From: Saprospiraceae bacterium
Lineage (GTDB): Bacteria; Bacteroidota; Bacteroidia; Chitinophagales; Saprospiraceae
Direction: 5' to 3'
Length of the DNA: 64,000 bases
Assembly (NCBI GenBank): GCA_017985675.1
Contig: JAGNXB010000011.1
Location: 1-64,000, forward strand
The position numbers and the translations under genes are program-made. Positions 1 through 64,000 of this stretch are shown one piece after another. The notes beneath the pieces were generated by a model. It saw only the letters and a list, made by a program, of their open reading frames with translations. It did no database searches and was not told the origin of the DNA. How positions within the stretch are numbered: position 1 is the stretch's first letter; each line of letters begins with the position of its first letter.

Positions 1-1
1 T

Positions 2-160
2 TTAGGTTTTCGCACGCATTTGTCGGAGGTGGAATCTTTGGATCCGGAGGCCCACCTAAAAAGGCTCCCCCTGCGGGTCGGTCAGCTACGTACTGGGGGC
101 GAGCTGTTCGAGGACGTTTTCCGAATAAACGAATACACGCCTAAACGAATAACCATTTAA
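2..160 (+). CDS. 3' end of an unidentified protein, cut by the window edge
   Basis: The second reading frame is open from the left edge to a TAA at 158-160, giving about 52 residues. The composition is protein-like, with mixed acidic and basic residues and the end ELFEDVFRINEYTPKRITI. The first frame is also open until 144 but reads as a Gly/Pro/Arg-rich string, so I prefer the second. The start lies outside the window and I do not recognise the family. No terminator-like hairpin follows directly; low-complexity spacer begins at once. Whether this is a real gene depends on the sequence to the left. Confidence 0.45.
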   Translation, partial: LGFRTHLSEVESLDPEAHLKRLPLRVGQLRTGGELFEDVFRINEYTPKRITI

Positions 161-644
161 TATCACCATTTCTCAAGTTAGCTATTCCATAATCAACAAC
201 ATGTTGTGGCTGGTTACTACCTTCTGCAAATTAGTAAATGGTAAGGGGTAAATGGTAAGCGGTCAAGGGCCAAAAAAATCTTCATCACTAAACTTTTCAA
301 CTTTTCAACATTTCAACCTCCTTCAACTTTCTCCTTTCTACCTTCTACAAATTAGTAACTGGTAAGGGGTAAAGGGTAAGCGGTCAGGGGCCAAAAATTT
401 TCGCAACCCGCAACCCCCGCAACCCGCAACCCTCGCAACCTCTAAACCCTTCAACCTTTAAACCTCGTTCTACTTTCTACTTTCTACAAAAAACTAATCC
501 ATCTAACGCATTCAGATCCAATACCTAATTGAATCGAAAGACGACATCACTAGGGCAATTGCATATTTTTTAAATATGAATTGTCATCCATCGCAAACAA
601 GATCGGTGATAATGTCGTAGAATAGCGGTATCAAATCGCTACCA
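161..644. other. Low-complexity intergenic spacer
   Basis: No credible gene lies here. The stretch is built from pyrimidine-rich phrases such as CAACTTTTCAAC, CTACTTTCTAC and CAACCCGCAACCC, mixed with purine-rich phrases such as GGTAAGGGGTAA. It contains the 59-base direct repeat listed separately. I could not find a TAnnTTTG promoter box for the Nudix gene that follows. Confidence 0.7.
218..397. repeat. Two copies of a 59-base direct repeat
   Basis: Copy 1 is about 218-276 and copy 2 about 339-397, offset by 121 bases. They begin TACCTTCT and end GGGCCAAAAA or GGGGCCAAAAA, with four mismatches by eye. Each copy contains GGTAAGGGGTAAA followed by GGTAAGCGGTCA. Neither copy is coding in a convincing way. 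Confidence 0.75.
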
Positions 645-1085
645 ATGCAATTGCGGCGTTATATGTTAGTTCGGCTCATCCTCCAGGATGGCGATAAAAT
701 CTTACTCTTGCAGCAGTTGCTGCGGAATGGAGGCAAATATACCCTGGTCGGGGGCAAGATTCAGGTATTGGAGACACCTACTGAAGCGCTCATCCGTGAG
801 ACGAAAGAAGAAAGTGGCGCTATCGTATTGGAAGAGGATCTGGAATTTGTCCAGTACATCTACCAGCGCAAGTCATCTATGATAAATACAATCCTGGTGT
901 TTAGAGCCCGCAAATGGACGGGTACAATCCAAAATCTGGAGCCCCACAAGTTTGGCGCTATCGGGTGGTTTTCTCTGGACGCCTTGCCGGACCGGATCAC
1001 CAAATCCACCAAACATATCCTGCGTCACCTGGTAAAGGGATCTTATTACTCTGATATTTCCAGCAAAAAGAGACTGGTCAAATAG
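645..1085 (+). CDS. Nudix hydrolase
   Basis: This is a 146-residue Nudix-fold hydrolase, expected to cleave a nucleoside diphosphate linked to another group using Mg2+. The Nudix box is complete: G37, then five residues, E43, seven residues, R51-E52, E55-E56 and G58. The usual hydrophobic residue after R-E is a Thr here. The substrate cannot be told from the sequence. The protein has no signal peptide and should be cytoplasmic. The ATG at 645 is used; an in-frame ATG at 663 is an alternative that would remove six residues before the first strand. The gene is alone, convergent with the next gene, and ends before a two-way terminator. Confidence 0.85.
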   Translation: MQLRRYMLVRLILQDGDKILLLQQLLRNGGKYTLVGGKIQVLETPTEALIRETKEESGAIVLEEDLEFVQYIYQRKSSMINTILVFRARKWTGTIQNLEPHKFGAIGWFSLDALPDRITKSTKHILRHLVKGSYYSDISSKKRLVK

Positions 1086-1172
1086 TCGCTTTGCCAAAAA
1101 CGCAGCCGTCACCGAATTGCAGCAAACCGCTTTCAACTATGGCCGACTGCAAACGATAACAAGGGCACGAAC

Positions 1173-1207
1173 AAAAAAAGCCTCCGGGGTCACCGGAGGC
1201 TTTTTTT
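1173..1207. terminator. Two-way intrinsic terminator between convergent genes
   Basis: GCCTCCGG at 1180-1187 pairs with CCGGAGGC at 1193-1200 across the loop GGTCA. Seven A residues precede the stem and seven T residues follow it, so the signal works on both strands. It serves the Nudix gene on the plus strand and the cysteine-rich gene on the minus strand. Confidence 0.92.
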
Positions 1208-1229
1208 AATTAGCTAGGAACAAATAATA

Positions 1230-1724
1230 TTAGTTGTTCACTTTCTTGGCAACAGGAGCCACATTAGATTCTGATTCTACTGCAGCACTTGCGCTTTTAC
1301 CCTTTTTGCTGGAGCAGCAAGCTTTGCCACTTGCAGATTTGCCTGCGCAGGATGCTTTAGCGTCACCCTCACCGGAAGTCGTCGTTGCACTAGCACCTTT
1401 GCTTGCACAACAAGCACCACCTTTCTTTTCAGAAACCTGAGATGGTGAAACATTTACAAACTGGGAAGAGGTTGCATCATATTGTACTTGAGAGAAAGAT
1501 ACTTTTCCACTTTTCTCACAAACATCCTTTTTGTAGTAGGACACTTTGCCGGACGTCTCACAGACGCGACGGTCAATCGTTCCGTCTAAAGATGCAGCCT
1601 TCGCAGCAGCCTCATCAGATACAGAAGCAGTTGCAGAAGAAGAAGCTTTGGCAGCGCAATTATGTTGAGCTTGAACAGCTACAGCAGCAAATGCAAGCAC
1701 AGCTAATAAAATGAATTTTTTCAT
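1230..1724 (-). CDS. Secreted cysteine-rich protein of unknown function
   Basis: The protein has 164 residues. A signal peptide (MKKFILLAVLAFAAVAVQAQ) ends at a plausible signal peptidase I site near residue 20. The mature part is rich in Ala, Ser and Lys and has cysteines in a suggestive pattern: two related segments, VCETSGKVSYY and VCEKSGKVSF, then two CC pairs and a single Cys in a low-complexity tail (GGACCASKG, SCAGKSASGKACCSSKKG). These could form disulfides or bind metal in the envelope, but nothing identifies a function. It has its own good promoter and its own terminator, so it is a single-gene unit. I do not recognise a named family. Confidence 0.8.
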   Translation of the reverse strand: MKKFILLAVLAFAAVAVQAQHNCAAKASSSATASVSDEAAAKAASLDGTIDRRVCETSGKVSYYKKDVCEKSGKVSFSQVQYDATSSQFVNVSPSQVSEKKGGACCASKGASATTTSGEGDAKASCAGKSASGKACCSSKKGKSASAAVESESNVAPVAKKVNN

Positions 1725-1754
1725 GTCGAGAGTTTAATGGTGTGATTTAAAGTC

Positions 1755-1786
1755 CAAATATAAGTTACTTGGTGGTAATGACCAAA
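1755..1786 (-). promoter_or_regulatory. Bacteroidota-type promoter for the cysteine-rich protein
   Basis: On the minus strand TTTG (1783-1786) is followed after exactly 20 bases by TATATTTG (1755-1762), a full match to the Bacteroidota primary sigma consensus. The start codon is about 30 bases further on, at 1724. Confidence 0.8.
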
Positions 1787-1913
1787 CCTTTTTACCCTAT
1801 AATCCAGTCCTTTAACAGGTTTTTAACCTATTCGGGCCCCATATGCTTTGGGAAAGTGAAAACTAGGAACGGACACTCTTTTTTACATTAACTTCGTTGC
1901 ACATTACCCTCAA

Positions 1914-2342
1914 ATGATGAATAACCTACTGGGACTTATCCTCCTTTTGACCACTATGGCAGGAGTTTCCTGTCAAACCAAACAACTGGCGGGCAATCCA
2001 TTAACCGACCGATCGCTCGTATTTGGGAGGGGAGGTGGTGTTACAGGCATCGAAAAAACCTGGATACTCATGGATAATGGCCAGGTACTTAAACAAGAAG
2101 TTATTGGAGCAAACCCTGCCCCTGTGGGTAAGATTGCCACATCCAAAGCACGATTATTATTCAATAAGGCGGATGAAGCACTTTACGGGGAAACCAATCT
2201 TACCGAAGTGGGGAATACGTATTCCTTTATAGGATTGCAGGATAGCAGCCGCAGCGCTCGCCTCGTTTGGACGGGCACGCTTCCGGCTATGAATCCGACC
2301 TTAGCCGAACTCATAACTGAAATGGAAAAAATAGCCAAATAA
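1914..2342 (+). CDS. Small lipoprotein of unknown function
   Basis: This is a 142-residue protein with a lipoprotein signal: a hydrophobic stretch from residue 5 and a lipobox GVSC with Cys at residue 20. The mature domain contains the phrase VFGRGGGVTGIEKTWILMDNG and ends without a membrane segment. I place it in the envelope but know no function. An in-frame ATG one codon later is an equally possible start. The gene ends ten bases before the M4 protease gene, which suggests one transcript. No strong promoter is visible; TAACTTCG near 1889 is one base off the TAnnTTTG box. Confidence 0.75.
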   Translation: MMNNLLGLILLLTTMAGVSCQTKQLAGNPLTDRSLVFGRGGGVTGIEKTWILMDNGQVLKQEVIGANPAPVGKIATSKARLLFNKADEALYGETNLTEVGNTYSFIGLQDSSRSARLVWTGTLPAMNPTLAELITEMEKIAK

Positions 2343-2352
2343 TCTCCTCCCT

Positions 2353-5300
2353 ATGCGTACACTCAATATACTATTAACCTCAAGCTTGCTGATGTTCATT
2401 TGTCACACGACCTTGGTGGCGCAAATGAAACCTCAGCGGACAGGTACTATTTCCCATACGCCACTCCACACCATAGAACCCTTAACGCAGCCCATCTTTG
2501 GTGTGCCAATGGTCCAAAATAATCTGATGAATACACCACCGTATGGTCGGAGCCGGGTATTGGATAAAGCCGCCTTCCAGCCTTATCGCGTGTTGCTAGC
2601 AGATGATAACCAACTGCCAGTATGGATAGAATGGAAAGGCGCCGAAATCCAGGAGCAGGATCCCATTCGCTGGGGTCAGGCTATGTTGGCCCAACTATCT
2701 GGCGCCATGTTGCAGCAAAAACCGGGTATGTCCTGGGAACCAGGTCGAATCATTGAAGAGGGCAATGGCAGCCTGGATATCAGCTTCATTCAGTCGTACA
2801 AAGGGATCCCAATAGATGCTGCGGAGGTTCGATTGCATCGTCGCACGACTTTACCGACCATTATTCAGGGAAGATATTACCCGGCATTTGGCGATGTAAA
2901 TGTCCAACCGGGATTTGATGCCCAGCAAGCAATGGATGTAGCTAAGCAGCATATTAAAGCAAGACCATTACCTGTGCTTCCAGTCGGCACTGTACCTGTC
3001 TTGCCCGCGCCGGCACTCGTCATTTTTATGGTAAATGATGAACCCAAATTGGCCTGGCATATGGAACTCATGGCCAATCCAATGCATCGCTACACAGTAT
3101 ATGTAGACGCCATCACCGGTCAAATCCTTCAATCCAGGCTGGAAACTTGTTCCTTCAAAGCAAATTACATCGAAACGGAACCCGACCACCATTGCGCAGC
3201 TCATGAAAATACGGTTTCAGAAGAGGAAGTCATGAATGGTCCAGGTACAGCAAATGCAGCTGACCTGCTGGGGATATCCCGTTTTATCCACACCTATGAG
3301 GTCAACAATACCTGGTATATGTTGGATGGAAGCCGCAGCACATTTAATCTGGCGGCTTCTCAATTACCCAACGATCCAGCAGGGGCAATATTGACCGTGA
3401 ATGCCTTAAACACATCGCCGGAAAACAGCAGTTTTCAGGCAGTACATGTCACGTCATCAAACAATGTCTGGAATAATCCTGCCGCGATATCGGCCCATTA
3501 CAATGCTGGAAAATCATTTGAATATTTCAAGGATACGCTGAAGCGCAATTCGATCAATGGCCAGGGGGGTACCATTTTATCTTATATTAATGTAGCAGAA
3601 TCCGATGGCTCCTCCATGGACAATGCCTTCTGGAATGGGGAATCGATTTTTTATGGCAATGGGAATACGGCTTTTTTCTCTTTGGCACGCTCCCTGGATG
3701 TAGCTGCACATGAAATGACGCATGGCGTCGTACAGTCAACAGCCAATCTCGTGTACCAAAATGAATCTGGCGCATTGAATGAGTCTTATGCGGATATTTA
3801 TGGAGCCATGGTGGATCGCGATGATTGGCTGATAGGCGAGGAAGTGGTCAAATTAGGTGCCTTCCCTTCAGGAGCCATGCGCAGCTTGTCAAATCCACAC
3901 AATGGCGGGACAGGGCTCAGTAGTCCGGGCTGGCAGCCCAAACACACCAATGAGCAGTACAAAGGCAGCCAGGATAATGGGGGTGTCCATATTAATAGTG
4001 GTATTCCCAATCACGCCTTTTTCTTATTCGCCTCCCAAGCCCAGGTCGGAAAAGCCAGAGCAGAGCAGGTATTTTATAAAGCACTGACAACGTACCTGGT
4101 TAAATCATCCAAATTCCTGGATCTTCGGTTTGCGGTAATTCAGTCGTGTAAAGACTTATATGGTGCGGGCACGCCGCTTGTCATGCTTGCCGAACAGGCA
4201 TTTAACAGTGTCGGCATTGGTTCTGGTTTTTCAGGGGGCGGGACGCCGGATGATTATCAGGATGAGCTTGCTGTGAATCCAGGTCAGCAATTCCTAATCC
4301 TTACGGATGATGCCTACAGTACCATTTATTTTTCCAATACGGATGGCAGTAATCTGCAGGCCATATCCAATAAGGATCTTATCAGTCGGCCAAGTATTAC
4401 AGATGATGGGACATCGGTCGTTTTTGTGGGTTCAGACAAACGGATTTATTTATTGACTATTGATTACAGTACAGGAAATATAAATGAAACGATTTTACAA
4501 AATCAACCGATGTGGGATCATGTAGCCGTTGCAAAAGACGGGTCCCGCATTGCTGCCACGACGGACGATATTGACAACGTTATTCTGGTTTTTGATTTTG
4601 GACTCCAGGCATGGGAGGAATTTGAACTATATAATCCCACCTTCACGGAGGGTGTAGAAACCGCGGAAGTGCAATATCCTGATGTGATTGAATTTGACCA
4701 TTCAGGGAATTACGTTATGTATGATGCGTTTAATGAAATTCAAAACCAAAACGGATATTATGCGGAATATTGGGATATCGGATTTCTGGAAGTATGGAAT
4801 AAGGGCTTAAATGGTTTTGCCCAGGGGGATATTTTTAAATTATTTAATAATCTTCCGGAAAACACAAGCATCGCCAATCCGACATTTGCTAAAAATGCAC
4901 CCTATGTCATGGCATTTGATTTCATCGATGATTTTACTGGTGAAAATGCTATCTATGGGGCGAATTTGGAAAATGGGGAAATAGGATTAATTTTTGAAAA
5001 TGATGTACTTGGTTACCCCAATTATTCGGTCGATGATAAAAAAATGGTTTTTAATGCTACCTCTGGTTTTTTCTCTGATCCGGCGCTGGGCATTATTGAT
5101 CTGGAAACAAATCGCATCGAAGGAAAGTCGGCTACCGCAAAAGTACTTATTGATGGCGGGCAGTGGGGCGTTTGGTTTGCCAATGGGAGCAGGCCGCTCA
5201 CCGATGTAGAAACAGAAGTTAAGGGCCAAAACATTCGCGTTTATCCTAATCCGGGAACGTCATTTATTGCTATTGACGGCTTTGATCAATCCGTGCAGGT

Positions 5301-5460
5301 ATCGGTAATGGATATGTTGGGCAGGACTGTATATATGAAGGAGGATTTTGAACCAGGCCAATCCATAGCTACGCATGGCTGGGCACCCGGACTTTATCGT
5401 GTGTTGGTCACGGATAATCGATCTACATATCGCTTTGCCTGGATGCTAGCCAAACAGTAA
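2353..5460 (+). CDS. Thermolysin-like M4 metalloprotease with T9SS sorting domain
   Basis: The 1035-residue protein is a secreted zinc endopeptidase. After a signal peptide (about residues 1-24) come propeptide FTP/PepSY-like regions to about residue 290, then the M4 domain. Zinc site: H453-E454-x-x-H457 in AHEMTH, with E477 of NESYAD twenty residues on, the spacing seen in thermolysin. H546 in GGVHINSGIPNHA matches the transition-state histidine. Residues about 640-950 look like a TolB/PD40-type beta-propeller, and the end (from about 965, VYPNPG onward) is a type A T9SS sorting domain. All catalytic residues are present, so it should be active after prodomain removal. It sits between a lipoprotein and a glycosyltransferase gene. 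Confidence 0.93.
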   Translation: MRTLNILLTSSLLMFICHTTLVAQMKPQRTGTISHTPLHTIEPLTQPIFGVPMVQNNLMNTPPYGRSRVLDKAAFQPYRVLLADDNQLPVWIEWKGAEIQEQDPIRWGQAMLAQLSGAMLQQKPGMSWEPGRIIEEGNGSLDISFIQSYKGIPIDAAEVRLHRRTTLPTIIQGRYYPAFGDVNVQPGFDAQQAMDVAKQHIKARPLPVLPVGTVPVLPAPALVIFMVNDEPKLAWHMELMANPMHRYTVYVDAITGQILQSRLETCSFKANYIETEPDHHCAAHENTVSEEEVMNGPGTANAADLLGISRFIHTYEVNNTWYMLDGSRSTFNLAASQLPNDPAGAILTVNALNTSPENSSFQAVHVTSSNNVWNNPAAISAHYNAGKSFEYFKDTLKRNSINGQGGTILSYINVAESDGSSMDNAFWNGESIFYGNGNTAFFSLARSLDVAAHEMTHGVVQSTANLVYQNESGALNESYADIYGAMVDRDDWLIGEEVVKLGAFPSGAMRSLSNPHNGGTGLSSPGWQPKHTNEQYKGSQDNGGVHINSGIPNHAFFLFASQAQVGKARAEQVFYKALTTYLVKSSKFLDLRFAVIQSCKDLYGAGTPLVMLAEQAFNSVGIGSGFSGGGTPDDYQDELAVNPGQQFLILTDDAYSTIYFSNTDGSNLQAISNKDLISRPSITDDGTSVVFVGSDKRIYLLTIDYSTGNINETILQNQPMWDHVAVAKDGSRIAATTDDIDNVILVFDFGLQAWEEFELYNPTFTEGVETAEVQYPDVIEFDHSGNYVMYDAFNEIQNQNGYYAEYWDIGFLEVWNKGLNGFAQGDIFKLFNNLPENTSIANPTFAKNAPYVMAFDFIDDFTGENAIYGANLENGEIGLIFENDVLGYPNYSVDDKKMVFNATSGFFSDPALGIIDLETNRIEGKSATAKVLIDGGQWGVWFANGSRPLTDVETEVKGQNIRVYPNPGTSFIAIDGFDQSVQVSVMDMLGRTVYMKEDFEPGQSIATHGWAPGLYRVLVTDNRSTYRFAWMLAKQ

Positions 5461-5507
5461 AACAGCTCTTTTATAATACCCAATTTACCTGGACGGATTA
5501 TTCCTGC

Positions 5508-6503
5508 GTGAAGAAAGTACTTATCATTCGTTTTAGTTCCATTGGCGACATCGTACTGACAACGCCGGTCATTCGATGTGTACATCAACAATTGGGTGCA
5601 GAAATACATGTCTTGACTAAGAAGTCATTCGCCGGATTATTGGAAGCGAATCCCTACGTGCATAAAATCCATATTTTGGATAAATCACTACGGGAAGTGC
5701 TGCCACAATTAAAAGCTGCGCGGTTTGATTTAATCCTGGATTTGCATAAAAATTTGAGGTCCTTCAGGTTGCAGCTTGGATTAGGTCGGCCGGTTTTAAC
5801 ATTCGATAAACTCAATTGGAAAAAGTGGTTATTGACGGCGTTGCGCATCGACCGTTTGCCTCGTATACACCTGGTGGACCGCTATTTCAAAGGGCTGGAG
5901 CCTGTTGGTGTCGTGAATGACCAGCAAGGCCTTGATTATTTTATCCCGCCTGATGCGGAAGTTAATCCCGGTGAATGGTTAGCCCCGGGCCATGGTCCGT
6001 ATGTAGTAGCGGTCCTTGGAGCCGCTCATGCCACCAAACAAATTCCGGTTCATCAATTGATAGCTATTCTACAGTCGGTTCATCATCCTGTGGTGTTGCT
6101 GGGCGGACCGGCTGATCAGGAGACCGGCGAGCGCGTAGTGGTGGGACACTTTAAATATCCGGTTATCAATCTGGCAGGCAAACTGAGTATCCACCAATCG
6201 GCCAGTGTGATTCGCCAGAGTGCCGCTGTCCTGACCCCGGACACGGGCATGATGCATATAGCCGCGGCATTCAGAAAGCCAATAATCTCCGTGTGGGGTA
6301 ACACAGTACCTGCTTTTGGGATGTACCCCTACCTGCCTCCCGGATCACCTGCAGGAAATATTTGGGAAGTGGATGATCTCGCTTGCAGGCCTTGTTCCAA
6401 GATTGGATCCGCGAAATGTCCCAGGGGCCATTTTAAGTGTATGTTGGACCACAATCCGCAGGCAATAGGCAACTCAATCGACGCGTCATGCAGGAATATG
6501 TGA
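5508..6503 (+). CDS. Glycosyltransferase family 9 (heptosyltransferase-like)
   Basis: The 331-residue protein has the GT9 layout: N-terminal RFSSIGDIVLTTPV, then LDLHKNLRS, and the C-terminal nucleotide-sugar half with LTPDTGMMHIAAAF and ISVWGNT. Family members add heptose or related sugars to lipopolysaccharide cores at the inner membrane face. The tail carries CRPCSKIG followed by KCPRGHFKCM, a cysteine cluster I associate with Bacteroidota GT9 proteins. The donor sugar cannot be read from sequence. The start is a GTG at 5508; it is the only sensible one because the RFSSIGD strand begins eight residues in. The gene follows the protease by 47 bases and is probably cotranscribed. Confidence 0.88.
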   Translation: MKKVLIIRFSSIGDIVLTTPVIRCVHQQLGAEIHVLTKKSFAGLLEANPYVHKIHILDKSLREVLPQLKAARFDLILDLHKNLRSFRLQLGLGRPVLTFDKLNWKKWLLTALRIDRLPRIHLVDRYFKGLEPVGVVNDQQGLDYFIPPDAEVNPGEWLAPGHGPYVVAVLGAAHATKQIPVHQLIAILQSVHHPVVLLGGPADQETGERVVVGHFKYPVINLAGKLSIHQSASVIRQSAAVLTPDTGMMHIAAAFRKPIISVWGNTVPAFGMYPYLPPGSPAGNIWEVDDLACRPCSKIGSAKCPRGHFKCMLDHNPQAIGNSIDASCRNM

Positions 6504-6585
6504 TTAAATTGAAGGATTAGCAATAAAATCAAAGGACATAATTGGCAAAAACAAGTATATTTCGGCTTTATAACTCGGAAGGACT

Positions 6586-7599
6586 ATGCTAAAATCACTA
6601 CTTACAGGTTGTTTCCTGACTTTTTTCATGTCAATTGCCTGGACCCAGGATGTCCATTTTACGCAATTTACCATGTCCCCATTGATGTTGAATCCAGCGA
6701 ATACGGGCGCTTTCAACGGTTCTTACCGGATAGGCGGCATTTATCGTGACCAATGGGCACATATCAGTAAATCATTTCAAACACCAGCGATCTATTTGGA
6801 CGCACCTATCATCAGAGGATTCAGGGCGCATGACTGGCTGGGAGTGGGTGTCAATTTGTTTCAAGACAAAGCCGGTATAGCCGGGATGCGTTTTGGCGGC
6901 TTGCTGATTTCGGGTGCGTACCATCTGGCGCTACAAAAATCCCGTAAGGATGTGATCACCTTCGGATTTGGTGGTGGCAATATGACCCGCAATATAGATA
7001 TGACCAATATGGCTATCAAATTGCAGGATGAATTGGAAGGCCCTCCGGGTACAATGAGTATCGATCGCACCTCCGTACAAAACAAGGTTGATTATATCGA
7101 CCTGAATGCAGGGATCTTGTATACACGCAAATTTAAAAATGGTAAATCCCTGCGCACGGGATTATCTGTCAATCACCTCAACAAACCACAGTACAGGCTG
7201 CGGGGTGGAGGCGGTGATGCCGACAGGCTTCCGATGAGGATTGCTGCTCACGGAGAAGTGGATTTAGTCGTGAATGATAAATGGACTGTAACACCAGCCT
7301 TGCTGTTTCAAAACATGTCAAAAATAAATGAAATTCAGGCTCAGGCGCTGGCGGGATATCTCTTCAATGCAGAAAAAGAAATAACCTTGTTGGGCGGTCT
7401 GGGTTTTCGCATCGGAGATGCGGTGCCTGTCATTGTCGGTGCCCAGTGGAAAACGCTACGGGTTGGGGTGAGTTGGGATTATAACTTCAGCGAGGTGACA
7501 CCTAATGGCAATGGAGGCTTTGAAATAGCAGCTTCCTACATCGTGAAAATATTCAAAAAGCCTTCTGTGAAACCGGTCATTATTTGTCCGCGCTTCTAA
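6586..7599 (+). CDS. PorP/SprF family type IX secretion membrane protein
   Basis: The 337-residue protein starts with a signal peptide ending near SIAWTQ and continues with the family hallmark DVHFTQFTMSPLMLNPANTG and a GGIYRDQW segment. The rest is amphipathic beta-strand-like sequence, consistent with an outer-membrane barrel. PorP works with the T9SS in Porphyromonas, and SprF is needed in Flavobacterium for export of the SprB adhesin. Such genes occur in many copies in gliding Bacteroidota, so this one may serve a particular cargo. It is followed 15 bases later by a PorE-like gene, a pairing common in the phylum. TATATTTC at 6562 is a near promoter box. Confidence 0.92.
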   Translation: MLKSLLTGCFLTFFMSIAWTQDVHFTQFTMSPLMLNPANTGAFNGSYRIGGIYRDQWAHISKSFQTPAIYLDAPIIRGFRAHDWLGVGVNLFQDKAGIAGMRFGGLLISGAYHLALQKSRKDVITFGFGGGNMTRNIDMTNMAIKLQDELEGPPGTMSIDRTSVQNKVDYIDLNAGILYTRKFKNGKSLRTGLSVNHLNKPQYRLRGGGGDADRLPMRIAAHGEVDLVVNDKWTVTPALLFQNMSKINEIQAQALAGYLFNAEKEITLLGGLGFRIGDAVPVIVGAQWKTLRVGVSWDYNFSEVTPNGNGGFEIAASYIVKIFKKPSVKPVIICPRF

Positions 7600-7614
7600 T
7601 TATTCTGAACATCA

Positions 7615-10065
7615 ATGAACCATAATTATATGTTTCGTAGCAACCTGTTAACAGTACTTTTTTGCCTTGCAGTGACGGTCGTCTGTCAAGCGCAACCTAT
7701 CAATGAATCTACGCCTGAAGCAAACAGAAAGTTTGCCATAGAACTATTTGAAAAGAAGGATTACTTCAATGCCAGGGTCAAACTGGAAAAGGCGTATGAG
7801 GATTTCAAAACAAATGATCTGGCTTGGATGATGGCTATGTCGCATTATTATATGCGCGATTACCGTTCCGCCGAGCGTTGGTTTACCCGAATAGGCCGCC
7901 GGGATAAAACGGGCGAATTCCCGGAATCTCAGCTTATGAAAGCGCGGATGATGAAAATGAACAGCAAGTATGAAGAGGCCATTGGCGAATTTAATGATAT
8001 TATTAAATCGGATGCAGATCCGGATGTCAAACGCAAAGCGCAACTTGAATTATCAGGGGCCAACCTCGCGCTCGAAAGTGCTGAAGCAAAACGATTGACA
8101 CTAAATGATGCAGGAAAGAGTTTGAATACACCCGGTAGTGAAGGTTCGGTATTTATAGCTCCTAACGGCACCGATTTATATTATACCTCTTTTGATCAGG
8201 CGGAAGCACTGGTCTTAAAGGACGATGTGGAGCCTCCATATAGTAAAGTCATTAAAGCGACATGGTCTGATGATAAATGGGTAAAGGGAACCGCGCTCAG
8301 TGATAAAGTGAATCGGGAAGATTACCATTCTGGTAATGTATCGATAAGTCCTGATGGAGATCGTATGTATTTTACCCGGGTACTCATGAAAGTGGATAGC
8401 ATGCAGGAAAGCAAAATTCATTTGTCCCGCAGAGAGGGTAGTGATTGGGGACCTGCTTATGAAGTGACCGGCGTCAATGGAGATTGGATGGCAAAAAATC
8501 CGTGCATTGGCGAATTGTTTGGAAATGAAGTCATGTATTTTGCTGCGGATATACCCGGCGGGCATGGCGGATTTGATATTTATTATGCACGAAAAATTGA
8601 TGATTTAAATTTTGCCGATCCGGTGAATATTGGAACAGTGATTAATGGTGCAGGTAATGAAATTACGCCGTATTATCGGGATGGTCGCTTATATTTTAGC
8701 TCTGATTCGCATGTCAATTATGGCGGCTTGGATATTTTCCGCTCGGATTGGGATGGTTCCAACTGGAGTAAAGTCGAAAACATGGGCAAGGGCTTTAATA
8801 GTGCTGCCGATGATTTTGGCTTTACCGTAGATGCAACGGGATTTAAAGGTGCTTTGCTTTCTAACCGTCCTGAAGGTAAATCCCTGGACAGCAAAACCTG
8901 CTGCGACGATATATATACCTTCACTATTGCCCCCGTTGAAGTGGATCTCACCGTTACGGTAATGGAAGGCGAAAAAAAGGGATTATTGCGCGGCGTGAAT
9001 GTCCAGTTGATCGAAATGACGGGTGACAAAATGGGCGTTACGCAAAGTGTTGCAACTGGGAATAAGGGCACATCCGCTTTCAAATTAGGTACTGATAAAG
9101 CATATCGGATTATTGCATCTGCAAAAGGTTTTTTTCCGGATACCCTTGATTTTAATACGGCCGGGATTAAAGAAAACCTTTCTCTGGCTAAGACACTTGT
9201 CATCATGCCTGAACCGCGTGATCCGGAATATGAATTGTATACCACTGAAGAGCCTATCCGTCTGAATAGTATCTATTATGATTACGACGATGACAAGATT
9301 CTTCCTGATGCCGAGCCCCAGCTCCAGTTGCTCACGGATTTGTTGAATCAGTACAAGGATATGGTCATTGAATTATCCTCCCACACGGATGCACGAGGCA
9401 ATGATGATTATAACCAAAAATTGTCCCAACGCCGTGCCCAGTCCGCCAAAAATTGGATCGTATCAAAAGGTATCGCAGAGGACCGGATTAAACCGCTAGG
9501 ATATGGTGAAACAGTTATTCTCAACAAATGTGCTAACGATGTGGATTGCACTGATGATGAACACCGCTTTAACCGTCGTACTGAATTTAAAATTCTCTCC
9601 GGCCCTACGTCTATTTTGATTGAAAAGAAGCGACTGAAAGGTGAAGATAAAAGTGGAACTCAGGCACCCAAAAAACAAGTTAAAGGTCAGGGGCAAGTGG
9701 GTGATTCGGTACCTTCAATGCCAGACATAAACCAGGGTTTGATTAAATGGGAACAAGAGGGTGTTGATTTTGGCACAATGAAAAAAGGCGACGTAAAAGA
9801 GACCATTTTTACATTCCGGAATATCAGCAATGAACCTGTAATCATCGAGCTTTGTAATGCCTGTGATTGCATGACATTGGACTGGACTGCCCTTCCTGTT
9901 AAACCGGGAGCAACAGGTCGGATTGAAGCGCGCTTTGATACGACAAAAAAGGAAGTCGGTGATGTCGTGAATGATTATATCAATGTTATTCTGGCAAATA
10001 AACATGCGGGTACCACACACCCGGTTATTTATGAATTAAATTACAAGGCCCGGATTGTCGAATAA
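7615..10065 (+). CDS. PorE-like OmpA-family protein with C-terminal DUF1573 domain
   Basis: The 816-residue protein has a signal peptide (to about residue 26), TPR-like helices (about 30-160), a PD40/WD40-type propeller (about 170-440), a carboxypeptidase-regulatory-like beta sandwich (about 447-535) and an OmpA C-terminal peptidoglycan-binding domain (about 553-660, with SSHTDARG, NQKLSQRRAQS and FNRRTEF). That order matches PorE of Porphyromonas, which links the T9SS to peptidoglycan. Unusually, about 40 linker residues are followed by a DUF1573 domain (about 704-816, with DFGTMKKGD and ACDCMTLDW). It directly follows the PorP/SprF gene and ends at a strong terminator. Confidence 0.88.
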   Translation: MNHNYMFRSNLLTVLFCLAVTVVCQAQPINESTPEANRKFAIELFEKKDYFNARVKLEKAYEDFKTNDLAWMMAMSHYYMRDYRSAERWFTRIGRRDKTGEFPESQLMKARMMKMNSKYEEAIGEFNDIIKSDADPDVKRKAQLELSGANLALESAEAKRLTLNDAGKSLNTPGSEGSVFIAPNGTDLYYTSFDQAEALVLKDDVEPPYSKVIKATWSDDKWVKGTALSDKVNREDYHSGNVSISPDGDRMYFTRVLMKVDSMQESKIHLSRREGSDWGPAYEVTGVNGDWMAKNPCIGELFGNEVMYFAADIPGGHGGFDIYYARKIDDLNFADPVNIGTVINGAGNEITPYYRDGRLYFSSDSHVNYGGLDIFRSDWDGSNWSKVENMGKGFNSAADDFGFTVDATGFKGALLSNRPEGKSLDSKTCCDDIYTFTIAPVEVDLTVTVMEGEKKGLLRGVNVQLIEMTGDKMGVTQSVATGNKGTSAFKLGTDKAYRIIASAKGFFPDTLDFNTAGIKENLSLAKTLVIMPEPRDPEYELYTTEEPIRLNSIYYDYDDDKILPDAEPQLQLLTDLLNQYKDMVIELSSHTDARGNDDYNQKLSQRRAQSAKNWIVSKGIAEDRIKPLGYGETVILNKCANDVDCTDDEHRFNRRTEFKILSGPTSILIEKKRLKGEDKSGTQAPKKQVKGQGQVGDSVPSMPDINQGLIKWEQEGVDFGTMKKGDVKETIFTFRNISNEPVIIELCNACDCMTLDWTALPVKPGATGRIEARFDTTKKEVGDVVNDYINVILANKHAGTTHPVIYELNYKARIVE

Positions 10066-10089
10066 ACATTCATTCGAACGATTTAACCT

Positions 10090-10122
10090 AAAAAAGACGC
10101 GCCAGCCAGCGCGTCTTTTTTT
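10090..10122 (+). terminator. Intrinsic terminator after the PorE-like gene
   Basis: AAAAAGACGCGC at 10091-10102 pairs with GCGCGTCTTTTT at 10109-10120 around the loop CAGCCA, and the T run continues to 10122. It closes the PorP-PorE transcript 25 bases after the stop codon. Confidence 0.9.
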
Positions 10123-10162
10123 ATGTAGCTTTTTTAATAAACGGTATTAGCATTCGTAAATT

Positions 10163-10226
10163 CAACTCCTCCTCTCCTCAACTCCTCCTCTCCTCAACTC
10201 CTCCTCTCCTCAACTCCTCCTCTCCT
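10163..10226. repeat. Four perfect tandem copies of a 16-base unit
   Basis: The unit CAACTCCTCCTCTCCT occurs four times without change at 10163, 10179, 10195 and 10211, and a truncated fifth copy follows. It is almost pure pyrimidine on this strand. The same CTCAACTCCTC phrases recur inside the neighbouring 180-base units. Confidence 0.9.
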
Positions 10227-10261
10227 CAACTCCTCAAAACCTCCTTCCTATCAAAAGGGGC

Positions 10262-10860
10262 CCTCGGTTCGCTCACCGAATGTCCACTGGACATTCGCCC
10301 CTTCGGTACGTGAGCTTATCCTCCTCAACTCCTCATCTCCTCAAAACCTCACTACTATCAGAAGGGGCGCTCGGTTCGCTCACCAAATGTCTGCATTTTG
10401 TTGATTTACTAAAGGCATTTCGTAAGCCTCGCGCAGGGGCGCTCGGTTCGCTCACCGAATGTCCACTGGACATTCGCCCCTTCGGGTACGTGAGCTCACC
10501 CTCCTCAACTCCTCAACTCCTCAAAACCTCACTACTATCAGCAGGGGCGCTCGGTTCGCTCACCGAATGTCAGCATTTTGTTGATTTACTAAAGGCATTT
10601 CGTAAGCCTCGCGCAGGGGCGCTCGGTTCGCTCACCGAATGTCCACTGGACATTCGCCCCTTCGGGTACGTGAGCTCACCCTCCTCAACTCCTCAACTCC
10701 TCAAAACCTCACTACTATCAGCAGGGGCGCTCGGTTCGCTCACCGAATGTCAGCATTTTGTTGATGTGCTATGGGCATTTCGGAAGCCTCGCGCAGGGGC
10801 GCTCGGTTCGCTCACCGAATGTCCACTGGACATTCGCCCCTTCGGGTACGTGAGCTCATC
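10262..10860. repeat. Tandem array of about 3.3 copies of a 180-base unit
   Basis: Units start at 10262, 10441, 10621 and 10801 (last one partial). The first is one base short; the units at 10441 and 10621 are identical over their first 120 bases and differ at only a handful of positions after that. Each unit has a perfect inverted repeat, arms CGAATGTCCA and TGGACATTCG around a single C (10277-10297, 10456-10476, 10636-10656, 10816-10836), flanked by GCTCAC and GTGAGC that also pair. A separate copy of the palindrome sits at 11030-11050. Confidence 0.9.
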
Positions 10861-11161
10861 CCTCATCCCTATGAATAGGCCTCGCGCAGGGGGTGGAATA
10901 ATCTGGAATCTGAGAATCTGGAATCTGTCCACTGGACATTCGCCCCTTCGGGTACGTGAGCTCATCCTCCTCAACTCCTCAACTCCTCAAAACCTCCTTC
11001 CTATCAAAAGGGGCGCTCGGTTCGCTCACCGAATGTCCACTGGACATTCGCCCCTTCGGGGTCTGTGAGCTCATCCTCAACTCCTCCTCTCTCCCTCAAA
11101 CCCTCCCTACTCAACCCCTCCCTACTGTCATTTGCCAAGTTCCCCTATCTTCCGACCGGAT

Positions 11162-11725
11162 ATGGATAATCTAAAGTTTTGGCTGGAATGGAGCGCCGTA
11201 GGATTCAACCTGATGTATGTGTGGTATACCATGCGACAGAGTCTATGGAGTTGGCGGATGGGGATTATTGGGGTGATCTTGTCCTTTTGGGTATACGTTA
11301 ATTACGCCTTGTATTCCGATGCTACCCTGCAGGTATTTTATGGAGTGCTTTGCCTGTATGGCTGGTGGCAGTGGCAACAACCGGTTATGTCGCCGAAAGG
11401 TTATCATCGGATGTCCCCTGGATTGATCGTTATTGCCACGGGAATAGGGATCATAGGCGGATTGTCCATGGGTTTTTTCTGGAAGCAATTTGGGGCTGCC
11501 TTACCCTTTTGGGATGGTATGACTACCAGTTTCAGTATGATCGCCACCTGGCTTACAGCTAAAAAGTACCTTGAAAATTGGATGTTCTGGCTCGTGATAG
11601 ATATCGTTTGTGTAGGGATCTATATCCAGCGTGATATCCAGCCCTTCGTGGTGTTGTTTGCCATTTATACTATTCTATCCGTGTGGGGTTACCGGAGTTG
11701 GTTGAGACTGGGGCTGGTATCCTAA
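11162..11725 (+). CDS. pnuC: PnuC family nicotinamide riboside (or thiamine) transporter
   Basis: From the ATG at 11162 the protein has 187 residues with about seven membrane segments, including VLCLYGWWQW and the C-terminal WLVIDIVCVGIYIQR. These features and length fit the PnuC family, which moves vitamin precursors by facilitated diffusion across the inner membrane. In Bacteroidota some members (PnuT) carry thiamine and lie beside thiamine genes; there is no such neighbour here, and I see no TPP or NAD riboswitch, so nicotinamide riboside is the default but unproven substrate. An upstream TTG at 11132 would add ten residues of spacer-like sequence and is less likely. Confidence 0.85.
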   Translation: MDNLKFWLEWSAVGFNLMYVWYTMRQSLWSWRMGIIGVILSFWVYVNYALYSDATLQVFYGVLCLYGWWQWQQPVMSPKGYHRMSPGLIVIATGIGIIGGLSMGFFWKQFGAALPFWDGMTTSFSMIATWLTAKKYLENWMFWLVIDIVCVGIYIQRDIQPFVVLFAIYTILSVWGYRSWLRLGLVS

Positions 11726-11789
11726 ACTTGAACTACGGATAGACTAAGTAGATGTAGCAATTAGATGGAGAAGGGCACCAGAAATATTC

Positions 11790-11818
11790 TCACAATTTAG
11801 ATAAAATCTAAATTGTGA
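11790..11818. promoter_or_regulatory. Perfect 13-base inverted repeat between pnuC and nqrA
   Basis: TCACAATTTAGAT pairs with ATCTAAATTGTGA across AAA. It lies 65 bases after pnuC and about 50 bases before the nqr promoter box. There is no T run after it on either strand, so it looks more like a protein-binding site than a terminator. A shorter imperfect echo, TCTAAAATTG, follows at about 11828. Confidence 0.6.
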
Positions 11819-11868
11819 ATGAAGAGTCTAAAATTGAAAACAGTCCGCTGCTTTCTTAGGTCGGCAAT

Positions 11869-11876
11869 TATCTTTG
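11869..11876 (+). promoter_or_regulatory. TAnnTTTG promoter box of the nqr operon
   Basis: TATCTTTG at 11869-11876 matches the Bacteroidota -7 consensus, 37 bases before the nqrA ATG. No TTTG or TTG is found at the expected 19-20 base distance upstream, which fits a promoter that needs an activator, possibly at the palindrome at 11790-11818 (inference). Confidence 0.6.
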
Positions 11877-11913
11877 CGGTTGTTTTGAACAATCCATTCA
11901 TTAGTGATCAAAA

Positions 11914-13551
11914 ATGCATAGAGATTTGAAACGCCTGATTGTATTTTCCGCCTTATTGGGGTCAACCTTTATGCCAGCCATGGCACAGAATGGAATGCAG
12001 ACTGACCTTTCTACTACATTGATAGCTGTCATGGGCATTGTGGTGCTCTTAATTCTGTTTTTGGTTGTGGTGGTAGGCAACAGCATGTTGCATGTTCGTG
12101 CCAGGGAGTTGAAGGTTGCAGGGGTAACGAATTATTCCGTATTGCCTCAAATGGATGAAATCTTCTCCTCTAAATTGCCGGACCATGTCAAATCAGATAA
12201 GGTGATTACGCTTAAAAAGGGTTTTGAGATCAAATTGATCGGTAAGGCGGCTTCTGAGATAGGCTCTGCACACGTTACAACATACGCGATACAGCCCCCC
12301 AACTTTGCCGGACTGACGCCTATCCCAAAGGTCACGGTTGAAATTGGCGCCAGTGTTACTGCAGGTGAGTCTATCTTTTTTGATAAAACAAATCCTGCCG
12401 TACAATTTGTTTCTCCTGTTTCCGGTGAGGTCGTTGAAGTGCGCCGGGGCCCAAAACGGGCTATAACGCACGTCGTTTTATTAGCAGACAAAGAACAGCA
12501 GTTTAAAGCGCTCACTCCTCCCGATCTGACTAGCGCTACACGCGAAGAACTTGTACAATTTCTGCAAGCCAATGGATTTTGGCCTTTGATCAGGCAGCGG
12601 CCATATAATGCGATGGCTTCCATTGATAAAGTCCCACGCGATATATTCATTTCTACCTTTGACACGGCACCCTTAGCTCCGGATAATAACCTCATCGTTA
12701 ATACCGATGGAAGTGCGTTTCAGATGGGATTGGATGTACTGGGGAAATTGACCACAGGTGCGGTGCATCTCGGCTTGGATGCCGGATCAAAAACGCCGCC
12801 TTCTGCCGCTTTTACTGGCGCTTCCGGTGTTCAGAAACATTGGTATAAGGGCATCCATCCAGCAGGATGTGTCGGTATCCAAATCCACCATATCAAACCG
12901 ATTAAACCAGGCGATATCGTATGGACAATGGGTGTTCAGGATGTTATGATTCTGGGCAAAATGTTCCGGGATAAACGTTTTGATGCAAGTCGGATTTTAG
13001 CTCTTGCCGGAGCAGAGATCAATGAACCCACCTATTTAAAAACAAAGATGGGGGCGAATGTTGGGGATTTAGTGAAGGATAGATTGAAGGAAGGTGACGT
13101 CCGACTGATTTCTGGGGATGTCCTGACTGGAAAAGCTAAATCAGCAGATGACTTTATGGACATCTACGACGATCAACTTACAGCGGTTCAGGAGGGTTTT
13201 ACCCATGAGATGTTCGGTTGGCTTCTACCAATAAAGGCAAGGCCCTCCATATCGAGAACATTCCCCAATTTCCTATTACCCAATTTGACATTCCGTGCGG
13301 AGACCAATACACACGGGGAGGAAAGAGCCTTTGTCATTACCGGGCTTTATGAAGATGTAACACCAATGGATATTTATCCACAATTCCTGCTTAAATCGAT
13401 TTTAGCAGGCAATTTTGAACGGATGGAAGGGTTAGGCATCTATGAAGTGGTCGAGGAAGATTTGGCCCTCTGCGAATTTGTTTGTCCTTCTAAAGTAAAT
13501 GTGCAAAAAATCCTCCGGGATGGTTTGGACATGATGCAGGAACAAGGTTAA
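11914..13551 (+). CDS. nqrA: Na+-translocating NADH:quinone reductase subunit A with N-terminal membrane anchor
   Basis: The NqrA core runs from about residue 97 (VITLKKGFEIKL) to 545 and includes SPVSGEVVEVRRGPKR and TMGVQDVMILG. NqrA is a cytoplasmic-side subunit of the sodium-pumping NADH dehydrogenase and takes part in quinone reduction. The core matches the usual length of about 450 residues, but here about 96 residues precede it: a likely signal peptide (1-25, ending PAMAQ), a membrane helix (about 34-55) and a linker. That topology would leave the core in the cytoplasm, as expected. The promoter box at 11869 lies before the first ATG, so the extension should be transcribed. First gene of nqrABCDEF. 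Confidence 0.93.
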   Translation: MHRDLKRLIVFSALLGSTFMPAMAQNGMQTDLSTTLIAVMGIVVLLILFLVVVVGNSMLHVRARELKVAGVTNYSVLPQMDEIFSSKLPDHVKSDKVITLKKGFEIKLIGKAASEIGSAHVTTYAIQPPNFAGLTPIPKVTVEIGASVTAGESIFFDKTNPAVQFVSPVSGEVVEVRRGPKRAITHVVLLADKEQQFKALTPPDLTSATREELVQFLQANGFWPLIRQRPYNAMASIDKVPRDIFISTFDTAPLAPDNNLIVNTDGSAFQMGLDVLGKLTTGAVHLGLDAGSKTPPSAAFTGASGVQKHWYKGIHPAGCVGIQIHHIKPIKPGDIVWTMGVQDVMILGKMFRDKRFDASRILALAGAEINEPTYLKTKMGANVGDLVKDRLKEGDVRLISGDVLTGKAKSADDFMDIYDDQLTAVQEGFTHEMFGWLLPIKARPSISRTFPNFLLPNLTFRAETNTHGEERAFVITGLYEDVTPMDIYPQFLLKSILAGNFERMEGLGIYEVVEEDLALCEFVCPSKVNVQKILRDGLDMMQEQG

Positions 13552-13578
13552 ATTATCGAATTAGAGATACAGTCACTT

Positions 13579-14832
13579 ATGCGCGCATTGCTCCAATTTC
13601 TAAAGAAGATTGAACCAGACAAAAAGAAGTCTCCGTTTTTGCATACCCTGTATGACGGTTTCTTCACGTTTGCCTATGTACCGGACCATGTGACACACGG
13701 TGGCACACACTTGCGCGACGGCATGGACCTCAAACGCACCATGGTGCATGTGGTCATTGCGTTGCAATTGTGTTATGTTTTTGGTACCTACAATATAGGT
13801 CATCAACATTTTGCCGCACTAGGTCTTTATCCGGATATTTTTGATGGATTCCATCTTAAACTGGTGCATGGCCTTATAAAAATGCTCCCGCTGTTTATCG
13901 TGTCCCATGTCGTGGGATTAGGTATTGAATTTTACTACGCCTCGAAAAAAGGTCATGGCATTGAGGAGGGGTACTTGGTTACCGGTGCACTTATCCCTTT
14001 AATTATGCCGCCGGATATTCCCTTGTGGATCCTTTCTTTATCAATCATCTTTGCCGTTTGGATTGGTAAAGAGGCTTTTGGCGGAACTGGTCGTAATATT
14101 TGGAACATTGCCTTGCTGGCCAGGGTGTTTGTATTCTTTGCATATCCTACGGAGATTTCAGGTGATCAGGTTTGGGTTTCCGGCCTCACATCTGCTGTTC
14201 CCGGAGCGCTTCCTGAATATGGATGGTGGCACTTGTCTGTGTTTAATGGCTGGTTTGAATCGATGGGCTGGGCCACATTTAATCCTGCCGCAACAGTAAT
14301 GGATGGTTTTTCTGGAGCCACCCCGCTGGCGCTGGGATACGCTGGAGGTTGGGAGGCGGTGACCGCAAATTATTCTGTTTCACAATTATGGTGGGGTGAT
14401 ATTCCCGGCAGTATCGGCGAGACCAGTAAACCACTCATCATTTTAGGTGCAATATTCCTGCTTGTAACAAAAATCGCCAGTTGGCGCGTGATGCTGTCCA
14501 TGGTACTTGGTTGTGCATTTGCCGGCTTATTATTTAATATGTGGGGCGCCACAGAGTTTATGCGTTTGCCCTGGTACTATCATTTTTACATGGGTAGTTT
14601 TTTATTCGCCATGGCCTTTATGGCCACAGATCCTGTAACAGCAACCGGAACAAATACAGGTAAGTGGATTTATGGATTTCTGATCGGTGCCCTTGGCTTG
14701 CTCATCCGTGTGTCTAATCCAGCTTACCCGGAAGGTTGGATGCTGGCTATACTCTTTATGAATATGTTCGCACCGCTGGTTGACCATTATGTCATTGAAG
14801 CTAACATGAAAAAACGACTGAAACGTGCATAG
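13579..14832 (+). CDS. nqrB: Na+-translocating NADH:quinone reductase subunit B
   Basis: This is a 417-residue polytopic membrane subunit that carries a covalently bound FMN on a threonine. The flavin-attachment motif is present as GFSGATPLAL with Thr248. Other family landmarks are GLGIEFYYA and KEAFGGTGRNIWNIALLAR. The cytoplasmic N-terminus (DKKKSPFLHTLYDGFFTF) is also typical. The gene starts 27 bases after nqrA and overlaps the start of nqrC by eight bases, which points to coupled translation. The length is that of the family and no key residue is missing. Confidence 0.95.
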   Translation: MRALLQFLKKIEPDKKKSPFLHTLYDGFFTFAYVPDHVTHGGTHLRDGMDLKRTMVHVVIALQLCYVFGTYNIGHQHFAALGLYPDIFDGFHLKLVHGLIKMLPLFIVSHVVGLGIEFYYASKKGHGIEEGYLVTGALIPLIMPPDIPLWILSLSIIFAVWIGKEAFGGTGRNIWNIALLARVFVFFAYPTEISGDQVWVSGLTSAVPGALPEYGWWHLSVFNGWFESMGWATFNPAATVMDGFSGATPLALGYAGGWEAVTANYSVSQLWWGDIPGSIGETSKPLIILGAIFLLVTKIASWRVMLSMVLGCAFAGLLFNMWGATEFMRLPWYYHFYMGSFLFAMAFMATDPVTATGTNTGKWIYGFLIGALGLLIRVSNPAYPEGWMLAILFMNMFAPLVDHYVIEANMKKRLKRA

Positions 14833-15553
14833 TACAAATTATATCATCCGTTTTGTGCTGATCATGACCACCCTTGCCGCCATTGTACTGGCTGCATTAA
14901 ATACGGTCCTGGGTGAGCAGCATGCAAAAAATGAAAAGGTCTATAACAAGCGGGCAATCCTCGCCGCTGTCAAGGACCATCTTGAGGGAACGAAAAAACT
15001 AGAGGAATTGTCAGATAAAGAGGTTGATGCTCTTTTTACAAACAATATCAAGCAAGTTGTGCTTGATATGAATGGCAAGGTTCAGGAGGGCATGAGTGCC
15101 GAGAATATAGACATGGGTAAGGAGCGAAAAAAGCCAGAGGCTGAACGTATGTTACCCTTTTATATTTACACAAATAGCGCAGGCAAGCCTTTTTACATTT
15201 TAAGCATCAGAGGTAATGGTTTATGGGATGAAATCTGGGGCTCTATTTCTTTGGAGGAAGATTTGAAGACAATTGCCGGCGCATCCTTTGACCATAAAGG
15301 TGAAACACCAGGACTGGGAGCTGAGATCAAGGATAATCCTTCTTTTCCTTCTCAATTCACTGGAAAAACCATATACAATGAACAAGGAGAATATACTTCC
15401 GTTGTCGTAAAAAAAGGTGCGGCGACAAACCCGACATTTGAAGTGGATGGTATTTCAGGAGCGACGGTAACTGGTAATGGTGTCTCCGAGATGCTACAGC
15501 GCGGCATCAAGTATTATGAGCCTTATCTGAATTCATTAAAAACGAAATCTTAA
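14825..15553 (+). CDS. nqrC: Na+-translocating NADH:quinone reductase subunit C
   Basis: The 242-residue protein has one N-terminal membrane helix and a periplasmic FMN domain. The covalent FMN site is SGATVT with Thr214. The segment [10 protein letters not shown] is also typical of the FMN-binding fold. The start is a GTG at 14825 inside the last codons of nqrB; the membrane helix begins about six residues later, so no shorter start fits. NqrC passes electrons between membrane cofactors of the complex. Confidence 0.95.
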
Positions 15554-15564
15554 ATCGGCACACG

Positions 15565-16287
15565 ATGGCAGAAGATGTGAAAATCATGACAGCTGAGCTC
15601 AAGGAAAAAGAGCCCATATTTGGAAAGGTCGAGCGGAAACTGCTCACAGATCCGCTGAATGATAACAATCCGGTAACTGTACAAATACTTGGTGTTTGTT
15701 CCGCCTTGGCTGTTACTACACTTGTTTATCCTTCAATCGTGATGGCAATTGCCGTAACGCTTGTTACTGCTTTTTCCAATCTGTTCACCTCTATGCTGCG
15801 GAATACAATTCCAAAATCAGTAAGGATGATTGTTCAATTGGTGATTATTGCAACGCTGGTGACCATCGTGGAACAAATTCTCAAAGCCTATAATTATCCT
15901 ATTTATAAGCAACTTTCCGTCTTTATCGGTTTGATTATAACGAACTGTATTGTAATGGGTCGATTAGAGGCGTATGCAATGGCCAACAAACCATGGCGGT
16001 CATTTTTGGATGGCATTGGTAATGGTTTGGGATATGGCGCTATTCTTATCATTATTGCGGTAATCCGTGAATTGACAGGAAAAGGCAGCTTGTTTGCTGG
16101 CAGCCCGGTGGAAATGAAAATAATCGGTGCATCGGATCTCTATTGGATTAATACCACAACCAACCCCTGGTTTGGCTGGTATATGAATAATAACCTGATG
16201 GTGCTCTCCGTAGCAGCAATGTTTATCCTGGGAATTCTTATCTGGATTCAACGTGGACGCAACCCAAAACTCATTGATATTTCCTGA
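15565..16287 (+). CDS. nqrD: Na+-translocating NADH:quinone reductase subunit D
   Basis: The 240-residue membrane protein contains the NqrD/RnfE landmarks: [14 protein letters not shown] near residue 38, [10 protein letters not shown]-like [12 protein letters not shown] and a [17 protein letters not shown] helix. NqrD and NqrE form a pseudosymmetric pair that binds an iron centre through conserved cysteines in the membrane; cysteines lie in GVCSAL and TNCIVMGR. An N-terminal stretch of about 30 polar residues is somewhat long for the family. The gene follows nqrC by 11 bases. Confidence 0.95.
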
Positions 16288-16307
16288 TCTTATCAACTTT
16301 TGATGTT

Positions 16308-16916
16308 ATGGAATTTCTGAATGTATTTATAAAGTCAGCATTTATTGAAAATATGATCCTGGCTTACTTCCTGGGAATGTGTTCTTTCCTTGCTGTGTCG
16401 AAATCTGTAAAAACAGCGTTTGGCCTAGGTATTGCCGTAATATTTGTACTTGGTATAACTATGCCGATCAACTGGGTCATCAATGTTTATTTGCTTGGTG
16501 AAGACGGTGTGTTTGGAATGGACCTAACTTTCCTTCGATTTATCCTTTTTATAGCGGTGATTGCATCTATGGTGCAGTTGGTTGAAATGGTAGTGGAAAA
16601 GTTCTCCCCCTCCCTTTACAATTCACTTGGTATATTTCTGCCTTTGATCACAGTGAACTGTGCCATCTTAGGTGGCTCATTGTTTATGGTGAGCAGGGAG
16701 TATTCGTTTTCAAATTCAGTGGCTTATGGCCTCGGAGGTGGTTTCGGCTGGTTTTTAGCGATTATTGCTTTGGCCGCTATTCGGGAAAAAATGGCTTATT
16801 CAAATGTACCTGCTCCGCTACGGGGCTTGGGTATGGCATTCATTCTGACAGGGCTCATGGGTATTGCATTTATGAGCCTCATGGGAATCGACCCTGCAAC
16901 AATGGGTGGCAAATAA
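16308..16916 (+). CDS. nqrE: Na+-translocating NADH:quinone reductase subunit E
   Basis: The 202-residue membrane protein is homologous to NqrD. It has the expected cysteine motifs [16 protein letters not shown] and [12 protein letters not shown], which hold the shared membrane iron centre, and six hydrophobic segments. The length is normal for the family. It lies 20 bases after nqrD and 18 bases before nqrF in the same operon. Confidence 0.95.
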
Positions 16917-16934
16917 CAATTAAAATTCAGGGGC

Positions 16935-18257
16935 ATGTTTGTCTTGATTAATTACAGTATTATAGGGTATGCCGTGCTGGTTTTTTCAGCGGTTATCCTG
17001 GCCTTTTCTTTAATCCTCATCTACGCCCGAAAGAAGCTGGTCCCACAAGGAGCAGTGAAAGTTGTAGTCAATGGGGACGAAGATAATCCACTGATGGTCC
17101 AACCAGGAAGTTCATTGCTTTCGGTCTTATCAGATAAACATATTTTCCTTCCCTCCGCCTGTGGTGGTGGTGGTACATGTGCCATGTGTGAATGCCATGT
17201 CGATGAAGGTGGGGGTGATGTGTTGCCTACAGAAATGAATCACCTTACCCGTAAAGAAGTGGCTGAACATATGAGGCTGGCTTGTCAGGTAAAGGTGCGT
17301 CAGGATATGAAAATTCGTATTCCTGATGAAATATTCGGTATTAAAAAATGGGAGTGCGAAGTGGTTTCCAACTACAACGTCGCAAGCTTTATCAAGGAGT
17401 TTGTTGTGCGTCTGCCGGAAGGAGAAACCATGGACTTTCAATCAGGAGGTTATATCCAGATCGACGTTCCCAAGATCACTGTTGAGTTTAAGGATATGGA
17501 GATCGCTCCGCATCCTGAAGATCCTGCCGGTCCGGATAAATTCCGTGCTGAATGGGATAAATTTAAACTTTGGAATTTGCGCATGGTCAATGACGAACCG
17601 CAATTTCGAGCTTACTCCATGGCCAACCATCCTGCAGAGGGCAATATCATCATGTTAAATATACGGATTGCAACGCCGCCATGGGATCGCGATAAAAATG
17701 GTTGGAAAGCAGTGAATCCTGGTGTTTGCTCCAGTTACGTTTTTGGTGCTAAGCCGGGTGACAAGGTGACCATCTCCGGACCTTATGGTGAATTTTTCAT
17801 CAAGCCTACTCAAAAAGAAATGGTCTACATCGGCGGTGGTGCAGGCATGGCACCTTTGCGGTCCCACCTATTCCACTTGTTCCATACCGCAAGAACCAGG
17901 GATCGTAAAGTTTCGTTCTGGTACGGTGGCCGATCCAAAAGAGAACTCTTTTATACCGACCAGTTTCGGAAAATCGAGCAGGAGTTTGACAACTTCCGTT
18001 ATCACATCGCGCTTTCGGAACCCTTGCCTGAGGATAATTGGGTAGTCGCTAAGGATGTGCTGGATCGCAATGCGGATGGTTTTACGGGTTTCATACATCA
18101 GGTGCTCTATGATAATTATCTAAAAAATCACCCTGAGCCGGAGGAAATTGAATATTACTTCTGCGGACCACCAATGATGAACCAGGCTGTGATCAAATTA
18201 CTAGATGATCTAGGTGTGCCGGAGGAAAATATTGCCTTCGACGATTTTGGCGGATAA
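16935..18257 (+). CDS. nqrF: Na+-translocating NADH:quinone reductase subunit F
   Basis: This 440-residue subunit is the NADH entry point. Residues about 6-30 form a membrane anchor. A ferredoxin domain follows with [2Fe-2S] ligands C76, C82, C85 and C117 ([10 protein letters not shown], then LACQV). The flavin domain has RAYSMANHP, and the NAD-binding part has [14 protein letters not shown] and the end [13 protein letters not shown]. Electrons go NADH to FAD to the iron-sulfur centre and on to the membrane subunits. It is the last gene of the operon and is followed by a terminator. Confidence 0.96.
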
Positions 18258-18274
18258 TCAACAATGTATATACC

Positions 18275-18311
18275 AACAGGGGGTTCCTTAAAAAGGCTCC
18301 CTGTTTTCTTT
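18275..18311 (+). terminator. Terminator of the nqr operon
   Basis: AACAGGG (18275-18281) pairs with CCCTGTT (18299-18305), with an inner CCTT/AAGG pairing, and the downstream side is TTTTCTTT. It starts 18 bases after the nqrF stop codon. Confidence 0.75.
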
Positions 18312-18374
18312 AATGCCTTTACCATAATTAATAATCTTGAATCAATCAAAGTGGTAAGCCTTCCAAATGCGTAG

Positions 18375-18403
18375 TTGATTTCACGTTGGAGACCTTACTT
18401 TTG
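18375..18403 (+). promoter_or_regulatory. Probable promoter of metG-lnt
   Basis: TTG (18375-18377) is followed after 18 bases by TACTTTTG (18396-18403), which fits TAnnTTTG. The spacing is a base or two short of the other promoters in this window. The metG ATG is 42 bases downstream. Confidence 0.5.
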
Positions 18404-18445
18404 TTTAAATTTTTGTTTTAAACCAATCCGGCAGAATTAGTTCTT

Positions 18446-20605
18446 ATGTTAAAACCCAAACGATATCTGGTTACTTCAGCGTTGCCGTATGCCAATGGAC
18501 CTTTGCATATTGGTCATCTGGCCGGGGCTTATTTGAATGCCGATATCTATGTACGGTGGTTGCGTGCAATGGGGGAGGAAGTACTCTTTGTCTGTGGTTC
18601 GGATGAGCATGGAGCCGCAATTACCATACGAGCGATGAAAGATGGTCTCACGCCCAAGGAGATTGTCGACAAATATCACGAGCTCTTTGGCAGGACATTT
18701 AAAGAAATGGGCATATCCTTTGATGTTTACCACCGCACTTCTGCGGAATTACACCATGAAACATCGCAGGAATTTTTTCGCACCCTTTACCAAAATAGTT
18801 CCTTCACCCAAAAAGAATCCGAACAATACTTTGACGAAAAAGCCGGTGTATTTCTGGCGGACCGGTACATAAAAGGGATCTGCCCAAATTGTCAAAATCC
18901 GGAGGCGTATGGTGATCAATGTGAAAAATGCGGATCAACTTTAAATCCTACGGATCTGGGCGATCCACGGTCGGTGTTATCCGGTGACAAGCCCGTCATG
19001 CGCTCTACCAGCCACTGGTATTTGCCCCTTGAGCGGCATGAGGAATGGCTTCGCACCTGGATAAATGACGGTATTTTAGATGGCAAGCTCCATCACGATC
19101 CACGGGATTGGAAAAATCATGTGCTGGGGCAATGTCGATCCTGGTTGGATGCTGGGTTACAACCCCGGGCTATGACACGCGATCTGGATTGGGGCGTGGA
19201 TGTGCCATCGGATATTCCCGGATCGGCTGGCAAAAAACTATATGTATGGATGGATGCTCCAATAGGCTACATATCAGCTACCAAACATTGGGCGGAGGCG
19301 AATGGCACCGATTGGACTACATGGTGGCAGGATCCTGAATCGGCATTGATTCATTTTATTGGAAAAGATAATATTGTCTTTCATTGCCTCATCTTCCCGG
19401 TTATTCTTCGGGAGCATGGATTTTATAACTTACCGATCAATGTTCCTGCAAATCAGTTTATGAATCTCGAGGGGAATAAAATATCCACTTCCAGAAATTG
19501 GGCTGTGTGGGTTCATGAATACCTGGAGGAATTTCCGGGCATGCAGGATTCACTTCGATATAATATGATCCGGAATATGCCGGAGCAAAAGGACAGTGAG
19601 TTTACCTGGAAAAATTTCCAGGAGACACACAATAGTGAGTTAGTTAATAACCTCGCTAATTTTATAAATCGTGTGTTGGTTCTTACCCATAAGTTTATGG
19701 ATGGGGTCCTTGTAGCAGGTAAACCAAATCAGCAATTTATTTCGGGAGATGGGACTGGGCGGTTTACCAGCCTTGCAGATGAGTTGGTGACACTCGGATC
19801 GAAGGTGGCAGAGATCGATGTACTAATCCGGCATTTTAATTTTCGCGAGGCGCTGCAAAAAGTGATGGAAATATCCATGGCGGGCAACCAGCTTTTACAG
19901 GCTAATGAACCTTGGGCCCAAGCCAAATCTGCACCCGAAGACATGCGTATTGTCCTATTTGCTGGAGTGCAATATGTACATCTGCTTTCTAAACTGATTC
20001 GTCCGTTCCTACCTTTTGCTGCTGACCGCCTTGCAGGCATGTTAGGTGCACCCTCAATGCCTGGTTCAGGGGAGCTGAATGAAATGATGGTTAAATTGCA
20101 AAATGGGCAACCATTAGTGGACGCTGGACACCGTCTGGGTGAAGCAAGTCATCTGTTCGGACGCATTGCAGATGAAGTCATCGATGCTCAGATTCAAAAA
20201 TTGCATAAAGTGGAGCCCATAAACACGGCAGTTTCTGATGATTCAGATCATGATCAGGTTACCTATGCCTTGCCCAAAGCTGCTATAAATTATGATCAGT
20301 TTAATGCGATGGACTTGCGTACAGGACGAATAATAGCTGCCGAAAAAGTTCCTAAAGCCGATAGATTATTAAAACTGGACGTAGATCTTGGTTATGAAAA
20401 AAGGACTGTTGTTTCCGGCATAGCCGCATTTTATGCACCAGAGGATATTATTGGTCAGCAAGTAGTCGTATTAATTAATCTTGAGCCGCGTATGTTGCGG
20501 GGCATTGAATCACAGGGTATGATTTTGATGGCCACAGCTGCTGACGGCCGGCTGGTATTTGTCACTACAGAAGGACCTGTTGCTGAAGGAATGGGTATTA
20601 GTTGA
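18446..20605 (+). CDS. metG: Methionyl-tRNA synthetase with C-terminal tRNA-binding domain
   Basis: The 719-residue enzyme charges tRNA-Met with methionine. The class I signature is present as ANGPLHIGHLAG (HIGH) and as GNKISTSRN (the KMSKS position, here KISTS). A zinc knuckle C-x2-C and C-x2-C pair (CPNCQNPEAYGDQCEKCG) sits in the connective peptide. The last 100 residues or so (FNAMDLRTGRI to the end) are an EMAPII/Trbp111-like tRNA-binding domain that usually allows dimer formation. The length is normal for this long form. The following gene starts 19 bases after it. Confidence 0.96.
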   Translation: MLKPKRYLVTSALPYANGPLHIGHLAGAYLNADIYVRWLRAMGEEVLFVCGSDEHGAAITIRAMKDGLTPKEIVDKYHELFGRTFKEMGISFDVYHRTSAELHHETSQEFFRTLYQNSSFTQKESEQYFDEKAGVFLADRYIKGICPNCQNPEAYGDQCEKCGSTLNPTDLGDPRSVLSGDKPVMRSTSHWYLPLERHEEWLRTWINDGILDGKLHHDPRDWKNHVLGQCRSWLDAGLQPRAMTRDLDWGVDVPSDIPGSAGKKLYVWMDAPIGYISATKHWAEANGTDWTTWWQDPESALIHFIGKDNIVFHCLIFPVILREHGFYNLPINVPANQFMNLEGNKISTSRNWAVWVHEYLEEFPGMQDSLRYNMIRNMPEQKDSEFTWKNFQETHNSELVNNLANFINRVLVLTHKFMDGVLVAGKPNQQFISGDGTGRFTSLADELVTLGSKVAEIDVLIRHFNFREALQKVMEISMAGNQLLQANEPWAQAKSAPEDMRIVLFAGVQYVHLLSKLIRPFLPFAADRLAGMLGAPSMPGSGELNEMMVKLQNGQPLVDAGHRLGEASHLFGRIADEVIDAQIQKLHKVEPINTAVSDDSDHDQVTYALPKAAINYDQFNAMDLRTGRIIAAEKVPKADRLLKLDVDLGYEKRTVVSGIAAFYAPEDIIGQQVVVLINLEPRMLRGIESQGMILMATAADGRLVFVTTEGPVAEGMGIS

Positions 20606-20624
20606 ACAACATGAAATACAATCC

Positions 20625-22409
20625 ATGAGTCCATTGTACACGTTGCCAGCCAAAATACGATGGCTTTTGTTTACAGTATTTTTTGTGCTTTTAATCCTGT
20701 CCGGATGGCGCATGTTATCCATGCCACTATGGGGTTATTGGCCAATGGCCTTGTTACTGGGTTTTTGGGGCTGTCTGCTCTTAATCATCTTCCCCAAAAT
20801 AGTTAAAACACAAACGGACCTGGCTCATCTCGGTCTTTCCACATTGAGCGCGGTATTACTTTGGCTTGGCTTTCCGGATATGCCGTTCACGCCTTTGCTT
20901 TTTGTTGCTTTTATACCGCTTCTGATAATTGAAGATGTACAACAATTGCGATATGGAAAACGATCCCTGTTGCGCATCGCCTTTTATAGTTTTCATGCCT
21001 TCTTTTTATGGAATGTACTGAGCACATTCTGGGTGGCGAATACCGCTTTTTTTGCGGGCATTTTTGCCAATGTGGTCAATGCCGGTCTCATGGTCATACC
21101 CATGCTGGCTTATCATTGGCTTAGACGTTGCAGCAAGGATCGGTTTCGGTGGGCATCGCTGGTTGTATTTTGGATGATGTTTGAATTTAATCACCTGCAC
21201 TGGGAGTTGACCTGGCCCTTTTTAAGCCTTGGCAATGCACTGGGGCAATATCCTTCCTGGGCGCAATGGTATAGCTACACAGGCATTCTGGGTGGCACCA
21301 TATGGTTTTTAGGTGGGAATGCCCTGCTGTATCCTATTGGATTGGCCTGGTTTAAAAAAGAACCCGTACCCTCCGGTCCGATTGTTCGGGGTGTTACCTG
21401 GTTTATTATACCATTAATTATTTCATTGGTTCAGTTTTACACCTACGAGCCGCAGGGCCAGGAAGTAGAAGTGGCTGTGGTGCAACCCAATTTCGAACCG
21501 CATTATGAAAAATTTGAGGTGCCGGATGAGGCTCAATTGCAACGATTCCTAACGCTATCCAGGGAAGTGCTGAATGCGGAGACAAAATATCTTGTATTTC
21601 CGGAAACATCGTTTGGCGGGTTTGATTATGCCCGATTGGAAGAACAGCCTGAGGTTATTGCTTTGAGAGCCCTTCTGGACAGTTTTCCGAATTGCGCATT
21701 AATTACAGGGATTGACGCTTACCGTTTTTTAAAACCTGAAGAAGATAGCCCTGCCAAAAGGGCACATACCCAAGCCGGCAGCGATACGCTGTGGTGGGAG
21801 GCGGCCAATATGGCTATCCAGCTTAGTTCTGGCCAACCTGCCCAGCAGTATCTTAAAGGGAAGTTGGTGCCGGGTGCGGAATGCACTCCATATCGTTGGT
21901 TTTTCTTTTTTATGGAACCCCTGGTTGACCAATTGGGCGGCTCGCTGGAAGGTTTGCGTCGGTCGGAAGAACGCAGTGTTTTTGAACATAAAAACACGCG
22001 TGTGGCACCTGTCATTTGTTATGAGTCGGTTTTTGGCGACTATTGCAACGGCTATGTCCAAAAAGGGGCCCAGGCATTAGCAATCATCACTAATGATGGC
22101 TGGTGGGATGATACGCCAGGACATAGGCAGCATTTGATGATCGGATCACTCAGAGCGATCGAATCCAGGCGTGAAATTATCCGGTCAGCCAATACGGGTA
22201 TATCGGGTATCATCGACCAGCGTGGCATTATCCGCAATGCTACCGAATATGAGGAAACCGCTTCATTCAGGGATAAGGTACGTATGAATGATTTCATAAC
22301 GCCTTATGTGATTTGGGGAGATTTTCTTGGTCGGGTAGGAGGTTTGACGGCGGCAATTTTTATTTTATTGGGATTATATTTATCAATAAAACGTTGGTTG
22401 GGAAAATAA
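20625..22409 (+). CDS. lnt: Apolipoprotein N-acyltransferase
   Basis: Lnt adds the third acyl chain to lipoproteins at the outer face of the inner membrane. The N-terminal half has about six to eight membrane helices; the periplasmic nitrilase-like domain carries the catalytic triad: E327 in VFPETSFGG, K411 in KGKLVP, and C465 in PVICYESVF. The phrase NDGWWDDTPG is also typical. The ATG at 20625 is chosen because earlier in-frame starts overlap metG and add a hydrophilic stretch. A final hydrophobic helix ends the protein. Its product acts on the several lipoproteins encoded in this window. The N-terminal half is divergent, so I rely on the triad. Confidence 0.93.
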   Translation: MSPLYTLPAKIRWLLFTVFFVLLILSGWRMLSMPLWGYWPMALLLGFWGCLLLIIFPKIVKTQTDLAHLGLSTLSAVLLWLGFPDMPFTPLLFVAFIPLLIIEDVQQLRYGKRSLLRIAFYSFHAFFLWNVLSTFWVANTAFFAGIFANVVNAGLMVIPMLAYHWLRRCSKDRFRWASLVVFWMMFEFNHLHWELTWPFLSLGNALGQYPSWAQWYSYTGILGGTIWFLGGNALLYPIGLAWFKKEPVPSGPIVRGVTWFIIPLIISLVQFYTYEPQGQEVEVAVVQPNFEPHYEKFEVPDEAQLQRFLTLSREVLNAETKYLVFPETSFGGFDYARLEEQPEVIALRALLDSFPNCALITGIDAYRFLKPEEDSPAKRAHTQAGSDTLWWEAANMAIQLSSGQPAQQYLKGKLVPGAECTPYRWFFFFMEPLVDQLGGSLEGLRRSEERSVFEHKNTRVAPVICYESVFGDYCNGYVQKGAQALAIITNDGWWDDTPGHRQHLMIGSLRAIESRREIIRSANTGISGIIDQRGIIRNATEYEETASFRDKVRMNDFITPYVIWGDFLGRVGGLTAAIFILLGLYLSIKRWLGK

Positions 22410-22555
22410 TTAAAGATGTGCTGCCCCTCCCTTATTACAACCACCAAACAATCCCATTCGTAGGTTGGGTTTCGTTGTATAGAGTCAGCGCCGTTTGGGC
22501 TTCGCTGTTTCATTTGATTTCCTCGCAATGTCCCAATAACCCAACAGCCCAATAA

Positions 22556-22572
22556 CCTGCCTTGACGGCAGG
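22556..22572. repeat. Short GC-rich inverted repeat in spacer
   Basis: CCTGCC (22556-22561) and GGCAGG (22567-22572) pair around TTGAC, followed by CGGG. The surrounding spacer 22410-22602 is made of CCCAATAACCC-type phrases. It lacks a T run, so I do not call it a terminator. Confidence 0.6.
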
Positions 22573-22602
22573 CGGGCTCAACAACCTAACAATCCCAAAA
22601 CC

Positions 22603-23205
22603 CTACCGCATCTTTGGTCTTCTGCGTTTGCCACCAGGTTGAAAGCCCTGCATACCCGACCGGATATTTGCTTTGGCAAGGCCTCGGTTGCCCAATGCTT
22701 TTTCATACTCCTTGATCTGCTCCTTCATGGACGGCTCAGTGACTTTCAGGTCTTTTACTTTGCGGAAATGAGCCATTGCACCCGCCCAATTGCTTCGGTT
22801 GGCAGCGATATTGGATAATTGTAAATAAACCATCGCTTTTTCGTTGTCAGAGGGTAATCCTGTCGCATCGGCAAGGAGCATAAACTGTTCGGCTGCATCA
22901 AAATCCTTCCGCTGCATGGCCAAAGTACCTTTGAGCAGAAAAAAGTAGGCACGGTTTGCTGAATACAGCAACTTGGGGAAAAAGGTCAGATTGATCCGAT
23001 CCTCAGCCTTGGCAAAGTCCATTTTTTGGATCAACTCTGCGGTACTTTGGATCGTACCCAGCAAAAGGTAACCGCCCAGCAAGACAAGGCCTGCCAATAT
23101 AAAAAACAAACCATACCATATGCCAAGTGTAGCCCATAAGGCAATACCACCCAACGTAAGGCCCACAATAAGTGCAAAGCGCAGGTAAATAGGAATGATG
23201 ATCAT
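22603..23205 (-). CDS. Membrane protein with TPR-like helices, function unknown
   Basis: The protein has 200 residues: two adjacent hydrophobic helices (about 7-27 and 30-52), then a soluble helical region with TPR-like repeats (LLKGTLAMQRKDFDAAEQFM and MVYLQLSNIAANRSNWAGAM). The last 20 residues are basic (QPGGKRRRPKMR). It is probably an inner-membrane protein with a cytoplasmic helical domain that binds other proteins. It is the last gene of a leftward run and starts 26 bases after the methyltransferase gene ends. I know no named function. Confidence 0.8.
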   Translation of the reverse strand: MIIIPIYLRFALIVGLTLGGIALWATLGIWYGLFFILAGLVLLGGYLLLGTIQSTAELIQKMDFAKAEDRINLTFFPKLLYSANRAYFFLLKGTLAMQRKDFDAAEQFMLLADATGLPSDNEKAMVYLQLSNIAANRSNWAGAMAHFRKVKDLKVTEPSMKEQIKEYEKALGNRGLAKANIRSGMQGFQPGGKRRRPKMR

Positions 23206-23231
23206 GTGTAGATGATAATTAAGGCGTGAAG

Positions 23232-23918
23232 TTACGAGGACTTCAGGTAAGCACGGTCATTGATGAGGATCAGATTTCCTGCAATAGTTAAGGAATCCAT
23301 ATTGGGAAATTTGATCTTGTAGATCGCATTGTTATATGTGTCCGATTTCTTTTTATCCGTCGTGGTCCGATACAATCGATTGGATAAAAACAAACCACCC
23401 GGCGAAAGCAGGTGTTTGATGTTGTCCAGACACTCGGAAGTCGAAAAATAGGCTGGGATTTTATCATCTTTAAAAATGTCCAGGATAATCAAATCGAAAC
23501 GGGGCCCCACCCAGGATCGTAAAAATGCTTCACCATCAGTAGCAACTACGGTTACGGGCGCATTGAGATGGCAGAGTGTAAACTGATGAGCCAAATCAAT
23601 TATACCTTCATCGAGTTCGACGGCTGTGTAGGTTGCATCGAGATGGTGCTCCTGTTCGAGCAATTGAATCACGCTTCCAAGTCCGAGCCCAAGTACCAGT
23701 ACATTTTTTCCGTGCAGTCTGGAAAAGTCGATTTTGCGAAAGGCCTCTGCAAAATTGACATAAAGATCTTCGAATGAATAAATTGCATTCGGCGTACTCA
23801 GTTGGAGTCGGCCGCGCACGAGTGACACCAGTAGGTAATCATGTTCCTCTGTAGCTATGCAATCGAGGCTGATGGGCCACAGATAACTCAGCCATCGTTT
23901 CCAGATGGGAATGATCAT
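23232..23918 (-). CDS. Spermidine-synthase-fold methyltransferase-like protein
   Basis: This 228-residue protein has a Rossmann-type methyltransferase fold with the SAM-binding loop VLVLGLGLGSV (about residues 73-83), then AVELDEGIIDLA, ATDGEAFL and LIILDIFKDDKIP, the arrangement found in spermidine synthases. It lacks the N-terminal tetramerisation domain and the full polyamine-site signature, so a role as spermidine synthase is doubtful; many such proteins are uncharacterised. The gene overlaps the end of the preceding GlmU-like gene by four bases, which suggests translational coupling. Confidence 0.8.
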   Translation of the reverse strand: MIIPIWKRWLSYLWPISLDCIATEEHDYLLVSLVRGRLQLSTPNAIYSFEDLYVNFAEAFRKIDFSRLHGKNVLVLGLGLGSVIQLLEQEHHLDATYTAVELDEGIIDLAHQFTLCHLNAPVTVVATDGEAFLRSWVGPRFDLIILDIFKDDKIPAYFSTSECLDNIKHLLSPGGLFLSNRLYRTTTDKKKSDTYNNAIYKIKFPNMDSLTIAGNLILINDRAYLKSS

Positions 23919-25135
23919 GCGGAGGCCTCAGTATGTCGTTCCCAGGACCGAAATTCGGCGGAGTCTTCATAAATTTTTCGCAATAAAACTATGTCGTCCG
24001 GTATTAGTTTTTTTTGTCTTCTTTTGAAAACAGCCTCTACGGTTTCAATCATTTTTTCAAAGGAAAAAGTTCGGAACCCTGATGCGCCACCCCAAGCGAA
24101 TGAAGGGATGAAGTTGCGGGGGAATCCATCGCCATAAATATTGGCCCCTACGCCTATGACTGTGCCGGTATTAAACATCGTATTGATGCCGCATTTGGTG
24201 TGGTCACCCATGATCAGGCCACAGAACTGTAGCCCAGTCGGCTCAAATCGGCGTGTGACATAACTCCATAACCGCACTTCGGCATAGGTGTTTTTAAGGT
24301 TGGACACATTGGTGTCCGCACCCATATTACACCATTCGCCTATGACAGAATCGCCTAAAAAGCCATCATGTCCCTTGTTGGTATAGCCCAAAATCATGCT
24401 ATTGCTGATTTCTCCACCAGCCTTACTATAGGGTCCAATTGTAGTGCCACCATAAATTTTGGCTCCCATTTTGACGGTACTGCCATGACATAGTGCAAAT
24501 GGTCCACGTATCATGGCGCCATCCATGACTTCTGCGTTTTTGCCAATATAAATAGGCCCCTCTGTGGCATTGAGATAACAAGGTGCCAGTGTAGCTCCGG
24601 ATTCTATAAAAATCTGGGTAGACGATGTAGCGACAACCCCAGGCGGGATGGGTTGACTTTTGCGATTGGCTGTGAGCAATTCAAAATCATCCTGAATGGC
24701 TTTTTTGTTGTTGGAAAATAGCTGCCATGGCCGGGTGATCAATTGGACATCGGAAGCTTCCAGGCCAAAGCCACGGATATCGCCGATTTCATCATTACTC
24801 ATCAGCTTGTCGAACTGATTTTTTTCCAAACGGGCTGCCACCAATTCATCATTGACCAATAAAGCTTCACCAGGAACGAGTTGTCGCACAAGACGAACAA
24901 AATTTTCGGTAGGCAGTGCGCCACCATGGATCAGCCAATTGTCATCAGCAATAGTAGCTGGGTATTTGTCCGACAAGTATTCCTGGGTAACGTGGGAGGC
25001 CTTAGCGTCGAGGAGTAGTTCCCATTTTTCGCGAATGCGAAGTATCCCGCAGCGCAACTCAGCCATCGGTCGGGTATAGGTGAGTGGAAGGAGATGTTTC
25101 CAATCATCAGAATCAAACAGAATCAAATTTCGCAT
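23915..25135 (-). CDS. GlmU-like sugar nucleotidyltransferase of the Bacteroidota type
   Basis: The 406-residue protein resembles the alternative bacterial GlmU family (TIGR03991), proposed to supply UDP-N-acetylglucosamine in Bacteroidota. The N-terminus reads LILFDSDDWKHLLPLTYTRPMAELRCG in place of the usual pyrophosphorylase loop, and residues about 175-370 form a left-handed beta-helix of hexapeptide repeats (IYIGKNAEVMDGAMIRG, VKMGAKIYGGTTIG, TKCGINTMFNTGTVIG). Both activities are inferred from the family. The start lies just 12 bases after the rpmE2 terminator, so it needs readthrough or a promoter inside that terminator; TACTTTTA upstream is one base off the promoter box. Confidence 0.88.
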   Translation of the reverse strand: MRNLILFDSDDWKHLLPLTYTRPMAELRCGILRIREKWELLLDAKASHVTQEYLSDKYPATIADDNWLIHGGALPTENFVRLVRQLVPGEALLVNDELVAARLEKNQFDKLMSNDEIGDIRGFGLEASDVQLITRPWQLFSNNKKAIQDDFELLTANRKSQPIPPGVVATSSTQIFIESGATLAPCYLNATEGPIYIGKNAEVMDGAMIRGPFALCHGSTVKMGAKIYGGTTIGPYSKAGGEISNSMILGYTNKGHDGFLGDSVIGEWCNMGADTNVSNLKNTYAEVRLWSYVTRRFEPTGLQFCGLIMGDHTKCGINTMFNTGTVIGVGANIYGDGFPRNFIPSFAWGGASGFRTFSFEKMIETVEAVFKRRQKKLIPDDIVLLRKIYEDSAEFRSWERHTEASA

Positions 25136-25147
25136 GGGTAAAAGTAT

Positions 25148-25182
25148 AAAAAAAGCCCCTTTGTAAACAACAAAGGGGCTTT
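25148..25182 (-). terminator. Intrinsic terminator of rpmE2
   Basis: AAAGCCCCTTTG (25152-25163) pairs with CAAAGGGGCTTT (25171-25182) around TAAACAA. Read on the minus strand the stem is followed by a run of seven T residues ending at 25148. It stops transcription of rpmE2 just before the GlmU-like gene. Confidence 0.88.
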
Positions 25183-25204
25183 AATATCTGGAAAAGGATA
25201 TGCC

Positions 25205-25483
25205 TTATTCCTCTTTGCTTTCTTCCTTGGCAAACTTGGTCTTCGCAAATTTTTTGTTGAATTTGTCGATACGTCCTGCTGAGTCCACAAATTTCATTTT
25301 ACCGGTGTAAAAAGGATGTGAACGGCTGGATATCTCCAATTTGACTAAAGGATATTCCTTACCATCTTCCCAAAGAACAGTCTCGCGGGAATTTGTGCAA
25401 CTACGTGTTAAAAAGGATTCATCGGCCGAGAAATCCTTGAATACAACAAGGCGATACGTCTCTGGATGTGTTTCTTTTTTCAT
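25205..25483 (-). CDS. rpmE2: 50S ribosomal protein L31, type B
   Basis: The 92-residue protein has the type B L31 features: [25 protein letters not shown] near the N-terminus and [23 protein letters not shown] in the middle. It lacks the paired zinc cysteines of the other L31 form, so it can serve when zinc is scarce. The tail is Lys/Glu-rich ([10 protein letters not shown]). It has a clear promoter and terminator and is a single-gene unit. Confidence 0.96.
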
Positions 25484-25513
25484 GATCCTGTAAATGGATG
25501 GTTAATCGAGGCG

Positions 25514-25544
25514 CAAAGATAAGTTACTTTTTGGAATCTACCAA
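25514..25544 (-). promoter_or_regulatory. Promoter of rpmE2
   Basis: On the minus strand TTG (25542-25544) is followed after 20 bases by TATCTTTG (25514-25521), a full match to the Bacteroidota consensus, about 30 bases before the start codon at 25483. Confidence 0.78.
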
Positions 25545-25625
25545 GCCTGGCAAGCATTTATTCTTTGGCGTTATAGCGTGCGGATGGTGAAACTATGCAA
25601 CGTCATCTAGCGGCTGTCCTGGCTT

Positions 25626-25991
25626 TTACGTGTGAAAAGGAAAAAAGGCATCGGGAATATGCAGCACGTTTGCGTCCATGCCCTGATTACTGTGAATAGC
25701 AATGATATCAAATCGGATTTCCTGGTCATGCCCCGTTTCTGCCAGCCAGGCAGTAGCAGCGGTAATGAGTCGGGCCTGTTTGCGTGCATCCACAAATTCT
25801 TCAGGGTGCCCATACCGGTTATCTTGTCGCATTTTGACTTCTACAAATAGGATCAGTTGGTCCTTTCTGGCAATAAGATCTATTTCCTTGTGACCAAATC
25901 GCCAATTGCGCTCCAGTATATCAAATCCCAGGCCGCTCAAAAACTCGGCGGCGATTTCCTCTCCTTTGTCACCTATTTGCTTATTCTTCAT
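25626..25991 (-). CDS. YraN/UPF0102 family protein
   Basis: The 121-residue protein matches UPF0102, a small endonuclease-like fold of unproven role. The conserved core is visible: GDKGEEIAAEFL near the start, ILERNWRFGHKEIDLIA, then ILFVEVKMR, which gives the D-x(n)-E-x-K arrangement of PD-(D/E)XK nucleases, and a final RFDIIAI. The length is normal. The gene diverges from the isomerase gene with 64 bases between starts. No substrate is known from sequence. Confidence 0.92.
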   Translation of the reverse strand: MKNKQIGDKGEEIAAEFLSGLGFDILERNWRFGHKEIDLIARKDQLILFVEVKMRQDNRYGHPEEFVDARKQARLITAATAWLAETGHDQEIRFDIIAIHSNQGMDANVLHIPDAFFPFHT

Positions 25992-26024
25992 ACAGGAGAT
26001 GTGATGTTACCAGTCAGCAATCCG

Positions 26025-26032
26025 TAACTTTG
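26025..26032 (+). promoter_or_regulatory. TAnnTTTG box ahead of the isomerase gene
   Basis: TAACTTTG lies 23 bases before the ATG at 26056 and matches the -7 consensus. No clear TTTG partner is present 19-20 bases upstream. Confidence 0.5.
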
Positions 26033-26055
26033 CCATCTTTACCAAGGTAGCAGTT

Positions 26056-27042
26056 ATGATGGATCAGTTGATAGCCCGATTCCCCGACCAGTTGGATGAG
26101 GCATTAGTTATAGGGCGAGAAGCGAATTTACGAAAGCCAGGCCGTATTGATCATGTATTTGTCACCGGCCTGGGTGGCTCAGGCATAGGAGGGAATTTTG
26201 TCGCAGAATTTGTACGACACTTTTGTCCCGTCCCATATCTGGTCGGCAAGAGTTATGATATCCCCTGTTGGGTAAGCCCGGGAACACTTGCTATTGTGTC
26301 ATCTTATTCCGGCAATACCGAAGAGACGTTATCTGCCATGACATTGCTTCAGGCATCCGGGGCACATATCATTGTCGTTTCGAGTGGTGGTCAATTGATC
26401 CAAATCGCTAAAGAAGCGGGATTAGATTATATACAATTGCCGGATGATTGGCCCAGTCCCAGAGCCTGCCTCGGATTTTCTTTGGTTCAACAATTAGTTA
26501 TTTTGGAGCGATTTGGCCTTGTTCCCGGCATGTTATTGGATCATATCGCTGTTGCGGCAAATCTCCTGCGTAAAGAAATGGAGGACATTAAAGAGCGAGC
26601 TGAAAAAATAGCACCTCTTTTATTGGGTAAAACAACGGTCATTTATGCCACAGACCGCATGGAATCCGTCGCCGTTCGCTTTCGCCAGCAACTCTGTGAA
26701 AATGCTAAAGTGCTGTGCTGGCATCATGTGATCCCCGAGATGAATCATAACGAACTCGTCGGTTGGCGAGATCGCCGGGATGATCTTGCAGTGCTGGTCT
26801 TTCGCAATCGCGACGACTACTCTCGCAATCAGATGCGTATTGAGATTAACAAAGAAATCATAGCGCATTACACCAGCACATTTATCGAGACCTACTCAAA
26901 GGGCGACACGCTGATTAGTCAAGCACTGTATCACGTTCATCTCGGCGATTGGATATCCTGGTACCTGGCTTCGTTGCGGGGGGTGGATGCTTCCGAAGTA
27001 CGCGTCATCGACTTTCTCAAACAAGAGTTGGGGAAAGTCTGA
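26056..27042 (+). CDS. SIS-domain phosphoglucose/phosphomannose isomerase
   Basis: The 328-residue protein has the layout of bifunctional glucose/mannose-6-phosphate isomerases. A sugar-isomerase (SIS) domain starts at about residue 35 with VTGLGGSGIGGNF and continues with IVSSYSGNTEETLSA; the second half has PEMNHNELVGW, which holds the catalytic Glu and nearby His of this family. It would interconvert glucose-6-P or mannose-6-P with fructose-6-P. An ATG one codon later is an equally good start. It is a monocistronic gene between divergent and downstream promoters. Which hexose phosphate is preferred cannot be read from the sequence. Confidence 0.88.
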   Translation: MMDQLIARFPDQLDEALVIGREANLRKPGRIDHVFVTGLGGSGIGGNFVAEFVRHFCPVPYLVGKSYDIPCWVSPGTLAIVSSYSGNTEETLSAMTLLQASGAHIIVVSSGGQLIQIAKEAGLDYIQLPDDWPSPRACLGFSLVQQLVILERFGLVPGMLLDHIAVAANLLRKEMEDIKERAEKIAPLLLGKTTVIYATDRMESVAVRFRQQLCENAKVLCWHHVIPEMNHNELVGWRDRRDDLAVLVFRNRDDYSRNQMRIEINKEIIAHYTSTFIETYSKGDTLISQALYHVHLGDWISWYLASLRGVDASEVRVIDFLKQELGKV

Positions 27043-27096
27043 TTGGAGCATGCGTCTGGTTTGTATACGATAGGTTGATGCCCTGCAAGTGGGCGG

Positions 27097-27128
27097 TTTG
27101 ACTCAACCTCCTACAAGTTGTATCTTTG
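27097..27128 (+). promoter_or_regulatory. Promoter of the Omp28-like gene
   Basis: TTTG (27097-27100), 20 bases, then TATCTTTG (27121-27128): an exact consensus promoter, with the ATG 21 bases downstream of the box. Confidence 0.85.
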
Positions 27129-27148
27129 TGATTCATTAATAGATTACC

Positions 27149-28177
27149 ATGAACACAAAATGTACAATCGCCGCTTTTTTTTTCTTACTCTTTTTCCTTA
27201 GTGGACAAATAAATACACAAGCACAGGAAGCAACTCAGCAAGCACTCATTGTCAAAAAGACAGCAACCTGGTGTTCCAATTGCGGATCATGGGGTTGGAC
27301 ATGGTTTAAGGACCTTATCGCAGCTACAGAAAATAGTGGCGGCATTAATATAGCGCTACACAGTACCAGTAGTATGCTCAAGCCACCCAACGATCTCGAT
27401 GGCGATTGGCTCAATTCCTTCAGTACGATTGGGGCATTTCCCACATTTTTTGTCAATGGGCAACATTATCCCTCTTATAGCGCTGTCCTTGGTGCTGCCC
27501 AAAATGCCGTTAGCCAGGAGCCTTTTGCAGGTGTTTCGTTGGTAACTGGTTTTGTGAATGACACCATTTATGCCCAAGGAACGGTTACCTGGCAGGAAGC
27601 GGGAACGGGCGAATATCAGGTTGGTTTTTATATTATCCAGGATAGTTTGGTTTTTCAACAAAGTGCTCAAGGCGCCAATGCCATTCATCGTAACGTTTTG
27701 CGGGAAGCCATGGAAGATAGTCATTTTGGTACACCGGTTAATGTGAGCTTTGAACCCGGCCAAACATTATCCTGGGATAGCAAACATTATTATCCTGGCA
27801 TTTCAGTAGAGAAACATTATGTGCTGGCTATACTTTGGAAATCCGTGGGCAGTAAATATCAATATGTAAACGGGTGGATGACACCGCTTGCGGAGGGTTT
27901 AATCAGTGCAACAGATCAGACCGAAATGTGGAAGGGAATGGCGATATTTCCTAATCCTGTCCAGGCTGGTCAGGCTTTTACCGTATCGCTGCCATCGGAT
28001 GGTATTGAGACGAGTTATAGGATGTTCGATGTCTCTGGTCAAACAGTTCAAAGTGGAACAACAGCATTTCCTTTCCTCTCTATAACCACGCCTGGCGCGG
28101 TTTCTGCCTCCACGTTTTTACTGGAACTCAATCGTCAGGGGCATCGGAAAGTGGTTCCCGTCCAGGTTGTGAAATAA
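27149..28177 (+). CDS. Omp28-like thioredoxin-fold protein with T9SS sorting domain
   Basis: The 342-residue protein has a signal peptide (about residues 1-25, ending TQAQ), then a thioredoxin-like domain with the motif TATWCSNCGSWGW, a CxxC pair (C-S-N-C) typical of redox-active or Omp28-related Bacteroidota proteins, and a later cis-Pro-like segment FPTFFVNGQ. The end, from MAIFPNPVQAG, is a type A T9SS sorting domain. It is probably a cell-surface protein; an actual disulfide exchange role is inferred from the CxxC only. It has its own promoter and its stop lies five bases from that of the convergent psd gene, with no terminator in between. Confidence 0.85.
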   Translation: MNTKCTIAAFFFLLFFLSGQINTQAQEATQQALIVKKTATWCSNCGSWGWTWFKDLIAATENSGGINIALHSTSSMLKPPNDLDGDWLNSFSTIGAFPTFFVNGQHYPSYSAVLGAAQNAVSQEPFAGVSLVTGFVNDTIYAQGTVTWQEAGTGEYQVGFYIIQDSLVFQQSAQGANAIHRNVLREAMEDSHFGTPVNVSFEPGQTLSWDSKHYYPGISVEKHYVLAILWKSVGSKYQYVNGWMTPLAEGLISATDQTEMWKGMAIFPNPVQAGQAFTVSLPSDGIETSYRMFDVSGQTVQSGTTAFPFLSITTPGAVSASTFLLELNRQGHRKVVPVQVVK

Positions 28178-28181
28178 GTTG

Positions 28182-28847
28182 TTATATAGGATTTGTAGAC
28201 GGAAGACGTGCCAGTATCGTTTGGTTTCCTTTGACCACCTGGTTTAAGGTCACTTCGATGTGTGCATCCGTTGGAAGAAATACATCTACTCTGGAGCCGA
28301 ATTTAATAAATCCCAATTCGTCCCCCTGGTTGACCTGATCGCCAACTTCCGGATAACAAACAATGCGTCGGGCAACGTATCCGGCAATCTGCCGGACCAG
28401 GATACTGCCGAGTTTGTTTTTAATGACAACGGATGTTCGCTCATTGTCCTGGCTTGATTTGGGATCCCATGCCAGTAGAAACTTGCCTGCATGATATTTG
28501 GCGTAGGTGATTATGCCTCCTACAGGATATCGGTTGACATGGACATTTAGAGGAGACATAAATACACTGACCTGAATGCGTCGCTCCTGTAGGATTTCTT
28601 CCTCAATGGTTTCTTCAATGACGAGGACTTTCCCATCAGCAGGTGCATAAATTATATGATCATCGGCATGAAGTAGTGGCCTTTCAGGGTGACGGAAAAA
28701 ATTAAGGATTAAGCCATACAAGACTAGAAATAACGGTAATACAAGGATGGTCAGCCAGGGCATGCCATTCTGAATCGCTGCAAGAGCGAGAAGCATAATT
28801 ATTGCTGTGAAAATCAATGAACGATGGCCTTCTTTGTGATAACGCAT
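28182..28847 (-). CDS. psd: Phosphatidylserine decarboxylase
   Basis: The 221-residue enzyme makes phosphatidylethanolamine from phosphatidylserine. It belongs to the short family related to archaeal forms (TIGR00164): N-terminal membrane helices (about 12-50), FFRHPERP, YAPADGKV, and the maturation site FIKFGSRVDVFLP, where cleavage between Gly and Ser creates the pyruvoyl cofactor. VFMSPLNVHVNRYP is another family block. It lies 69 bases downstream of cdsA on the same strand, giving a phospholipid synthesis pair. TATTTTTG at 28865-28872 (minus strand) could be its own promoter box. Confidence 0.93.
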   Translation of the reverse strand: MRYHKEGHRSLIFTAIIMLLALAAIQNGMPWLTILVLPLFLVLYGLILNFFRHPERPLLHADDHIIYAPADGKVLVIEETIEEEILQERRIQVSVFMSPLNVHVNRYPVGGIITYAKYHAGKFLLAWDPKSSQDNERTSVVIKNKLGSILVRQIAGYVARRIVCYPEVGDQVNQGDELGFIKFGSRVDVFLPTDAHIEVTLNQVVKGNQTILARLPSTNPI

Positions 28848-28864
28848 GGTCGTAATGTATAATA

Positions 28865-28872
28865 CAAAAATA
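28865..28872 (-). promoter_or_regulatory. TAnnTTTG box ahead of psd
   Basis: On the minus strand TATTTTTG fits the consensus 17 bases before the psd start codon. No matching -33 element is evident, so cotranscription from cdsA is also possible. Confidence 0.4.
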
Positions 28873-28916
28873 GGATGAATTGGATAAATGAGGTCAGGAT
28901 TCGTTTAGAGTAGTAT

Positions 28917-29756
28917 TCATCGGATGGCAAACCAATAGAGTGCCACCGGAGGGAGGGCAAATAAAAACGCGTCAAATCGGTCTAAAAGTCCCCCGTGACC
29001 CGGCAATATTTTACCTGAATCCTTCACTTCAAATTCGCGTTTGAGCATGGATTCCACCAGATCACCGACCGGGCCCCAAAGTGCAACAAGCAATGCAATG
29101 ATCAAGCCATCCTGTGTGGTCCAGGCAGGTATCCAGAAAGTCAGAAAATAACCTGTCAGCAAGGTGAGAAAGGTACCTCCTGCCCAGCCTTCCCATGTTT
29201 TTTTAGGTGAAATTTCAGGCAACAATAGATGCTTTCCCCATCGCACGCCGGTCAGGTATGCACCTGAATCATTGGCCCAAACCAAAAGTAGCAAACCAAA
29301 AACCTGCATAGGTTGATACGCCCCATCATTGAAACTCAGCAAAGGCAGGCAACCGAACGGCAAGGCGATATAAATAAGACCTGTAATACCCAGCGCTGCC
29401 TGGGAAAACCGTTGGGAACGTTTTACAAACAACTCAGGAATAAAAAACCAACCAAGCAGTGTCGTGGCATAGATAAGTATACCCACAGGCAATATTTTGG
29501 AGGAAAACATCATGCCATGGGCCATTGCGAGCCCCCACACAAAGGGAATCAGCCCCCAGGTAATCCCGCTGTATCTTCGCCACCGATCCTTCCAGATGTC
29601 TTTAGGGGCTACCATAGTGTAATATTCCCAAAGGCACAAAAAGAGTACAAGACCAAAGAGTGCAATGAAAGGCCACTTTCCTGCAAAAATTCCAATAAGC
29701 ATGATAAGAGCGAAGGCGATTGCCGTAGTTATTCGTTGCAGCACAATCCGGATCAA
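28917..29756 (-). CDS. cdsA: Phosphatidate cytidylyltransferase
   Basis: This polytopic enzyme makes CDP-diacylglycerol. The C-terminal signature is clear: WANDSGAYLTGVRWGKHLLLPEISPKKT and, near the end, GDLVESMLKREFEVKDSGKILPGHGGLLDRFDA. About eight hydrophobic helices precede it. The start is uncertain: I use the TTG at 29756, just before the first helix (IRIVLQRITTAIAF); a GTG at 29744 is an alternative, and an ATG at 29882 would add 42 polar residues and overlap the divergent pdxJ start. Even then the enzyme is complete. Its product feeds phosphatidylserine synthesis and so psd downstream. Confidence 0.92.
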   Translation of the reverse strand: MIRIVLQRITTAIAFALIMLIGIFAGKWPFIALFGLVLFLCLWEYYTMVAPKDIWKDRWRRYSGITWGLIPFVWGLAMAHGMMFSSKILPVGILIYATTLLGWFFIPELFVKRSQRFSQAALGITGLIYIALPFGCLPLLSFNDGAYQPMQVFGLLLLVWANDSGAYLTGVRWGKHLLLPEISPKKTWEGWAGGTFLTLLTGYFLTFWIPAWTTQDGLIIALLVALWGPVGDLVESMLKREFEVKDSGKILPGHGGLLDRFDAFLFALPPVALYWFAIR

Positions 29757-29851
29757 ATTTCGAAGGGCTAAAACTAAACAATAATCCCAGAGGGGGGATA
29801 GAATTTTAAGATGCCGGAGAGGAAATGAAAAGATGTGCTCTTTGGGCGAAC

Positions 29852-29859
29852 TATATTTG
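29852..29859 (+). promoter_or_regulatory. TAnnTTTG box immediately before pdxJ
   Basis: TATATTTG ends six bases before the pdxJ ATG at 29865. Transcription normally begins about six bases after this box, so the pdxJ message would have almost no leader (inference). No good -33 element is seen. Confidence 0.5.
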
Positions 29860-29864
29860 CCTGT

Positions 29865-30599
29865 ATGCAAACTATACAGCACATACCTACACGATTGAGT
29901 GTCAATATCAATAAAATTGCCCTCATTCGAAATGCAAGAGGCGGCAATTTACCGGATCTAAGACAAATTGCCATTGATTGTGAAGCATACGGGGCAGAAG
30001 GCATTACGGTGCATCCCCGTCCTGACCAGCGACACATAAGATATAATGATATTCCGGTTTTGCGCGAAGTCGTAAAAACAGAATTTAATATTGAAGGCAA
30101 TCCGACATCTGATTTTATGGATTTGGTACTAATGCACAAGCCAGACCAGTGCACCTTGGTGCCAGATGCGCCGGACGTACTTACATCGGATGGGGGGTGG
30201 GATACTATGCGTCATAAGTCATTTTTAATTGATATCACCAGGACATTGCAGTCCGCGGGCATTCGGGTTTCCATTTTTATTGATCCCAATCCAAAGATGG
30301 TGGAAGGCGCTGCAGTAATAGGTGCCGATAGGGTGGAGCTCTACACGGGTGATTATGCCTTTAGCTATTTGGACGATCGGGTGTTGGCCATTCGCCCGCA
30401 TCAGGAATGTGCTCGTGTTGCGCATCAGGTTGGAATTGGACTGAATGCTGGACACGATCTCAACTTGGAAAACCTGAAATTTTATAGAGAAAGTATTCCA
30501 AATTTGGCCGAAGTTTCGATCGGACATGCCCTGGTTTGCGATAGTTTATACTTCGGTTTAGAAAATACCTTAAAAATTTATAAGAGATTACTTGCATGA
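29865..30599 (+). CDS. pdxJ: Pyridoxine 5'-phosphate synthase
   Basis: The 244-residue TIM-barrel enzyme condenses 1-deoxyxylulose 5-phosphate with an aminoacetone phosphate to form pyridoxine 5'-phosphate, the last ring-forming step of vitamin B6 synthesis. Family landmarks: LSVNINKIALIRNARG, GITVHPRPDQRHI, EFNIEGNP, VSIFIDPNPK, ADRVELYTG and GLNAGHDLNLENL. The ATG at 29865 is preferred over a GTG at 29835, which would place the start upstream of the promoter box. Length is normal. Confidence 0.96.
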   Translation: MQTIQHIPTRLSVNINKIALIRNARGGNLPDLRQIAIDCEAYGAEGITVHPRPDQRHIRYNDIPVLREVVKTEFNIEGNPTSDFMDLVLMHKPDQCTLVPDAPDVLTSDGGWDTMRHKSFLIDITRTLQSAGIRVSIFIDPNPKMVEGAAVIGADRVELYTGDYAFSYLDDRVLAIRPHQECARVAHQVGIGLNAGHDLNLENLKFYRESIPNLAEVSIGHALVCDSLYFGLENTLKIYKRLLA

Positions 30600-30636
30600 A
30601 TAAGCAGCGAATTATATACATTCGCAGTTGTATATG

Positions 30637-30662
30637 TTAACAAGGTGTTATCGCCTTGTTAA
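30637..30662. repeat. Inverted repeat between pdxJ and susC
   Basis: TTAACAAGG (30637-30645) pairs perfectly with CCTTGTTAA (30654-30662). It could end the pdxJ transcript or lie in the susC leader; the downstream side has only short T runs (CTTTG, TTTCTTT), so the role is open. Confidence 0.55.
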
Positions 30663-30703
30663 GTCTTTGTTAGTAATTTCTTTAACCTAAATCCAAACTG
30701 AGT

Positions 30704-33700
30704 ATGAGAAAGGTTCTACTAATGCTCCTTGTACTGATGGGGGTGGCAACGATTTCGGTTGCCCAACGATCAGTAACGGGGACCGTGACGGACGACAATG
30801 GGGAAGCTCTTATAGGGGCAACCGTCATTGTAAAGGGTACCACCATTGGTACAACAACCAACCTGAATGGACAGTACTCGATACAAGTACCTGCCGGATC
30901 GGATGTTTTGGTTGTGAGCTATACTGGCTTTGACAGTCGGGAAATCGTTTTAGGCGCATCCAATGTTGTAGATGTTGGCCTGTTTGAAGGCGTGTCACTA
31001 AGTGAGGTGGTTGTTACCGGCTTCACTACAGATAGGAATGCCCGCAACGTAACTTATGCGAACCAGACTGTAAGTTCGGATGACCTCAACTCACAACCTA
31101 ACAGAAATGCATTGGAGGCACTCCGTGGCAAAGCTGCTGGTGTAAAAATTAACACCGGATCAGGAGGGGTGGGCGCATCCAGTCGGGTTGTCCTCAGGGG
31201 GGAAAGCTCTCTGACAGGAAATAACAATGCCTTAATTGTTGTAGATGGTATCGCCATCGACAATTCAAGTACAAGAGGTGGAGCAGGTTTTGATGCGACC
31301 AGTGCAGCGGCTGCTCAGGACGGTTACTCCGATTTCGGGAACAGGTTTAACGACCTTAATCCGAATGAAATCGAATCCATCACAATTTTGAAGGGACCAG
31401 CAGCTACGTCGCTTTATGGATCACGAGGTGCATCCGGTGTCTTGCTCGTAACCACTAAAAAAGGTGCAGCCGGCCAAAAGTTGAAGGTCAATGTGAATTC
31501 AACTTTTTCCTTACAAAATGCATATCTAATACTGGAACGCCAGGATAAATATGGTCAGGGATATGAGAATGCCCATTTTGATTCCGGTGAAAACTTTTCC
31601 TGGGGACCAGCCTTTGATGGTGTAGCCCGTCCATGGACTTCGCCGATCGATGCAGATGGCGATGGCGCCCTGGAGAGTTTGGTCCGGCCTTATAGTGCAG
31701 TACCTAACCAAATTCAGGACTTTTTCAACACAGGTCAAACCATTGACAATAGCGTTTCGATTTCCGGATCAGAAGGCGGATTTACCTACTACGCGGCCTA
31801 TTCCAATCTTAACCAACAGGGTATTTTGGACAATACAGAGAATATCCGAAATACACTCAGCCTGAGAGCTACAGCTAAATTAAGTCCGAAACTTGAAACT
31901 AATTTTGGTCTTACTTATGCCAGCTCAAAACTCAACACAGCCCAGGAAGGGTACCGGCCGTTTGAAGGGCAAAATGCCTACGCTAATGCTATTCAGGCAC
32001 CGGTGAACATCCCTTACAACGAACTGAGGGATTACAACAGTCCATTTCACAACATTAATGGATACTATGGTTCGTATTCTACAAACCCATATTTCATCCT
32101 TAACGAATATGTGAACGATGGGAAATTTGACAACTACCTGGGTAATGTTGCGTTGACATACCATTTGTTCAAGAACTTTTCAATTTCCGGCAACATTGGT
32201 TTGAACACCATCAACCGGACTCTTGAAGCATCTGTGCCCAAGTACACGCCAGACCAGCAATTGGTATGGGTGGATGATCTGGCATTGGTCACACGTAACA
32301 CAAAGAATAGTTCACCTGGTCAATACACCAAGACCGAAGGGAAAAATACAAACCTTGATGCCACCATTAAGGCCAATTATACACACAACCTTACAAACGA
32401 TTTTAAACTCAACGTGACAGCAGGTTATAACCTGTTTGATCGTCGAACAAGCAGAGTTACCGGAGAAACTTCTGGTGGGTTAGTTGTGCCAGGATGGTAC
32501 CATTTCGACAATAGTGTCCAGGTAGCCAAATCAACACAACAATCCTCTAAGTATCGCCTGTTTGGAATTTTGGGTAACGTATCACTTGGTTGGCGCGACC
32601 AGGTATTCCTGGAATATTCCGCAAGGAACGACTGGTCATCCACGCTACCTAAGGAGAATAATTCCTTCTTCTACCAGGGTGTCGGTCTCTCTGCTGTATT
32701 GACAGATATACTCAACATGAATACGGAAGGTCCGCTTAGTTTTCTGAAAATCAGGGGCGGTATCGGAACTATTGGTAAAGATGCAGGACCTTACTTACTC
32801 GAATCCTCTTTTATCGGGAACCCGGTCATCCAATCCTTTCCTAACCACGACATCCTGACTCCAATAAATGGTCAACCCGGATTTACGGTTAGTGATGTAA
32901 TCGGCAACCCAAATCTACGTCCTGAACTTACAACGCTTTATGAAGTAGGTGCAGATGTTGGGTTCTTCGACAATCGGATCAATGTAGAATACACCTATTA
33001 TACTAGCATTCATAGCGATCAGATCATCGAAGTTGACTTACCGTCTTCTTCAGGTTACCGTCGCACCACTGCCAACGTGGGTGAGATGACGAACAAGGGC
33101 CATGAGCTCAGTGTAAATCTGCGGCCAATCCAGGGTCTGGTTAAGGATTTGACTTGGGATATCAATCTTATCTATGCGAAAAACACCAACGAGGTCACCT
33201 ATATATCCAACGATGCAAAGGAATTGACCATTGGAGGACCTTACACCAATTCTGCCGTATCCCTTGTGGCAACGGAAGGCTTGCCTTTCGGTACATTTAA
33301 AAGCACCGTTCCCCGGATGACAGCTGATGGCAAAATGATAGTGGATTCGGATGGTTTTCCCGTGATGACGGCGACGGAACAATACCTGGGTGCTTATCAA
33401 CCTGATTGGACCGGAAGCCTCGGAACGATGATCGGATATAAGGGTTTTAGCATAAATGCCCTCGTCGATATTCGTCAAGGTGGACAGTTTTTATCCATTA
33501 CGAAGAATCAAACCGAATTTAATGGAACGGCCTTGTCCACACTTATTGGAGATCGGGAAGCGTTTGTTCTTCCAAATAGTGTTGTGGAAAATCCTGATGG
33601 AACGTTTTCTGAGAACACTACAGAAGTAATCGCAGAGGCACTTTATGCTATTAGTGGAACAGCATTCGGAGGCAATAGTCTTTTGGTAGATGCAAGCTTT

Positions 33701-33943
33701 GTGAAGTTGCGTGAACTGGGTTTGACCTACACAGTGCCGCAACGGATGCTACAGGGATCACGGATTTCTAATTTGAGCCTAGGTGTTTTTGGCAGTAACC
33801 TGAAATTCTGGTTGCCTTCGGAGAATACGTATGCAGATCCAGAAATCAACGGTGCCGACCTGAATGGAAATGCTGTTGGCGTTGAGACAACACAAATCCC
33901 ACCATCTCGCTCCTATGGAGTTAGACTTAATCTCACGTTTTAA
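30704..33943 (+). CDS. SusC/RagA family TonB-dependent outer-membrane receptor
   Basis: The 1079-residue protein has a signal peptide (about 1-20), a carboxypeptidase-regulatory-like domain (about 22-100, VTGTVTDDNGEALIGATV), a plug domain (about 115-235, with the SusC-typical ALRGKAAGVKI, VVLRGESSLTGNNNALIVVDG and IESITILKGPAATSLYGSRGASGVLLVTTKKG) and a 22-strand barrel to the C-terminus (final RSYGVRLNLTF). It imports an oligomeric nutrient with its SusD partner using TonB energy. No glycosidase, peptidase or sensor gene adjoins the cluster, so the substrate is unknown. The next gene starts 21 bases later. Confidence 0.95.
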   Translation: MRKVLLMLLVLMGVATISVAQRSVTGTVTDDNGEALIGATVIVKGTTIGTTTNLNGQYSIQVPAGSDVLVVSYTGFDSREIVLGASNVVDVGLFEGVSLSEVVVTGFTTDRNARNVTYANQTVSSDDLNSQPNRNALEALRGKAAGVKINTGSGGVGASSRVVLRGESSLTGNNNALIVVDGIAIDNSSTRGGAGFDATSAAAAQDGYSDFGNRFNDLNPNEIESITILKGPAATSLYGSRGASGVLLVTTKKGAAGQKLKVNVNSTFSLQNAYLILERQDKYGQGYENAHFDSGENFSWGPAFDGVARPWTSPIDADGDGALESLVRPYSAVPNQIQDFFNTGQTIDNSVSISGSEGGFTYYAAYSNLNQQGILDNTENIRNTLSLRATAKLSPKLETNFGLTYASSKLNTAQEGYRPFEGQNAYANAIQAPVNIPYNELRDYNSPFHNINGYYGSYSTNPYFILNEYVNDGKFDNYLGNVALTYHLFKNFSISGNIGLNTINRTLEASVPKYTPDQQLVWVDDLALVTRNTKNSSPGQYTKTEGKNTNLDATIKANYTHNLTNDFKLNVTAGYNLFDRRTSRVTGETSGGLVVPGWYHFDNSVQVAKSTQQSSKYRLFGILGNVSLGWRDQVFLEYSARNDWSSTLPKENNSFFYQGVGLSAVLTDILNMNTEGPLSFLKIRGGIGTIGKDAGPYLLESSFIGNPVIQSFPNHDILTPINGQPGFTVSDVIGNPNLRPELTTLYEVGADVGFFDNRINVEYTYYTSIHSDQIIEVDLPSSSGYRRTTANVGEMTNKGHELSVNLRPIQGLVKDLTWDINLIYAKNTNEVTYISNDAKELTIGGPYTNSAVSLVATEGLPFGTFKSTVPRMTADGKMIVDSDGFPVMTATEQYLGAYQPDWTGSLGTMIGYKGFSINALVDIRQGGQFLSITKNQTEFNGTALSTLIGDREAFVLPNSVVENPDGTFSENTTEVIAEALYAISGTAFGGNSLLVDASFVKLRELGLTYTVPQRMLQGSRISNLSLGVFGSNLKFWLPSENTYADPEINGADLNGNAVGVETTQIPPSRSYGVRLNLTF

Positions 33944-33964
33944 CCCATCCAAATCTGAAACAAT

Positions 33965-35395
33965 ATGAAGACTATAAATCGCTTTCTTTCGTTGGTCGTT
34001 TTGGCATTCGTTTTGAACTCATGTTCAGAAAGTTTGTCGGACATCAACATCAACCCGGACAAATCGCCGACCGCCAACCCTGAACAAGTGTTGACGACGG
34101 CTATGGGTACCATCGGCTACGTGGTCGATGGACAATATAATCACGACAACATTTTGTGGGGACAATATTGGACCTGGGGTCCAGGTGTGGCCTTATCCAA
34201 TCTAGAGCGTTATGTCGGTGAAGGTGCTGACTATGATAACGAATGGATACGCTGTTATGCGAATATATTAACAGATCTGCAGTTTGTCGCCAATTCCGAT
34301 TCTCGGGCACATGCGGGTATTTCCAAAATTCTCATGGCCTATGTTTTTCAAGGATTGGTAGATCACTATGGTGATGTTCCATTTTCTGAGGCACTTGACG
34401 GAGAATTGGCTGATGGTTCCAATTTCGCTCCATTGTTTGATGATGATGCCACCATTTATCCACAATTGGTAACAATGGTTGATGACGGCCTGGCAGATAT
34501 TGGCGCCAACTCAGGAACTGTAGGTGCGGAAGACCTCATGTATTCCGGAGATATGGACGGATGGATTCGTTTTGGTAATTCCCTGAAACTTCGCATTTTA
34601 ATGCGCATGTCAGGTGTTGTTGACGTCTCTGCTCAAGTGACCAGCCTATTAGCCAATGGTTCATTCATTGAATCCAATGGTGATATTGCAGCAGTCCCGT
34701 TCTCTGGTATTGTTGGAAATGAAAATCCAATGTATGCCCGGATGGAATCAGGTGTAAAAAATTTCTATATAGCCAGTAATACGTCGCTAAATTATCTTCA
34801 GGATAATAACGATCCCCGGTTGATGGCTTTCTACGCTCCTGCAAAAAGCTCTGGTACCCTGGTTGGGATTTTACAAGGATCAATAGACAATGAGCCTTTT
34901 ACAAATTCTAAGGACAACTATAGCCAGATGTCAGCTATCTGTTACGGGCAAGCCAACCCGGTCATTTTGATAAGTGACTGGGAAACCTGGTTCCTCCGTG
35001 CTGAAGCTGCCCTGAAGTTTGGAGGTGATGATGCCGGAGCCTTTGCCAATGCCGTTCAGGCCAACTTTGACTTCCTGGGTGTTGACCCCGGAACGTACAT
35101 TATAGATCTGAATTACAGTGGTGGTACTACTGCGCAAAAACTGGACAACATTGCTATCCAGAAATGGATCTCTATGAACGGAACGCAAGAGGATGAAGGA
35201 TGGATTGAAACAAGAAGGTTTGACACGCCGTCTAACCCAATCTTCTCACAGACTATTTTTGCAACGCCCGTTGTCTCAGTACTGCCACCGAATGTTCACC
35301 CCTCTATCTGGTTTTATCCAGCGAATGAACTTAGCCTGAATCCGAATGCACCTGCACAGCATAGCATGACGGACAAGGTGTTTTGGGACAATTAA
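33965..35395 (+). CDS. SusD-like surface lipoprotein
   Basis: The 476-residue protein has a lipoprotein signal (VLNSC, Cys at residue 20) followed by the start SESLSDININPDKSPTA, which I associate with the SusD-like 2 family (PF12771) rather than classical SusD/RagB. A TPR-rich body follows, with YVFQGLVDHYGDVPFSEAL and WETWFLRAEAALKFG. It forms the lid of the SusC transporter and captures the substrate at the cell surface. The pair with the preceding SusC is certain from order and spacing; the ligand is not. Confidence 0.93.
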   Translation: MKTINRFLSLVVLAFVLNSCSESLSDININPDKSPTANPEQVLTTAMGTIGYVVDGQYNHDNILWGQYWTWGPGVALSNLERYVGEGADYDNEWIRCYANILTDLQFVANSDSRAHAGISKILMAYVFQGLVDHYGDVPFSEALDGELADGSNFAPLFDDDATIYPQLVTMVDDGLADIGANSGTVGAEDLMYSGDMDGWIRFGNSLKLRILMRMSGVVDVSAQVTSLLANGSFIESNGDIAAVPFSGIVGNENPMYARMESGVKNFYIASNTSLNYLQDNNDPRLMAFYAPAKSSGTLVGILQGSIDNEPFTNSKDNYSQMSAICYGQANPVILISDWETWFLRAEAALKFGGDDAGAFANAVQANFDFLGVDPGTYIIDLNYSGGTTAQKLDNIAIQKWISMNGTQEDEGWIETRRFDTPSNPIFSQTIFATPVVSVLPPNVHPSIWFYPANELSLNPNAPAQHSMTDKVFWDN

Positions 35396-35401
35396 TAAAA
35401 A

Positions 35402-36160
35402 ATGAACAACATGAAATCAACCAAATTATTCTTACCCTTTCTGACAGCAATCGCTCTTATCCATTTCGCCTGTGAAAAGACGGATATTGACGAGTCAGTG
35501 ATCACCTACTTGCCTAAAATTGATGTGATTGGATCCTCGGATGTCCAACTGGCCTGTGATGCCACGGGCTACACGGATGCGGGCGTAACTGCAACGGAAG
35601 GTGGACAATCGGTTCCTGTGAACACCACCATAACCGGAAGCTACTTCGGTAGCTCGGCTGTGGATGGTCCAGACCAATACGTCATCAACTATGCAGCTAC
35701 AAATGTAGACGGTATACCAGGTGCAGCAATGCGCAGTATTTTATGGCCTGCATGTAATGGTGACCTCGTAACCAGTATTGCAGGTATGTACAAAGCTACA
35801 GTGGTCCGGAATGGCGTTGTTTCGCCCCAATACACGGACCTCCAGTACATATTCATTCGGGATATGGGTAACAATGTTTACCAGTTATCGGATGCGATCG
35901 GTGGTTATTATGATTTTGGTAGAGGGATTGGACCTGTAACGGCTGCCACTGGTTTCACGTTAATTGCCAATGACATTCCTAGTAACAATTTCACTTTTGA
36001 TAAGATCATCAATTTCGGTGCTCCATTTGGAGCACCTGATGAGACTATTGAGATGACTGCCTTCGCTGTAGATGCAAGCACGCGGACCATTACATTTACG
36101 ACCATTTGGAGTATAGTTCCTTACACATTTGAAGTTACGTTGACCCAAGTGGATATTTGA
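35402..36160 (+). CDS. Lipoprotein of the SusCD cluster, DUF5012/BT_2262-like
   Basis: The 252-residue protein has a lipobox (LIHFAC, Cys at residue 24), then an Ig-like or bacterial-surface domain with NTTITGSYFGSSAVDGPDQYVINYAATNVDG and a C-terminal beta-rich part. Layout and position (third gene after SusC and SusD, seven bases after susD) fit the DUF5012/BT_2262 lipoproteins of such clusters, which are thought to help bind the ligand. A second in-frame ATG three codons downstream is an alternative start. No enzyme signature is seen. Confidence 0.75.
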   Translation: MNNMKSTKLFLPFLTAIALIHFACEKTDIDESVITYLPKIDVIGSSDVQLACDATGYTDAGVTATEGGQSVPVNTTITGSYFGSSAVDGPDQYVINYAATNVDGIPGAAMRSILWPACNGDLVTSIAGMYKATVVRNGVVSPQYTDLQYIFIRDMGNNVYQLSDAIGGYYDFGRGIGPVTAATGFTLIANDIPSNNFTFDKIINFGAPFGAPDETIEMTAFAVDASTRTITFTTIWSIVPYTFEVTLTQVDI

Positions 36161-36336
36161 GGAAATCTCCTCAGGACCTAAAAGGGGTACTTCTTTTGAA
36201 ACCCTCTTTCTTGACCCAAATGATATGGATCCAAGTATGAAGGTCTGCTGAGGGTTATTTGATAATCAAGCACTTGTGAAGAGTGTTGGGGTTGTTTCCG
36301 AGGAGAAATCGGAAAGGACTTAAACCCAAAACGGTT

Positions 36337-36369
36337 AGCACCTCTGTCGTCAGGCAGGGGTGCTTTTTT
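36337..36369 (+). terminator. Intrinsic terminator downstream of the SusCD cluster
   Basis: AGCACCTCTG (36337-36346) pairs with CAGGGGTGCT (36355-36364) with one G-T pair, loop TCGTCAGG, followed by a T run to 36369. It lies 177 bases after the last gene of the cluster, which is unusually far and suggests a long 3' tail or a separate small transcript. Confidence 0.8.
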
Positions 36370-36523
36370 AATGCCAAATTCGGGTAATCTTACGGGTATA
36401 AGTATAGTGGTTTAAGTGATTTTTAAAACAGGCGGGATACTATTCTTTTCATCTGTAAAGTTTGTGGTTAGGATTATTTTATGAGATAATCGCTTTCGTA
36501 TTGCCTCGATCATTAAATGGGAA

Positions 36524-36555
36524 TTTGCTTCTCACCGATTTTACCCTTATCTTTG
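36524..36555 (+). promoter_or_regulatory. Promoter of the large T9SS repeat protein
   Basis: TTTG (36524-36527), 20 bases, then TATCTTTG (36548-36555): an exact consensus promoter. Transcription would begin near 36561, about 70 bases before the GTG start at 36632. Confidence 0.82.
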
Positions 36556-36631
36556 GAATGCAATTCCCCAATTTTATTGATTGGGGTATCCGTGTATTTG
36601 TGAATTGCTATTGCACCATAACCGCTGTCCC

Positions 36632-39600
36632 GTGAACCTGATAAAATTCCTCTCCCTGAGGGCTTTTGTCCTTTTCCTTTCAGGCTTTGCCTTTCAGGTC
36701 AATGCACAGGTTTGTGAGTGTCTCAACTGTCCATTGTCACTACCCGCTGCCGGAATTGATACATGTTATACCCGAGAATTCATTCTTAACATTAATGGCG
36801 CTTCCAACAATGACCTGGCAGATCCGGTCCAGGGAGTGTGCGCTGTCAATGTGCATTTTCAACATAATTATGTTTGGTCCTTGGAAATGTATCTGGTTAG
36901 CCCTATTGGTGATACCCTGAGACTGACCGGACCATCCCTTGTAAGTGGCTATGCCAGCACTGCCCTTAGTTCCTGGGATATTTCGTTCATACAAAGTCAA
37001 TACCCGCCCAATCCGGATCCAGGATTTAATGGTACCTGGTCTAATGACCAACTCTGGGAGGTGTTTAAAAAATATACAGGACAGTACCATCCCTCCGAAG
37101 GTAGTCTGGAAGATTTTGATCAGGGGCCTGTGAACGGACAGTGGAAGATAATCCTGAAAAATTGCACGGAAATCGAGGCTGGTAATTTTATCAATTTTTC
37201 TATAGTTTTTTGTGACGAAACAGGTATCGACTGTAGTTGTCAGGCCTATGCCGGTCGGCTAACAGATGATGATCCATGGCGGGTTTGCCAGGGGGACAAT
37301 AGCCTGGATCTGGATCTCCATCCCACGTTTTATGGGTCCCCGCCTGACTCAGCCATATATGACTATACTTATCTGTTATCCTATAATGGTATTCTTCAAT
37401 CCTATACAGATACTGTCAACCTGATTAGTGCACCATCAGGTAAATATGAAATCTGTGGCTTTTCCTTCGATAAAGAAGATTTGGATTCCTTTCCTGATCC
37501 GGATGGTATTCTAACTATTCCTCTGCTAAAAGAACTCTTATTTAGTGACACCCCTCCGGGTTGTGGCGATGTCAGCAACGGATGCCTTACCATTTTTATT
37601 GGCGAGCCACTTCCTGTCCAAATAATAGATACCACTTTATGTGCCGGCAAATGTGTGACACTTGGACTGAATACGTATTGTGTGTCAACGATTGTGCGGG
37701 ATACATTTCAGGCTTTTAACGGTTGTGATAGTATCGTGGAGTTGCGATTGACTATCCTGCCACCCCAATCGTTGTTTATCCAGGATACCATCTGCCAGGG
37801 CGAATTTTATGTAGTAGGGACCAATTTTTACAACCAGACCGGGCTTTATCAAAACCTTTTGATCAATCCTAATACAGGCTGCGATAGTTTGGTCATCCTG
37901 GACCTATTTGTAATTAACTTAGATGCTATTGTCGCCTTGCCTAATATGTTGGGATGCTCCGATACAATTGCGAATCTAAATGGATCGTTCTCAACCTTTA
38001 ATGTGCTTCAGCCCAACATATTTTGGACAGCAAGTGCAGGGGGAACTTTTTTATCTGGACAAGATGATTTAGTTGCACAAACGGATCAACCTGGTTTCTA
38101 CACCTTGTACATCAATTGGATATTGGCAAACGGAAAGGTATGTGCGGATTCTGGTACCGTACAGGTCATTTCCAATCCGCTACGGCCTGAACTAAGCGGG
38201 CCATTAATCCTCGATTATTGTAGTGGCAGTAGTATCAATCTTCCTGCCCTTCCTATTATCGATCTAAATAATTTGGGAGGCCAACTCACCTTTCATACTG
38301 AATCTCCAGTAGCTCCAGCCAATCAGGTAGGTCCTGTTTTTTATCCTCTTGGACAAGACACTATTTATGTGCACTACGAAATAGGTTGGTGCATGGATTC
38401 GCTTTTGGTGGGGTTTAATGAAATAGCGGCACCATTTGTTGAGCTTTTACCGTTTGTAGCTATCTGTAACGATGATGGCAATGGGGCGTTCAACACATTT
38501 ATCCAGTTTGATACGCTTGTGATCAATGCCAATCTAATTGGTTCATGGGTAAACACCGATATGGCCCCTGTTTCAGGAACATTTCCTTTGGTCAATTTTG
38601 CTAATGTGCCGGGTCCGGCGAGCTACACTTTTACCTGGACGTCAGTCAATGCCCAGGCCCCCTGTACGAATATTCAGTCATCCATCGAGATATTTGTAGA
38701 GAATTGTGCTTGCCCCAGTGTTGCCACCCAACAGCCGGGACCTTTCTGTGTTTCAGATGGAAATATTTTCCTCCCGGATTATCAAAACACGGTCGAGCCT
38801 GGACACTGGACCATCATCCAAGACCCTGGAAAAGGTGATCCGGCATTTATCCTCAATGATAGTCTGATCGTTTCACAAAAGGATACAGGACTTTATAAAA
38901 TTGTTTTCCAGCTTGACCAGGCCCCTCCTCCAGGTTGTCCGGATACATCTGCACATTGGTTTAACATAAATAGTCCGCCTTCCTCCACAGTAATTGCCAG
39001 TGATACAATTTGCAACAGCGGGGAGAGTGGGACTTATCCGGTTGCTTTTAATTTGATGATGCTGATCACTGCAGGCGATACCACAGGTAATTGGATTGAT
39101 TTATCAAACTCAGGAGCGATATTCACCGGTTCATGGGTCGATTTTAATGGGGTGCCGCCGGGAAACTACCCTTTTATTTACACCACAGGCGCTGCGCAAC
39201 TGCCTTGTCCGGAGTCCAGTTATACCACACTGATTACCGTTTTGGATTGTGCATGTCCACCTTTGGTTCTCTATCCCTCGGATACATTGTGCAATGATCA
39301 ATCATTCCAGATCCTGCAACCCTATGTCCAACAGGGTGGGACTGGATCGTGGTCCATATTAAACACACCGCCCGGAGGAAATCCTGCACAACTAGTTGGA
39401 AAAGATTCTTTGATAGCAAATGGAGCTGACCCAGGTGTATATGTTCTACTATATCAGTTGGCTGTTACTCCAGGTGGGGCTTGTATCGACACAGGTAGCA
39501 TGGCAATTTTTCTTCTTGAGGCCGCGTATGCACAATTACAGCCGGCCGATACGGTTTGCAATATAAATTTAGGGGGCGGCTTCCCTACCACACTAGATCT

Positions 39601-41887
39601 GAATACACTCATTAAGGCTGGCGATCAAAGCGGATTCTGGGTTGACCTCATGGGTTCCGGCGCCACGGGTAACATGCCTGTTTTGTCCTTTGATGGTGTT
39701 GCGCCTGGTCAATATCTTTTTCGCTACGTGACAGGGAATGCGGTTTATCCCTGTACAAATAAAAACTATGACGTCCTGATTACTGTGTTGGATTGTAATT
39801 GCCCACTTTTTTCGAACGCGACAATATGTAATGACGAGCCAATTTTTGATCTGAATACTTTGCATAATTCGGGGCTCTCTGTGGTCTGGCAAATGGTGAC
39901 GATACCTCCCGGTTCAAACCCGGCCACCATTAACAACCAATCCGTCATCACCCAAAAAGTGGATCCAGGATTGTACCAAATTAAAGCGATTTTTTCCAAC
40001 GCTCCGGGCAGCCCTTGTCCAGATTCTGCACTTATTGATTTGATTATTCTGGAGGCACCAGTATTAATACTTCGTCAACAAAATGTAATTTGTAATGCAC
40101 CTGGCCCTTATGGTAGCCATTTATTATGGCTGGATTCGTTAATCCTCACTGGATTTGGATCCGGTACATGGTTAGATTTGGATAATTCAGGTGCATCAGG
40201 ACTTTTGCCCAATCTTGATTTTACAGGTGTGCCAGCAGGCAATTACCGATTTGTTTATAATATGCAAGCGGGGGCACCCTGCATGCTGCAATTAGACACG
40301 CTTTCTGTAACGGTTTTAACCTGCGTTTGTCCATTAGTTACACCAACGCCATTGCCCATTATCTGTAATAGTGCAATTGATCTTGATTTAACACTTTATA
40401 GTCTCGGTCTAGCTCCGGGAACTTGGGACGTTTTACAAAGTCCACCAGGCACGTCCCCGGTCACTATAATTGGGAATACCCTCACCGTCCAGAATCGGGA
40501 TGCGGGCATGTATACGCTGGTTTATTCGTTGGATCAAATCCCCCCGCAGGGATGTCCTGATACGGCCCAGGTATTGGTTCAAATTGAACAACAACCCGAA
40601 GCTGGACAGCTCTTGGATACGATTCATTTATGCCTGATGGAACCGGTGAATTTATTGTTGACTAACTATCTTAGCAATGCCGATCAGGGCGGACAATGGG
40701 CTGGGTCAAGTGCAAATCCCATACAGCTTATCGGCATTGATCCTTCCACTGGGCAGTGGACCCAGCAGGGTATTTTTTTGGAGTCGCTTTTTTCAATTAC
40801 ATACATTACGGCGGCTACAAATTCCTGTCCTGCTGATACTGCCATCATACCCATTGAGGTGCATGGACTGCCTGCGGCAAATGCAGGTTCGGACCAATCT
40901 TTAGGTTGTGTTACACCCAATGTATCTTTAGGTGATGCACAAGCGCCGGGAGGTAGTGAAATAGAGTACCAATGGAAATTGAATGGATTGCCTGTAGGAT
41001 CAACGCCCCAGATTATGGCTGACCAACCTGGGTTATATTTCCTGGAAGTAGTTAATACCCTGTCAGGATGTAGCGCCCGGGATACTGCCGAGGTCGGAGT
41101 TGGAAATTTTGGACCCATAGCAGTTAACCTGAGCATAAATCATCCCACATGCACAGGCGTGGATGGGTCGGTTAATGTGTTAGCTGTTTCCGGCGGACTG
41201 ATGCCTTATCTGTATCAATTAAATGCACAAGCGGCTCAGACGGCCCCCAACTTTGTCGGCCTGGCTGAAGGGTTATATAATTTGCGTGTGGAGGATTTGG
41301 ACGGATGTATTTTTGATACAACGCTTAGCCTGATTCCGGCAGGCGCTTTTAATGTATCCCTCGGACCTGATTTAAGCGTGACGATCGGGAGTACCCTTTC
41401 ACTGAATGCAGTACTGAGTGGTAATGTGGGTAATGTAACACAGGTAAGCTGGTCGCCACTGGGCATTCAGTGTACGGACTGTCTGGAGCAACAAATCCTA
41501 ATTGATCAAGAAATTCTTGTAACGGTGCTCGTTGAGAATCAGGCGGGTTGCCAAGCCACCGATGAATTATTCATCTCGGTAGTGGCGGCACCTTTTCGTT
41601 TTTATGTACCGAATGCGTTTAGTCCGGATGCAGATGGCATCAATGACCGGTTCACCATTTATGGCGATCAACAACTAGATCAGGTCGCCACACTGGAAAT
41701 ATATGATCGATGGGGCAATGCGCTTTTTAAGGCAGTCAATTTTTTAGCCAACGATACCAATCTGGGCTGGGATGGTACTTACAATGGAAAAAAGATGGAT
41801 CCAGGCGTTTATATCTACCACGCTGTGTTGCGTTTAGATGATGGTCAGACCAGAGCCATTAAAGGAGCGGTAAACTTAATCCGTTGA
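36632..41887 (+). CDS. Large secreted repeat protein with P-domain and type B T9SS domain
   Basis: From the GTG at 36632 the protein has 1751 residues. A signal peptide follows directly (KFLSLRAFVLFLSGFAFQVNAQ), which is why I prefer this start to the TTG at 36581. An N-terminal proprotein-convertase P-like domain (about 50-200) comes next, then cysteine-bearing modules. Four units about 180 residues long recur, each closing with a phrase such as VLDCACP, VLDCNCP, VLTCVCP or VENCACP (near 38701, 39243, 39788 and 40318). The C-terminal 95 residues (FYVPNAFSPDADGINDRF onward) are the gliding-motility-associated type B T9SS domain. It is probably an adhesin or surface matrix protein; no catalytic motif is seen. 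Confidence 0.88.
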   Translation: MNLIKFLSLRAFVLFLSGFAFQVNAQVCECLNCPLSLPAAGIDTCYTREFILNINGASNNDLADPVQGVCAVNVHFQHNYVWSLEMYLVSPIGDTLRLTGPSLVSGYASTALSSWDISFIQSQYPPNPDPGFNGTWSNDQLWEVFKKYTGQYHPSEGSLEDFDQGPVNGQWKIILKNCTEIEAGNFINFSIVFCDETGIDCSCQAYAGRLTDDDPWRVCQGDNSLDLDLHPTFYGSPPDSAIYDYTYLLSYNGILQSYTDTVNLISAPSGKYEICGFSFDKEDLDSFPDPDGILTIPLLKELLFSDTPPGCGDVSNGCLTIFIGEPLPVQIIDTTLCAGKCVTLGLNTYCVSTIVRDTFQAFNGCDSIVELRLTILPPQSLFIQDTICQGEFYVVGTNFYNQTGLYQNLLINPNTGCDSLVILDLFVINLDAIVALPNMLGCSDTIANLNGSFSTFNVLQPNIFWTASAGGTFLSGQDDLVAQTDQPGFYTLYINWILANGKVCADSGTVQVISNPLRPELSGPLILDYCSGSSINLPALPIIDLNNLGGQLTFHTESPVAPANQVGPVFYPLGQDTIYVHYEIGWCMDSLLVGFNEIAAPFVELLPFVAICNDDGNGAFNTFIQFDTLVINANLIGSWVNTDMAPVSGTFPLVNFANVPGPASYTFTWTSVNAQAPCTNIQSSIEIFVENCACPSVATQQPGPFCVSDGNIFLPDYQNTVEPGHWTIIQDPGKGDPAFILNDSLIVSQKDTGLYKIVFQLDQAPPPGCPDTSAHWFNINSPPSSTVIASDTICNSGESGTYPVAFNLMMLITAGDTTGNWIDLSNSGAIFTGSWVDFNGVPPGNYPFIYTTGAAQLPCPESSYTTLITVLDCACPPLVLYPSDTLCNDQSFQILQPYVQQGGTGSWSILNTPPGGNPAQLVGKDSLIANGADPGVYVLLYQLAVTPGGACIDTGSMAIFLLEAAYAQLQPADTVCNINLGGGFPTTLDLNTLIKAGDQSGFWVDLMGSGATGNMPVLSFDGVAPGQYLFRYVTGNAVYPCTNKNYDVLITVLDCNCPLFSNATICNDEPIFDLNTLHNSGLSVVWQMVTIPPGSNPATINNQSVITQKVDPGLYQIKAIFSNAPGSPCPDSALIDLIILEAPVLILRQQNVICNAPGPYGSHLLWLDSLILTGFGSGTWLDLDNSGASGLLPNLDFTGVPAGNYRFVYNMQAGAPCMLQLDTLSVTVLTCVCPLVTPTPLPIICNSAIDLDLTLYSLGLAPGTWDVLQSPPGTSPVTIIGNTLTVQNRDAGMYTLVYSLDQIPPQGCPDTAQVLVQIEQQPEAGQLLDTIHLCLMEPVNLLLTNYLSNADQGGQWAGSSANPIQLIGIDPSTGQWTQQGIFLESLFSITYITAATNSCPADTAIIPIEVHGLPAANAGSDQSLGCVTPNVSLGDAQAPGGSEIEYQWKLNGLPVGSTPQIMADQPGLYFLEVVNTLSGCSARDTAEVGVGNFGPIAVNLSINHPTCTGVDGSVNVLAVSGGLMPYLYQLNAQAAQTAPNFVGLAEGLYNLRVEDLDGCIFDTTLSLIPAGAFNVSLGPDLSVTIGSTLSLNAVLSGNVGNVTQVSWSPLGIQCTDCLEQQILIDQEILVTVLVENQAGCQATDELFISVVAAPFRFYVPNAFSPDADGINDRFTIYGDQQLDQVATLEIYDRWGNALFKAVNFLANDTNLGWDGTYNGKKMDPGVYIYHAVLRLDDGQTRAIKGAVNLIR

Positions 41888-41913
41888 TTAGTTCGTTTGC
41901 TATATTTAATGGT

Positions 41914-42906
41914 TTAAGATTGAACTTCAAAAAAGAGTTCTGTTGCACCAAATCCAAATAGGGGATGATACGCATTGACTGCTTTGAGAATATATGGATT
42001 GCCTTCGCATCGATCGAGAATACTATCCTTCAACTTGCCCTTGCCTACGCCATGGATGACATACACCCTTGGGACGCCTAATCGAATTGCCTTTTCCAAA
42101 TATTGATCAAACGTCAACAACTGCCGCTGAAAAATTTCTGACTCCGTATATTTCGTCGGGTCCGTGAAGAGTTTTTCAGCATGAAGGTCCAATATGGTCT
42201 CAAAGTTTGCTTTTTCTTCGGGCTCCGGAATACTGGACAACCGCTGTAAACCAACACCCGGAAGAGATCCACGTTTCGTTTTGAGAGGTATCACTGCTTG
42301 AGCGGATACGCTGGTTGGTACCGAAATTAAATAGGCATGGAACGGCGTATATACATTACTATCCTGATGGGTTATGACCGATTTAGCCTTGATTTTTGAA
42401 TGAAACTCGGGGAAAGCTACTTGGCGCAGGCCATCCCGGGTCCATGATTTTAGATGGAATCCGGGATGATCGTTCAAAGCATCCAAAGGCAGTTCAAAAA
42501 GTCCCTGCCATGTGTGTGCAGAAAGGTCTCCCTTAACGACTTTATCAGCAGTATGGGGCAGATCCAAAATAGCTTCATACTGGACAGACTGCGCGGTGTC
42601 ATTTAGAAGAAAAAGATAGGCTTTTCGGTTGTCGTGTAGCCCCGGATCCACCGAAATGGCAATAAACAAACCCGCATCGGCACCCCGAAAACTACCCACT
42701 GCAGCACCGGGGCTTTTTGCGCCGGATGATTTAGTATCCATTTTTTGTTCAGGAGCTGTTAATGCCATATCATCAAGATGCACTGGAAACTCATCCGGGT
42801 CGCCTGTTATCCGCACCAAAGCCATATCCGAGCCACTCAACCTGACCACAGTACCCCAAGTGCCCGTGTGAATTAGGTAAACTTTGTCTCCGCTCTGCAA
42901 AACCAT
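41914..42906 (-). CDS. DUF2027 and Smr domain protein
   Basis: The 330-residue protein starts with a small beta-barrel-like segment (GDKVYLIHTGTWGTVVRLSGSD), continues with the DUF2027 region (about 75-240) and ends with an Smr domain (about 245-328) with LDLHAEKL and the loop YVIHGVGKGKLK. Smr domains bind or cleave nucleic acid; in MutS2 the domain acts on DNA or stalled ribosomes. The exact role of this Bacteroidota form is not known to me. It stands alone between two rightward secreted-protein genes. Confidence 0.88.
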   Translation of the reverse strand: MVLQSGDKVYLIHTGTWGTVVRLSGSDMALVRITGDPDEFPVHLDDMALTAPEQKMDTKSSGAKSPGAAVGSFRGADAGLFIAISVDPGLHDNRKAYLFLLNDTAQSVQYEAILDLPHTADKVVKGDLSAHTWQGLFELPLDALNDHPGFHLKSWTRDGLRQVAFPEFHSKIKAKSVITHQDSNVYTPFHAYLISVPTSVSAQAVIPLKTKRGSLPGVGLQRLSSIPEPEEKANFETILDLHAEKLFTDPTKYTESEIFQRQLLTFDQYLEKAIRLGVPRVYVIHGVGKGKLKDSILDRCEGNPYILKAVNAYHPLFGFGATELFFEVQS

Positions 42907-42934
42907 AACGATCTGTTTAAAAGAAAAAGGAGCC

Positions 42935-42954
42935 GTTCCGAAAAAAAACGGAAC
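42935..42954. repeat. Small hairpin with an eight-A loop
   Basis: GTTCCG (42935-42940) and CGGAAC (42949-42954) flank eight A residues. It lies in the leader of the Smr-domain gene, 29 bases before its start codon on the minus strand. Confidence 0.6.
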
Positions 42955-43086
42955 AACTTTGCATGGTGAAGGTACAGTCTGGAGTCTTAATGGGAAGCAC
43001 TTGGCTTTGTTCTACCCCAAAAGACTTTTTAATGCCAAGATTTTGGATTTATCCTAAAAGCATTTATCTTGTATCAGATTTTGACT

Positions 43087-43761
43087 ATGCTTTTACGAAT
43101 TGCCGTGGTTAGTGTGCTTTTGCTTGTCGGAACAAAAGCGTGGACGCAGTGTTTTTTGCCCGTTCCTGGTCCAACGATTGATGCTGAAGTGTCGGTAAAT
43201 CTGGCAACAGAAGTGTATATCCATTTTGAAAATCTGACTGAGGATTCGTTGCGGCTTCGCTGGCGACGGATGGATTCCTCCATTCCAGAGAGCTGGGATG
43301 TGGATTTATGCGATTTTGGTTCATGTTATATTGGTGTGCCAGCCTCAGCTTATATGAACTGGTCTGGCCCCTATGACGAGCCCTATATTAAACTCATTGT
43401 CCAACCTGGTAACAATCCAGGGGCTGGTTGGTACTGGTTTAGAGTCTACAACGCAGTGGATGAATCCCAATTTCAGGATGTTTATTTCAATTTAAACACT
43501 CCTGGCTTTGTAGGGGTAAATCAAATTGCAGGGCTTTCGGAAATGTCCGTTTTACCTAATCCGGTTTCTTCACATTTGACCATCCACAACCCTACTGCCT
43601 TTGCCAATCGTCTGCATATACTTCACATCAATGGTATGCCAAGATGGCATGGCTTTGTTCCGTCTGATGAAAGCATCCAAATTGATGTTACGACCTGGCC
43701 AGCGGGATATTATTTTATGGTATCTGAAGCCAGTTCTAAATTACTAATAATTCAACACTAG
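43087..43761 (+). CDS. Small secreted protein with T9SS sorting domain
   Basis: From the ATG at 43087 the protein has 224 residues. A signal peptide (LLRIAVVSVLLLVGTKAWTQ) is followed by a beta-rich domain of about 120 residues with two close Cys (DLCDFGSC) and the phrase PGNNPGAGWYWFRVY. From SVLPNPVSSHLTIHN a type A T9SS sorting domain runs to the end. I cannot name the central domain. The gene ends eight bases before the C25 protease gene, so the two are probably cotranscribed. TTTG and TATCTTG upstream (43042 and 43065) form an imperfect promoter. Confidence 0.8.
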   Translation: MLLRIAVVSVLLLVGTKAWTQCFLPVPGPTIDAEVSVNLATEVYIHFENLTEDSLRLRWRRMDSSIPESWDVDLCDFGSCYIGVPASAYMNWSGPYDEPYIKLIVQPGNNPGAGWYWFRVYNAVDESQFQDVYFNLNTPGFVGVNQIAGLSEMSVLPNPVSSHLTIHNPTAFANRLHILHINGMPRWHGFVPSDESIQIDVTTWPAGYYFMVSEASSKLLIIQH

Positions 43762-43769
43762 TCTATTTT

Positions 43770-46700
43770 ATGAAACACATTTCCCTGAGTTTTTTATTTG
43801 CAATTAGTATTTCTTTCCTTTTTGCGCAGACTCCTGAGACCAGAGTCCGATTGTTATCCAGTTCATTGAATGAAACAGTCATTCAAGTGGAAATCCTGGA
43901 TTGGAAAGAACAGCAGATTGCTTTGTCGGAAGGACGCGCCCTAATCCCAATTATTCAAGATGGGACACCCTTGCTCATTAAGGGCGCACCCGATGTGCCT
44001 AAAATTGCAAAACTGTTGCACATTCCGGAAACCGGAAATATGGCATTCGAAATAATTGCCAGTAATTATCGCGATGTAAGAGATGTGCTTGTAGCGCCAT
44101 CCAAGGGAAATTTGACAAGAAATATCAATCCGGATTTGGTAAATTATGAATTTGGAAAATGGTATACTAAAGATGCCTTTTACCCGGGGGATCTTGCGCA
44201 ATTACAACAACCTTTTGTGCAGCGCAGCGTAAGAGGGCAAGCTGTATGGTTACAGCCAGTACAATATAATCCGGTTCAAAAAATCCTTCGCATTTATTCG
44301 TCACTTACTGTTCGCATATTTAGTGATGGCTCCCCGGGAATAAATGAATTGCCCAAATATGCACCGAAATATCCCGGCCTCGCTTTCGAAAGTTTATTTA
44401 GAAAATCCTTCATAAATTATCACGCTTCGAACAGTCTGAAAGGTCGTGGCGAACCCGAACGGATGCTGATTATTGCTCCGGATGACTATGCTGAAGCGCT
44501 TTCGCCATTGGTTGACTGGAAACAACAATCGGGTATCCATACCACTTTAGTACCGATCTCGGAGATAGGTTCAGGTGACGCAACTATTGTCCGGGATTAT
44601 ATCAAACAAGTTTATTCGAATAATGCCATTACCTATGTTTTAATTGTAGGTGATGCCAGTCAGATTTCACCGGAGATGCGCCCTAGTGGTGGCACCTTGT
44701 ATTCATGTGATAATTGTTTTGGATACATAAATGATGAAGATCACTTTTCCGATGTATTTGTAGGCCGTTTACATGCTGCCAATCTTTCGGAATTAAATCT
44801 GATGATTAATCGAATCCTCGAGTATGAAAAAACACCCCTTGTTGATGAAACATCAAACTGGTGTGCTACAGGGATGACTTCAGCTTCAGCGGAAGGAGCG
44901 GGTTTTGGCGATGACGGCCAAGCGGATTATGAACATGGTAACGAATGGAAGTCAAAACATCTGGAAGCTGGCTTTGAGGAATACTGGGAGTTTTATGATG
45001 GTGATCAAAGTGCCATATCCCCTACACCGGGCAGTCCCACTGCTGACCAACCGGGTGACCCGGCTAATACAGGAATTATTGATTTAATGAATCAGCGTGG
45101 CGTAAGTATTTATAATTATACCGGGCATGGATGGGAGCAGGGTTTAGTGAGCGGAAACTTTACAACGGATGCCGTCTCTACTTTGCGAAACCATGGCCGA
45201 TATCCCATATTAATTGGTGTAGCATGTTGCGCCGGTAATTTTACAAATGATAATGGTGGAGATTGCCTGGGTGAGGCTTGGCAGCGTGCTGGCGATTTGG
45301 GATCAGGTGAGCCTTGGGGTGGCATTGCTGGTTTTTTCTCCAGTGATTTTCAAAGTTGGTCCCCCCCTATGGAAGGCCAGGATGGTATGAATCAATATTT
45401 GGTTGATGCAGAAGGCGTGGCGTATATTCCAACTATCGGCGGCATGGCTGCATATGGCAACACTTTAATGATTGGCGCTTATGCAGGAGATGGCGAATTG
45501 ATGGCTGATTTTTGGAATCCTTTTGCCGATCCGACTACACTTCCTCGCACGCGATTACCCCAACAAATCACTGCAACACATGTCACCACCAAGTATATTG
45601 GCGATTTTGGGCTCCTAGTTTCTTGTCCTGTTGAGGGGGCTCGAGTGGGGCTGCAGTGGCAAGGCCAAACACTTGCTTCAGAATTAGTCATAAATGGCAC
45701 AGCCACATTGTTTTTTGAGCCTTTGGATAATGTGGGGGAAATCATTGTTACGGTCACACAATTTAATTATATACCATACCAGGGTGTAATAACCGTAGTG
45801 CCATTAAGCGGGCCATTTGTGATTCAAAAAAATGTCTCCATTGATGATCAGATGGGTAATAATAATCAACAGGCCGACTATAACGAAAGTGTGCTGATCA
45901 ATCTGGACATCAACAATGTCGGTTTGAGTGAAGCAACCTCTACCTCATTAGCATTGACAACAACAAATCCTTATATCACATTAACAGATTCAATTGAAGA
46001 ATTAGGTGTAATTGATCCAGTAACCCTGCTTACTCTGCAGGGCGTATTCGGATTCATTGTGGCTGACGATGCACCAGATGGAGAGAAGGTAGAATTTACC
46101 TTGTTAATAACATATAATGATACCCTAAGTACAGAATCAAGCTTCATTCTAACGCTGCTTGCACCTTCCCTACAGGTGCCTTCTTATAACATTACGGATT
46201 TATTGCCGGGAGGAAATGGAAATAAGCGTATTGAAAGCGGTGAGACGGTTACAATGAGTGTGTTGACAAAAAATATCGGTGGGTCAGCCAGCCCGGCGAT
46301 TGTAGGAAAATTAGTTGCTGATTCACCATGGGTGACAGTCGATGGACCTGTTAATCTCATTGGATTGACACCTGATGGTGAAACATTTGCTGATTTTATG
46401 ATTCAGGTATCGCCAGATGCACCAATTTACGAACAAGTGAATTTTAGCTACCAGGCTTCGGCAGGAGCATATTCAACTCAAAAGGTGATTGGCCCGTTTT
46501 GGATTAACCCGATTGTTGCTGATTTTGAAGAAAGTAGTAGTGTGCAGGTTCCATGGGATACTACATTGGTTTATCCTTGGGTGCTATCACAGGAATCACC
46601 TTTTTTAGGAATCTCCTGTATGGAATCCGGTAATATTGAAGACGAACAAAGTTCCACCTTGAGTTTGATGCTTAATGTATTGGAAGATGGGGAAATTGGA

Positions 46701-47213
46701 TTTGCCCGTCGGACCAGTACAGAACTGGACTGGGATTACCTCAGGTTTTATATCGATGGTAATTTACAAGACGAGTGGAGTGGCGAAAATCCTTGGGCTA
46801 CATTTAGCTATCCCGTAAGTACGGGTATGCACACGTTCTCATGGACGTATGACAAGGATGAATATTATAGCGATGGCGATGATAAAACCTGGATTGACGA
46901 TGTTTATTTACCCATAGCCGAAGAGGTAATTAGTACCACTGAGGCAACCGAAGGCAGACTGCAATTTAATGTGGCTCCCAATCCGACAAAAAATCTAATT
47001 TGGGTTGAATGGCATTCCGATACCTCCGGTCCGCTATCACTGGAAATCCTTTCTACCACAGGGCAAACGTTGTTCACTTATCATGAACTTTGGAGTACTG
47101 CAGGTAAAGGGCAAAAAGCGCTTGATTTGTCGAATTATCCTTCAGGCGTTTATTTCCTGCAGGGTGTGATCGGCAATACCCACTTTGAACATAAGCTGGT
47201 CAAAAGTCACTAA
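43770..47213 (+). CDS. Gingipain-like C25 cysteine protease with T9SS sorting domain
   Basis: The 1147-residue protein has a signal peptide (about 1-19), a propeptide domain (to about 220) and a peptidase C25 domain (about 228-590). The catalytic pair is visible: H453 in NYTGHGWEQG and C486 in GVACCAGNF, 33 residues apart as in RgpB (His211 and Cys244). A second Cys, C487, directly follows the nucleophile. VLIVGDASQISPEM is also typical. The following region (about 600-1060) looks like Ig or CARDB-type beta domains, and the last 80 residues (VAPNPTKNLIWVEW) are a type A T9SS domain. Cleavage specificity (Arg or Lys) cannot be told. Confidence 0.92.
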   Translation: MKHISLSFLFAISISFLFAQTPETRVRLLSSSLNETVIQVEILDWKEQQIALSEGRALIPIIQDGTPLLIKGAPDVPKIAKLLHIPETGNMAFEIIASNYRDVRDVLVAPSKGNLTRNINPDLVNYEFGKWYTKDAFYPGDLAQLQQPFVQRSVRGQAVWLQPVQYNPVQKILRIYSSLTVRIFSDGSPGINELPKYAPKYPGLAFESLFRKSFINYHASNSLKGRGEPERMLIIAPDDYAEALSPLVDWKQQSGIHTTLVPISEIGSGDATIVRDYIKQVYSNNAITYVLIVGDASQISPEMRPSGGTLYSCDNCFGYINDEDHFSDVFVGRLHAANLSELNLMINRILEYEKTPLVDETSNWCATGMTSASAEGAGFGDDGQADYEHGNEWKSKHLEAGFEEYWEFYDGDQSAISPTPGSPTADQPGDPANTGIIDLMNQRGVSIYNYTGHGWEQGLVSGNFTTDAVSTLRNHGRYPILIGVACCAGNFTNDNGGDCLGEAWQRAGDLGSGEPWGGIAGFFSSDFQSWSPPMEGQDGMNQYLVDAEGVAYIPTIGGMAAYGNTLMIGAYAGDGELMADFWNPFADPTTLPRTRLPQQITATHVTTKYIGDFGLLVSCPVEGARVGLQWQGQTLASELVINGTATLFFEPLDNVGEIIVTVTQFNYIPYQGVITVVPLSGPFVIQKNVSIDDQMGNNNQQADYNESVLINLDINNVGLSEATSTSLALTTTNPYITLTDSIEELGVIDPVTLLTLQGVFGFIVADDAPDGEKVEFTLLITYNDTLSTESSFILTLLAPSLQVPSYNITDLLPGGNGNKRIESGETVTMSVLTKNIGGSASPAIVGKLVADSPWVTVDGPVNLIGLTPDGETFADFMIQVSPDAPIYEQVNFSYQASAGAYSTQKVIGPFWINPIVADFEESSSVQVPWDTTLVYPWVLSQESPFLGISCMESGNIEDEQSSTLSLMLNVLEDGEIGFARRTSTELDWDYLRFYIDGNLQDEWSGENPWATFSYPVSTGMHTFSWTYDKDEYYSDGDDKTWIDDVYLPIAEEVISTTEATEGRLQFNVAPNPTKNLIWVEWHSDTSGPLSLEILSTTGQTLFTYHELWSTAGKGQKALDLSNYPSGVYFLQGVIGNTHFEHKLVKSH

Positions 47214-47285
47214 TCCAAATAATAAACGACCTTTGCCCGCTCAAGCTATATCAGCTTGGTACTGCCATTGGAAAATGTATGTGAG

Positions 47286-47328
47286 ATTTCTTGATTTGGT
47301 GATGTTGAACATCACCAAATCAAGAAAT
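47286..47328. promoter_or_regulatory. Perfect 43-base palindrome ahead of queE
   Basis: A 21-base arm (47286-47306) and its exact complement (47308-47328) flank a single G. Core: GGTGATGTTGAACATCACC. No T run follows on either strand. It starts 73 bases after the protease stop and ends 18 bases before the queE ATG, so in RNA it would be a strong hairpin next to the start codon. Confidence 0.75.
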
Positions 47329-47345
47329 AAAGAAGCCATCAGCTC

Positions 47346-47990
47346 ATGCCCGAAAGGACAATTTATAGCATTAAAGAGATATATTATACGCTACAGGGAG
47401 AAGGTGCTCATGCGGGCAGGCCTGCTCTGTTTTGTCGGTTTAGCGGGTGCAATTTATGGTCGGGTAGAGAAGAAGATCGGACTTCAGCTATTTGTACGTT
47501 TTGTGATACGGACTTCAGAGGCATGGACGGCCCCTTAGGTGGGCGATATCTAGCAACGGAACTGGTTGATGTATTGCGTTCTTTATGGCCCCAAAATGGC
47601 GAAGGAAAACCCTATGTCGTTTGTACTGGAGGAGAACCTTTATTGCAATTGGATGAATCACTTATAAATGTATTCCATGAAGCTGGCTTTGAGGTCGGTG
47701 TCGAGACCAATGGTACCATAGGAGCGCCAGAAGGCATCGATTGGATTTGTGTCAGCCCCAAAGCAGGCAGCGAACTTATACAGTTATCAGGAAATGAATT
47801 AAAACTTGTTTTTCCACAAGACGGCCTTGATCCTTTAGATTTTATGCACTTGCCATTTGACCATTTTTATCTACAGCCTATGGATGGCCCGGCACTCAAA
47901 CATAACACCCAAAAGTCGATAGATTTTTGTTTGGCTCATCCACAATGGCACCTCAGTCTCCAAACACATAAGTTTACGGGCATTCCGTAG
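47346..47990 (+). CDS. queE: 7-carboxy-7-deazaguanine synthase (QueE)
   Basis: The 214-residue radical SAM enzyme makes 7-carboxy-7-deazaguanine for queuosine (and other deazapurine) synthesis. The cluster cysteines are C35, C50 and C53, a C-x14-C-x2-C spacing that replaces the usual C-x3-C-x2-C and is known in a QueE subtype (for example Burkholderia). Other landmarks: YTLQGEGAHAGRPALFCRF near the start, CTGGEPLLQ, VETNGT and FYLQPMD. No other queuosine gene is nearby. It overlaps the end of the convergent helicase gene by 17 bases. No riboswitch was recognised, but a large palindrome precedes it. Confidence 0.94.
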   Translation: MPERTIYSIKEIYYTLQGEGAHAGRPALFCRFSGCNLWSGREEDRTSAICTFCDTDFRGMDGPLGGRYLATELVDVLRSLWPQNGEGKPYVVCTGGEPLLQLDESLINVFHEAGFEVGVETNGTIGAPEGIDWICVSPKAGSELIQLSGNELKLVFPQDGLDPLDFMHLPFDHFYLQPMDGPALKHNTQKSIDFCLAHPQWHLSLQTHKFTGIP

Positions 47991-50900
47991 CAGGAATAGT
48001 GTATCTCTGGATGAAATCTTCATATTCCGAATGTCCTTCAAACGCAGGGGGATAGCCGAGGCAAATAAGACGCTCCTTAGCTCTGGTGAGGGCTACATTA
48101 AGCTTTCGATCCAAACCTGGTTCGCCGGAGGTGATCATGTGCAATTCTCCACTTGTTTGAATGCACCAGGAAATCAGAATGATTTCCCTTGCGCCGCCCT
48201 GATATCGCTCGACGGTGTCGATCGTAAATAGGTCAGTCCCAAGGCCCTTTTCAGCAAATATTTTTTTAATCAAGGCAATTTGCGCTCTAAAAGGGGTAAT
48301 GATACCCAGCGTTTGAATATCCCAGCTTTTGCCCATTAAAACATAGAGTTCTTGGTAATACCTTACCAATTCAAACAGTTTGTTGGCTTCAGCCAGATTT
48401 GTTTTGGAAAGCCGTTCATTTTCATCCGGAACAACAGGGATAAAGGCTACCCGACGATTTTTCATTTGGTCATGAAGCACATGGTCCAGATCGGGGTCGT
48501 TGGAAGGAGCAGCCTGAATGGGTGTTATGATTTTTAAGTGGCCCTCGTAAAAATGTTCATTAGGGAAAGCCATGATATCCTGATGCATCCGTCCCTGTGC
48601 AGATAGCATTCCATAGGCATGGGACCACCCCTCATAGCAAACGCGGTGGTAAAGTCTTTCAAACAAGGAATGACCCGCATCCGTGATGCCAACTTCCTGA
48701 AGTAAGGGCACCTTGATTTGGCGTTCATGAATAGGCTGGGTGACTACCGCGGGCAATTGCCGATGATCACCTATTAAGGTAAAATGGGAAAAGCGGGCCA
48801 AAAGTCCGCAAAGCATGGGTTCCAAAATTTGTGAAGCCTCATCTATCAGAACCCGATCAAATTTTTTCAGCGTAAGCAACTCTGGTTTACCAAGGAATGA
48901 AGAGATGGTCCCTACGATAATTCGCGTTTCCCGGATCACTTGCTGTACACCATTCCTGTCTTTATATTCGCGAATTACACTATCCAGTAACCTGTCGCGG
49001 AATATTTCCTGGGTGCTGAATCTGCTTCCAATGCGAAGATATCGCTCATGATAAAGTGGGCCCAGTGCTTCAATGGCCATGCATATTTCATCAACGGCCC
49101 TGTTCGTGTAAGCAAGTAGGAGAAAAGTCTCGTCGGTTTGTTCAAATAAATACCCGATGAGATGTTTTAGCACCATACTTGTTTTCCCGGTGCCAGGCGG
49201 TCCCCACAACAAATAATAATCCTTCGATTGGACGAGTGATTGGATTACATTTTGTTGTTCGACTGTCAGTATATCAGGTAAGTTTAGAATAGTTTGGGCT
49301 GGTTCTTCAGGTTTTTTTAATCCAAGGATCAGATTGCGTTTTTCAGAAGGAGCCTGAGCAAATTGGAACAAGCTTTTTGTAAGTTGGACAAATGAGCTAT
49401 CCAGGAAGTCACTTTCTAAATGCCAAAAAGGATATTTTAGGAATTGTTCCTTATTGAATTGCGGCGAACGGAGTCTGACAGAGACGGCATCCGAACCTAA
49501 CTGGGTAATCGTACATTTCCAAACTTGCTCCTTTGTAAATCCGACTCTTCCAGTATGGGGGTAAAGTACCGTAATATCGCCAATCCGAAAATTTGCAAGC
49601 GCCGGTGTGCGGTCCGTAAAACGAAATTGGATTTCAGGCTCCGACTCGTGACTATTGTCCTCCTCCAGTTGCAGGAAAGTTAAAACACTGAATTGGTCGG
49701 TTTTTTCCGCTCGAGTGGCAAGCCACAGGGCAGCCTGGCCATCCTGCCTGCCACTGCCAGCCCGACCTGTTTTTGATTGATGAAATTCTTTTAACGCAAA
49801 GGAAGTAAATGCGACAAAGTAGGCTTTTTCGCGGTCATTTAGACCCTGCCATACCCGACTAAATAGGATGATATCCCGGGAATGGAAGCCATAAAGTCCG
49901 GGAAATCCGTCAGGCGTAAGATTATTTAACAGCATCCAGGTATCGGGCAACGAAGGATCCATCTGAGCCAGCTCCTGTTCGAGCAATATTAATTCATTTC
50001 GAACGCGCAACGCATCCATTTGTCGTGAACGGATTACAGGTGCAAAACGAAGTGGATTTTCAGTCACTTTAGAATAAAGAATATACGTTAATGCCTGCCG
50101 CCCCGGTCGCACGTCTTTGACCAATAGGTCGTATAGGAGTGTTTGGATATAATGATTTGCATTTAATCCGTAAGCATTCGACCGGAATGGAGCCCCACTT
50201 TTTAACTCGATAATGGCCGGTGTCGACGTAGATGCAGGCGGCAGGTGTAAGACATCCAGACGGCCTTGTATGCCAAACTCAGGACTGTAAAACGAGGGTT
50301 CAAGGAAACAATCCTGGAGCCGAATGCCTTCTTTGGCAAATCCAAATTGGACGATTTGGGAGAGCGTAATAAAGTGTTGGCGGCAAGTCAAATGTAAATC
50401 TCGAACCTCCTGATCATCCAGTAAGGCAAACCCCATCGGGTTTAATGCAAATACCCCTTGAAAAGCATCTTCAAAAGTCAATCCCGGATCCTGCATGAGT
50501 CTGTCCAGGAAATAGTTTGCCACATTGCCTATAAGAATGGACTTGGTTTGCTCACTTGGGAGAAATTTTTTCAAGATGCTTAAAACGGGAAAGGCACTGG
50601 TGGGTGTAAAACATTCTGCGATAGCTGTGACATCTACCAAATGATCCGGATGAAGAATAAATCCCCTCGGGTAGGCGATGCCTTCTGCATCGAATTCCAC
50701 ATCCAGCAGATGAAGTTTGACCGGTAAATGATCCAGGTGAGCTAGGGATTTCCACAAGCCATTGAAGTCTTCATTTTTTTCTGCCACATTGCCCTGTACG
50801 GTCAAAGTAATGAGCGGTTCCTCCTCACGGTAACCTATCAAAAGCCAATCCGTTAACTGGATTGAAGTGGCATAAAAAACAACGATGGATTCAAATCGTT

Positions 50901-51357
50901 GATAGGTCTGTTCTTGAGCATTGATTGCGGGCAGATCTTCTAATATGGAAGCAAATGCAGGGGATGTGGGCACCAAAAAAACATGGTTCAAAAGCCCTTC
51001 AATGGCCCGATATCCAAGTGCAATGACCTTCATATATTGCGATGGGTCAGGTTCTTTTTCCTTGTCAAGTTGTTCACTTGCCTTTCTAAATAGATGAAGT
51101 GCACGAAGGGTACCACCAGGGGTTTTGTATTTATGGCCGATATAAGCCATTAAGGAAAACAAGGTGCTAAAATGGAGCGGTTCATTAGTGGCTATATGCT
51201 CAAGGAGCACACGCAATAGCTTTCTAATTTCGCCCGAAAGCATTTCAGGGTCGGCTGTGTTTGGGTTAAATTGGATAAGGCGCTGTTGCACTTGTGCACC
51301 AAGCTGATGGTCTAGTGCAGGGCTGTCGATGAGATTTGTGTGAATTTGAGAAGACAT
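47974..51357 (-). CDS. Dna2-like nuclease-helicase (PD-(D/E)XK plus superfamily 1 helicase)
   Basis: The 1127-residue protein combines an N-terminal helical region of unknown fold (about 1-340), a RecB/Cas4/Dna2-like nuclease core (about 362-420: GRLDVLHL, IIELKSG, then HYIQTLLYDLL) and a superfamily 1 helicase (Walker A GPPGTGKT with K725 at about 718-726, LIDEASQ near 836-842, GDHRQLPAVV, then VERYQGGAREIILISW and LNVALTRAKE). No cysteine set for a Cas4/Dna2 iron-sulfur cluster flanks the nuclease. The order nuclease then helicase is that of eukaryotic Dna2. It probably processes DNA ends or flaps; a defence role is only a possibility. It stands alone on the minus strand. Confidence 0.85.
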   Translation of the reverse strand: MSSQIHTNLIDSPALDHQLGAQVQQRLIQFNPNTADPEMLSGEIRKLLRVLLEHIATNEPLHFSTLFSLMAYIGHKYKTPGGTLRALHLFRKASEQLDKEKEPDPSQYMKVIALGYRAIEGLLNHVFLVPTSPAFASILEDLPAINAQEQTYQRFESIVVFYATSIQLTDWLLIGYREEEPLITLTVQGNVAEKNEDFNGLWKSLAHLDHLPVKLHLLDVEFDAEGIAYPRGFILHPDHLVDVTAIAECFTPTSAFPVLSILKKFLPSEQTKSILIGNVANYFLDRLMQDPGLTFEDAFQGVFALNPMGFALLDDQEVRDLHLTCRQHFITLSQIVQFGFAKEGIRLQDCFLEPSFYSPEFGIQGRLDVLHLPPASTSTPAIIELKSGAPFRSNAYGLNANHYIQTLLYDLLVKDVRPGRQALTYILYSKVTENPLRFAPVIRSRQMDALRVRNELILLEQELAQMDPSLPDTWMLLNNLTPDGFPGLYGFHSRDIILFSRVWQGLNDREKAYFVAFTSFALKEFHQSKTGRAGSGRQDGQAALWLATRAEKTDQFSVLTFLQLEEDNSHESEPEIQFRFTDRTPALANFRIGDITVLYPHTGRVGFTKEQVWKCTITQLGSDAVSVRLRSPQFNKEQFLKYPFWHLESDFLDSSFVQLTKSLFQFAQAPSEKRNLILGLKKPEEPAQTILNLPDILTVEQQNVIQSLVQSKDYYLLWGPPGTGKTSMVLKHLIGYLFEQTDETFLLLAYTNRAVDEICMAIEALGPLYHERYLRIGSRFSTQEIFRDRLLDSVIREYKDRNGVQQVIRETRIIVGTISSFLGKPELLTLKKFDRVLIDEASQILEPMLCGLLARFSHFTLIGDHRQLPAVVTQPIHERQIKVPLLQEVGITDAGHSLFERLYHRVCYEGWSHAYGMLSAQGRMHQDIMAFPNEHFYEGHLKIITPIQAAPSNDPDLDHVLHDQMKNRRVAFIPVVPDENERLSKTNLAEANKLFELVRYYQELYVLMGKSWDIQTLGIITPFRAQIALIKKIFAEKGLGTDLFTIDTVERYQGGAREIILISWCIQTSGELHMITSGEPGLDRKLNVALTRAKERLICLGYPPAFEGHSEYEDFIQRYTIPATECP

Positions 51358-51474
51358 CTATGCGCTATGTAGATGACCAAGATAATACAATAACCACATT
51401 TGTTGACACCCTACGCGATATGTTATATCCTTGCCAAAGATGGATGTAATAAAAGGTAGCATCCTTGCGTATCC

Positions 51475-51482
51475 TATCTTTG
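51475..51482 (+). promoter_or_regulatory. TAnnTTTG box of the propeller protein
   Basis: TATCTTTG lies 18 bases before the ATG at 51501 and matches the -7 consensus. It falls downstream of an alternative in-frame start at 51465, which argues for the ATG at 51501. No -33 element is clear. Confidence 0.55.
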
Positions 51483-51500
51483 CCAATCAAAGTAAAATCC

Positions 51501-54053
51501 ATGCCTTTTAAAGCACTTCTATTTTCTGGCCTATTGATGGGATTGTGGTCCTGTAATGCAGATAGTGAATTACCCTTCAAGAACTCAGGCGCAGCGGAGT
51601 CATTAGACACCTGGTTCACAAAGCGGATGGATAATTCGGGCGAACTATCAGTTGCGTCATGGGTACGTGGCTTTAGAGCGCTTCAATCGAGTGGTGTTTT
51701 GCGCGGGGGCAACGGTACGTCCTGGACATCTATGGGGCCTCATAATATTGGCGGTCGAACATTATGTATTGCATTCCATCCCTTTGATCCGAATATTATT
51801 TTTGCAGGGTCTGCCAGTGGTGGACTATGGGTGACTAAAACAGGTGGCGTTGGTGCCCAGGCATGGGAACGGGTTCCTATTGGTCATCCAGTCCTGGGTG
51901 TTTCTTCGATAATCATCGATCCTGGAAACCCTGATCGAATGTGGATTGGCACTGGCGAAATGTATAGCAATGGTGAAGTTAAACCTGGCACAATCAATCG
52001 CTTTACGCGTGGCACCTATGGCATCGGTATTTTAAAAACGAATGATGGAGGCAAAAGCTGGTCGCCCAGTCTGGATTGGTCTTACGGTGAGATGAGAGGT
52101 GTCCAAAAGCTGGCCTTGAATCCGTTAAATACGGATGTTTTGTATGCAGCAACCAGCGAAGGGGTATACAGGACCTATAATGGAGGGTCAATATGGACAC
52201 GTATTTTAGATGTCCCCATGGCAGTGGATATCTACGTCCACCCTGTAGATACGCAGATCGTACTCGTTACTACTGGAAGCTTTTTCACAACGGATGCAGG
52301 GCTTTACAGATCTGAGAACGGAGGCAATTTGTTTAATAAAATAAAGGTTGGGTTTCCTTTTGATTACACGGGGAAAACCATGTTGGCGGGCAATCCATCT
52401 AATCCGGACGAAGTTTACGCATACGTAGCTGATGTGCTTGAAGGACAGGGGCTTTTTCGATCGACAAATACCGGTGTCAGTTGGGAGCTGATCAATTCGA
52501 CAAATATTTCACTATACCAGGGATGGTATTCGCATGATCTAGCGGTCAATCCCGCCTTCCCCTCCCAGCTCATGGTTGGAGGTATTGATGTGTATCGATC
52601 GCCAAATGCAGGGGCCGTATTGCTCCAAACAGGTATATGGGAATCAGGAGCATATGGAAAAGTTCCGGCAGGTGGTCCCGAGGGGCCGCCGTATTATGTT
52701 CATGCAGATGTGCACGACATCCAATTTCATCCACTCAAGACGGATGAAGCCTGGATAGCTACCGATGGAGGCCTATTTGTGACGACTGATGGCGGTCAAA
52801 GCTTCACAGGACGGAATGGAGGTTATCAAACCCAACAATTTTATTCCAGATTTTCTTCTTCTATCCAGGACCCTGCTTTTAGCATTGGAGGGATGCAGGA
52901 TAATGCCACGGCCATTTATGAAGGAGATAAGGATTGGGTCAAAGTCATTGGTGGTGATGGGATGACCACAGCTATAGCCTATGATAATGACCAACAAGTG
53001 CTTGCTTCCATTCAAGATCTTGTTTTACAACGATCGTTAAACAGGGGTCTGGATTTCAGTGACGCAACCCCACCATTACCACTGGAGGAGTTGCGGGCAT
53101 TTAATGGTGCGGCCACGCTGGATCCTAATAATTCAGACCGCATCCTGGCTGGAGGACAGCGATTGTATCGCACAGAGGCGTTTGGAGAAGAGGGCAGTTG
53201 GGAGGTGCTTCAGACGGATCCAATAGATGGCGATAACATCATAACACGGATTGAAATAGCGCCAGGCAATAGTCAGCGGGTCATTGTAGTGACATCCTCA
53301 GATCCAATACTTACGGGTGGGGTTAATACAGGTAAGTTATTCGTGTCCAATACAGGCGGAGAAGGCACCAATTGGCAGACCGCCAAAGGGTTGGGAGATA
53401 ACTATTGCACTGCAGTCGCTTTTCATCCGACAACGAACGACACGGTAATGGCCACTTTCGGAGGTTTTGGTGGCCCCCATCTATACCGTTCGGTGGATGC
53501 CGGGCTGAACTGGGAAGCCTGGGGAGCAGACTTGCCTAATATTCCGGTGAATAGCATTGCCTTTGACCCCTTTGAGCCATCTCACCTATATTTGGCCAAC
53601 GATCTTTCAGTATATTTATCAACAAATGGAGGAGCTAGCTGGGAACCTTTTAATAGTGGTTTGCCAGAATCATGCCTAGCTATGGATCTACACGTAAGCA
53701 TAGCAAATAAATCGGTTCGGGTTGCCACCCATGGATCCGGGGCTTATGAGATCCCCTTAAAAAGTCAATCTGTAAGTTTGAAAAATGTGCCTTTTAAAGC
53801 ACCGGGCATCCTACGAAACTTGTATCCCAATCCGGTAGGGGAGGAGCTAAATTTGGAGTTTGGGTCAGGGATTAACGGGCCTGTTCAATGTTATGTGTAC
53901 ACGATTGAAGGTGTTAAATGCGTTTCTCGGACAATTAGCCCAAACGAAGGTTTTGTTAGATGGCGATTGCCCGACCTGCCGACTGGGGTATATCTTTTGG
54001 AGTTAAGACAGCAAGGCAGGAAGGAGATCCGTTCATTCATCATTGCGCCTTGA
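51501..54053 (+). CDS. Secreted sortilin/BNR-repeat beta-propeller protein with T9SS domain
   Basis: From the ATG at 51501 the protein has 850 residues. The body holds repeated propeller blades of the VPS10/BNR type (LKTNDGGKSW, YRSENGGNLF, FRSTNTGVSW, FVTTDGGQSF, YRSVDAGLNW, YLSTNGGASW), enough for two propellers. The end (from LYPNPVGEELNLEF) is a type A T9SS sorting domain. The N-terminus, LLFSGLLMGLWSC, has a Cys in lipobox position 18, so the protein may be both a lipoprotein precursor and a T9SS cargo, an odd combination. Glycosidases share the fold but no catalytic residue is identified here. Confidence 0.86.
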   Translation: MPFKALLFSGLLMGLWSCNADSELPFKNSGAAESLDTWFTKRMDNSGELSVASWVRGFRALQSSGVLRGGNGTSWTSMGPHNIGGRTLCIAFHPFDPNIIFAGSASGGLWVTKTGGVGAQAWERVPIGHPVLGVSSIIIDPGNPDRMWIGTGEMYSNGEVKPGTINRFTRGTYGIGILKTNDGGKSWSPSLDWSYGEMRGVQKLALNPLNTDVLYAATSEGVYRTYNGGSIWTRILDVPMAVDIYVHPVDTQIVLVTTGSFFTTDAGLYRSENGGNLFNKIKVGFPFDYTGKTMLAGNPSNPDEVYAYVADVLEGQGLFRSTNTGVSWELINSTNISLYQGWYSHDLAVNPAFPSQLMVGGIDVYRSPNAGAVLLQTGIWESGAYGKVPAGGPEGPPYYVHADVHDIQFHPLKTDEAWIATDGGLFVTTDGGQSFTGRNGGYQTQQFYSRFSSSIQDPAFSIGGMQDNATAIYEGDKDWVKVIGGDGMTTAIAYDNDQQVLASIQDLVLQRSLNRGLDFSDATPPLPLEELRAFNGAATLDPNNSDRILAGGQRLYRTEAFGEEGSWEVLQTDPIDGDNIITRIEIAPGNSQRVIVVTSSDPILTGGVNTGKLFVSNTGGEGTNWQTAKGLGDNYCTAVAFHPTTNDTVMATFGGFGGPHLYRSVDAGLNWEAWGADLPNIPVNSIAFDPFEPSHLYLANDLSVYLSTNGGASWEPFNSGLPESCLAMDLHVSIANKSVRVATHGSGAYEIPLKSQSVSLKNVPFKAPGILRNLYPNPVGEELNLEFGSGINGPVQCYVYTIEGVKCVSRTISPNEGFVRWRLPDLPTGVYLLELRQQGRKEIRSFIIAP

Positions 54054-54083
54054 TCCAAAATCGAATAGAGTCAGGGTTAAAAT

Positions 54084-54119
54084 AAAAAAGGTCCCTGTTT
54101 TTGACAAGGACCTTTTTTT
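54084..54119. terminator. Two-way terminator between the propeller gene and rplT
   Basis: AAAAAAGGTCC (54084-54094) pairs with GGACCTTTTTT (54108-54118). A and T runs flank the stem on both sides, so it can end transcripts from both the rightward propeller gene and the leftward infC-rpmI-rplT operon. Confidence 0.88.
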
Positions 54120-54136
54120 ATTTGGTTGAAATCAGA

Positions 54137-54484
54137 TTATTTTGAAACCGACTCAACGATAGTTTTAAATGTTGAAGCATGATTCATAGCTAAATCAGCA
54201 AGAACTTTGCGATTCAGACCAGACTCATGTTTACTCAGTGCATTTATAAGGCGTGAGTATGTTGTGCCGTGCATTCGGGCAGCTGCATTAATCCTTGCGA
54301 TCCAAAGCCTGCGAAATGCACGCTTTTTGTTTTTACGGTCGCGGTAAGCATAACCCCAACCTTTTTCAACGGCATTTTTTGCAACGGTGTAGACTTTGCT
54401 ACGTGCACCAAAGTAACCTTTGGCAGCGTTCATGATTTTTTTTCTGCGGGCCCTACTGGCAACCGCATTTACGGAACGAGGCAT
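54137..54484 (-). CDS. rplT: 50S ribosomal protein L20
   Basis: The 115-residue protein has the L20 sequence: [25 protein letters not shown] at the start and [23 protein letters not shown] in the middle. L20 is an early assembly protein of the large subunit. It is the last gene of infC-rpmI-rplT, 75 bases after rpmI, and is followed by a terminator. In other bacteria L20 represses its own operon by binding the leader; I did not see an evident matching structure here. Confidence 0.97.
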
Positions 54485-54559
54485 AATTGGATATTAGCGG
54501 TCTGACGGGATTCCAAAAATGGAATGCTTTAGTCCGGGTGACCTGGTTAAACCATTAAT

Positions 54560-54754
54560 TTACTTACACAGTAACCGAAGGATTCGCTTTTCATCCGCTA
54601 CATCAACAAATGCAACTTGACGAAGGCCTAGTTTTTGGACATTCGTTTTTTTGCGCATCAAGTGAGAATGAAAGGCATGAAACCGCTTCACACGACCGGA
54701 GCCAGTTACAAAAAAGCGCTTTTTAGCACCGGTATGGGTTTTCATCTTGGGCAT
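54560..54754 (-). CDS. rpmI: 50S ribosomal protein L35
   Basis: The 64-residue basic protein is L35: MPKMKTHTGAKKRFFVTGSG at the N-terminus and a C-terminal DEKRILRLLC segment. The open frame extends 17 codons further upstream to 54805, but MPKMKTH is the family start. It lies between infC and rplT in the conserved operon order. Confidence 0.96.
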   Translation of the reverse strand: MPKMKTHTGAKKRFFVTGSGRVKRFHAFHSHLMRKKTNVQKLGLRQVAFVDVADEKRILRLLCK

Positions 54755-54824
54755 AGCCTTACTATTTAGGGACGCAAAAGTAGGTATAATCCTTGAAATA
54801 GGCAACTATTCTTGGGATTCGGCC

Positions 54825-55403
54825 TTACTTTTTCTTTTTAGGAGAGATTATGACAGCCATTCGCCGACCTTCGAGTTTCGGAAGAGACTCCGCAGCGCCG
54901 TGATCCTCCAATTCTTTGAGGAATTTCAGGAGTAACAATTCACCCCGATCTTTGAAAACAATCGTACGACCTCTGAAATGCACATAGGCTCTAACCTTGG
55001 AGCCTTCCTCAAGAAAGTTCTTGGCGTGTCGCACTTTGAATTCAAAATCGTGTTCATCAGTATTCGGTCCGAAGCGAATTTCCTTCATGACCGTTTTGAC
55101 AACCTTTGCTTTTAACTCCCGTTCCCGTTTCTTTTTATCGTAAAGAAACTTTCGATAATCGATGATTTTGCAAACGGGGGGTTCAGCGTTGGGTGAAATT
55201 TCAACAAGGTCTAACTCTAGTGATTCCGCCCAGGTTAGGGCTGCCCTTGTCGAATAAACGCCTGTTTCAATAAGTTTGCCAGCAACTTCACTGATAATTT
55301 CCAGATTGTCGCCAACAAGGCGGATCTCAGGAACACGTATCATGTTATTTAATCGATACTCCTGTTTCTCCTCCTTTTTTTTGGTAAATTCCTTTTTTGC
55401 CAA
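54825..55403 (-). CDS. infC: Translation initiation factor IF-3
   Basis: The 192-residue factor has an N-terminal domain ([25 protein letters not shown]... with YRLNN before it), a lysine-rich linker ([15 protein letters not shown]) and the C-terminal domain that blocks subunit joining ([21 protein letters not shown] and [15 protein letters not shown]). The only plausible start is a TTG at 55401-55403; the next ATG is 20 residues in and would remove the conserved YRLNN. Non-ATG starts at infC are known in other bacteria, where IF-3 controls its own translation. First gene of infC-rpmI-rplT. Confidence 0.95.
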
Positions 55404-55448
55404 ATGGGTGTTATTAGTTAAAAATAGTAAAGGGTGATTTCAATAGTA

Positions 55449-55456
55449 CAAAGGTA
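55449..55456 (-). promoter_or_regulatory. TAnnTTTG box ahead of infC
   Basis: On the minus strand TACCTTTG ends about 46 bases before the infC start. TTTG occurs upstream at a spacing of 16 instead of 20, so the -33 match is imperfect. Confidence 0.55.
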
Positions 55457-55507
55457 GTTAACTCCGGCGGAGCAAACGAAGAATTCTATTTGTTGGCTGA
55501 TCGCATG

Positions 55508-58051
55508 CTAACTAGCATCAGACTTGACCTGATCGAGAAGTTTGATGACCAGAATATCGCCTGATTCGGCGAGATCTGCCTCAAATATGCTGCCCTCAGG
55601 TGGATTGGCATTCAGAATTTGCTCAGCAAGGGGATCCTCAATATATTTCTGAATAGCGCGGTGTAGAGGTCGAGCTCCAAATTGAGGATCATAACCTTTT
55701 TCGGCAACAAAGCGTTTAGCCGCTTCAGTCAGCGTGAGCGTAAAGCCCATGCTTTCCATCCTGGACAAAAGCTGTTTCAGGGTAATCTCGATAATTTTTA
55801 AGATCTCATCCTGTCCTAATGTATTGAACACCAGTACATCATCTATTCGATTCAGGAATTCGGGCGAAAATGTCCGTTTTAAGGCATGCTGGATAATTGA
55901 CTTGGCATTGTCTTCGGCTGCATCCTGGCGGGCCTTTGTAGCAAATCCAACACCCTGGCCAAAATCCTTCAACTGCCGGACACCAATATTAGATGTCATG
56001 ATAATTAGCGTGTTTTTGAAATCGACCTTCCGGCCCAGTCCATCTGTCAACTGACCATCATCCAGCACTTGCAACAGAATATTGTATACATCCGGGTGCG
56101 CCTTTTCTATTTCGTCTAAAAGAATGACACAATAAGGCTTGCGGCGCACTTTTTCCGTCAATTGCCCACCTTCTTCATACCCTACATATCCTGGAGGGGC
56201 ACCTATGAGTCGGCTTATGGAAAATTTTTCCATGTATTCACTCATATCTACACGCACAAGGGCATCATCGCTGTCGAATAAATAACGTGCCAATGCTTTA
56301 GCTGTTTCGGTTTTACCTACTCCGGTTGGTCCGAGGAATATAAATGTTCCGATAGGGCGCTTCGGATCTTTTAACCCAACCCGGTTGCGTTGTATTGCTT
56401 TTGTCACTTTAGAGATAGCATCATCCTGACCAATGACCATTTTCTGCATGTCATCAGTCATGTGCACCAGCTTGTTGCTTTCGCTTTGAGCTACCCGCTT
56501 AACAGGTATGCCGGTCATCATAGAAACGACCTCAGCGATGTCATCTTCGCTGACAGGATATCGTTTGGTTTTTGATTCTTCTTCCCAGGAATTTTTGGCA
56601 TATTCCAATTGACGCTGCAATTTAGATTCATCGTCCCGCAAGTCAGCAGCCTTCTCATATTGCTGGTCCTTAACGGCTTGGTTTTTTAGTTCTTTTAGTT
56701 CTTCAATTTTTTTCTCCAGCTCTTCAATATGCTTTGGAACGTGAATATTCTTAAGGTGAACCCTGGCACCTACTTCATCCAGCACGTCAATTGCCTTATC
56801 CGGAAGAAAACGGTCTGTGATATACCGATCACTCAATTTGACACAAGCTCTTATAGCTTCATCCGCGTAGGTGACATTGTGAAAGTCCTCGTACTTGGCT
56901 TTGATATTGTGCAGGATATGAACTGTTTCATCCGCACTAGGCGGGTCAACCATTACTTTTTGGAATCTGCGGTCGAGCGCCCCATCCTTTTCGATATATT
57001 GACGGTATTCATCCAGTGTAGAGGCACCAATACATTGGAGTTCTCCACGAGCCAGTGCAGGCTTGAAGATGTTGGAAGCATCTAGTGAACCAGTTGCTCC
57101 GCCTGCACCAACAATTGTATGAATTTCATCGATAAAGAGGATGACATCACGGGACTTTTCGAGTTCATTCATGATAGCCTTCATGCGCTCCTCAAACTGG
57201 CCGCGATATTTAGTACCTGCAACCAGAGCTGCCAGGTCAAGCATGATAATCCGCTTGTTAAAAAGTGTCCGGGAAACTTTCTTTTGAATGATTCGGAGAG
57301 CGAGTCCTTCAACAATAGCGGTTTTACCCACACCTGCTTCGCCTATTAAGATGGGGTTATTTTTTTTCCTGCGACTAAGAATTTGGGAAACGCGTTCGAT
57401 CTCACTTTCGCGGCCAATGATCGGGTCTAATTGACCTTCTTCAGCCAATCGTGTAACGTCTCTGCCAAAATTATCGAGCACGGGTGTCCTGGACTTAGTA
57501 GCGCCTTTGCGTTGAAAACGAGCGCCACCTTCTTCTTCTTCTTCAAAGGAATCTTCAGGTTCTGGCTGAGCGGAGGCAAATGGTTCGCGGGCCCCGCCGA
57601 TGTTGCCTTCCTGAAGTACATATTCCAGTTCAGATTTAAACACTTCGTAATCGATGTCAAATTGGCGCAGGATTTGGGAAGCGAGATTGTCCTTGTATTT
57701 AAGGATTGAAAGCATCAAGTGCTCTGTATTGATTTCTTCGCTTTTAAGGCTTTTAGCCTCAAGAAACGTAACCTTAAGTACTTTTTCTGCTTGCTTATTG
57801 AGGGGTAATTGGCCAATGTTAAGCTCTCCATTGCCTTGAGCTCCGGCTGCCACCGATTGTTCAAGGGAGGTTTTTAAGGCTTTGGAATTCACTTCCAATG
57901 AGGTAAGGACCTTCATAGCAAGGTTGTCCTTTTCCTGGATGATGCCCAGCAGCAAATGCTCTGTGCCAATATATGTGTGACCCAACCGAACAGCTTCATC
58001 CCGGCTCTTGGAAATAATCTGTTTGACCTGTGAAGAAAATCTACGGTTCAT
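55508..58051 (-). CDS. clpC: ATP-dependent Clp protease ATP-binding subunit ClpC
   Basis: The 847-residue AAA+ unfoldase has two Clp_N repeats (about 1-145), the first ATPase domain ([13 protein letters not shown] at about 235, [14 protein letters not shown]), a middle domain with a UVR-like segment ([25 protein letters not shown]), the second ATPase domain ([14 protein letters not shown] at about 565, [14 protein letters not shown]) and a ClpB-D2-type C-terminal domain. The short middle domain separates it from ClpB. It feeds proteins to ClpP. It is a single-gene unit with a strong promoter; no ctsR or mcsAB genes adjoin it. Confidence 0.96.
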
Positions 58052-58098
58052 AGTTTCGAAATAAAGGATAGAACGGCAATCCGGACTACAAGGTTATA

Positions 58099-58130
58099 CA
58101 AATTTACTGTTTGGCACAAATACCCTCAAA
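58099..58130 (-). promoter_or_regulatory. Promoter of clpC
   Basis: On the minus strand TTTG (58127-58130) is followed after 20 bases by TAAATTTG (58099-58106), a full consensus match, 47 bases before the start codon. Confidence 0.8.
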
Positions 58131-58261
58131 ATTAAGGGTTTTTGGTCAACTGTGGTGTTATTGCTAACATGTGAGGAATAAACAGCAATTTATGAATCTG
58201 GTTTTGTTATCCTGATGTTAAACCGGTTTGAAGGGATATTTGGGAAAGGCTGGGGTAACGC

Positions 58262-58291
58262 TTGCAGAAGACACAGTTATTATTACATTTG
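58262..58291 (+). promoter_or_regulatory. Promoter of the STAS-rnz pair
   Basis: TTG (58262-58264), 19 bases, then TACATTTG (58284-58291), matching TAnnTTTG. The ATG at 58311 follows by 19 bases. The box lies inside the longer open frame that begins at 58215, so the shorter start is preferred. Confidence 0.7.
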
Positions 58292-58310
58292 CACATTACT
58301 GCCCAAAGAT

Positions 58311-58706
58311 ATGAAGTATAGTATTGACAAACAGGAAAAGTATGCCATTCTCAAGCTGGAAGAAGAGAACCTCAATTCTCTCGTAGCTCCGGTATTGAAG
58401 ACAGAGTTGGTTATTTTCTCAAATGAAGGCATACGAAATCTGATTCTGGATCTTTCGGGTGTAAAGTTTGTAGACAGTAGCGGATTGAGTGCCATACTGA
58501 CAGCCAATCGACTTTGGGCCGAGGACAAAACATTTATCCTCACCGGCTTGGAGCATCCTTCCGTTAAACGATTGTTTGAAATCTCTCGACTGGACACGGT
58601 GTTGAATATCATTCCGACTGTGGATGAAGCTGTTGATTTCATCTTTATGGAAGAAATAGAACGGGAGCTGAATAGTCAGTCTGACACTGACATCGAGTTT
58701 GAATGA
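58311..58706 (+). CDS. STAS domain protein (anti-sigma factor antagonist-like)
   Basis: The 131-residue protein has the STAS fold: a strand MKYSIDKQEKYAILKLEEE, then NLILDLSGVKFVDSSGLSAILTA. DSSG is the loop whose serine is phosphorylated in SpoIIAA-like antagonists. A partner switch kinase is not encoded nearby, so the target is unknown. The C-terminus is acidic (SQSDTDIEFE). The gene overlaps the rnz start region, and the two are probably translated from one message. The open frame extends upstream to 58215 but the promoter box lies within that extension. Confidence 0.88.
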   Translation: MKYSIDKQEKYAILKLEEENLNSLVAPVLKTELVIFSNEGIRNLILDLSGVKFVDSSGLSAILTANRLWAEDKTFILTGLEHPSVKRLFEISRLDTVLNIIPTVDEAVDFIFMEEIERELNSQSDTDIEFE

Positions 58707-58707
58707 G

Positions 58708-59556
58708 GTGGTGATTGATTCGGATATCGTTGTTACTATCCTTGGCTCCAATGCTGCTGTTCCTGCACATGGCCGGTTTCCATCTGGTCAACTATTAAAA
58801 GCGGGTGCCGATATATGTCTTATTGATTGCGGGGAAGGTACCCAGTTTCGACTCCAGCAGTACAAATTACCTATTGGTAAGATAAGGTATATTTTTATCA
58901 GTCATTTACATGGGGATCACGTCCTTGGCTTAGCCCCCCTCATCACCACCTGGCAGCTAACTGGCCGCAACGTGCCGCTGGACATTTGGTCACCAGCAGG
59001 TTTAAAATCCATGATAGATAACATCTTTATCGCTACAGGTTGTAAGCCATCCTTCCCAATTAACTTCCATGTGATCCCTGAGGGGCATATAGGCAGTATC
59101 CTCAAGACAGAAGGTTTGGAGGTGCGTACGTTTCCATTAACGCATAGGATTCCCACTTCGGGTTACCGTTTTTTTAGATTGAACAAAAAATCGTCTCCGC
59201 CCCCACAGTCAGATGTCACGAATCCCCTTCTTTCAGGATGTTTTGCTTGTTCTTATGCCTATTGTTCAGACACGGCACTTAACCTGGATATGGCAAACCA
59301 TTTAGCGGAGGTGGATCTTATGTACCACGAGGCCACCTTTTTAGATGAGCATTTGGAAAAGGCTTTTAGCACTGGACATTCTACAGCGAGTCAAGCGGCC
59401 AGTATAGCTAAGCTGGCTGGCGCGAGGGGGCTGTTAATGGGCCACTTTTCAGCCAGGTATAAGGAGATAAACCGATTTTTGGATGAAGCAAAAATGGTTT
59501 TCAATCCGTGTTATTTAGCAATAGAAGGGCGATCTTTTCATGTCACAAGATCATGA
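58708..59556 (+). CDS. rnz: Ribonuclease Z
   Basis: The metallo-beta-lactamase-fold endonuclease trims the 3' ends of tRNA precursors. The metal motif is ISHLHGDHVLG; later ligands are in YCSDTAL and in the TGHSTASQAASIAKLAG and MGHFSARY segments. The start is not an ATG: GTG at 58708 is used here (282 residues), and a TTG at 58699 or a GTG at 58711 are alternatives. The ATG at 58703 is in the wrong frame. Overlap with the STAS gene suggests coupled translation. Length is slightly short of 300 but complete. Confidence 0.94.
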   Translation: MVIDSDIVVTILGSNAAVPAHGRFPSGQLLKAGADICLIDCGEGTQFRLQQYKLPIGKIRYIFISHLHGDHVLGLAPLITTWQLTGRNVPLDIWSPAGLKSMIDNIFIATGCKPSFPINFHVIPEGHIGSILKTEGLEVRTFPLTHRIPTSGYRFFRLNKKSSPPPQSDVTNPLLSGCFACSYAYCSDTALNLDMANHLAEVDLMYHEATFLDEHLEKAFSTGHSTASQAASIAKLAGARGLLMGHFSARYKEINRFLDEAKMVFNPCYLAIEGRSFHVTRS

Positions 59557-59944
59557 GGATATGTTTTTTTTCAAAATATTATTTTTGTGACTTTATTAAC
59601 CATTATTTTTGATTGGTGGTAATAAAGTAAATATGTAAAGTAATCACCAGCATTACAGTAATGCATATCAATTTTATCCCATTTAATTTTTCCTAAAATT
59701 AGATATTATAAAGCATTGGCTAGGTGATAGATAGTTTTTACCTTTGAATCATCTCTTTGTAACAGATCCCTGTCTTAAAGAGAAACTCGGAGGTTTGTGA
59801 CATGCCCCCGCAGTATTCCAAAACACCAATTATTTGATCCGGGCGAAGGTCCTGGAGATTAGATTATTTATACTACGATTCGCTTCTGGGGAAAGAAGCG
59901 GGTCTTAGCTTTTGTGTTTTGTTAAGCTACTAGTACGCACAACT
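59557..59944. other. AT-rich spacer and long leader of the giant edge gene
   Basis: No gene is evident. The first half is AT-rich and holds two inverted repeats: ACTTTATTA (59590-59598) with TAATAAAGT (59620-59628), possibly ending rnz, and the 15-base palindrome GCATTAC-A-GTAATGC (59650-59664). The second half follows the promoter at 59716 and should be transcribed as a leader of about 190 bases with the hairpin CGCTTCT/AGAAGCG at 59881-59900. Confidence 0.6.
59716..59746 (+). promoter_or_regulatory. Promoter of the giant secreted protein
   Basis: TTG (59716-59718), 20 bases, then TACCTTTG (59739-59746), a full consensus match. Transcription would start near 59752, leaving an untranslated leader of about 190 bases before the ATG at 59945. 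Confidence 0.7.
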
Positions 59945-62900
59945 ATGAGAAAACCATTTACTCCTGCCCGGGTATTCCGTGCTGTTATGGGATTGCTATC
60001 CATTAGCCTCCTTGCGCATACAGCCTTAAATGCAAATCCGGAGAAACCCATTATCTTCAAACCTCAGCTCACCCCTGCATCCATAGAAATGATGGGTAGC
60101 TGTCCAGGCTGTGGCCCTAATCTGGCTCCGAATGGTGGTTATGAAGATAATACAAGTTCCATTCTTGGGTCAAGTTGGAAACTTGGTGGTTCCAATGGTA
60201 GTCGTACGGTGCGTCTGACTACTGAAAATAGTTCCTTCGATGATATTGACAACTGGTTAGCAGCGCCTAATATCTACTATGTCAAGAAGGATGGGAAAAC
60301 AAACAATCCTGAAGGGGAATATTTTGTTTGGTTGCCCAATAAAGATCAATGTTTTAATACCACTCCCGGCGTGATTGGAGATCTTAATTTGTGTCCCGGC
60401 AGGCCTTATACGATTTGTTTTAAAGCGGCTGCCTGGAAGAATAATCTGGTTAATTGGGTGCCACAAGCCACTATTCCCGCTCAAAAATCTTCAAGGCTTA
60501 ATATTGAATTTTCTTTTGAAGGCAATCCTTCAAACCTGGAATATCAAACACAATTTCCCCTCCCAACAAGTAGCAGTTGGTCAAGTTTGAACTGGCAGAC
60601 ATTGAGTTTTAGCTTTATCTATGATCCTAACAAACCGCTCAGTTCCATATTTTTCACAAATGCGGGCAATACGGGTGATGCTGAAGTAGGCGTTGCTATT
60701 GATGATTTTGCTATTTATGCTGACGATTGTTCCAGTTGCCCACAGGTCGATTGGACATTTGGCTGTGATGATAATAAAAAGGTGGACCTCTATGGCAAAA
60801 GTAGTAAGGACCAGCCATCTACAACATTGCCGATTCCTGATCCGGCATCTATTTATCAAACAGTAGTTGAAGTTATTTATAAAGGCACGAATCCAGGAAC
60901 AACGATTACCATCGTGGATAATGCCAATAATAATTATCTCGCATATCGAATTACGCCTTTAGGCGGTAGTAGTAGCGTTTGGGTTTACCGGGCAATGCTG
61001 CCTTCGGTAAGCTCGGTTAAACACACCCCTCCAAATGGATATACAGGATCAGTCCAGTCCATTGTCGCCTATGCGTTTAGAAACACACAACAAAAAGTAT
61101 TAGAAACAGGTGTGTTTACAAATTTGAGTGGATACAATAATTTAGCTACGCTTAATTTTAAGGTGCCACTGGGATCAGCTACCAGAAATGTTGATGTTGA
61201 GCTGCCCATTTCAGAATTAACAAATGATGGCCGTTACCTTATGGTTAAGGCGACAGCGGCCGGGATATCAACCCAACAAATTGTCTACGGTTCGGATCCT
61301 TCCTTGGGTGGTTGTTGCCTCAATATAATTCGTCTTACGATCCCCAATGTTCCTGCTAATACAACCGATGTTCAGGTAGTGATCGACACAAGGCACAATA
61401 TGAATGGTCAGAACGTAAACGGCCAATCGTATGTCATTTCGGGCGCAGTGCGCGTAGCTGCTTTGTGTGCAAGCACTTGTCCTGTTGCAGTACAATACAA
61501 TTTGGATGCTTGTGCAGGAATTAATCCGTTTGATCCTTCCATTGGTCTTAATGCTTCCTATTTAAATACCCAGGACTGTGGCAATTTAACAGCATCCAAA
61601 ATTAAACGATTACAAGCTGTTTCATCTTCCTGCTCAAGTAATACACCATTCCAAAGTGGGAAATCGGTTAGGTTGACTGCTAACCATTTGTCGGCATGGG
61701 CAGATGCAGGTCAAAAAGCGTTTGCATTTACAGTGACCATCCCTCAGTGTGTTGAAGGCAGCTTGAGCAGCATGCGTTTTTGGAATAATTCACCCTATAA
61801 GGACGAAAATGGATCGTATAATGGATATCCGGCAAAATATGGCTTCCGGATCCTGAAAAATGGTACCGAGGTTTATCAATTAATTGACTTGGCTACATCC
61901 GCAAACGCTTGGTTTCAAGCGGTTCATTTCCTCGAGAACATTCCAGCTTTAACTTATACAGGAGGAGAAACCTTCACCTTTGAATATATGGCGTATGGTC
62001 CTACGGGCAACGGCAACAATGTCTGGTTGGTTGACCAGTTTGAGGTGTTCGCTTGCTGTAGTGAACAAGCACCCACACCAAATTTTGCCATTCCTGATAA
62101 AATTTGCAAGGATAATCCGTCCGTCTTCATTGCAGACAATAGTGGGAATGGAGTATATACATGGAATTTTGGAGCAGGGGCTATGCCTGCAACGGCAAAT
62201 GGTATCGGTCCGCATTTTGTCACCTGGCCTACTTCTGGCCCGAAAACAGTGACATTAACCTATGGGGAAGGTACCTGTCAAGGCACTGTTTCAAAAACAA
62301 TTAATGTTGAAAATTGCGACGATATTAAGTGTGGATTAATATCGGTGACGGTAAATCAAAATTCCGATTGTTATACAAGTACAGGCAAACTTCACGTTGA
62401 TGTATGTGAATCCTGCGGGACTTCTTATCCGATTACAGTTTATTATAAACAAAATGGCATTCAGAAACAGGCAGGTCCATTTAATAATGATGGGGTCATC
62501 CTAACCAATTTACCTCCTGGTGTTTATTCTGATATTTATATTGTTGACAATAAAGGCTGTAATTCCAATAAAGTTGGTCCCATTACAATTATAGCTTCTG
62601 GACTTCCCAATGTTTCTGCGGAAAAATGTGAAGTAACGGAATGTATTATTACAGATAAATTGGAAAGTGATGGAAAGACCCGAACATTTTGGTTGCCGGG
62701 TCTGCCTAATATTAGCGACCCAAGATTTAAATGGGATGGTACAGGGTCATTTGAGGTTTTTGCAAATGGGACAGCAAAACTCTCTGGAACAATCCGATCC
62801 GTTCAGAATAATAACTGCGGATTTAATGTTGTTATTAATTTAGCAAATCGCCGGACATGGCCGCAATGGTCTGCTTTAGGTCGATCATATAAAGGTTGTG

Positions 62901-64000
62901 ATGACAATAATAATGGTAATAACAATTATTATCAAAATTGGGAATATTATGAAATCGTAAATACCAGTAAATTAACAGGATTTGGATGTTATTCTGGTTC
63001 GTTAACGATTACACATAAACCTGCCAATTACAATTTTGGCTTCCAAATTGGACAGGGAGCTAATGTATTTAATTGTGACGTTCCGGGCGTTTCTGCTTGG
63101 TTTATGTATCAGGGTACCCTGAATAGTATATCGTATTCAGGGGAAGGTGACATTAATGCACTAGGAGGCTGTGGTAATGGAATAAATGATCCAAGTCCTG
63201 AAATTCCGATTCTTACTTGTCCTCCTTGTAAAACGGTTGCATGTGACGCTTCCCTTGATCCGGCAAGCCTGGGCAATCCTGTAGTAAATTGTGAAAATTT
63301 AACTTGCAATTTGACCTATACGGATACTTATAACGGTGCTTATCCATTAACACTAACCCGCACCTGGACAGCAGCTTGTGGCAACACAAATGCCACATGT
63401 AAACAGGATATTATTTTACTTAATTCCGTTACGCCTGAATTTGCTGTTCCTGATAAAAACTGTAAGGACAATCCTTCGATGTTCGTAGCAGATAATATCG
63501 GCAATGGGACATACTCATGGAATTTCGGTCCGGATGCGTCACCACAAACCGCTTCCGGTATTGGACCACATTTTATTACCTGGAGTACTGCCGGAACGAA
63601 GACAGTAACGCTCACTTATGAAAGTGGGCCATGCGATCAAACCATAAGCAAACAAATTTTAGTTGAAGATTGTGATGATATTGAATGCGGATTAATTTCA
63701 GTTACTGTTAATCAAAATTCAGATTGTTATTCGAGTACAGGAAAGTTGCACGTTGATGTTTGTGAATCTTGTGGAACGACCTATCCAATAACCGTTTATT
63801 ATAAACAAAATGGTGTTCAAAAACAGGCTGGTCCATTTAATAATGATGGCGTGATATTAACCGATTTGCCTCCTGGAGTATACACAGACATTTATATTGT
63901 CGATAATAAAGGTTGCACATCCAATAAAATTGGCCCGATTACAATCATAGCTACAGGGTTGCCAAATGTTTCTACAGAGAAATGTGAAGTGACAGAATGT
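59945..64000 (+). CDS. Giant repetitive secreted protein, 3' end beyond the window
   Basis: An uninterrupted frame runs from the ATG at 59945 to the window edge: 1352 codons with no stop. A signal peptide is likely (MRKPFTPARVFRAVMGLLSI, cleaved near residue 31). The N-terminal 270 residues resemble a galactose-binding beta sandwich (CPGCGPNLAPNGGYED, LCPGRPYTICFKAAAW). Further on, a PKD-like module with NFGAGAMPATANGIGPHF (from residue 710) and a Cys-bearing module (from residue 796, CGLISVTVNQ) return as close copies from 1162 and 1248, a period of 452 residues. An HYR-like segment (LTRTWTAACGN) lies between. It is probably a T9SS cargo adhesin, but its end is not seen. Confidence 0.85.
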   Translation, partial: MRKPFTPARVFRAVMGLLSISLLAHTALNANPEKPIIFKPQLTPASIEMMGSCPGCGPNLAPNGGYEDNTSSILGSSWKLGGSNGSRTVRLTTENSSFDDIDNWLAAPNIYYVKKDGKTNNPEGEYFVWLPNKDQCFNTTPGVIGDLNLCPGRPYTICFKAAAWKNNLVNWVPQATIPAQKSSRLNIEFSFEGNPSNLEYQTQFPLPTSSSWSSLNWQTLSFSFIYDPNKPLSSIFFTNAGNTGDAEVGVAIDDFAIYADDCSSCPQVDWTFGCDDNKKVDLYGKSSKDQPSTTLPIPDPASIYQTVVEVIYKGTNPGTTITIVDNANNNYLAYRITPLGGSSSVWVYRAMLPSVSSVKHTPPNGYTGSVQSIVAYAFRNTQQKVLETGVFTNLSGYNNLATLNFKVPLGSATRNVDVELPISELTNDGRYLMVKATAAGISTQQIVYGSDPSLGGCCLNIIRLTIPNVPANTTDVQVVIDTRHNMNGQNVNGQSYVISGAVRVAALCASTCPVAVQYNLDACAGINPFDPSIGLNASYLNTQDCGNLTASKIKRLQAVSSSCSSNTPFQSGKSVRLTANHLSAWADAGQKAFAFTVTIPQCVEGSLSSMRFWNNSPYKDENGSYNGYPAKYGFRILKNGTEVYQLIDLATSANAWFQAVHFLENIPALTYTGGETFTFEYMAYGPTGNGNNVWLVDQFEVFACCSEQAPTPNFAIPDKICKDNPSVFIADNSGNGVYTWNFGAGAMPATANGIGPHFVTWPTSGPKTVTLTYGEGTCQGTVSKTINVENCDDIKCGLISVTVNQNSDCYTSTGKLHVDVCESCGTSYPITVYYKQNGIQKQAGPFNNDGVILTNLPPGVYSDIYIVDNKGCNSNKVGPITIIASGLPNVSAEKCEVTECIITDKLESDGKTRTFWLPGLPNISDPRFKWDGTGSFEVFANGTAKLSGTIRSVQNNNCGFNVVINLANRRTWPQWSALGRSYKGCDDNNNGNNNYYQNWEYYEIVNTSKLTGFGCYSGSLTITHKPANYNFGFQIGQGANVFNCDVPGVSAWFMYQGTLNSISYSGEGDINALGGCGNGINDPSPEIPILTCPPCKTVACDASLDPASLGNPVVNCENLTCNLTYTDTYNGAYPLTLTRTWTAACGNTNATCKQDIILLNSVTPEFAVPDKNCKDNPSMFVADNIGNGTYSWNFGPDASPQTASGIGPHFITWSTAGTKTVTLTYESGPCDQTISKQILVEDCDDIECGLISVTVNQNSDCYSSTGKLHVDVCESCGTTYPITVYYKQNGVQKQAGPFNNDGVILTDLPPGVYTDIYIVDNKGCTSNKIGPITIIATGLPNVSTEKCEVTEC

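Follow-up and report, generated by a model that had tools for sequence, protein, structure and literature searches.

A three-hairpin repeat element dispersed between the genes of a Saprospiraceae bacterium shares its central hairpin with genomes of several phyla

Introduction

REPs are defined by a GTAG or GTGG tetranucleotide placed 0–2 bases 5′ of a hairpin foot, and other feet exist, such as CnGA in class 3, with no GTTC foot among the REP class descriptions in the accessible part of the source (PMC6006769). CGTC REPs are palindromic repeats of several phyla, Bacteroidetes included, that have no dedicated transposase; the accessible part of their description gives a CGTC tag (or TGTC, CCTC), a CCA tail, stems of 8–9 pairs starting with A-T pairs, and loops of 4–5 (PMC3733652). 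Here we describe a repeat element of a Saprospiraceae bacterium that follows the plan hairpin 1–GTTC–stem (hairpin 2 + hairpin 3)–TCAYC. Like the REPs and BIMEs that go with RAYT (TnpAREP), as far as the accessible text of PMC6006769 describes them, it has short hairpins, many mainly extragenic copies, a constant tetranucleotide at the foot and other hairpins in the same frame. Unlike them, it has a GTTC foot where REPs have GT[AG]G, three hairpins instead of one, copies arranged head to tail in a cluster, and no adjoining hairpin-bearing RAYT gene; of the features of the GTAG class it thus shows the many extragenic copies, but neither the foot nor the flanking RAYT. The GTTC at its foot is reminiscent of the guide sequences found in REPs and at IS200/IS605 ends. 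With CGTC REPs it shares an occurrence in several phyla including Bacteroidetes and the absence of a dedicated transposase, whereas its GTTC...TCAYC frame appears to differ from the CGTC tag and CCA tail, a separation made by description and not letter by letter from the accessible part of PMC3733652.

In its composite architecture the element resembles the BOX elements of Streptococcus, which in the accessible part of PMC3049150 likewise have a module at each end with tandem middle units in varying number between them, fold strongly and contain spurious ORFs. This is a likeness of plan and not of sequence: host and letters differ, and BOX ends have been likened to IS ends (PMC3049150, accessible part), whereas no such IS was found here. 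Bacterial MITEs are similarly non-coding, strongly folded, dispersed and 70–300 bases long, but clear terminal inverted repeats, a target-site duplication and a parental IS are not apparent for our element in the own genome. Its ends look consistent, starting with hairpin 1 and finishing with TCAYC, and the copies in one other genome (G034) have, by eye, inverted ends AGAGTTGTTTCGCAGGGGC. Searching the literature by topic and by the letters GTCCACTGGAC, GTCCAGTGGAC, GGCCATCCATGGCC and GGTTCGCTCACC gave no title describing the repeat, with titles searched, subscription journals mostly outside and earlier publication possible; GGCCATCCATGGCC had no match, and the other three matched papers of which none is titled on the repeat.

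Results

The array in the window

The window is a 64,000-nucleotide stretch of contig JAGNXB010000011.1 (assembly GCA_017985675.1), in which positions 10256–11076 hold five copies and fragments of a single repeat element (Table 1). Tandem Repeats Finder reports a period of 180 with 3.4 copies and 96% matches at 10256–10864, and places the beginning of a CT-rich minisatellite that surrounds the repeat elements at 10162. The units at 10435–10614 and 10615–10794 are identical in 175 of 180 bases and the third unit, compared over its first 72 bases, in 67, which bears out the near-identical units of the original prediction and fits the recent duplication or homogenisation that it had proposed. Each 180-base unit is the sum of a 72-base unit, the GTTC half without a closing stem, and a 108-base unit, the complete element with a CT-rich tail. 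The 21-base palindrome that had been noticed within the units recurs in five exact copies within 10277–11050, and the GCTCAC/GTGAGC pairing suggested further out is present in the minimum-energy fold of 10614–10680, which has a z of −3.25 as DNA on the + strand and −3.88 as RNA on the − strand. Elsewhere, the window contains a 300-base direct repeat of 80% identity (62294–62593 and 63650–63949, 1356 bases apart) and a 63-base direct repeat of 92% identity (214–276 and 335–397) adjoined by short tandem repeats at 234–263 and 402–440.

Table 1. Positions of the array and of neighbouring features in the window.
Feature	Position	Strand	Remarks
Terminator-like hairpin GACGCGC-CAGCCA-GCGCGTC, then T7	10096..10122	+	by eye; upstream gene end
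CT-rich tandem repeat	10162..10237	+	16-base unit TCAACTCCTCCTCTCC; precedes array; Tandem Repeats Finder
Element copy 1	10256..10316	+	without left part of hairpin 1; palindrome 10277–10297
72-base linking unit 1	10363..10434	+	hairpin 1 right half, GTTCGCTCAC; without closing stem
Element copy 2	10424..10501	+	palindrome 10456–10476
72-base linking unit 2	10543..10614	+	
Element copy 3	10604..10681	+	palindrome 10636–10656; copy used for folding
72-base linking unit 3	10723..10794	+	
Element copy 4	10784..10861	+	palindrome 10816–10836
Truncated copy	10926..10967	+	hairpin 2 right part, hairpin 3, closing stem half; without first half
Element copy 5	11009..11076	+	palindrome 11030–11050
262-codon open frame	10280..11068	+	across array; judged spurious

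The array lies within a gene order, OmpA-like, PnuC-like, NqrA-like (names that we assume from reading the translations), that is common to the own genome and four congeners (G001–G004). The spacer before the PnuC-like gene measures 63, 64, 64 and 76 bases in G001, G002, G003 and G004, respectively, versus 1,096 bases here to an ATG at 11162, or 1,066 to a TTG at 11132, which argues that ~1 kb was added in this lineage; since the PnuC-like proteins are only 46–58% identical, this is a distant comparison and not strictly an empty site. The added sequence follows the left gene's terminator-like hairpin, which is outside the element and marks the old intergenic spacer; similar hairpins terminate the same gene in G001 and G002. 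The hairpin scan of the window did not list this terminator, and it was recognised by eye.

Constant and variable parts of the element

Hairpin 1 reads CCTCGCGC-AGGG-GCGCTCGG in the own genome, where it is imperfect, and is perfect in the congener G004 (CCTCGCGC-AGGG-GCGCGAGG). Hairpin 2, CGAATGTCC-ACT-GGACATTCG, contains the palindrome and stands within the GCTCAC/GTGAGC stem, which it shares with hairpin 3 (for example CCCCTTCGGGG), and TCAYC follows the stem. Linking units are 72 or 73 bases long and comprise hairpin 1, GTTCGCTCAC and then AATGTC...GGCATTTCG, without the closing stem, and chains of them mostly terminate in a complete element among the clusters listed. Spacings between neighbouring units are accordingly dominated by such steps, with 72 bases in 29 and 73 in 37 of the 105 measured (66 of 105 together).

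Complete modules were chosen over 40 bases before and 60 after, with GTTCGCTCAC within 3 substitutions, giving 76 modules from 75 sites, a palindromic site in locus L053 being counted on both strands. Hairpin 2 is exact in 63 of these, differs in an arm in 3 and in the loop alone in 10 (4 ACC, 4 ACA, 1 AGT, 1 AAT), and GGTTC is invariant, so that the foot is GTTC in 76 of 76; as the selection tolerated up to 3 substitutions per part, this constancy exceeds the filter. Beside this near-invariant hairpin 2, hairpin 3 is variable and mostly still paired, and its loop is C(TNCG)G in 52 of 69 readable cases (29 TTCG, 18 TGCG, 5 TACG). Eight of the 69 carry a further GTCGCCGAAGCCTTGGCGAAGGCGAC-type hairpin in the loop, a hairpin within a hairpin (e.g. 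L049, L057, L065). With 50 own sequences and 5 from G004 aligned (55 in all), the proportion of paired cells is 98.5%, versus at most 42.6% in slid controls, and both sides have changed in 3 of 19 pairs (6 cells). The covariation score of 0.031 is equalled by the controls slid by +1 and +2 (0.033 and 0.031); because of this, and because hairpin 2 hardly varies, covariation alone is weak evidence. A coding sequence was rejected, the 105 unit spacings leaving remainders 0, 1 and 2 modulo 3 in 39, 50 and 16 cases with no frame kept; none of the frames of the hairpin contains a stop codon, and its translations are ECPLDI, NVHWTF or MSTGHS. The original prediction captured the array and the palindrome; it did not notice hairpin 3, the frame of GTTC and TCAYC, or that the element recurs in other phyla as described below.

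Dispersal within the own genome

Across the 3.65 Mb of the genome (137 contigs) the palindrome matches 84 times forward and 80 times in reverse at ≤3 mismatches, which amounts to ~80 sites since the palindrome is its own complement except at the centre and the strands double-count; the unit core matches 181 times (82 + 99), and reversed control patterns of both match 0 times. Among the matches listed, 53 of 54 clusters lie outside predicted genes and one overlaps a predicted ORF, with ORFs called by a simple length rule and those consisting mainly of repeat removed beforehand. The clusters show a weak preference for convergent gene pairs: the 43 with both neighbours have 25 co-directional, 12 convergent and 6 divergent pairs, compared with 51, 10 and 14 among 75 element-free pairs from the same stretches. 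Clusters and modules are those among the matches listed, with counts that depend on the patterns chosen, and the genomes are drafts and MAGs in which some arrays contain N gaps.

A tRNA gene is near 4 of 47 own loci. A longer host repeat, CTGTCCTCGAAAGGCTCGC ... GGCGAGCTGTTCGAGGAC, which also bears a palindromic stretch TTACTTTTTGTCTTGGCAAAAAGTAA, occurs in several intergenic regions (L063, L079, L087, L092, L051); by eye, one slot in it is occupied by the element in L087 and by a different hairpin-forming stretch in L051.

Occurrence in other genomes and phyla

The palindrome (≤2 mismatches) was found in 3 of 60 relatives, namely the own genome, G004 and G034, and is absent from 3 of 4 congeners, and a 79-base consensus matched 16 of 298 genomes of the family (own included) in 10 of 112 genera. 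The original prediction had allowed for a local accident, with no copies elsewhere in the genome or conservation in relatives; both further copies and relatives were found. The scattered fragments that it mentioned belong to a genome-wide family, and its suggestion of dispersed elements agrees with the ~80 palindromes, the 181 cores, the 53 of 54 listed clusters outside genes, the ~1 kb added and the relatives in other genera.

An exact scan of 257 Gb of public genomes located the 19-base core of hairpin 2, GAATGTCCACTGGACATTC, in at least 104 stretches, where ~2 would be expected from base count alone, with the caveat that palindromes may be commoner than random words. Within the class the exact core occurs in 1 of 395 genomes, the own, and it is rare. 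The taxa among the matches listed are Bacteroidota, Gammaproteobacteria, Alphaproteobacteria and Clostridia, and our reading at the level of loci rests on 80 of the at least 104 stretches. Isolates by title are among the carriers (Clostridium sp. ASF356, with a complete chromosome, Solimonas aquatica, Solimonas fluminis, Flavobacterium cheniae and Paracoccus lichenicola), so MAG contamination is not the explanation of the whole spread. In 25 genomes picked as carriers or relatives (leaving out G339, a repeat of G211), the palindrome has 283 sites at ≤1 mismatch versus 9 for the reversed palindrome. Viral stretches number 3 versus 0 for the reversed palindrome, and viral carriage was set aside as these are too few to matter.

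In Clostridium sp. ASF356 (G327, L391–L397) all 7 perfect-arm hairpin-2 sites fall at 2.53–2.82 Mb of the 2.92 Mb chromosome, within a longer multi-hairpin repeat. Copies of the Flavobacteriia type are considerably shorter and consist of CCGAATGTCCACTGGACATTCTCCTCTTAATATCAAA, immediately beyond which the sequence varies (L141, L143, L147, L155, L156, L165, L185, L198, L201 and others), and a Flavo-1 RNA match lies 68 bases from the copy in L141. At 9 of 15 gammaproteobacterial/acidobacterial hairpin-2 loci a tRNA gene is 16–249 bases away (L142, L151, L159, L181, L182, L184, L192, L193, L205); for frame loci with any hairpin, 3 of 30 have one within 1.5 kb.

A constant frame around exchangeable hairpins

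We grouped 75 of the 80 loci by title and sequence (leaving out L146, L153, L163, L180 and L189), of which 74 were usable; two loci named only Bacteroidetes were put with the Saprospiraceae type, MAG contigs of Nitrotoga and Limnohabitans joined the Flavobacteriia type, and Acidobacteriota and Muproteobacteria the gammaproteobacterial one. At a distance of up to 20 bases from hairpin 2, GTTC is present in 10 of 13 gammaproteobacterial/acidobacterial loci (1.5 with shuffled flanks) and in 12 of 12 Saprospiraceae-type loci (1.4), and TCA[CT] is on the opposite side in 11 of 13 (3.0) and 6 of 12 (3.5), respectively. Bacteroidales have GTTC in 3 of 10 (1.1) and TCA[CT] in 7 of 10 (2.5). A helix of at least 6 pairs surrounds hairpin 2, without the GTTC/TCAY frame, in 13 of 15 Clostridia loci (7.5% of shuffles) and 3 of 4 Rhodobacterales loci (9% of shuffles), and the Flavobacteriia type has neither helix (4 of 19, versus 15.5% of shuffles) nor frame (GTTC in 0 of 19). 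The loci counted were selected on hairpin 2 alone, and members of a group are related, so these counts are not independent.

Searching with hairpin 1 + GTTCG gave matches in 4 of 5 gammaproteobacterial genomes, the reversed pattern matching in none, and 47 of the 68 distinct gammaproteobacterial elements end in TCA[CT]CC. The hairpins framed in these 47 comprise 12 with hairpin-2-like arms (≤1 substitution each), 9 with TGCC-type tips, 7 with TGAC, 3 with AGCTTCGCT and 16 others. In some Gammaproteobacteria the stems thus differ widely from copy to copy yet stay paired: folding up to the TCA[CT]CC end, with 21 of 68 rows dropped beforehand, gave 711 Watson-Crick and 11 G-U pairs, or 17 G-U pairs with the other strand folded. 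A stem finder that allowed no bulges proved too stringent, with a score of ≥8 for 15 of 74 elements, and folding took its place; RNAalifold on 14 gammaproteobacterial-type loci recovered hairpin 2 alone, as the variable stems misalign. Such near-perfect pairing without strand preference would fit a process at the level of DNA better than selection on RNA, and the own genome appears to hold one expanded type of this frame with an exchangeable hairpin.

Search for a mover

Y1 (PF01797) matches number 2 in the own genome and occur in 9 of 10 relatives and 11 of 20 carrier genomes (among these 11, the places found in G338 and G339 repeat those of G182 and G211). RAYT (Y1) could not be tied to the element as its mover and was rejected: hairpin 2 (≤4 substitutions) was present at 0 of 51 Y1 loci (0/22 + 0/29) within ~1.5 kb on each side, and 9 of 20 carriers have no Y1 match. 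Shuffled palindromes reach a mean of 0.12 of 29 Y1 loci, and since chance gives about the same, the zero says no more than that there is no enrichment. The genomes G323, G325, G327 and G329 have no Y1 match yet contain 22, 15, 9 and 6 hairpin-2-like sites, and Y2 (PF04986) matched in 1 of 18 genomes. A truncated unit core lies ~150 bases downstream of one own RAYT-like gene (L009). Both own RAYT-like genes (L009, L010) stand among palindromes of the ACCCCCAGCGGGGGT type, a different repeat.

At two loci, by eye, a stretch with part of a tRNA gene flanks the element left and right: in L193 it is ~70 bases long and takes in the tRNA-Phe gene's 5′ end, and in L142 it is ~20 bases of a tRNA-Lys gene. 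These flank duplications point to array growth by tandem duplication.

Discussion

The element is present in many copies dispersed between genes and forms modular arrays, with an identical hairpin 2 across phyla and, in certain Gammaproteobacteria, a shared frame that holds varying hairpins. We give roughly even odds (about 0.5) to its being a non-autonomous, non-coding REP/BOX-like hairpin element that is moved in trans by a putative hairpin nuclease, with arrays grown by tandem duplication. The nuclease would recognise the folded single strand, the GTTC beside the stem foot may substitute for the GTAG guide of REPs, copies would be mobilised into intergenic DNA, and arrays like that of the window would then expand by tandem duplication during replication. 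The letter-for-letter recurrence of hairpin 2 across phyla points to some machinery for copying or protecting hairpins of this kind.

In RNA, UNCG loops have special stability, and the C(TNCG)G loops of hairpin 3 in 52 of the 69 readable cases, their second position being T, G or A, hint at RNA and not DNA. They are consistent with a structured RNA element whose copies are transcribed as part of untranslated regions, with a fold that makes messages stable or terminates them and a sequence that is kept because the RNA works, as are the fold as RNA on the − strand (z −3.88), the changes on both sides of 3 of 19 pairs (6 cells) and the convergent pairs around clusters (12 of 43, versus 10 of 75 elsewhere). 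We nonetheless consider it unlikely, because covariation is no higher than in two slid controls, and because G-U pairs, which an RNA would tolerate on one strand, are few on either strand of the gammaproteobacterial framed hairpins (11 and 17, versus 711). No Rfam family reached its gathering score in 9900–11300 of the window or in 19 loci of other taxa; with Rfam 15 the former gave ten matches up to E = 5, all below that score, and the latter six, none on the element by position.

Plain slippage, in which a minisatellite grows and shrinks in place after an old dispersal with no ongoing mobility, would agree with the 72/73-base steps in 66 of 105 spacings, the CT-rich minisatellites around the array and the duplicated flank in L193. 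Dozens of separate intergenic sites all hold a near-identical hairpin 2, however, and with the palindrome absent from 3 of 4 congeners this requires recent spread within one lineage, making slippage quite improbable. Least of all do we expect a site that a chromosome-organising or regulatory protein binds as duplex and that spread for its usefulness. The constancy of hairpin 2, the highest of all parts, and its recurrence in several phyla would suit such a site, but the exact core is confined to the own genome among the 395 of the class, 3 of 4 congeners are without it, and other hairpins replace hairpin 2 in the same frame; the chromosome-organising role named in the original prediction found no support, given a palindrome (≤2 mismatches) missing from those congeners.

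Tentatively, and with the odds against it, we suggest a superfamily that spans several phyla and whose constant frame, hairpin 1–GTTC...TCACC, holds an exchangeable near-perfect hairpin. The tips of this hairpin would include a few that recur, of which GAATGTCCACTGGACATTC is the one shared between phyla. As the arms change wholly yet stay paired, one arm would be made or corrected from the other, possibly by a putative single-strand hairpin enzyme of neither the RAYT/IS200 nor the IS91 type. The stop-free hairpin accounts for a class of spurious ORFs. How palindromic repeats come to occur in several phyla without a dedicated transposase is a question already posed for CGTC REPs, in the accessible part of PMC3733652. 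The present family has a defined frame and an exchangeable insert, and isolates and one complete chromosome are among its carriers, which makes both the recognising protein and the copying of arms testable.
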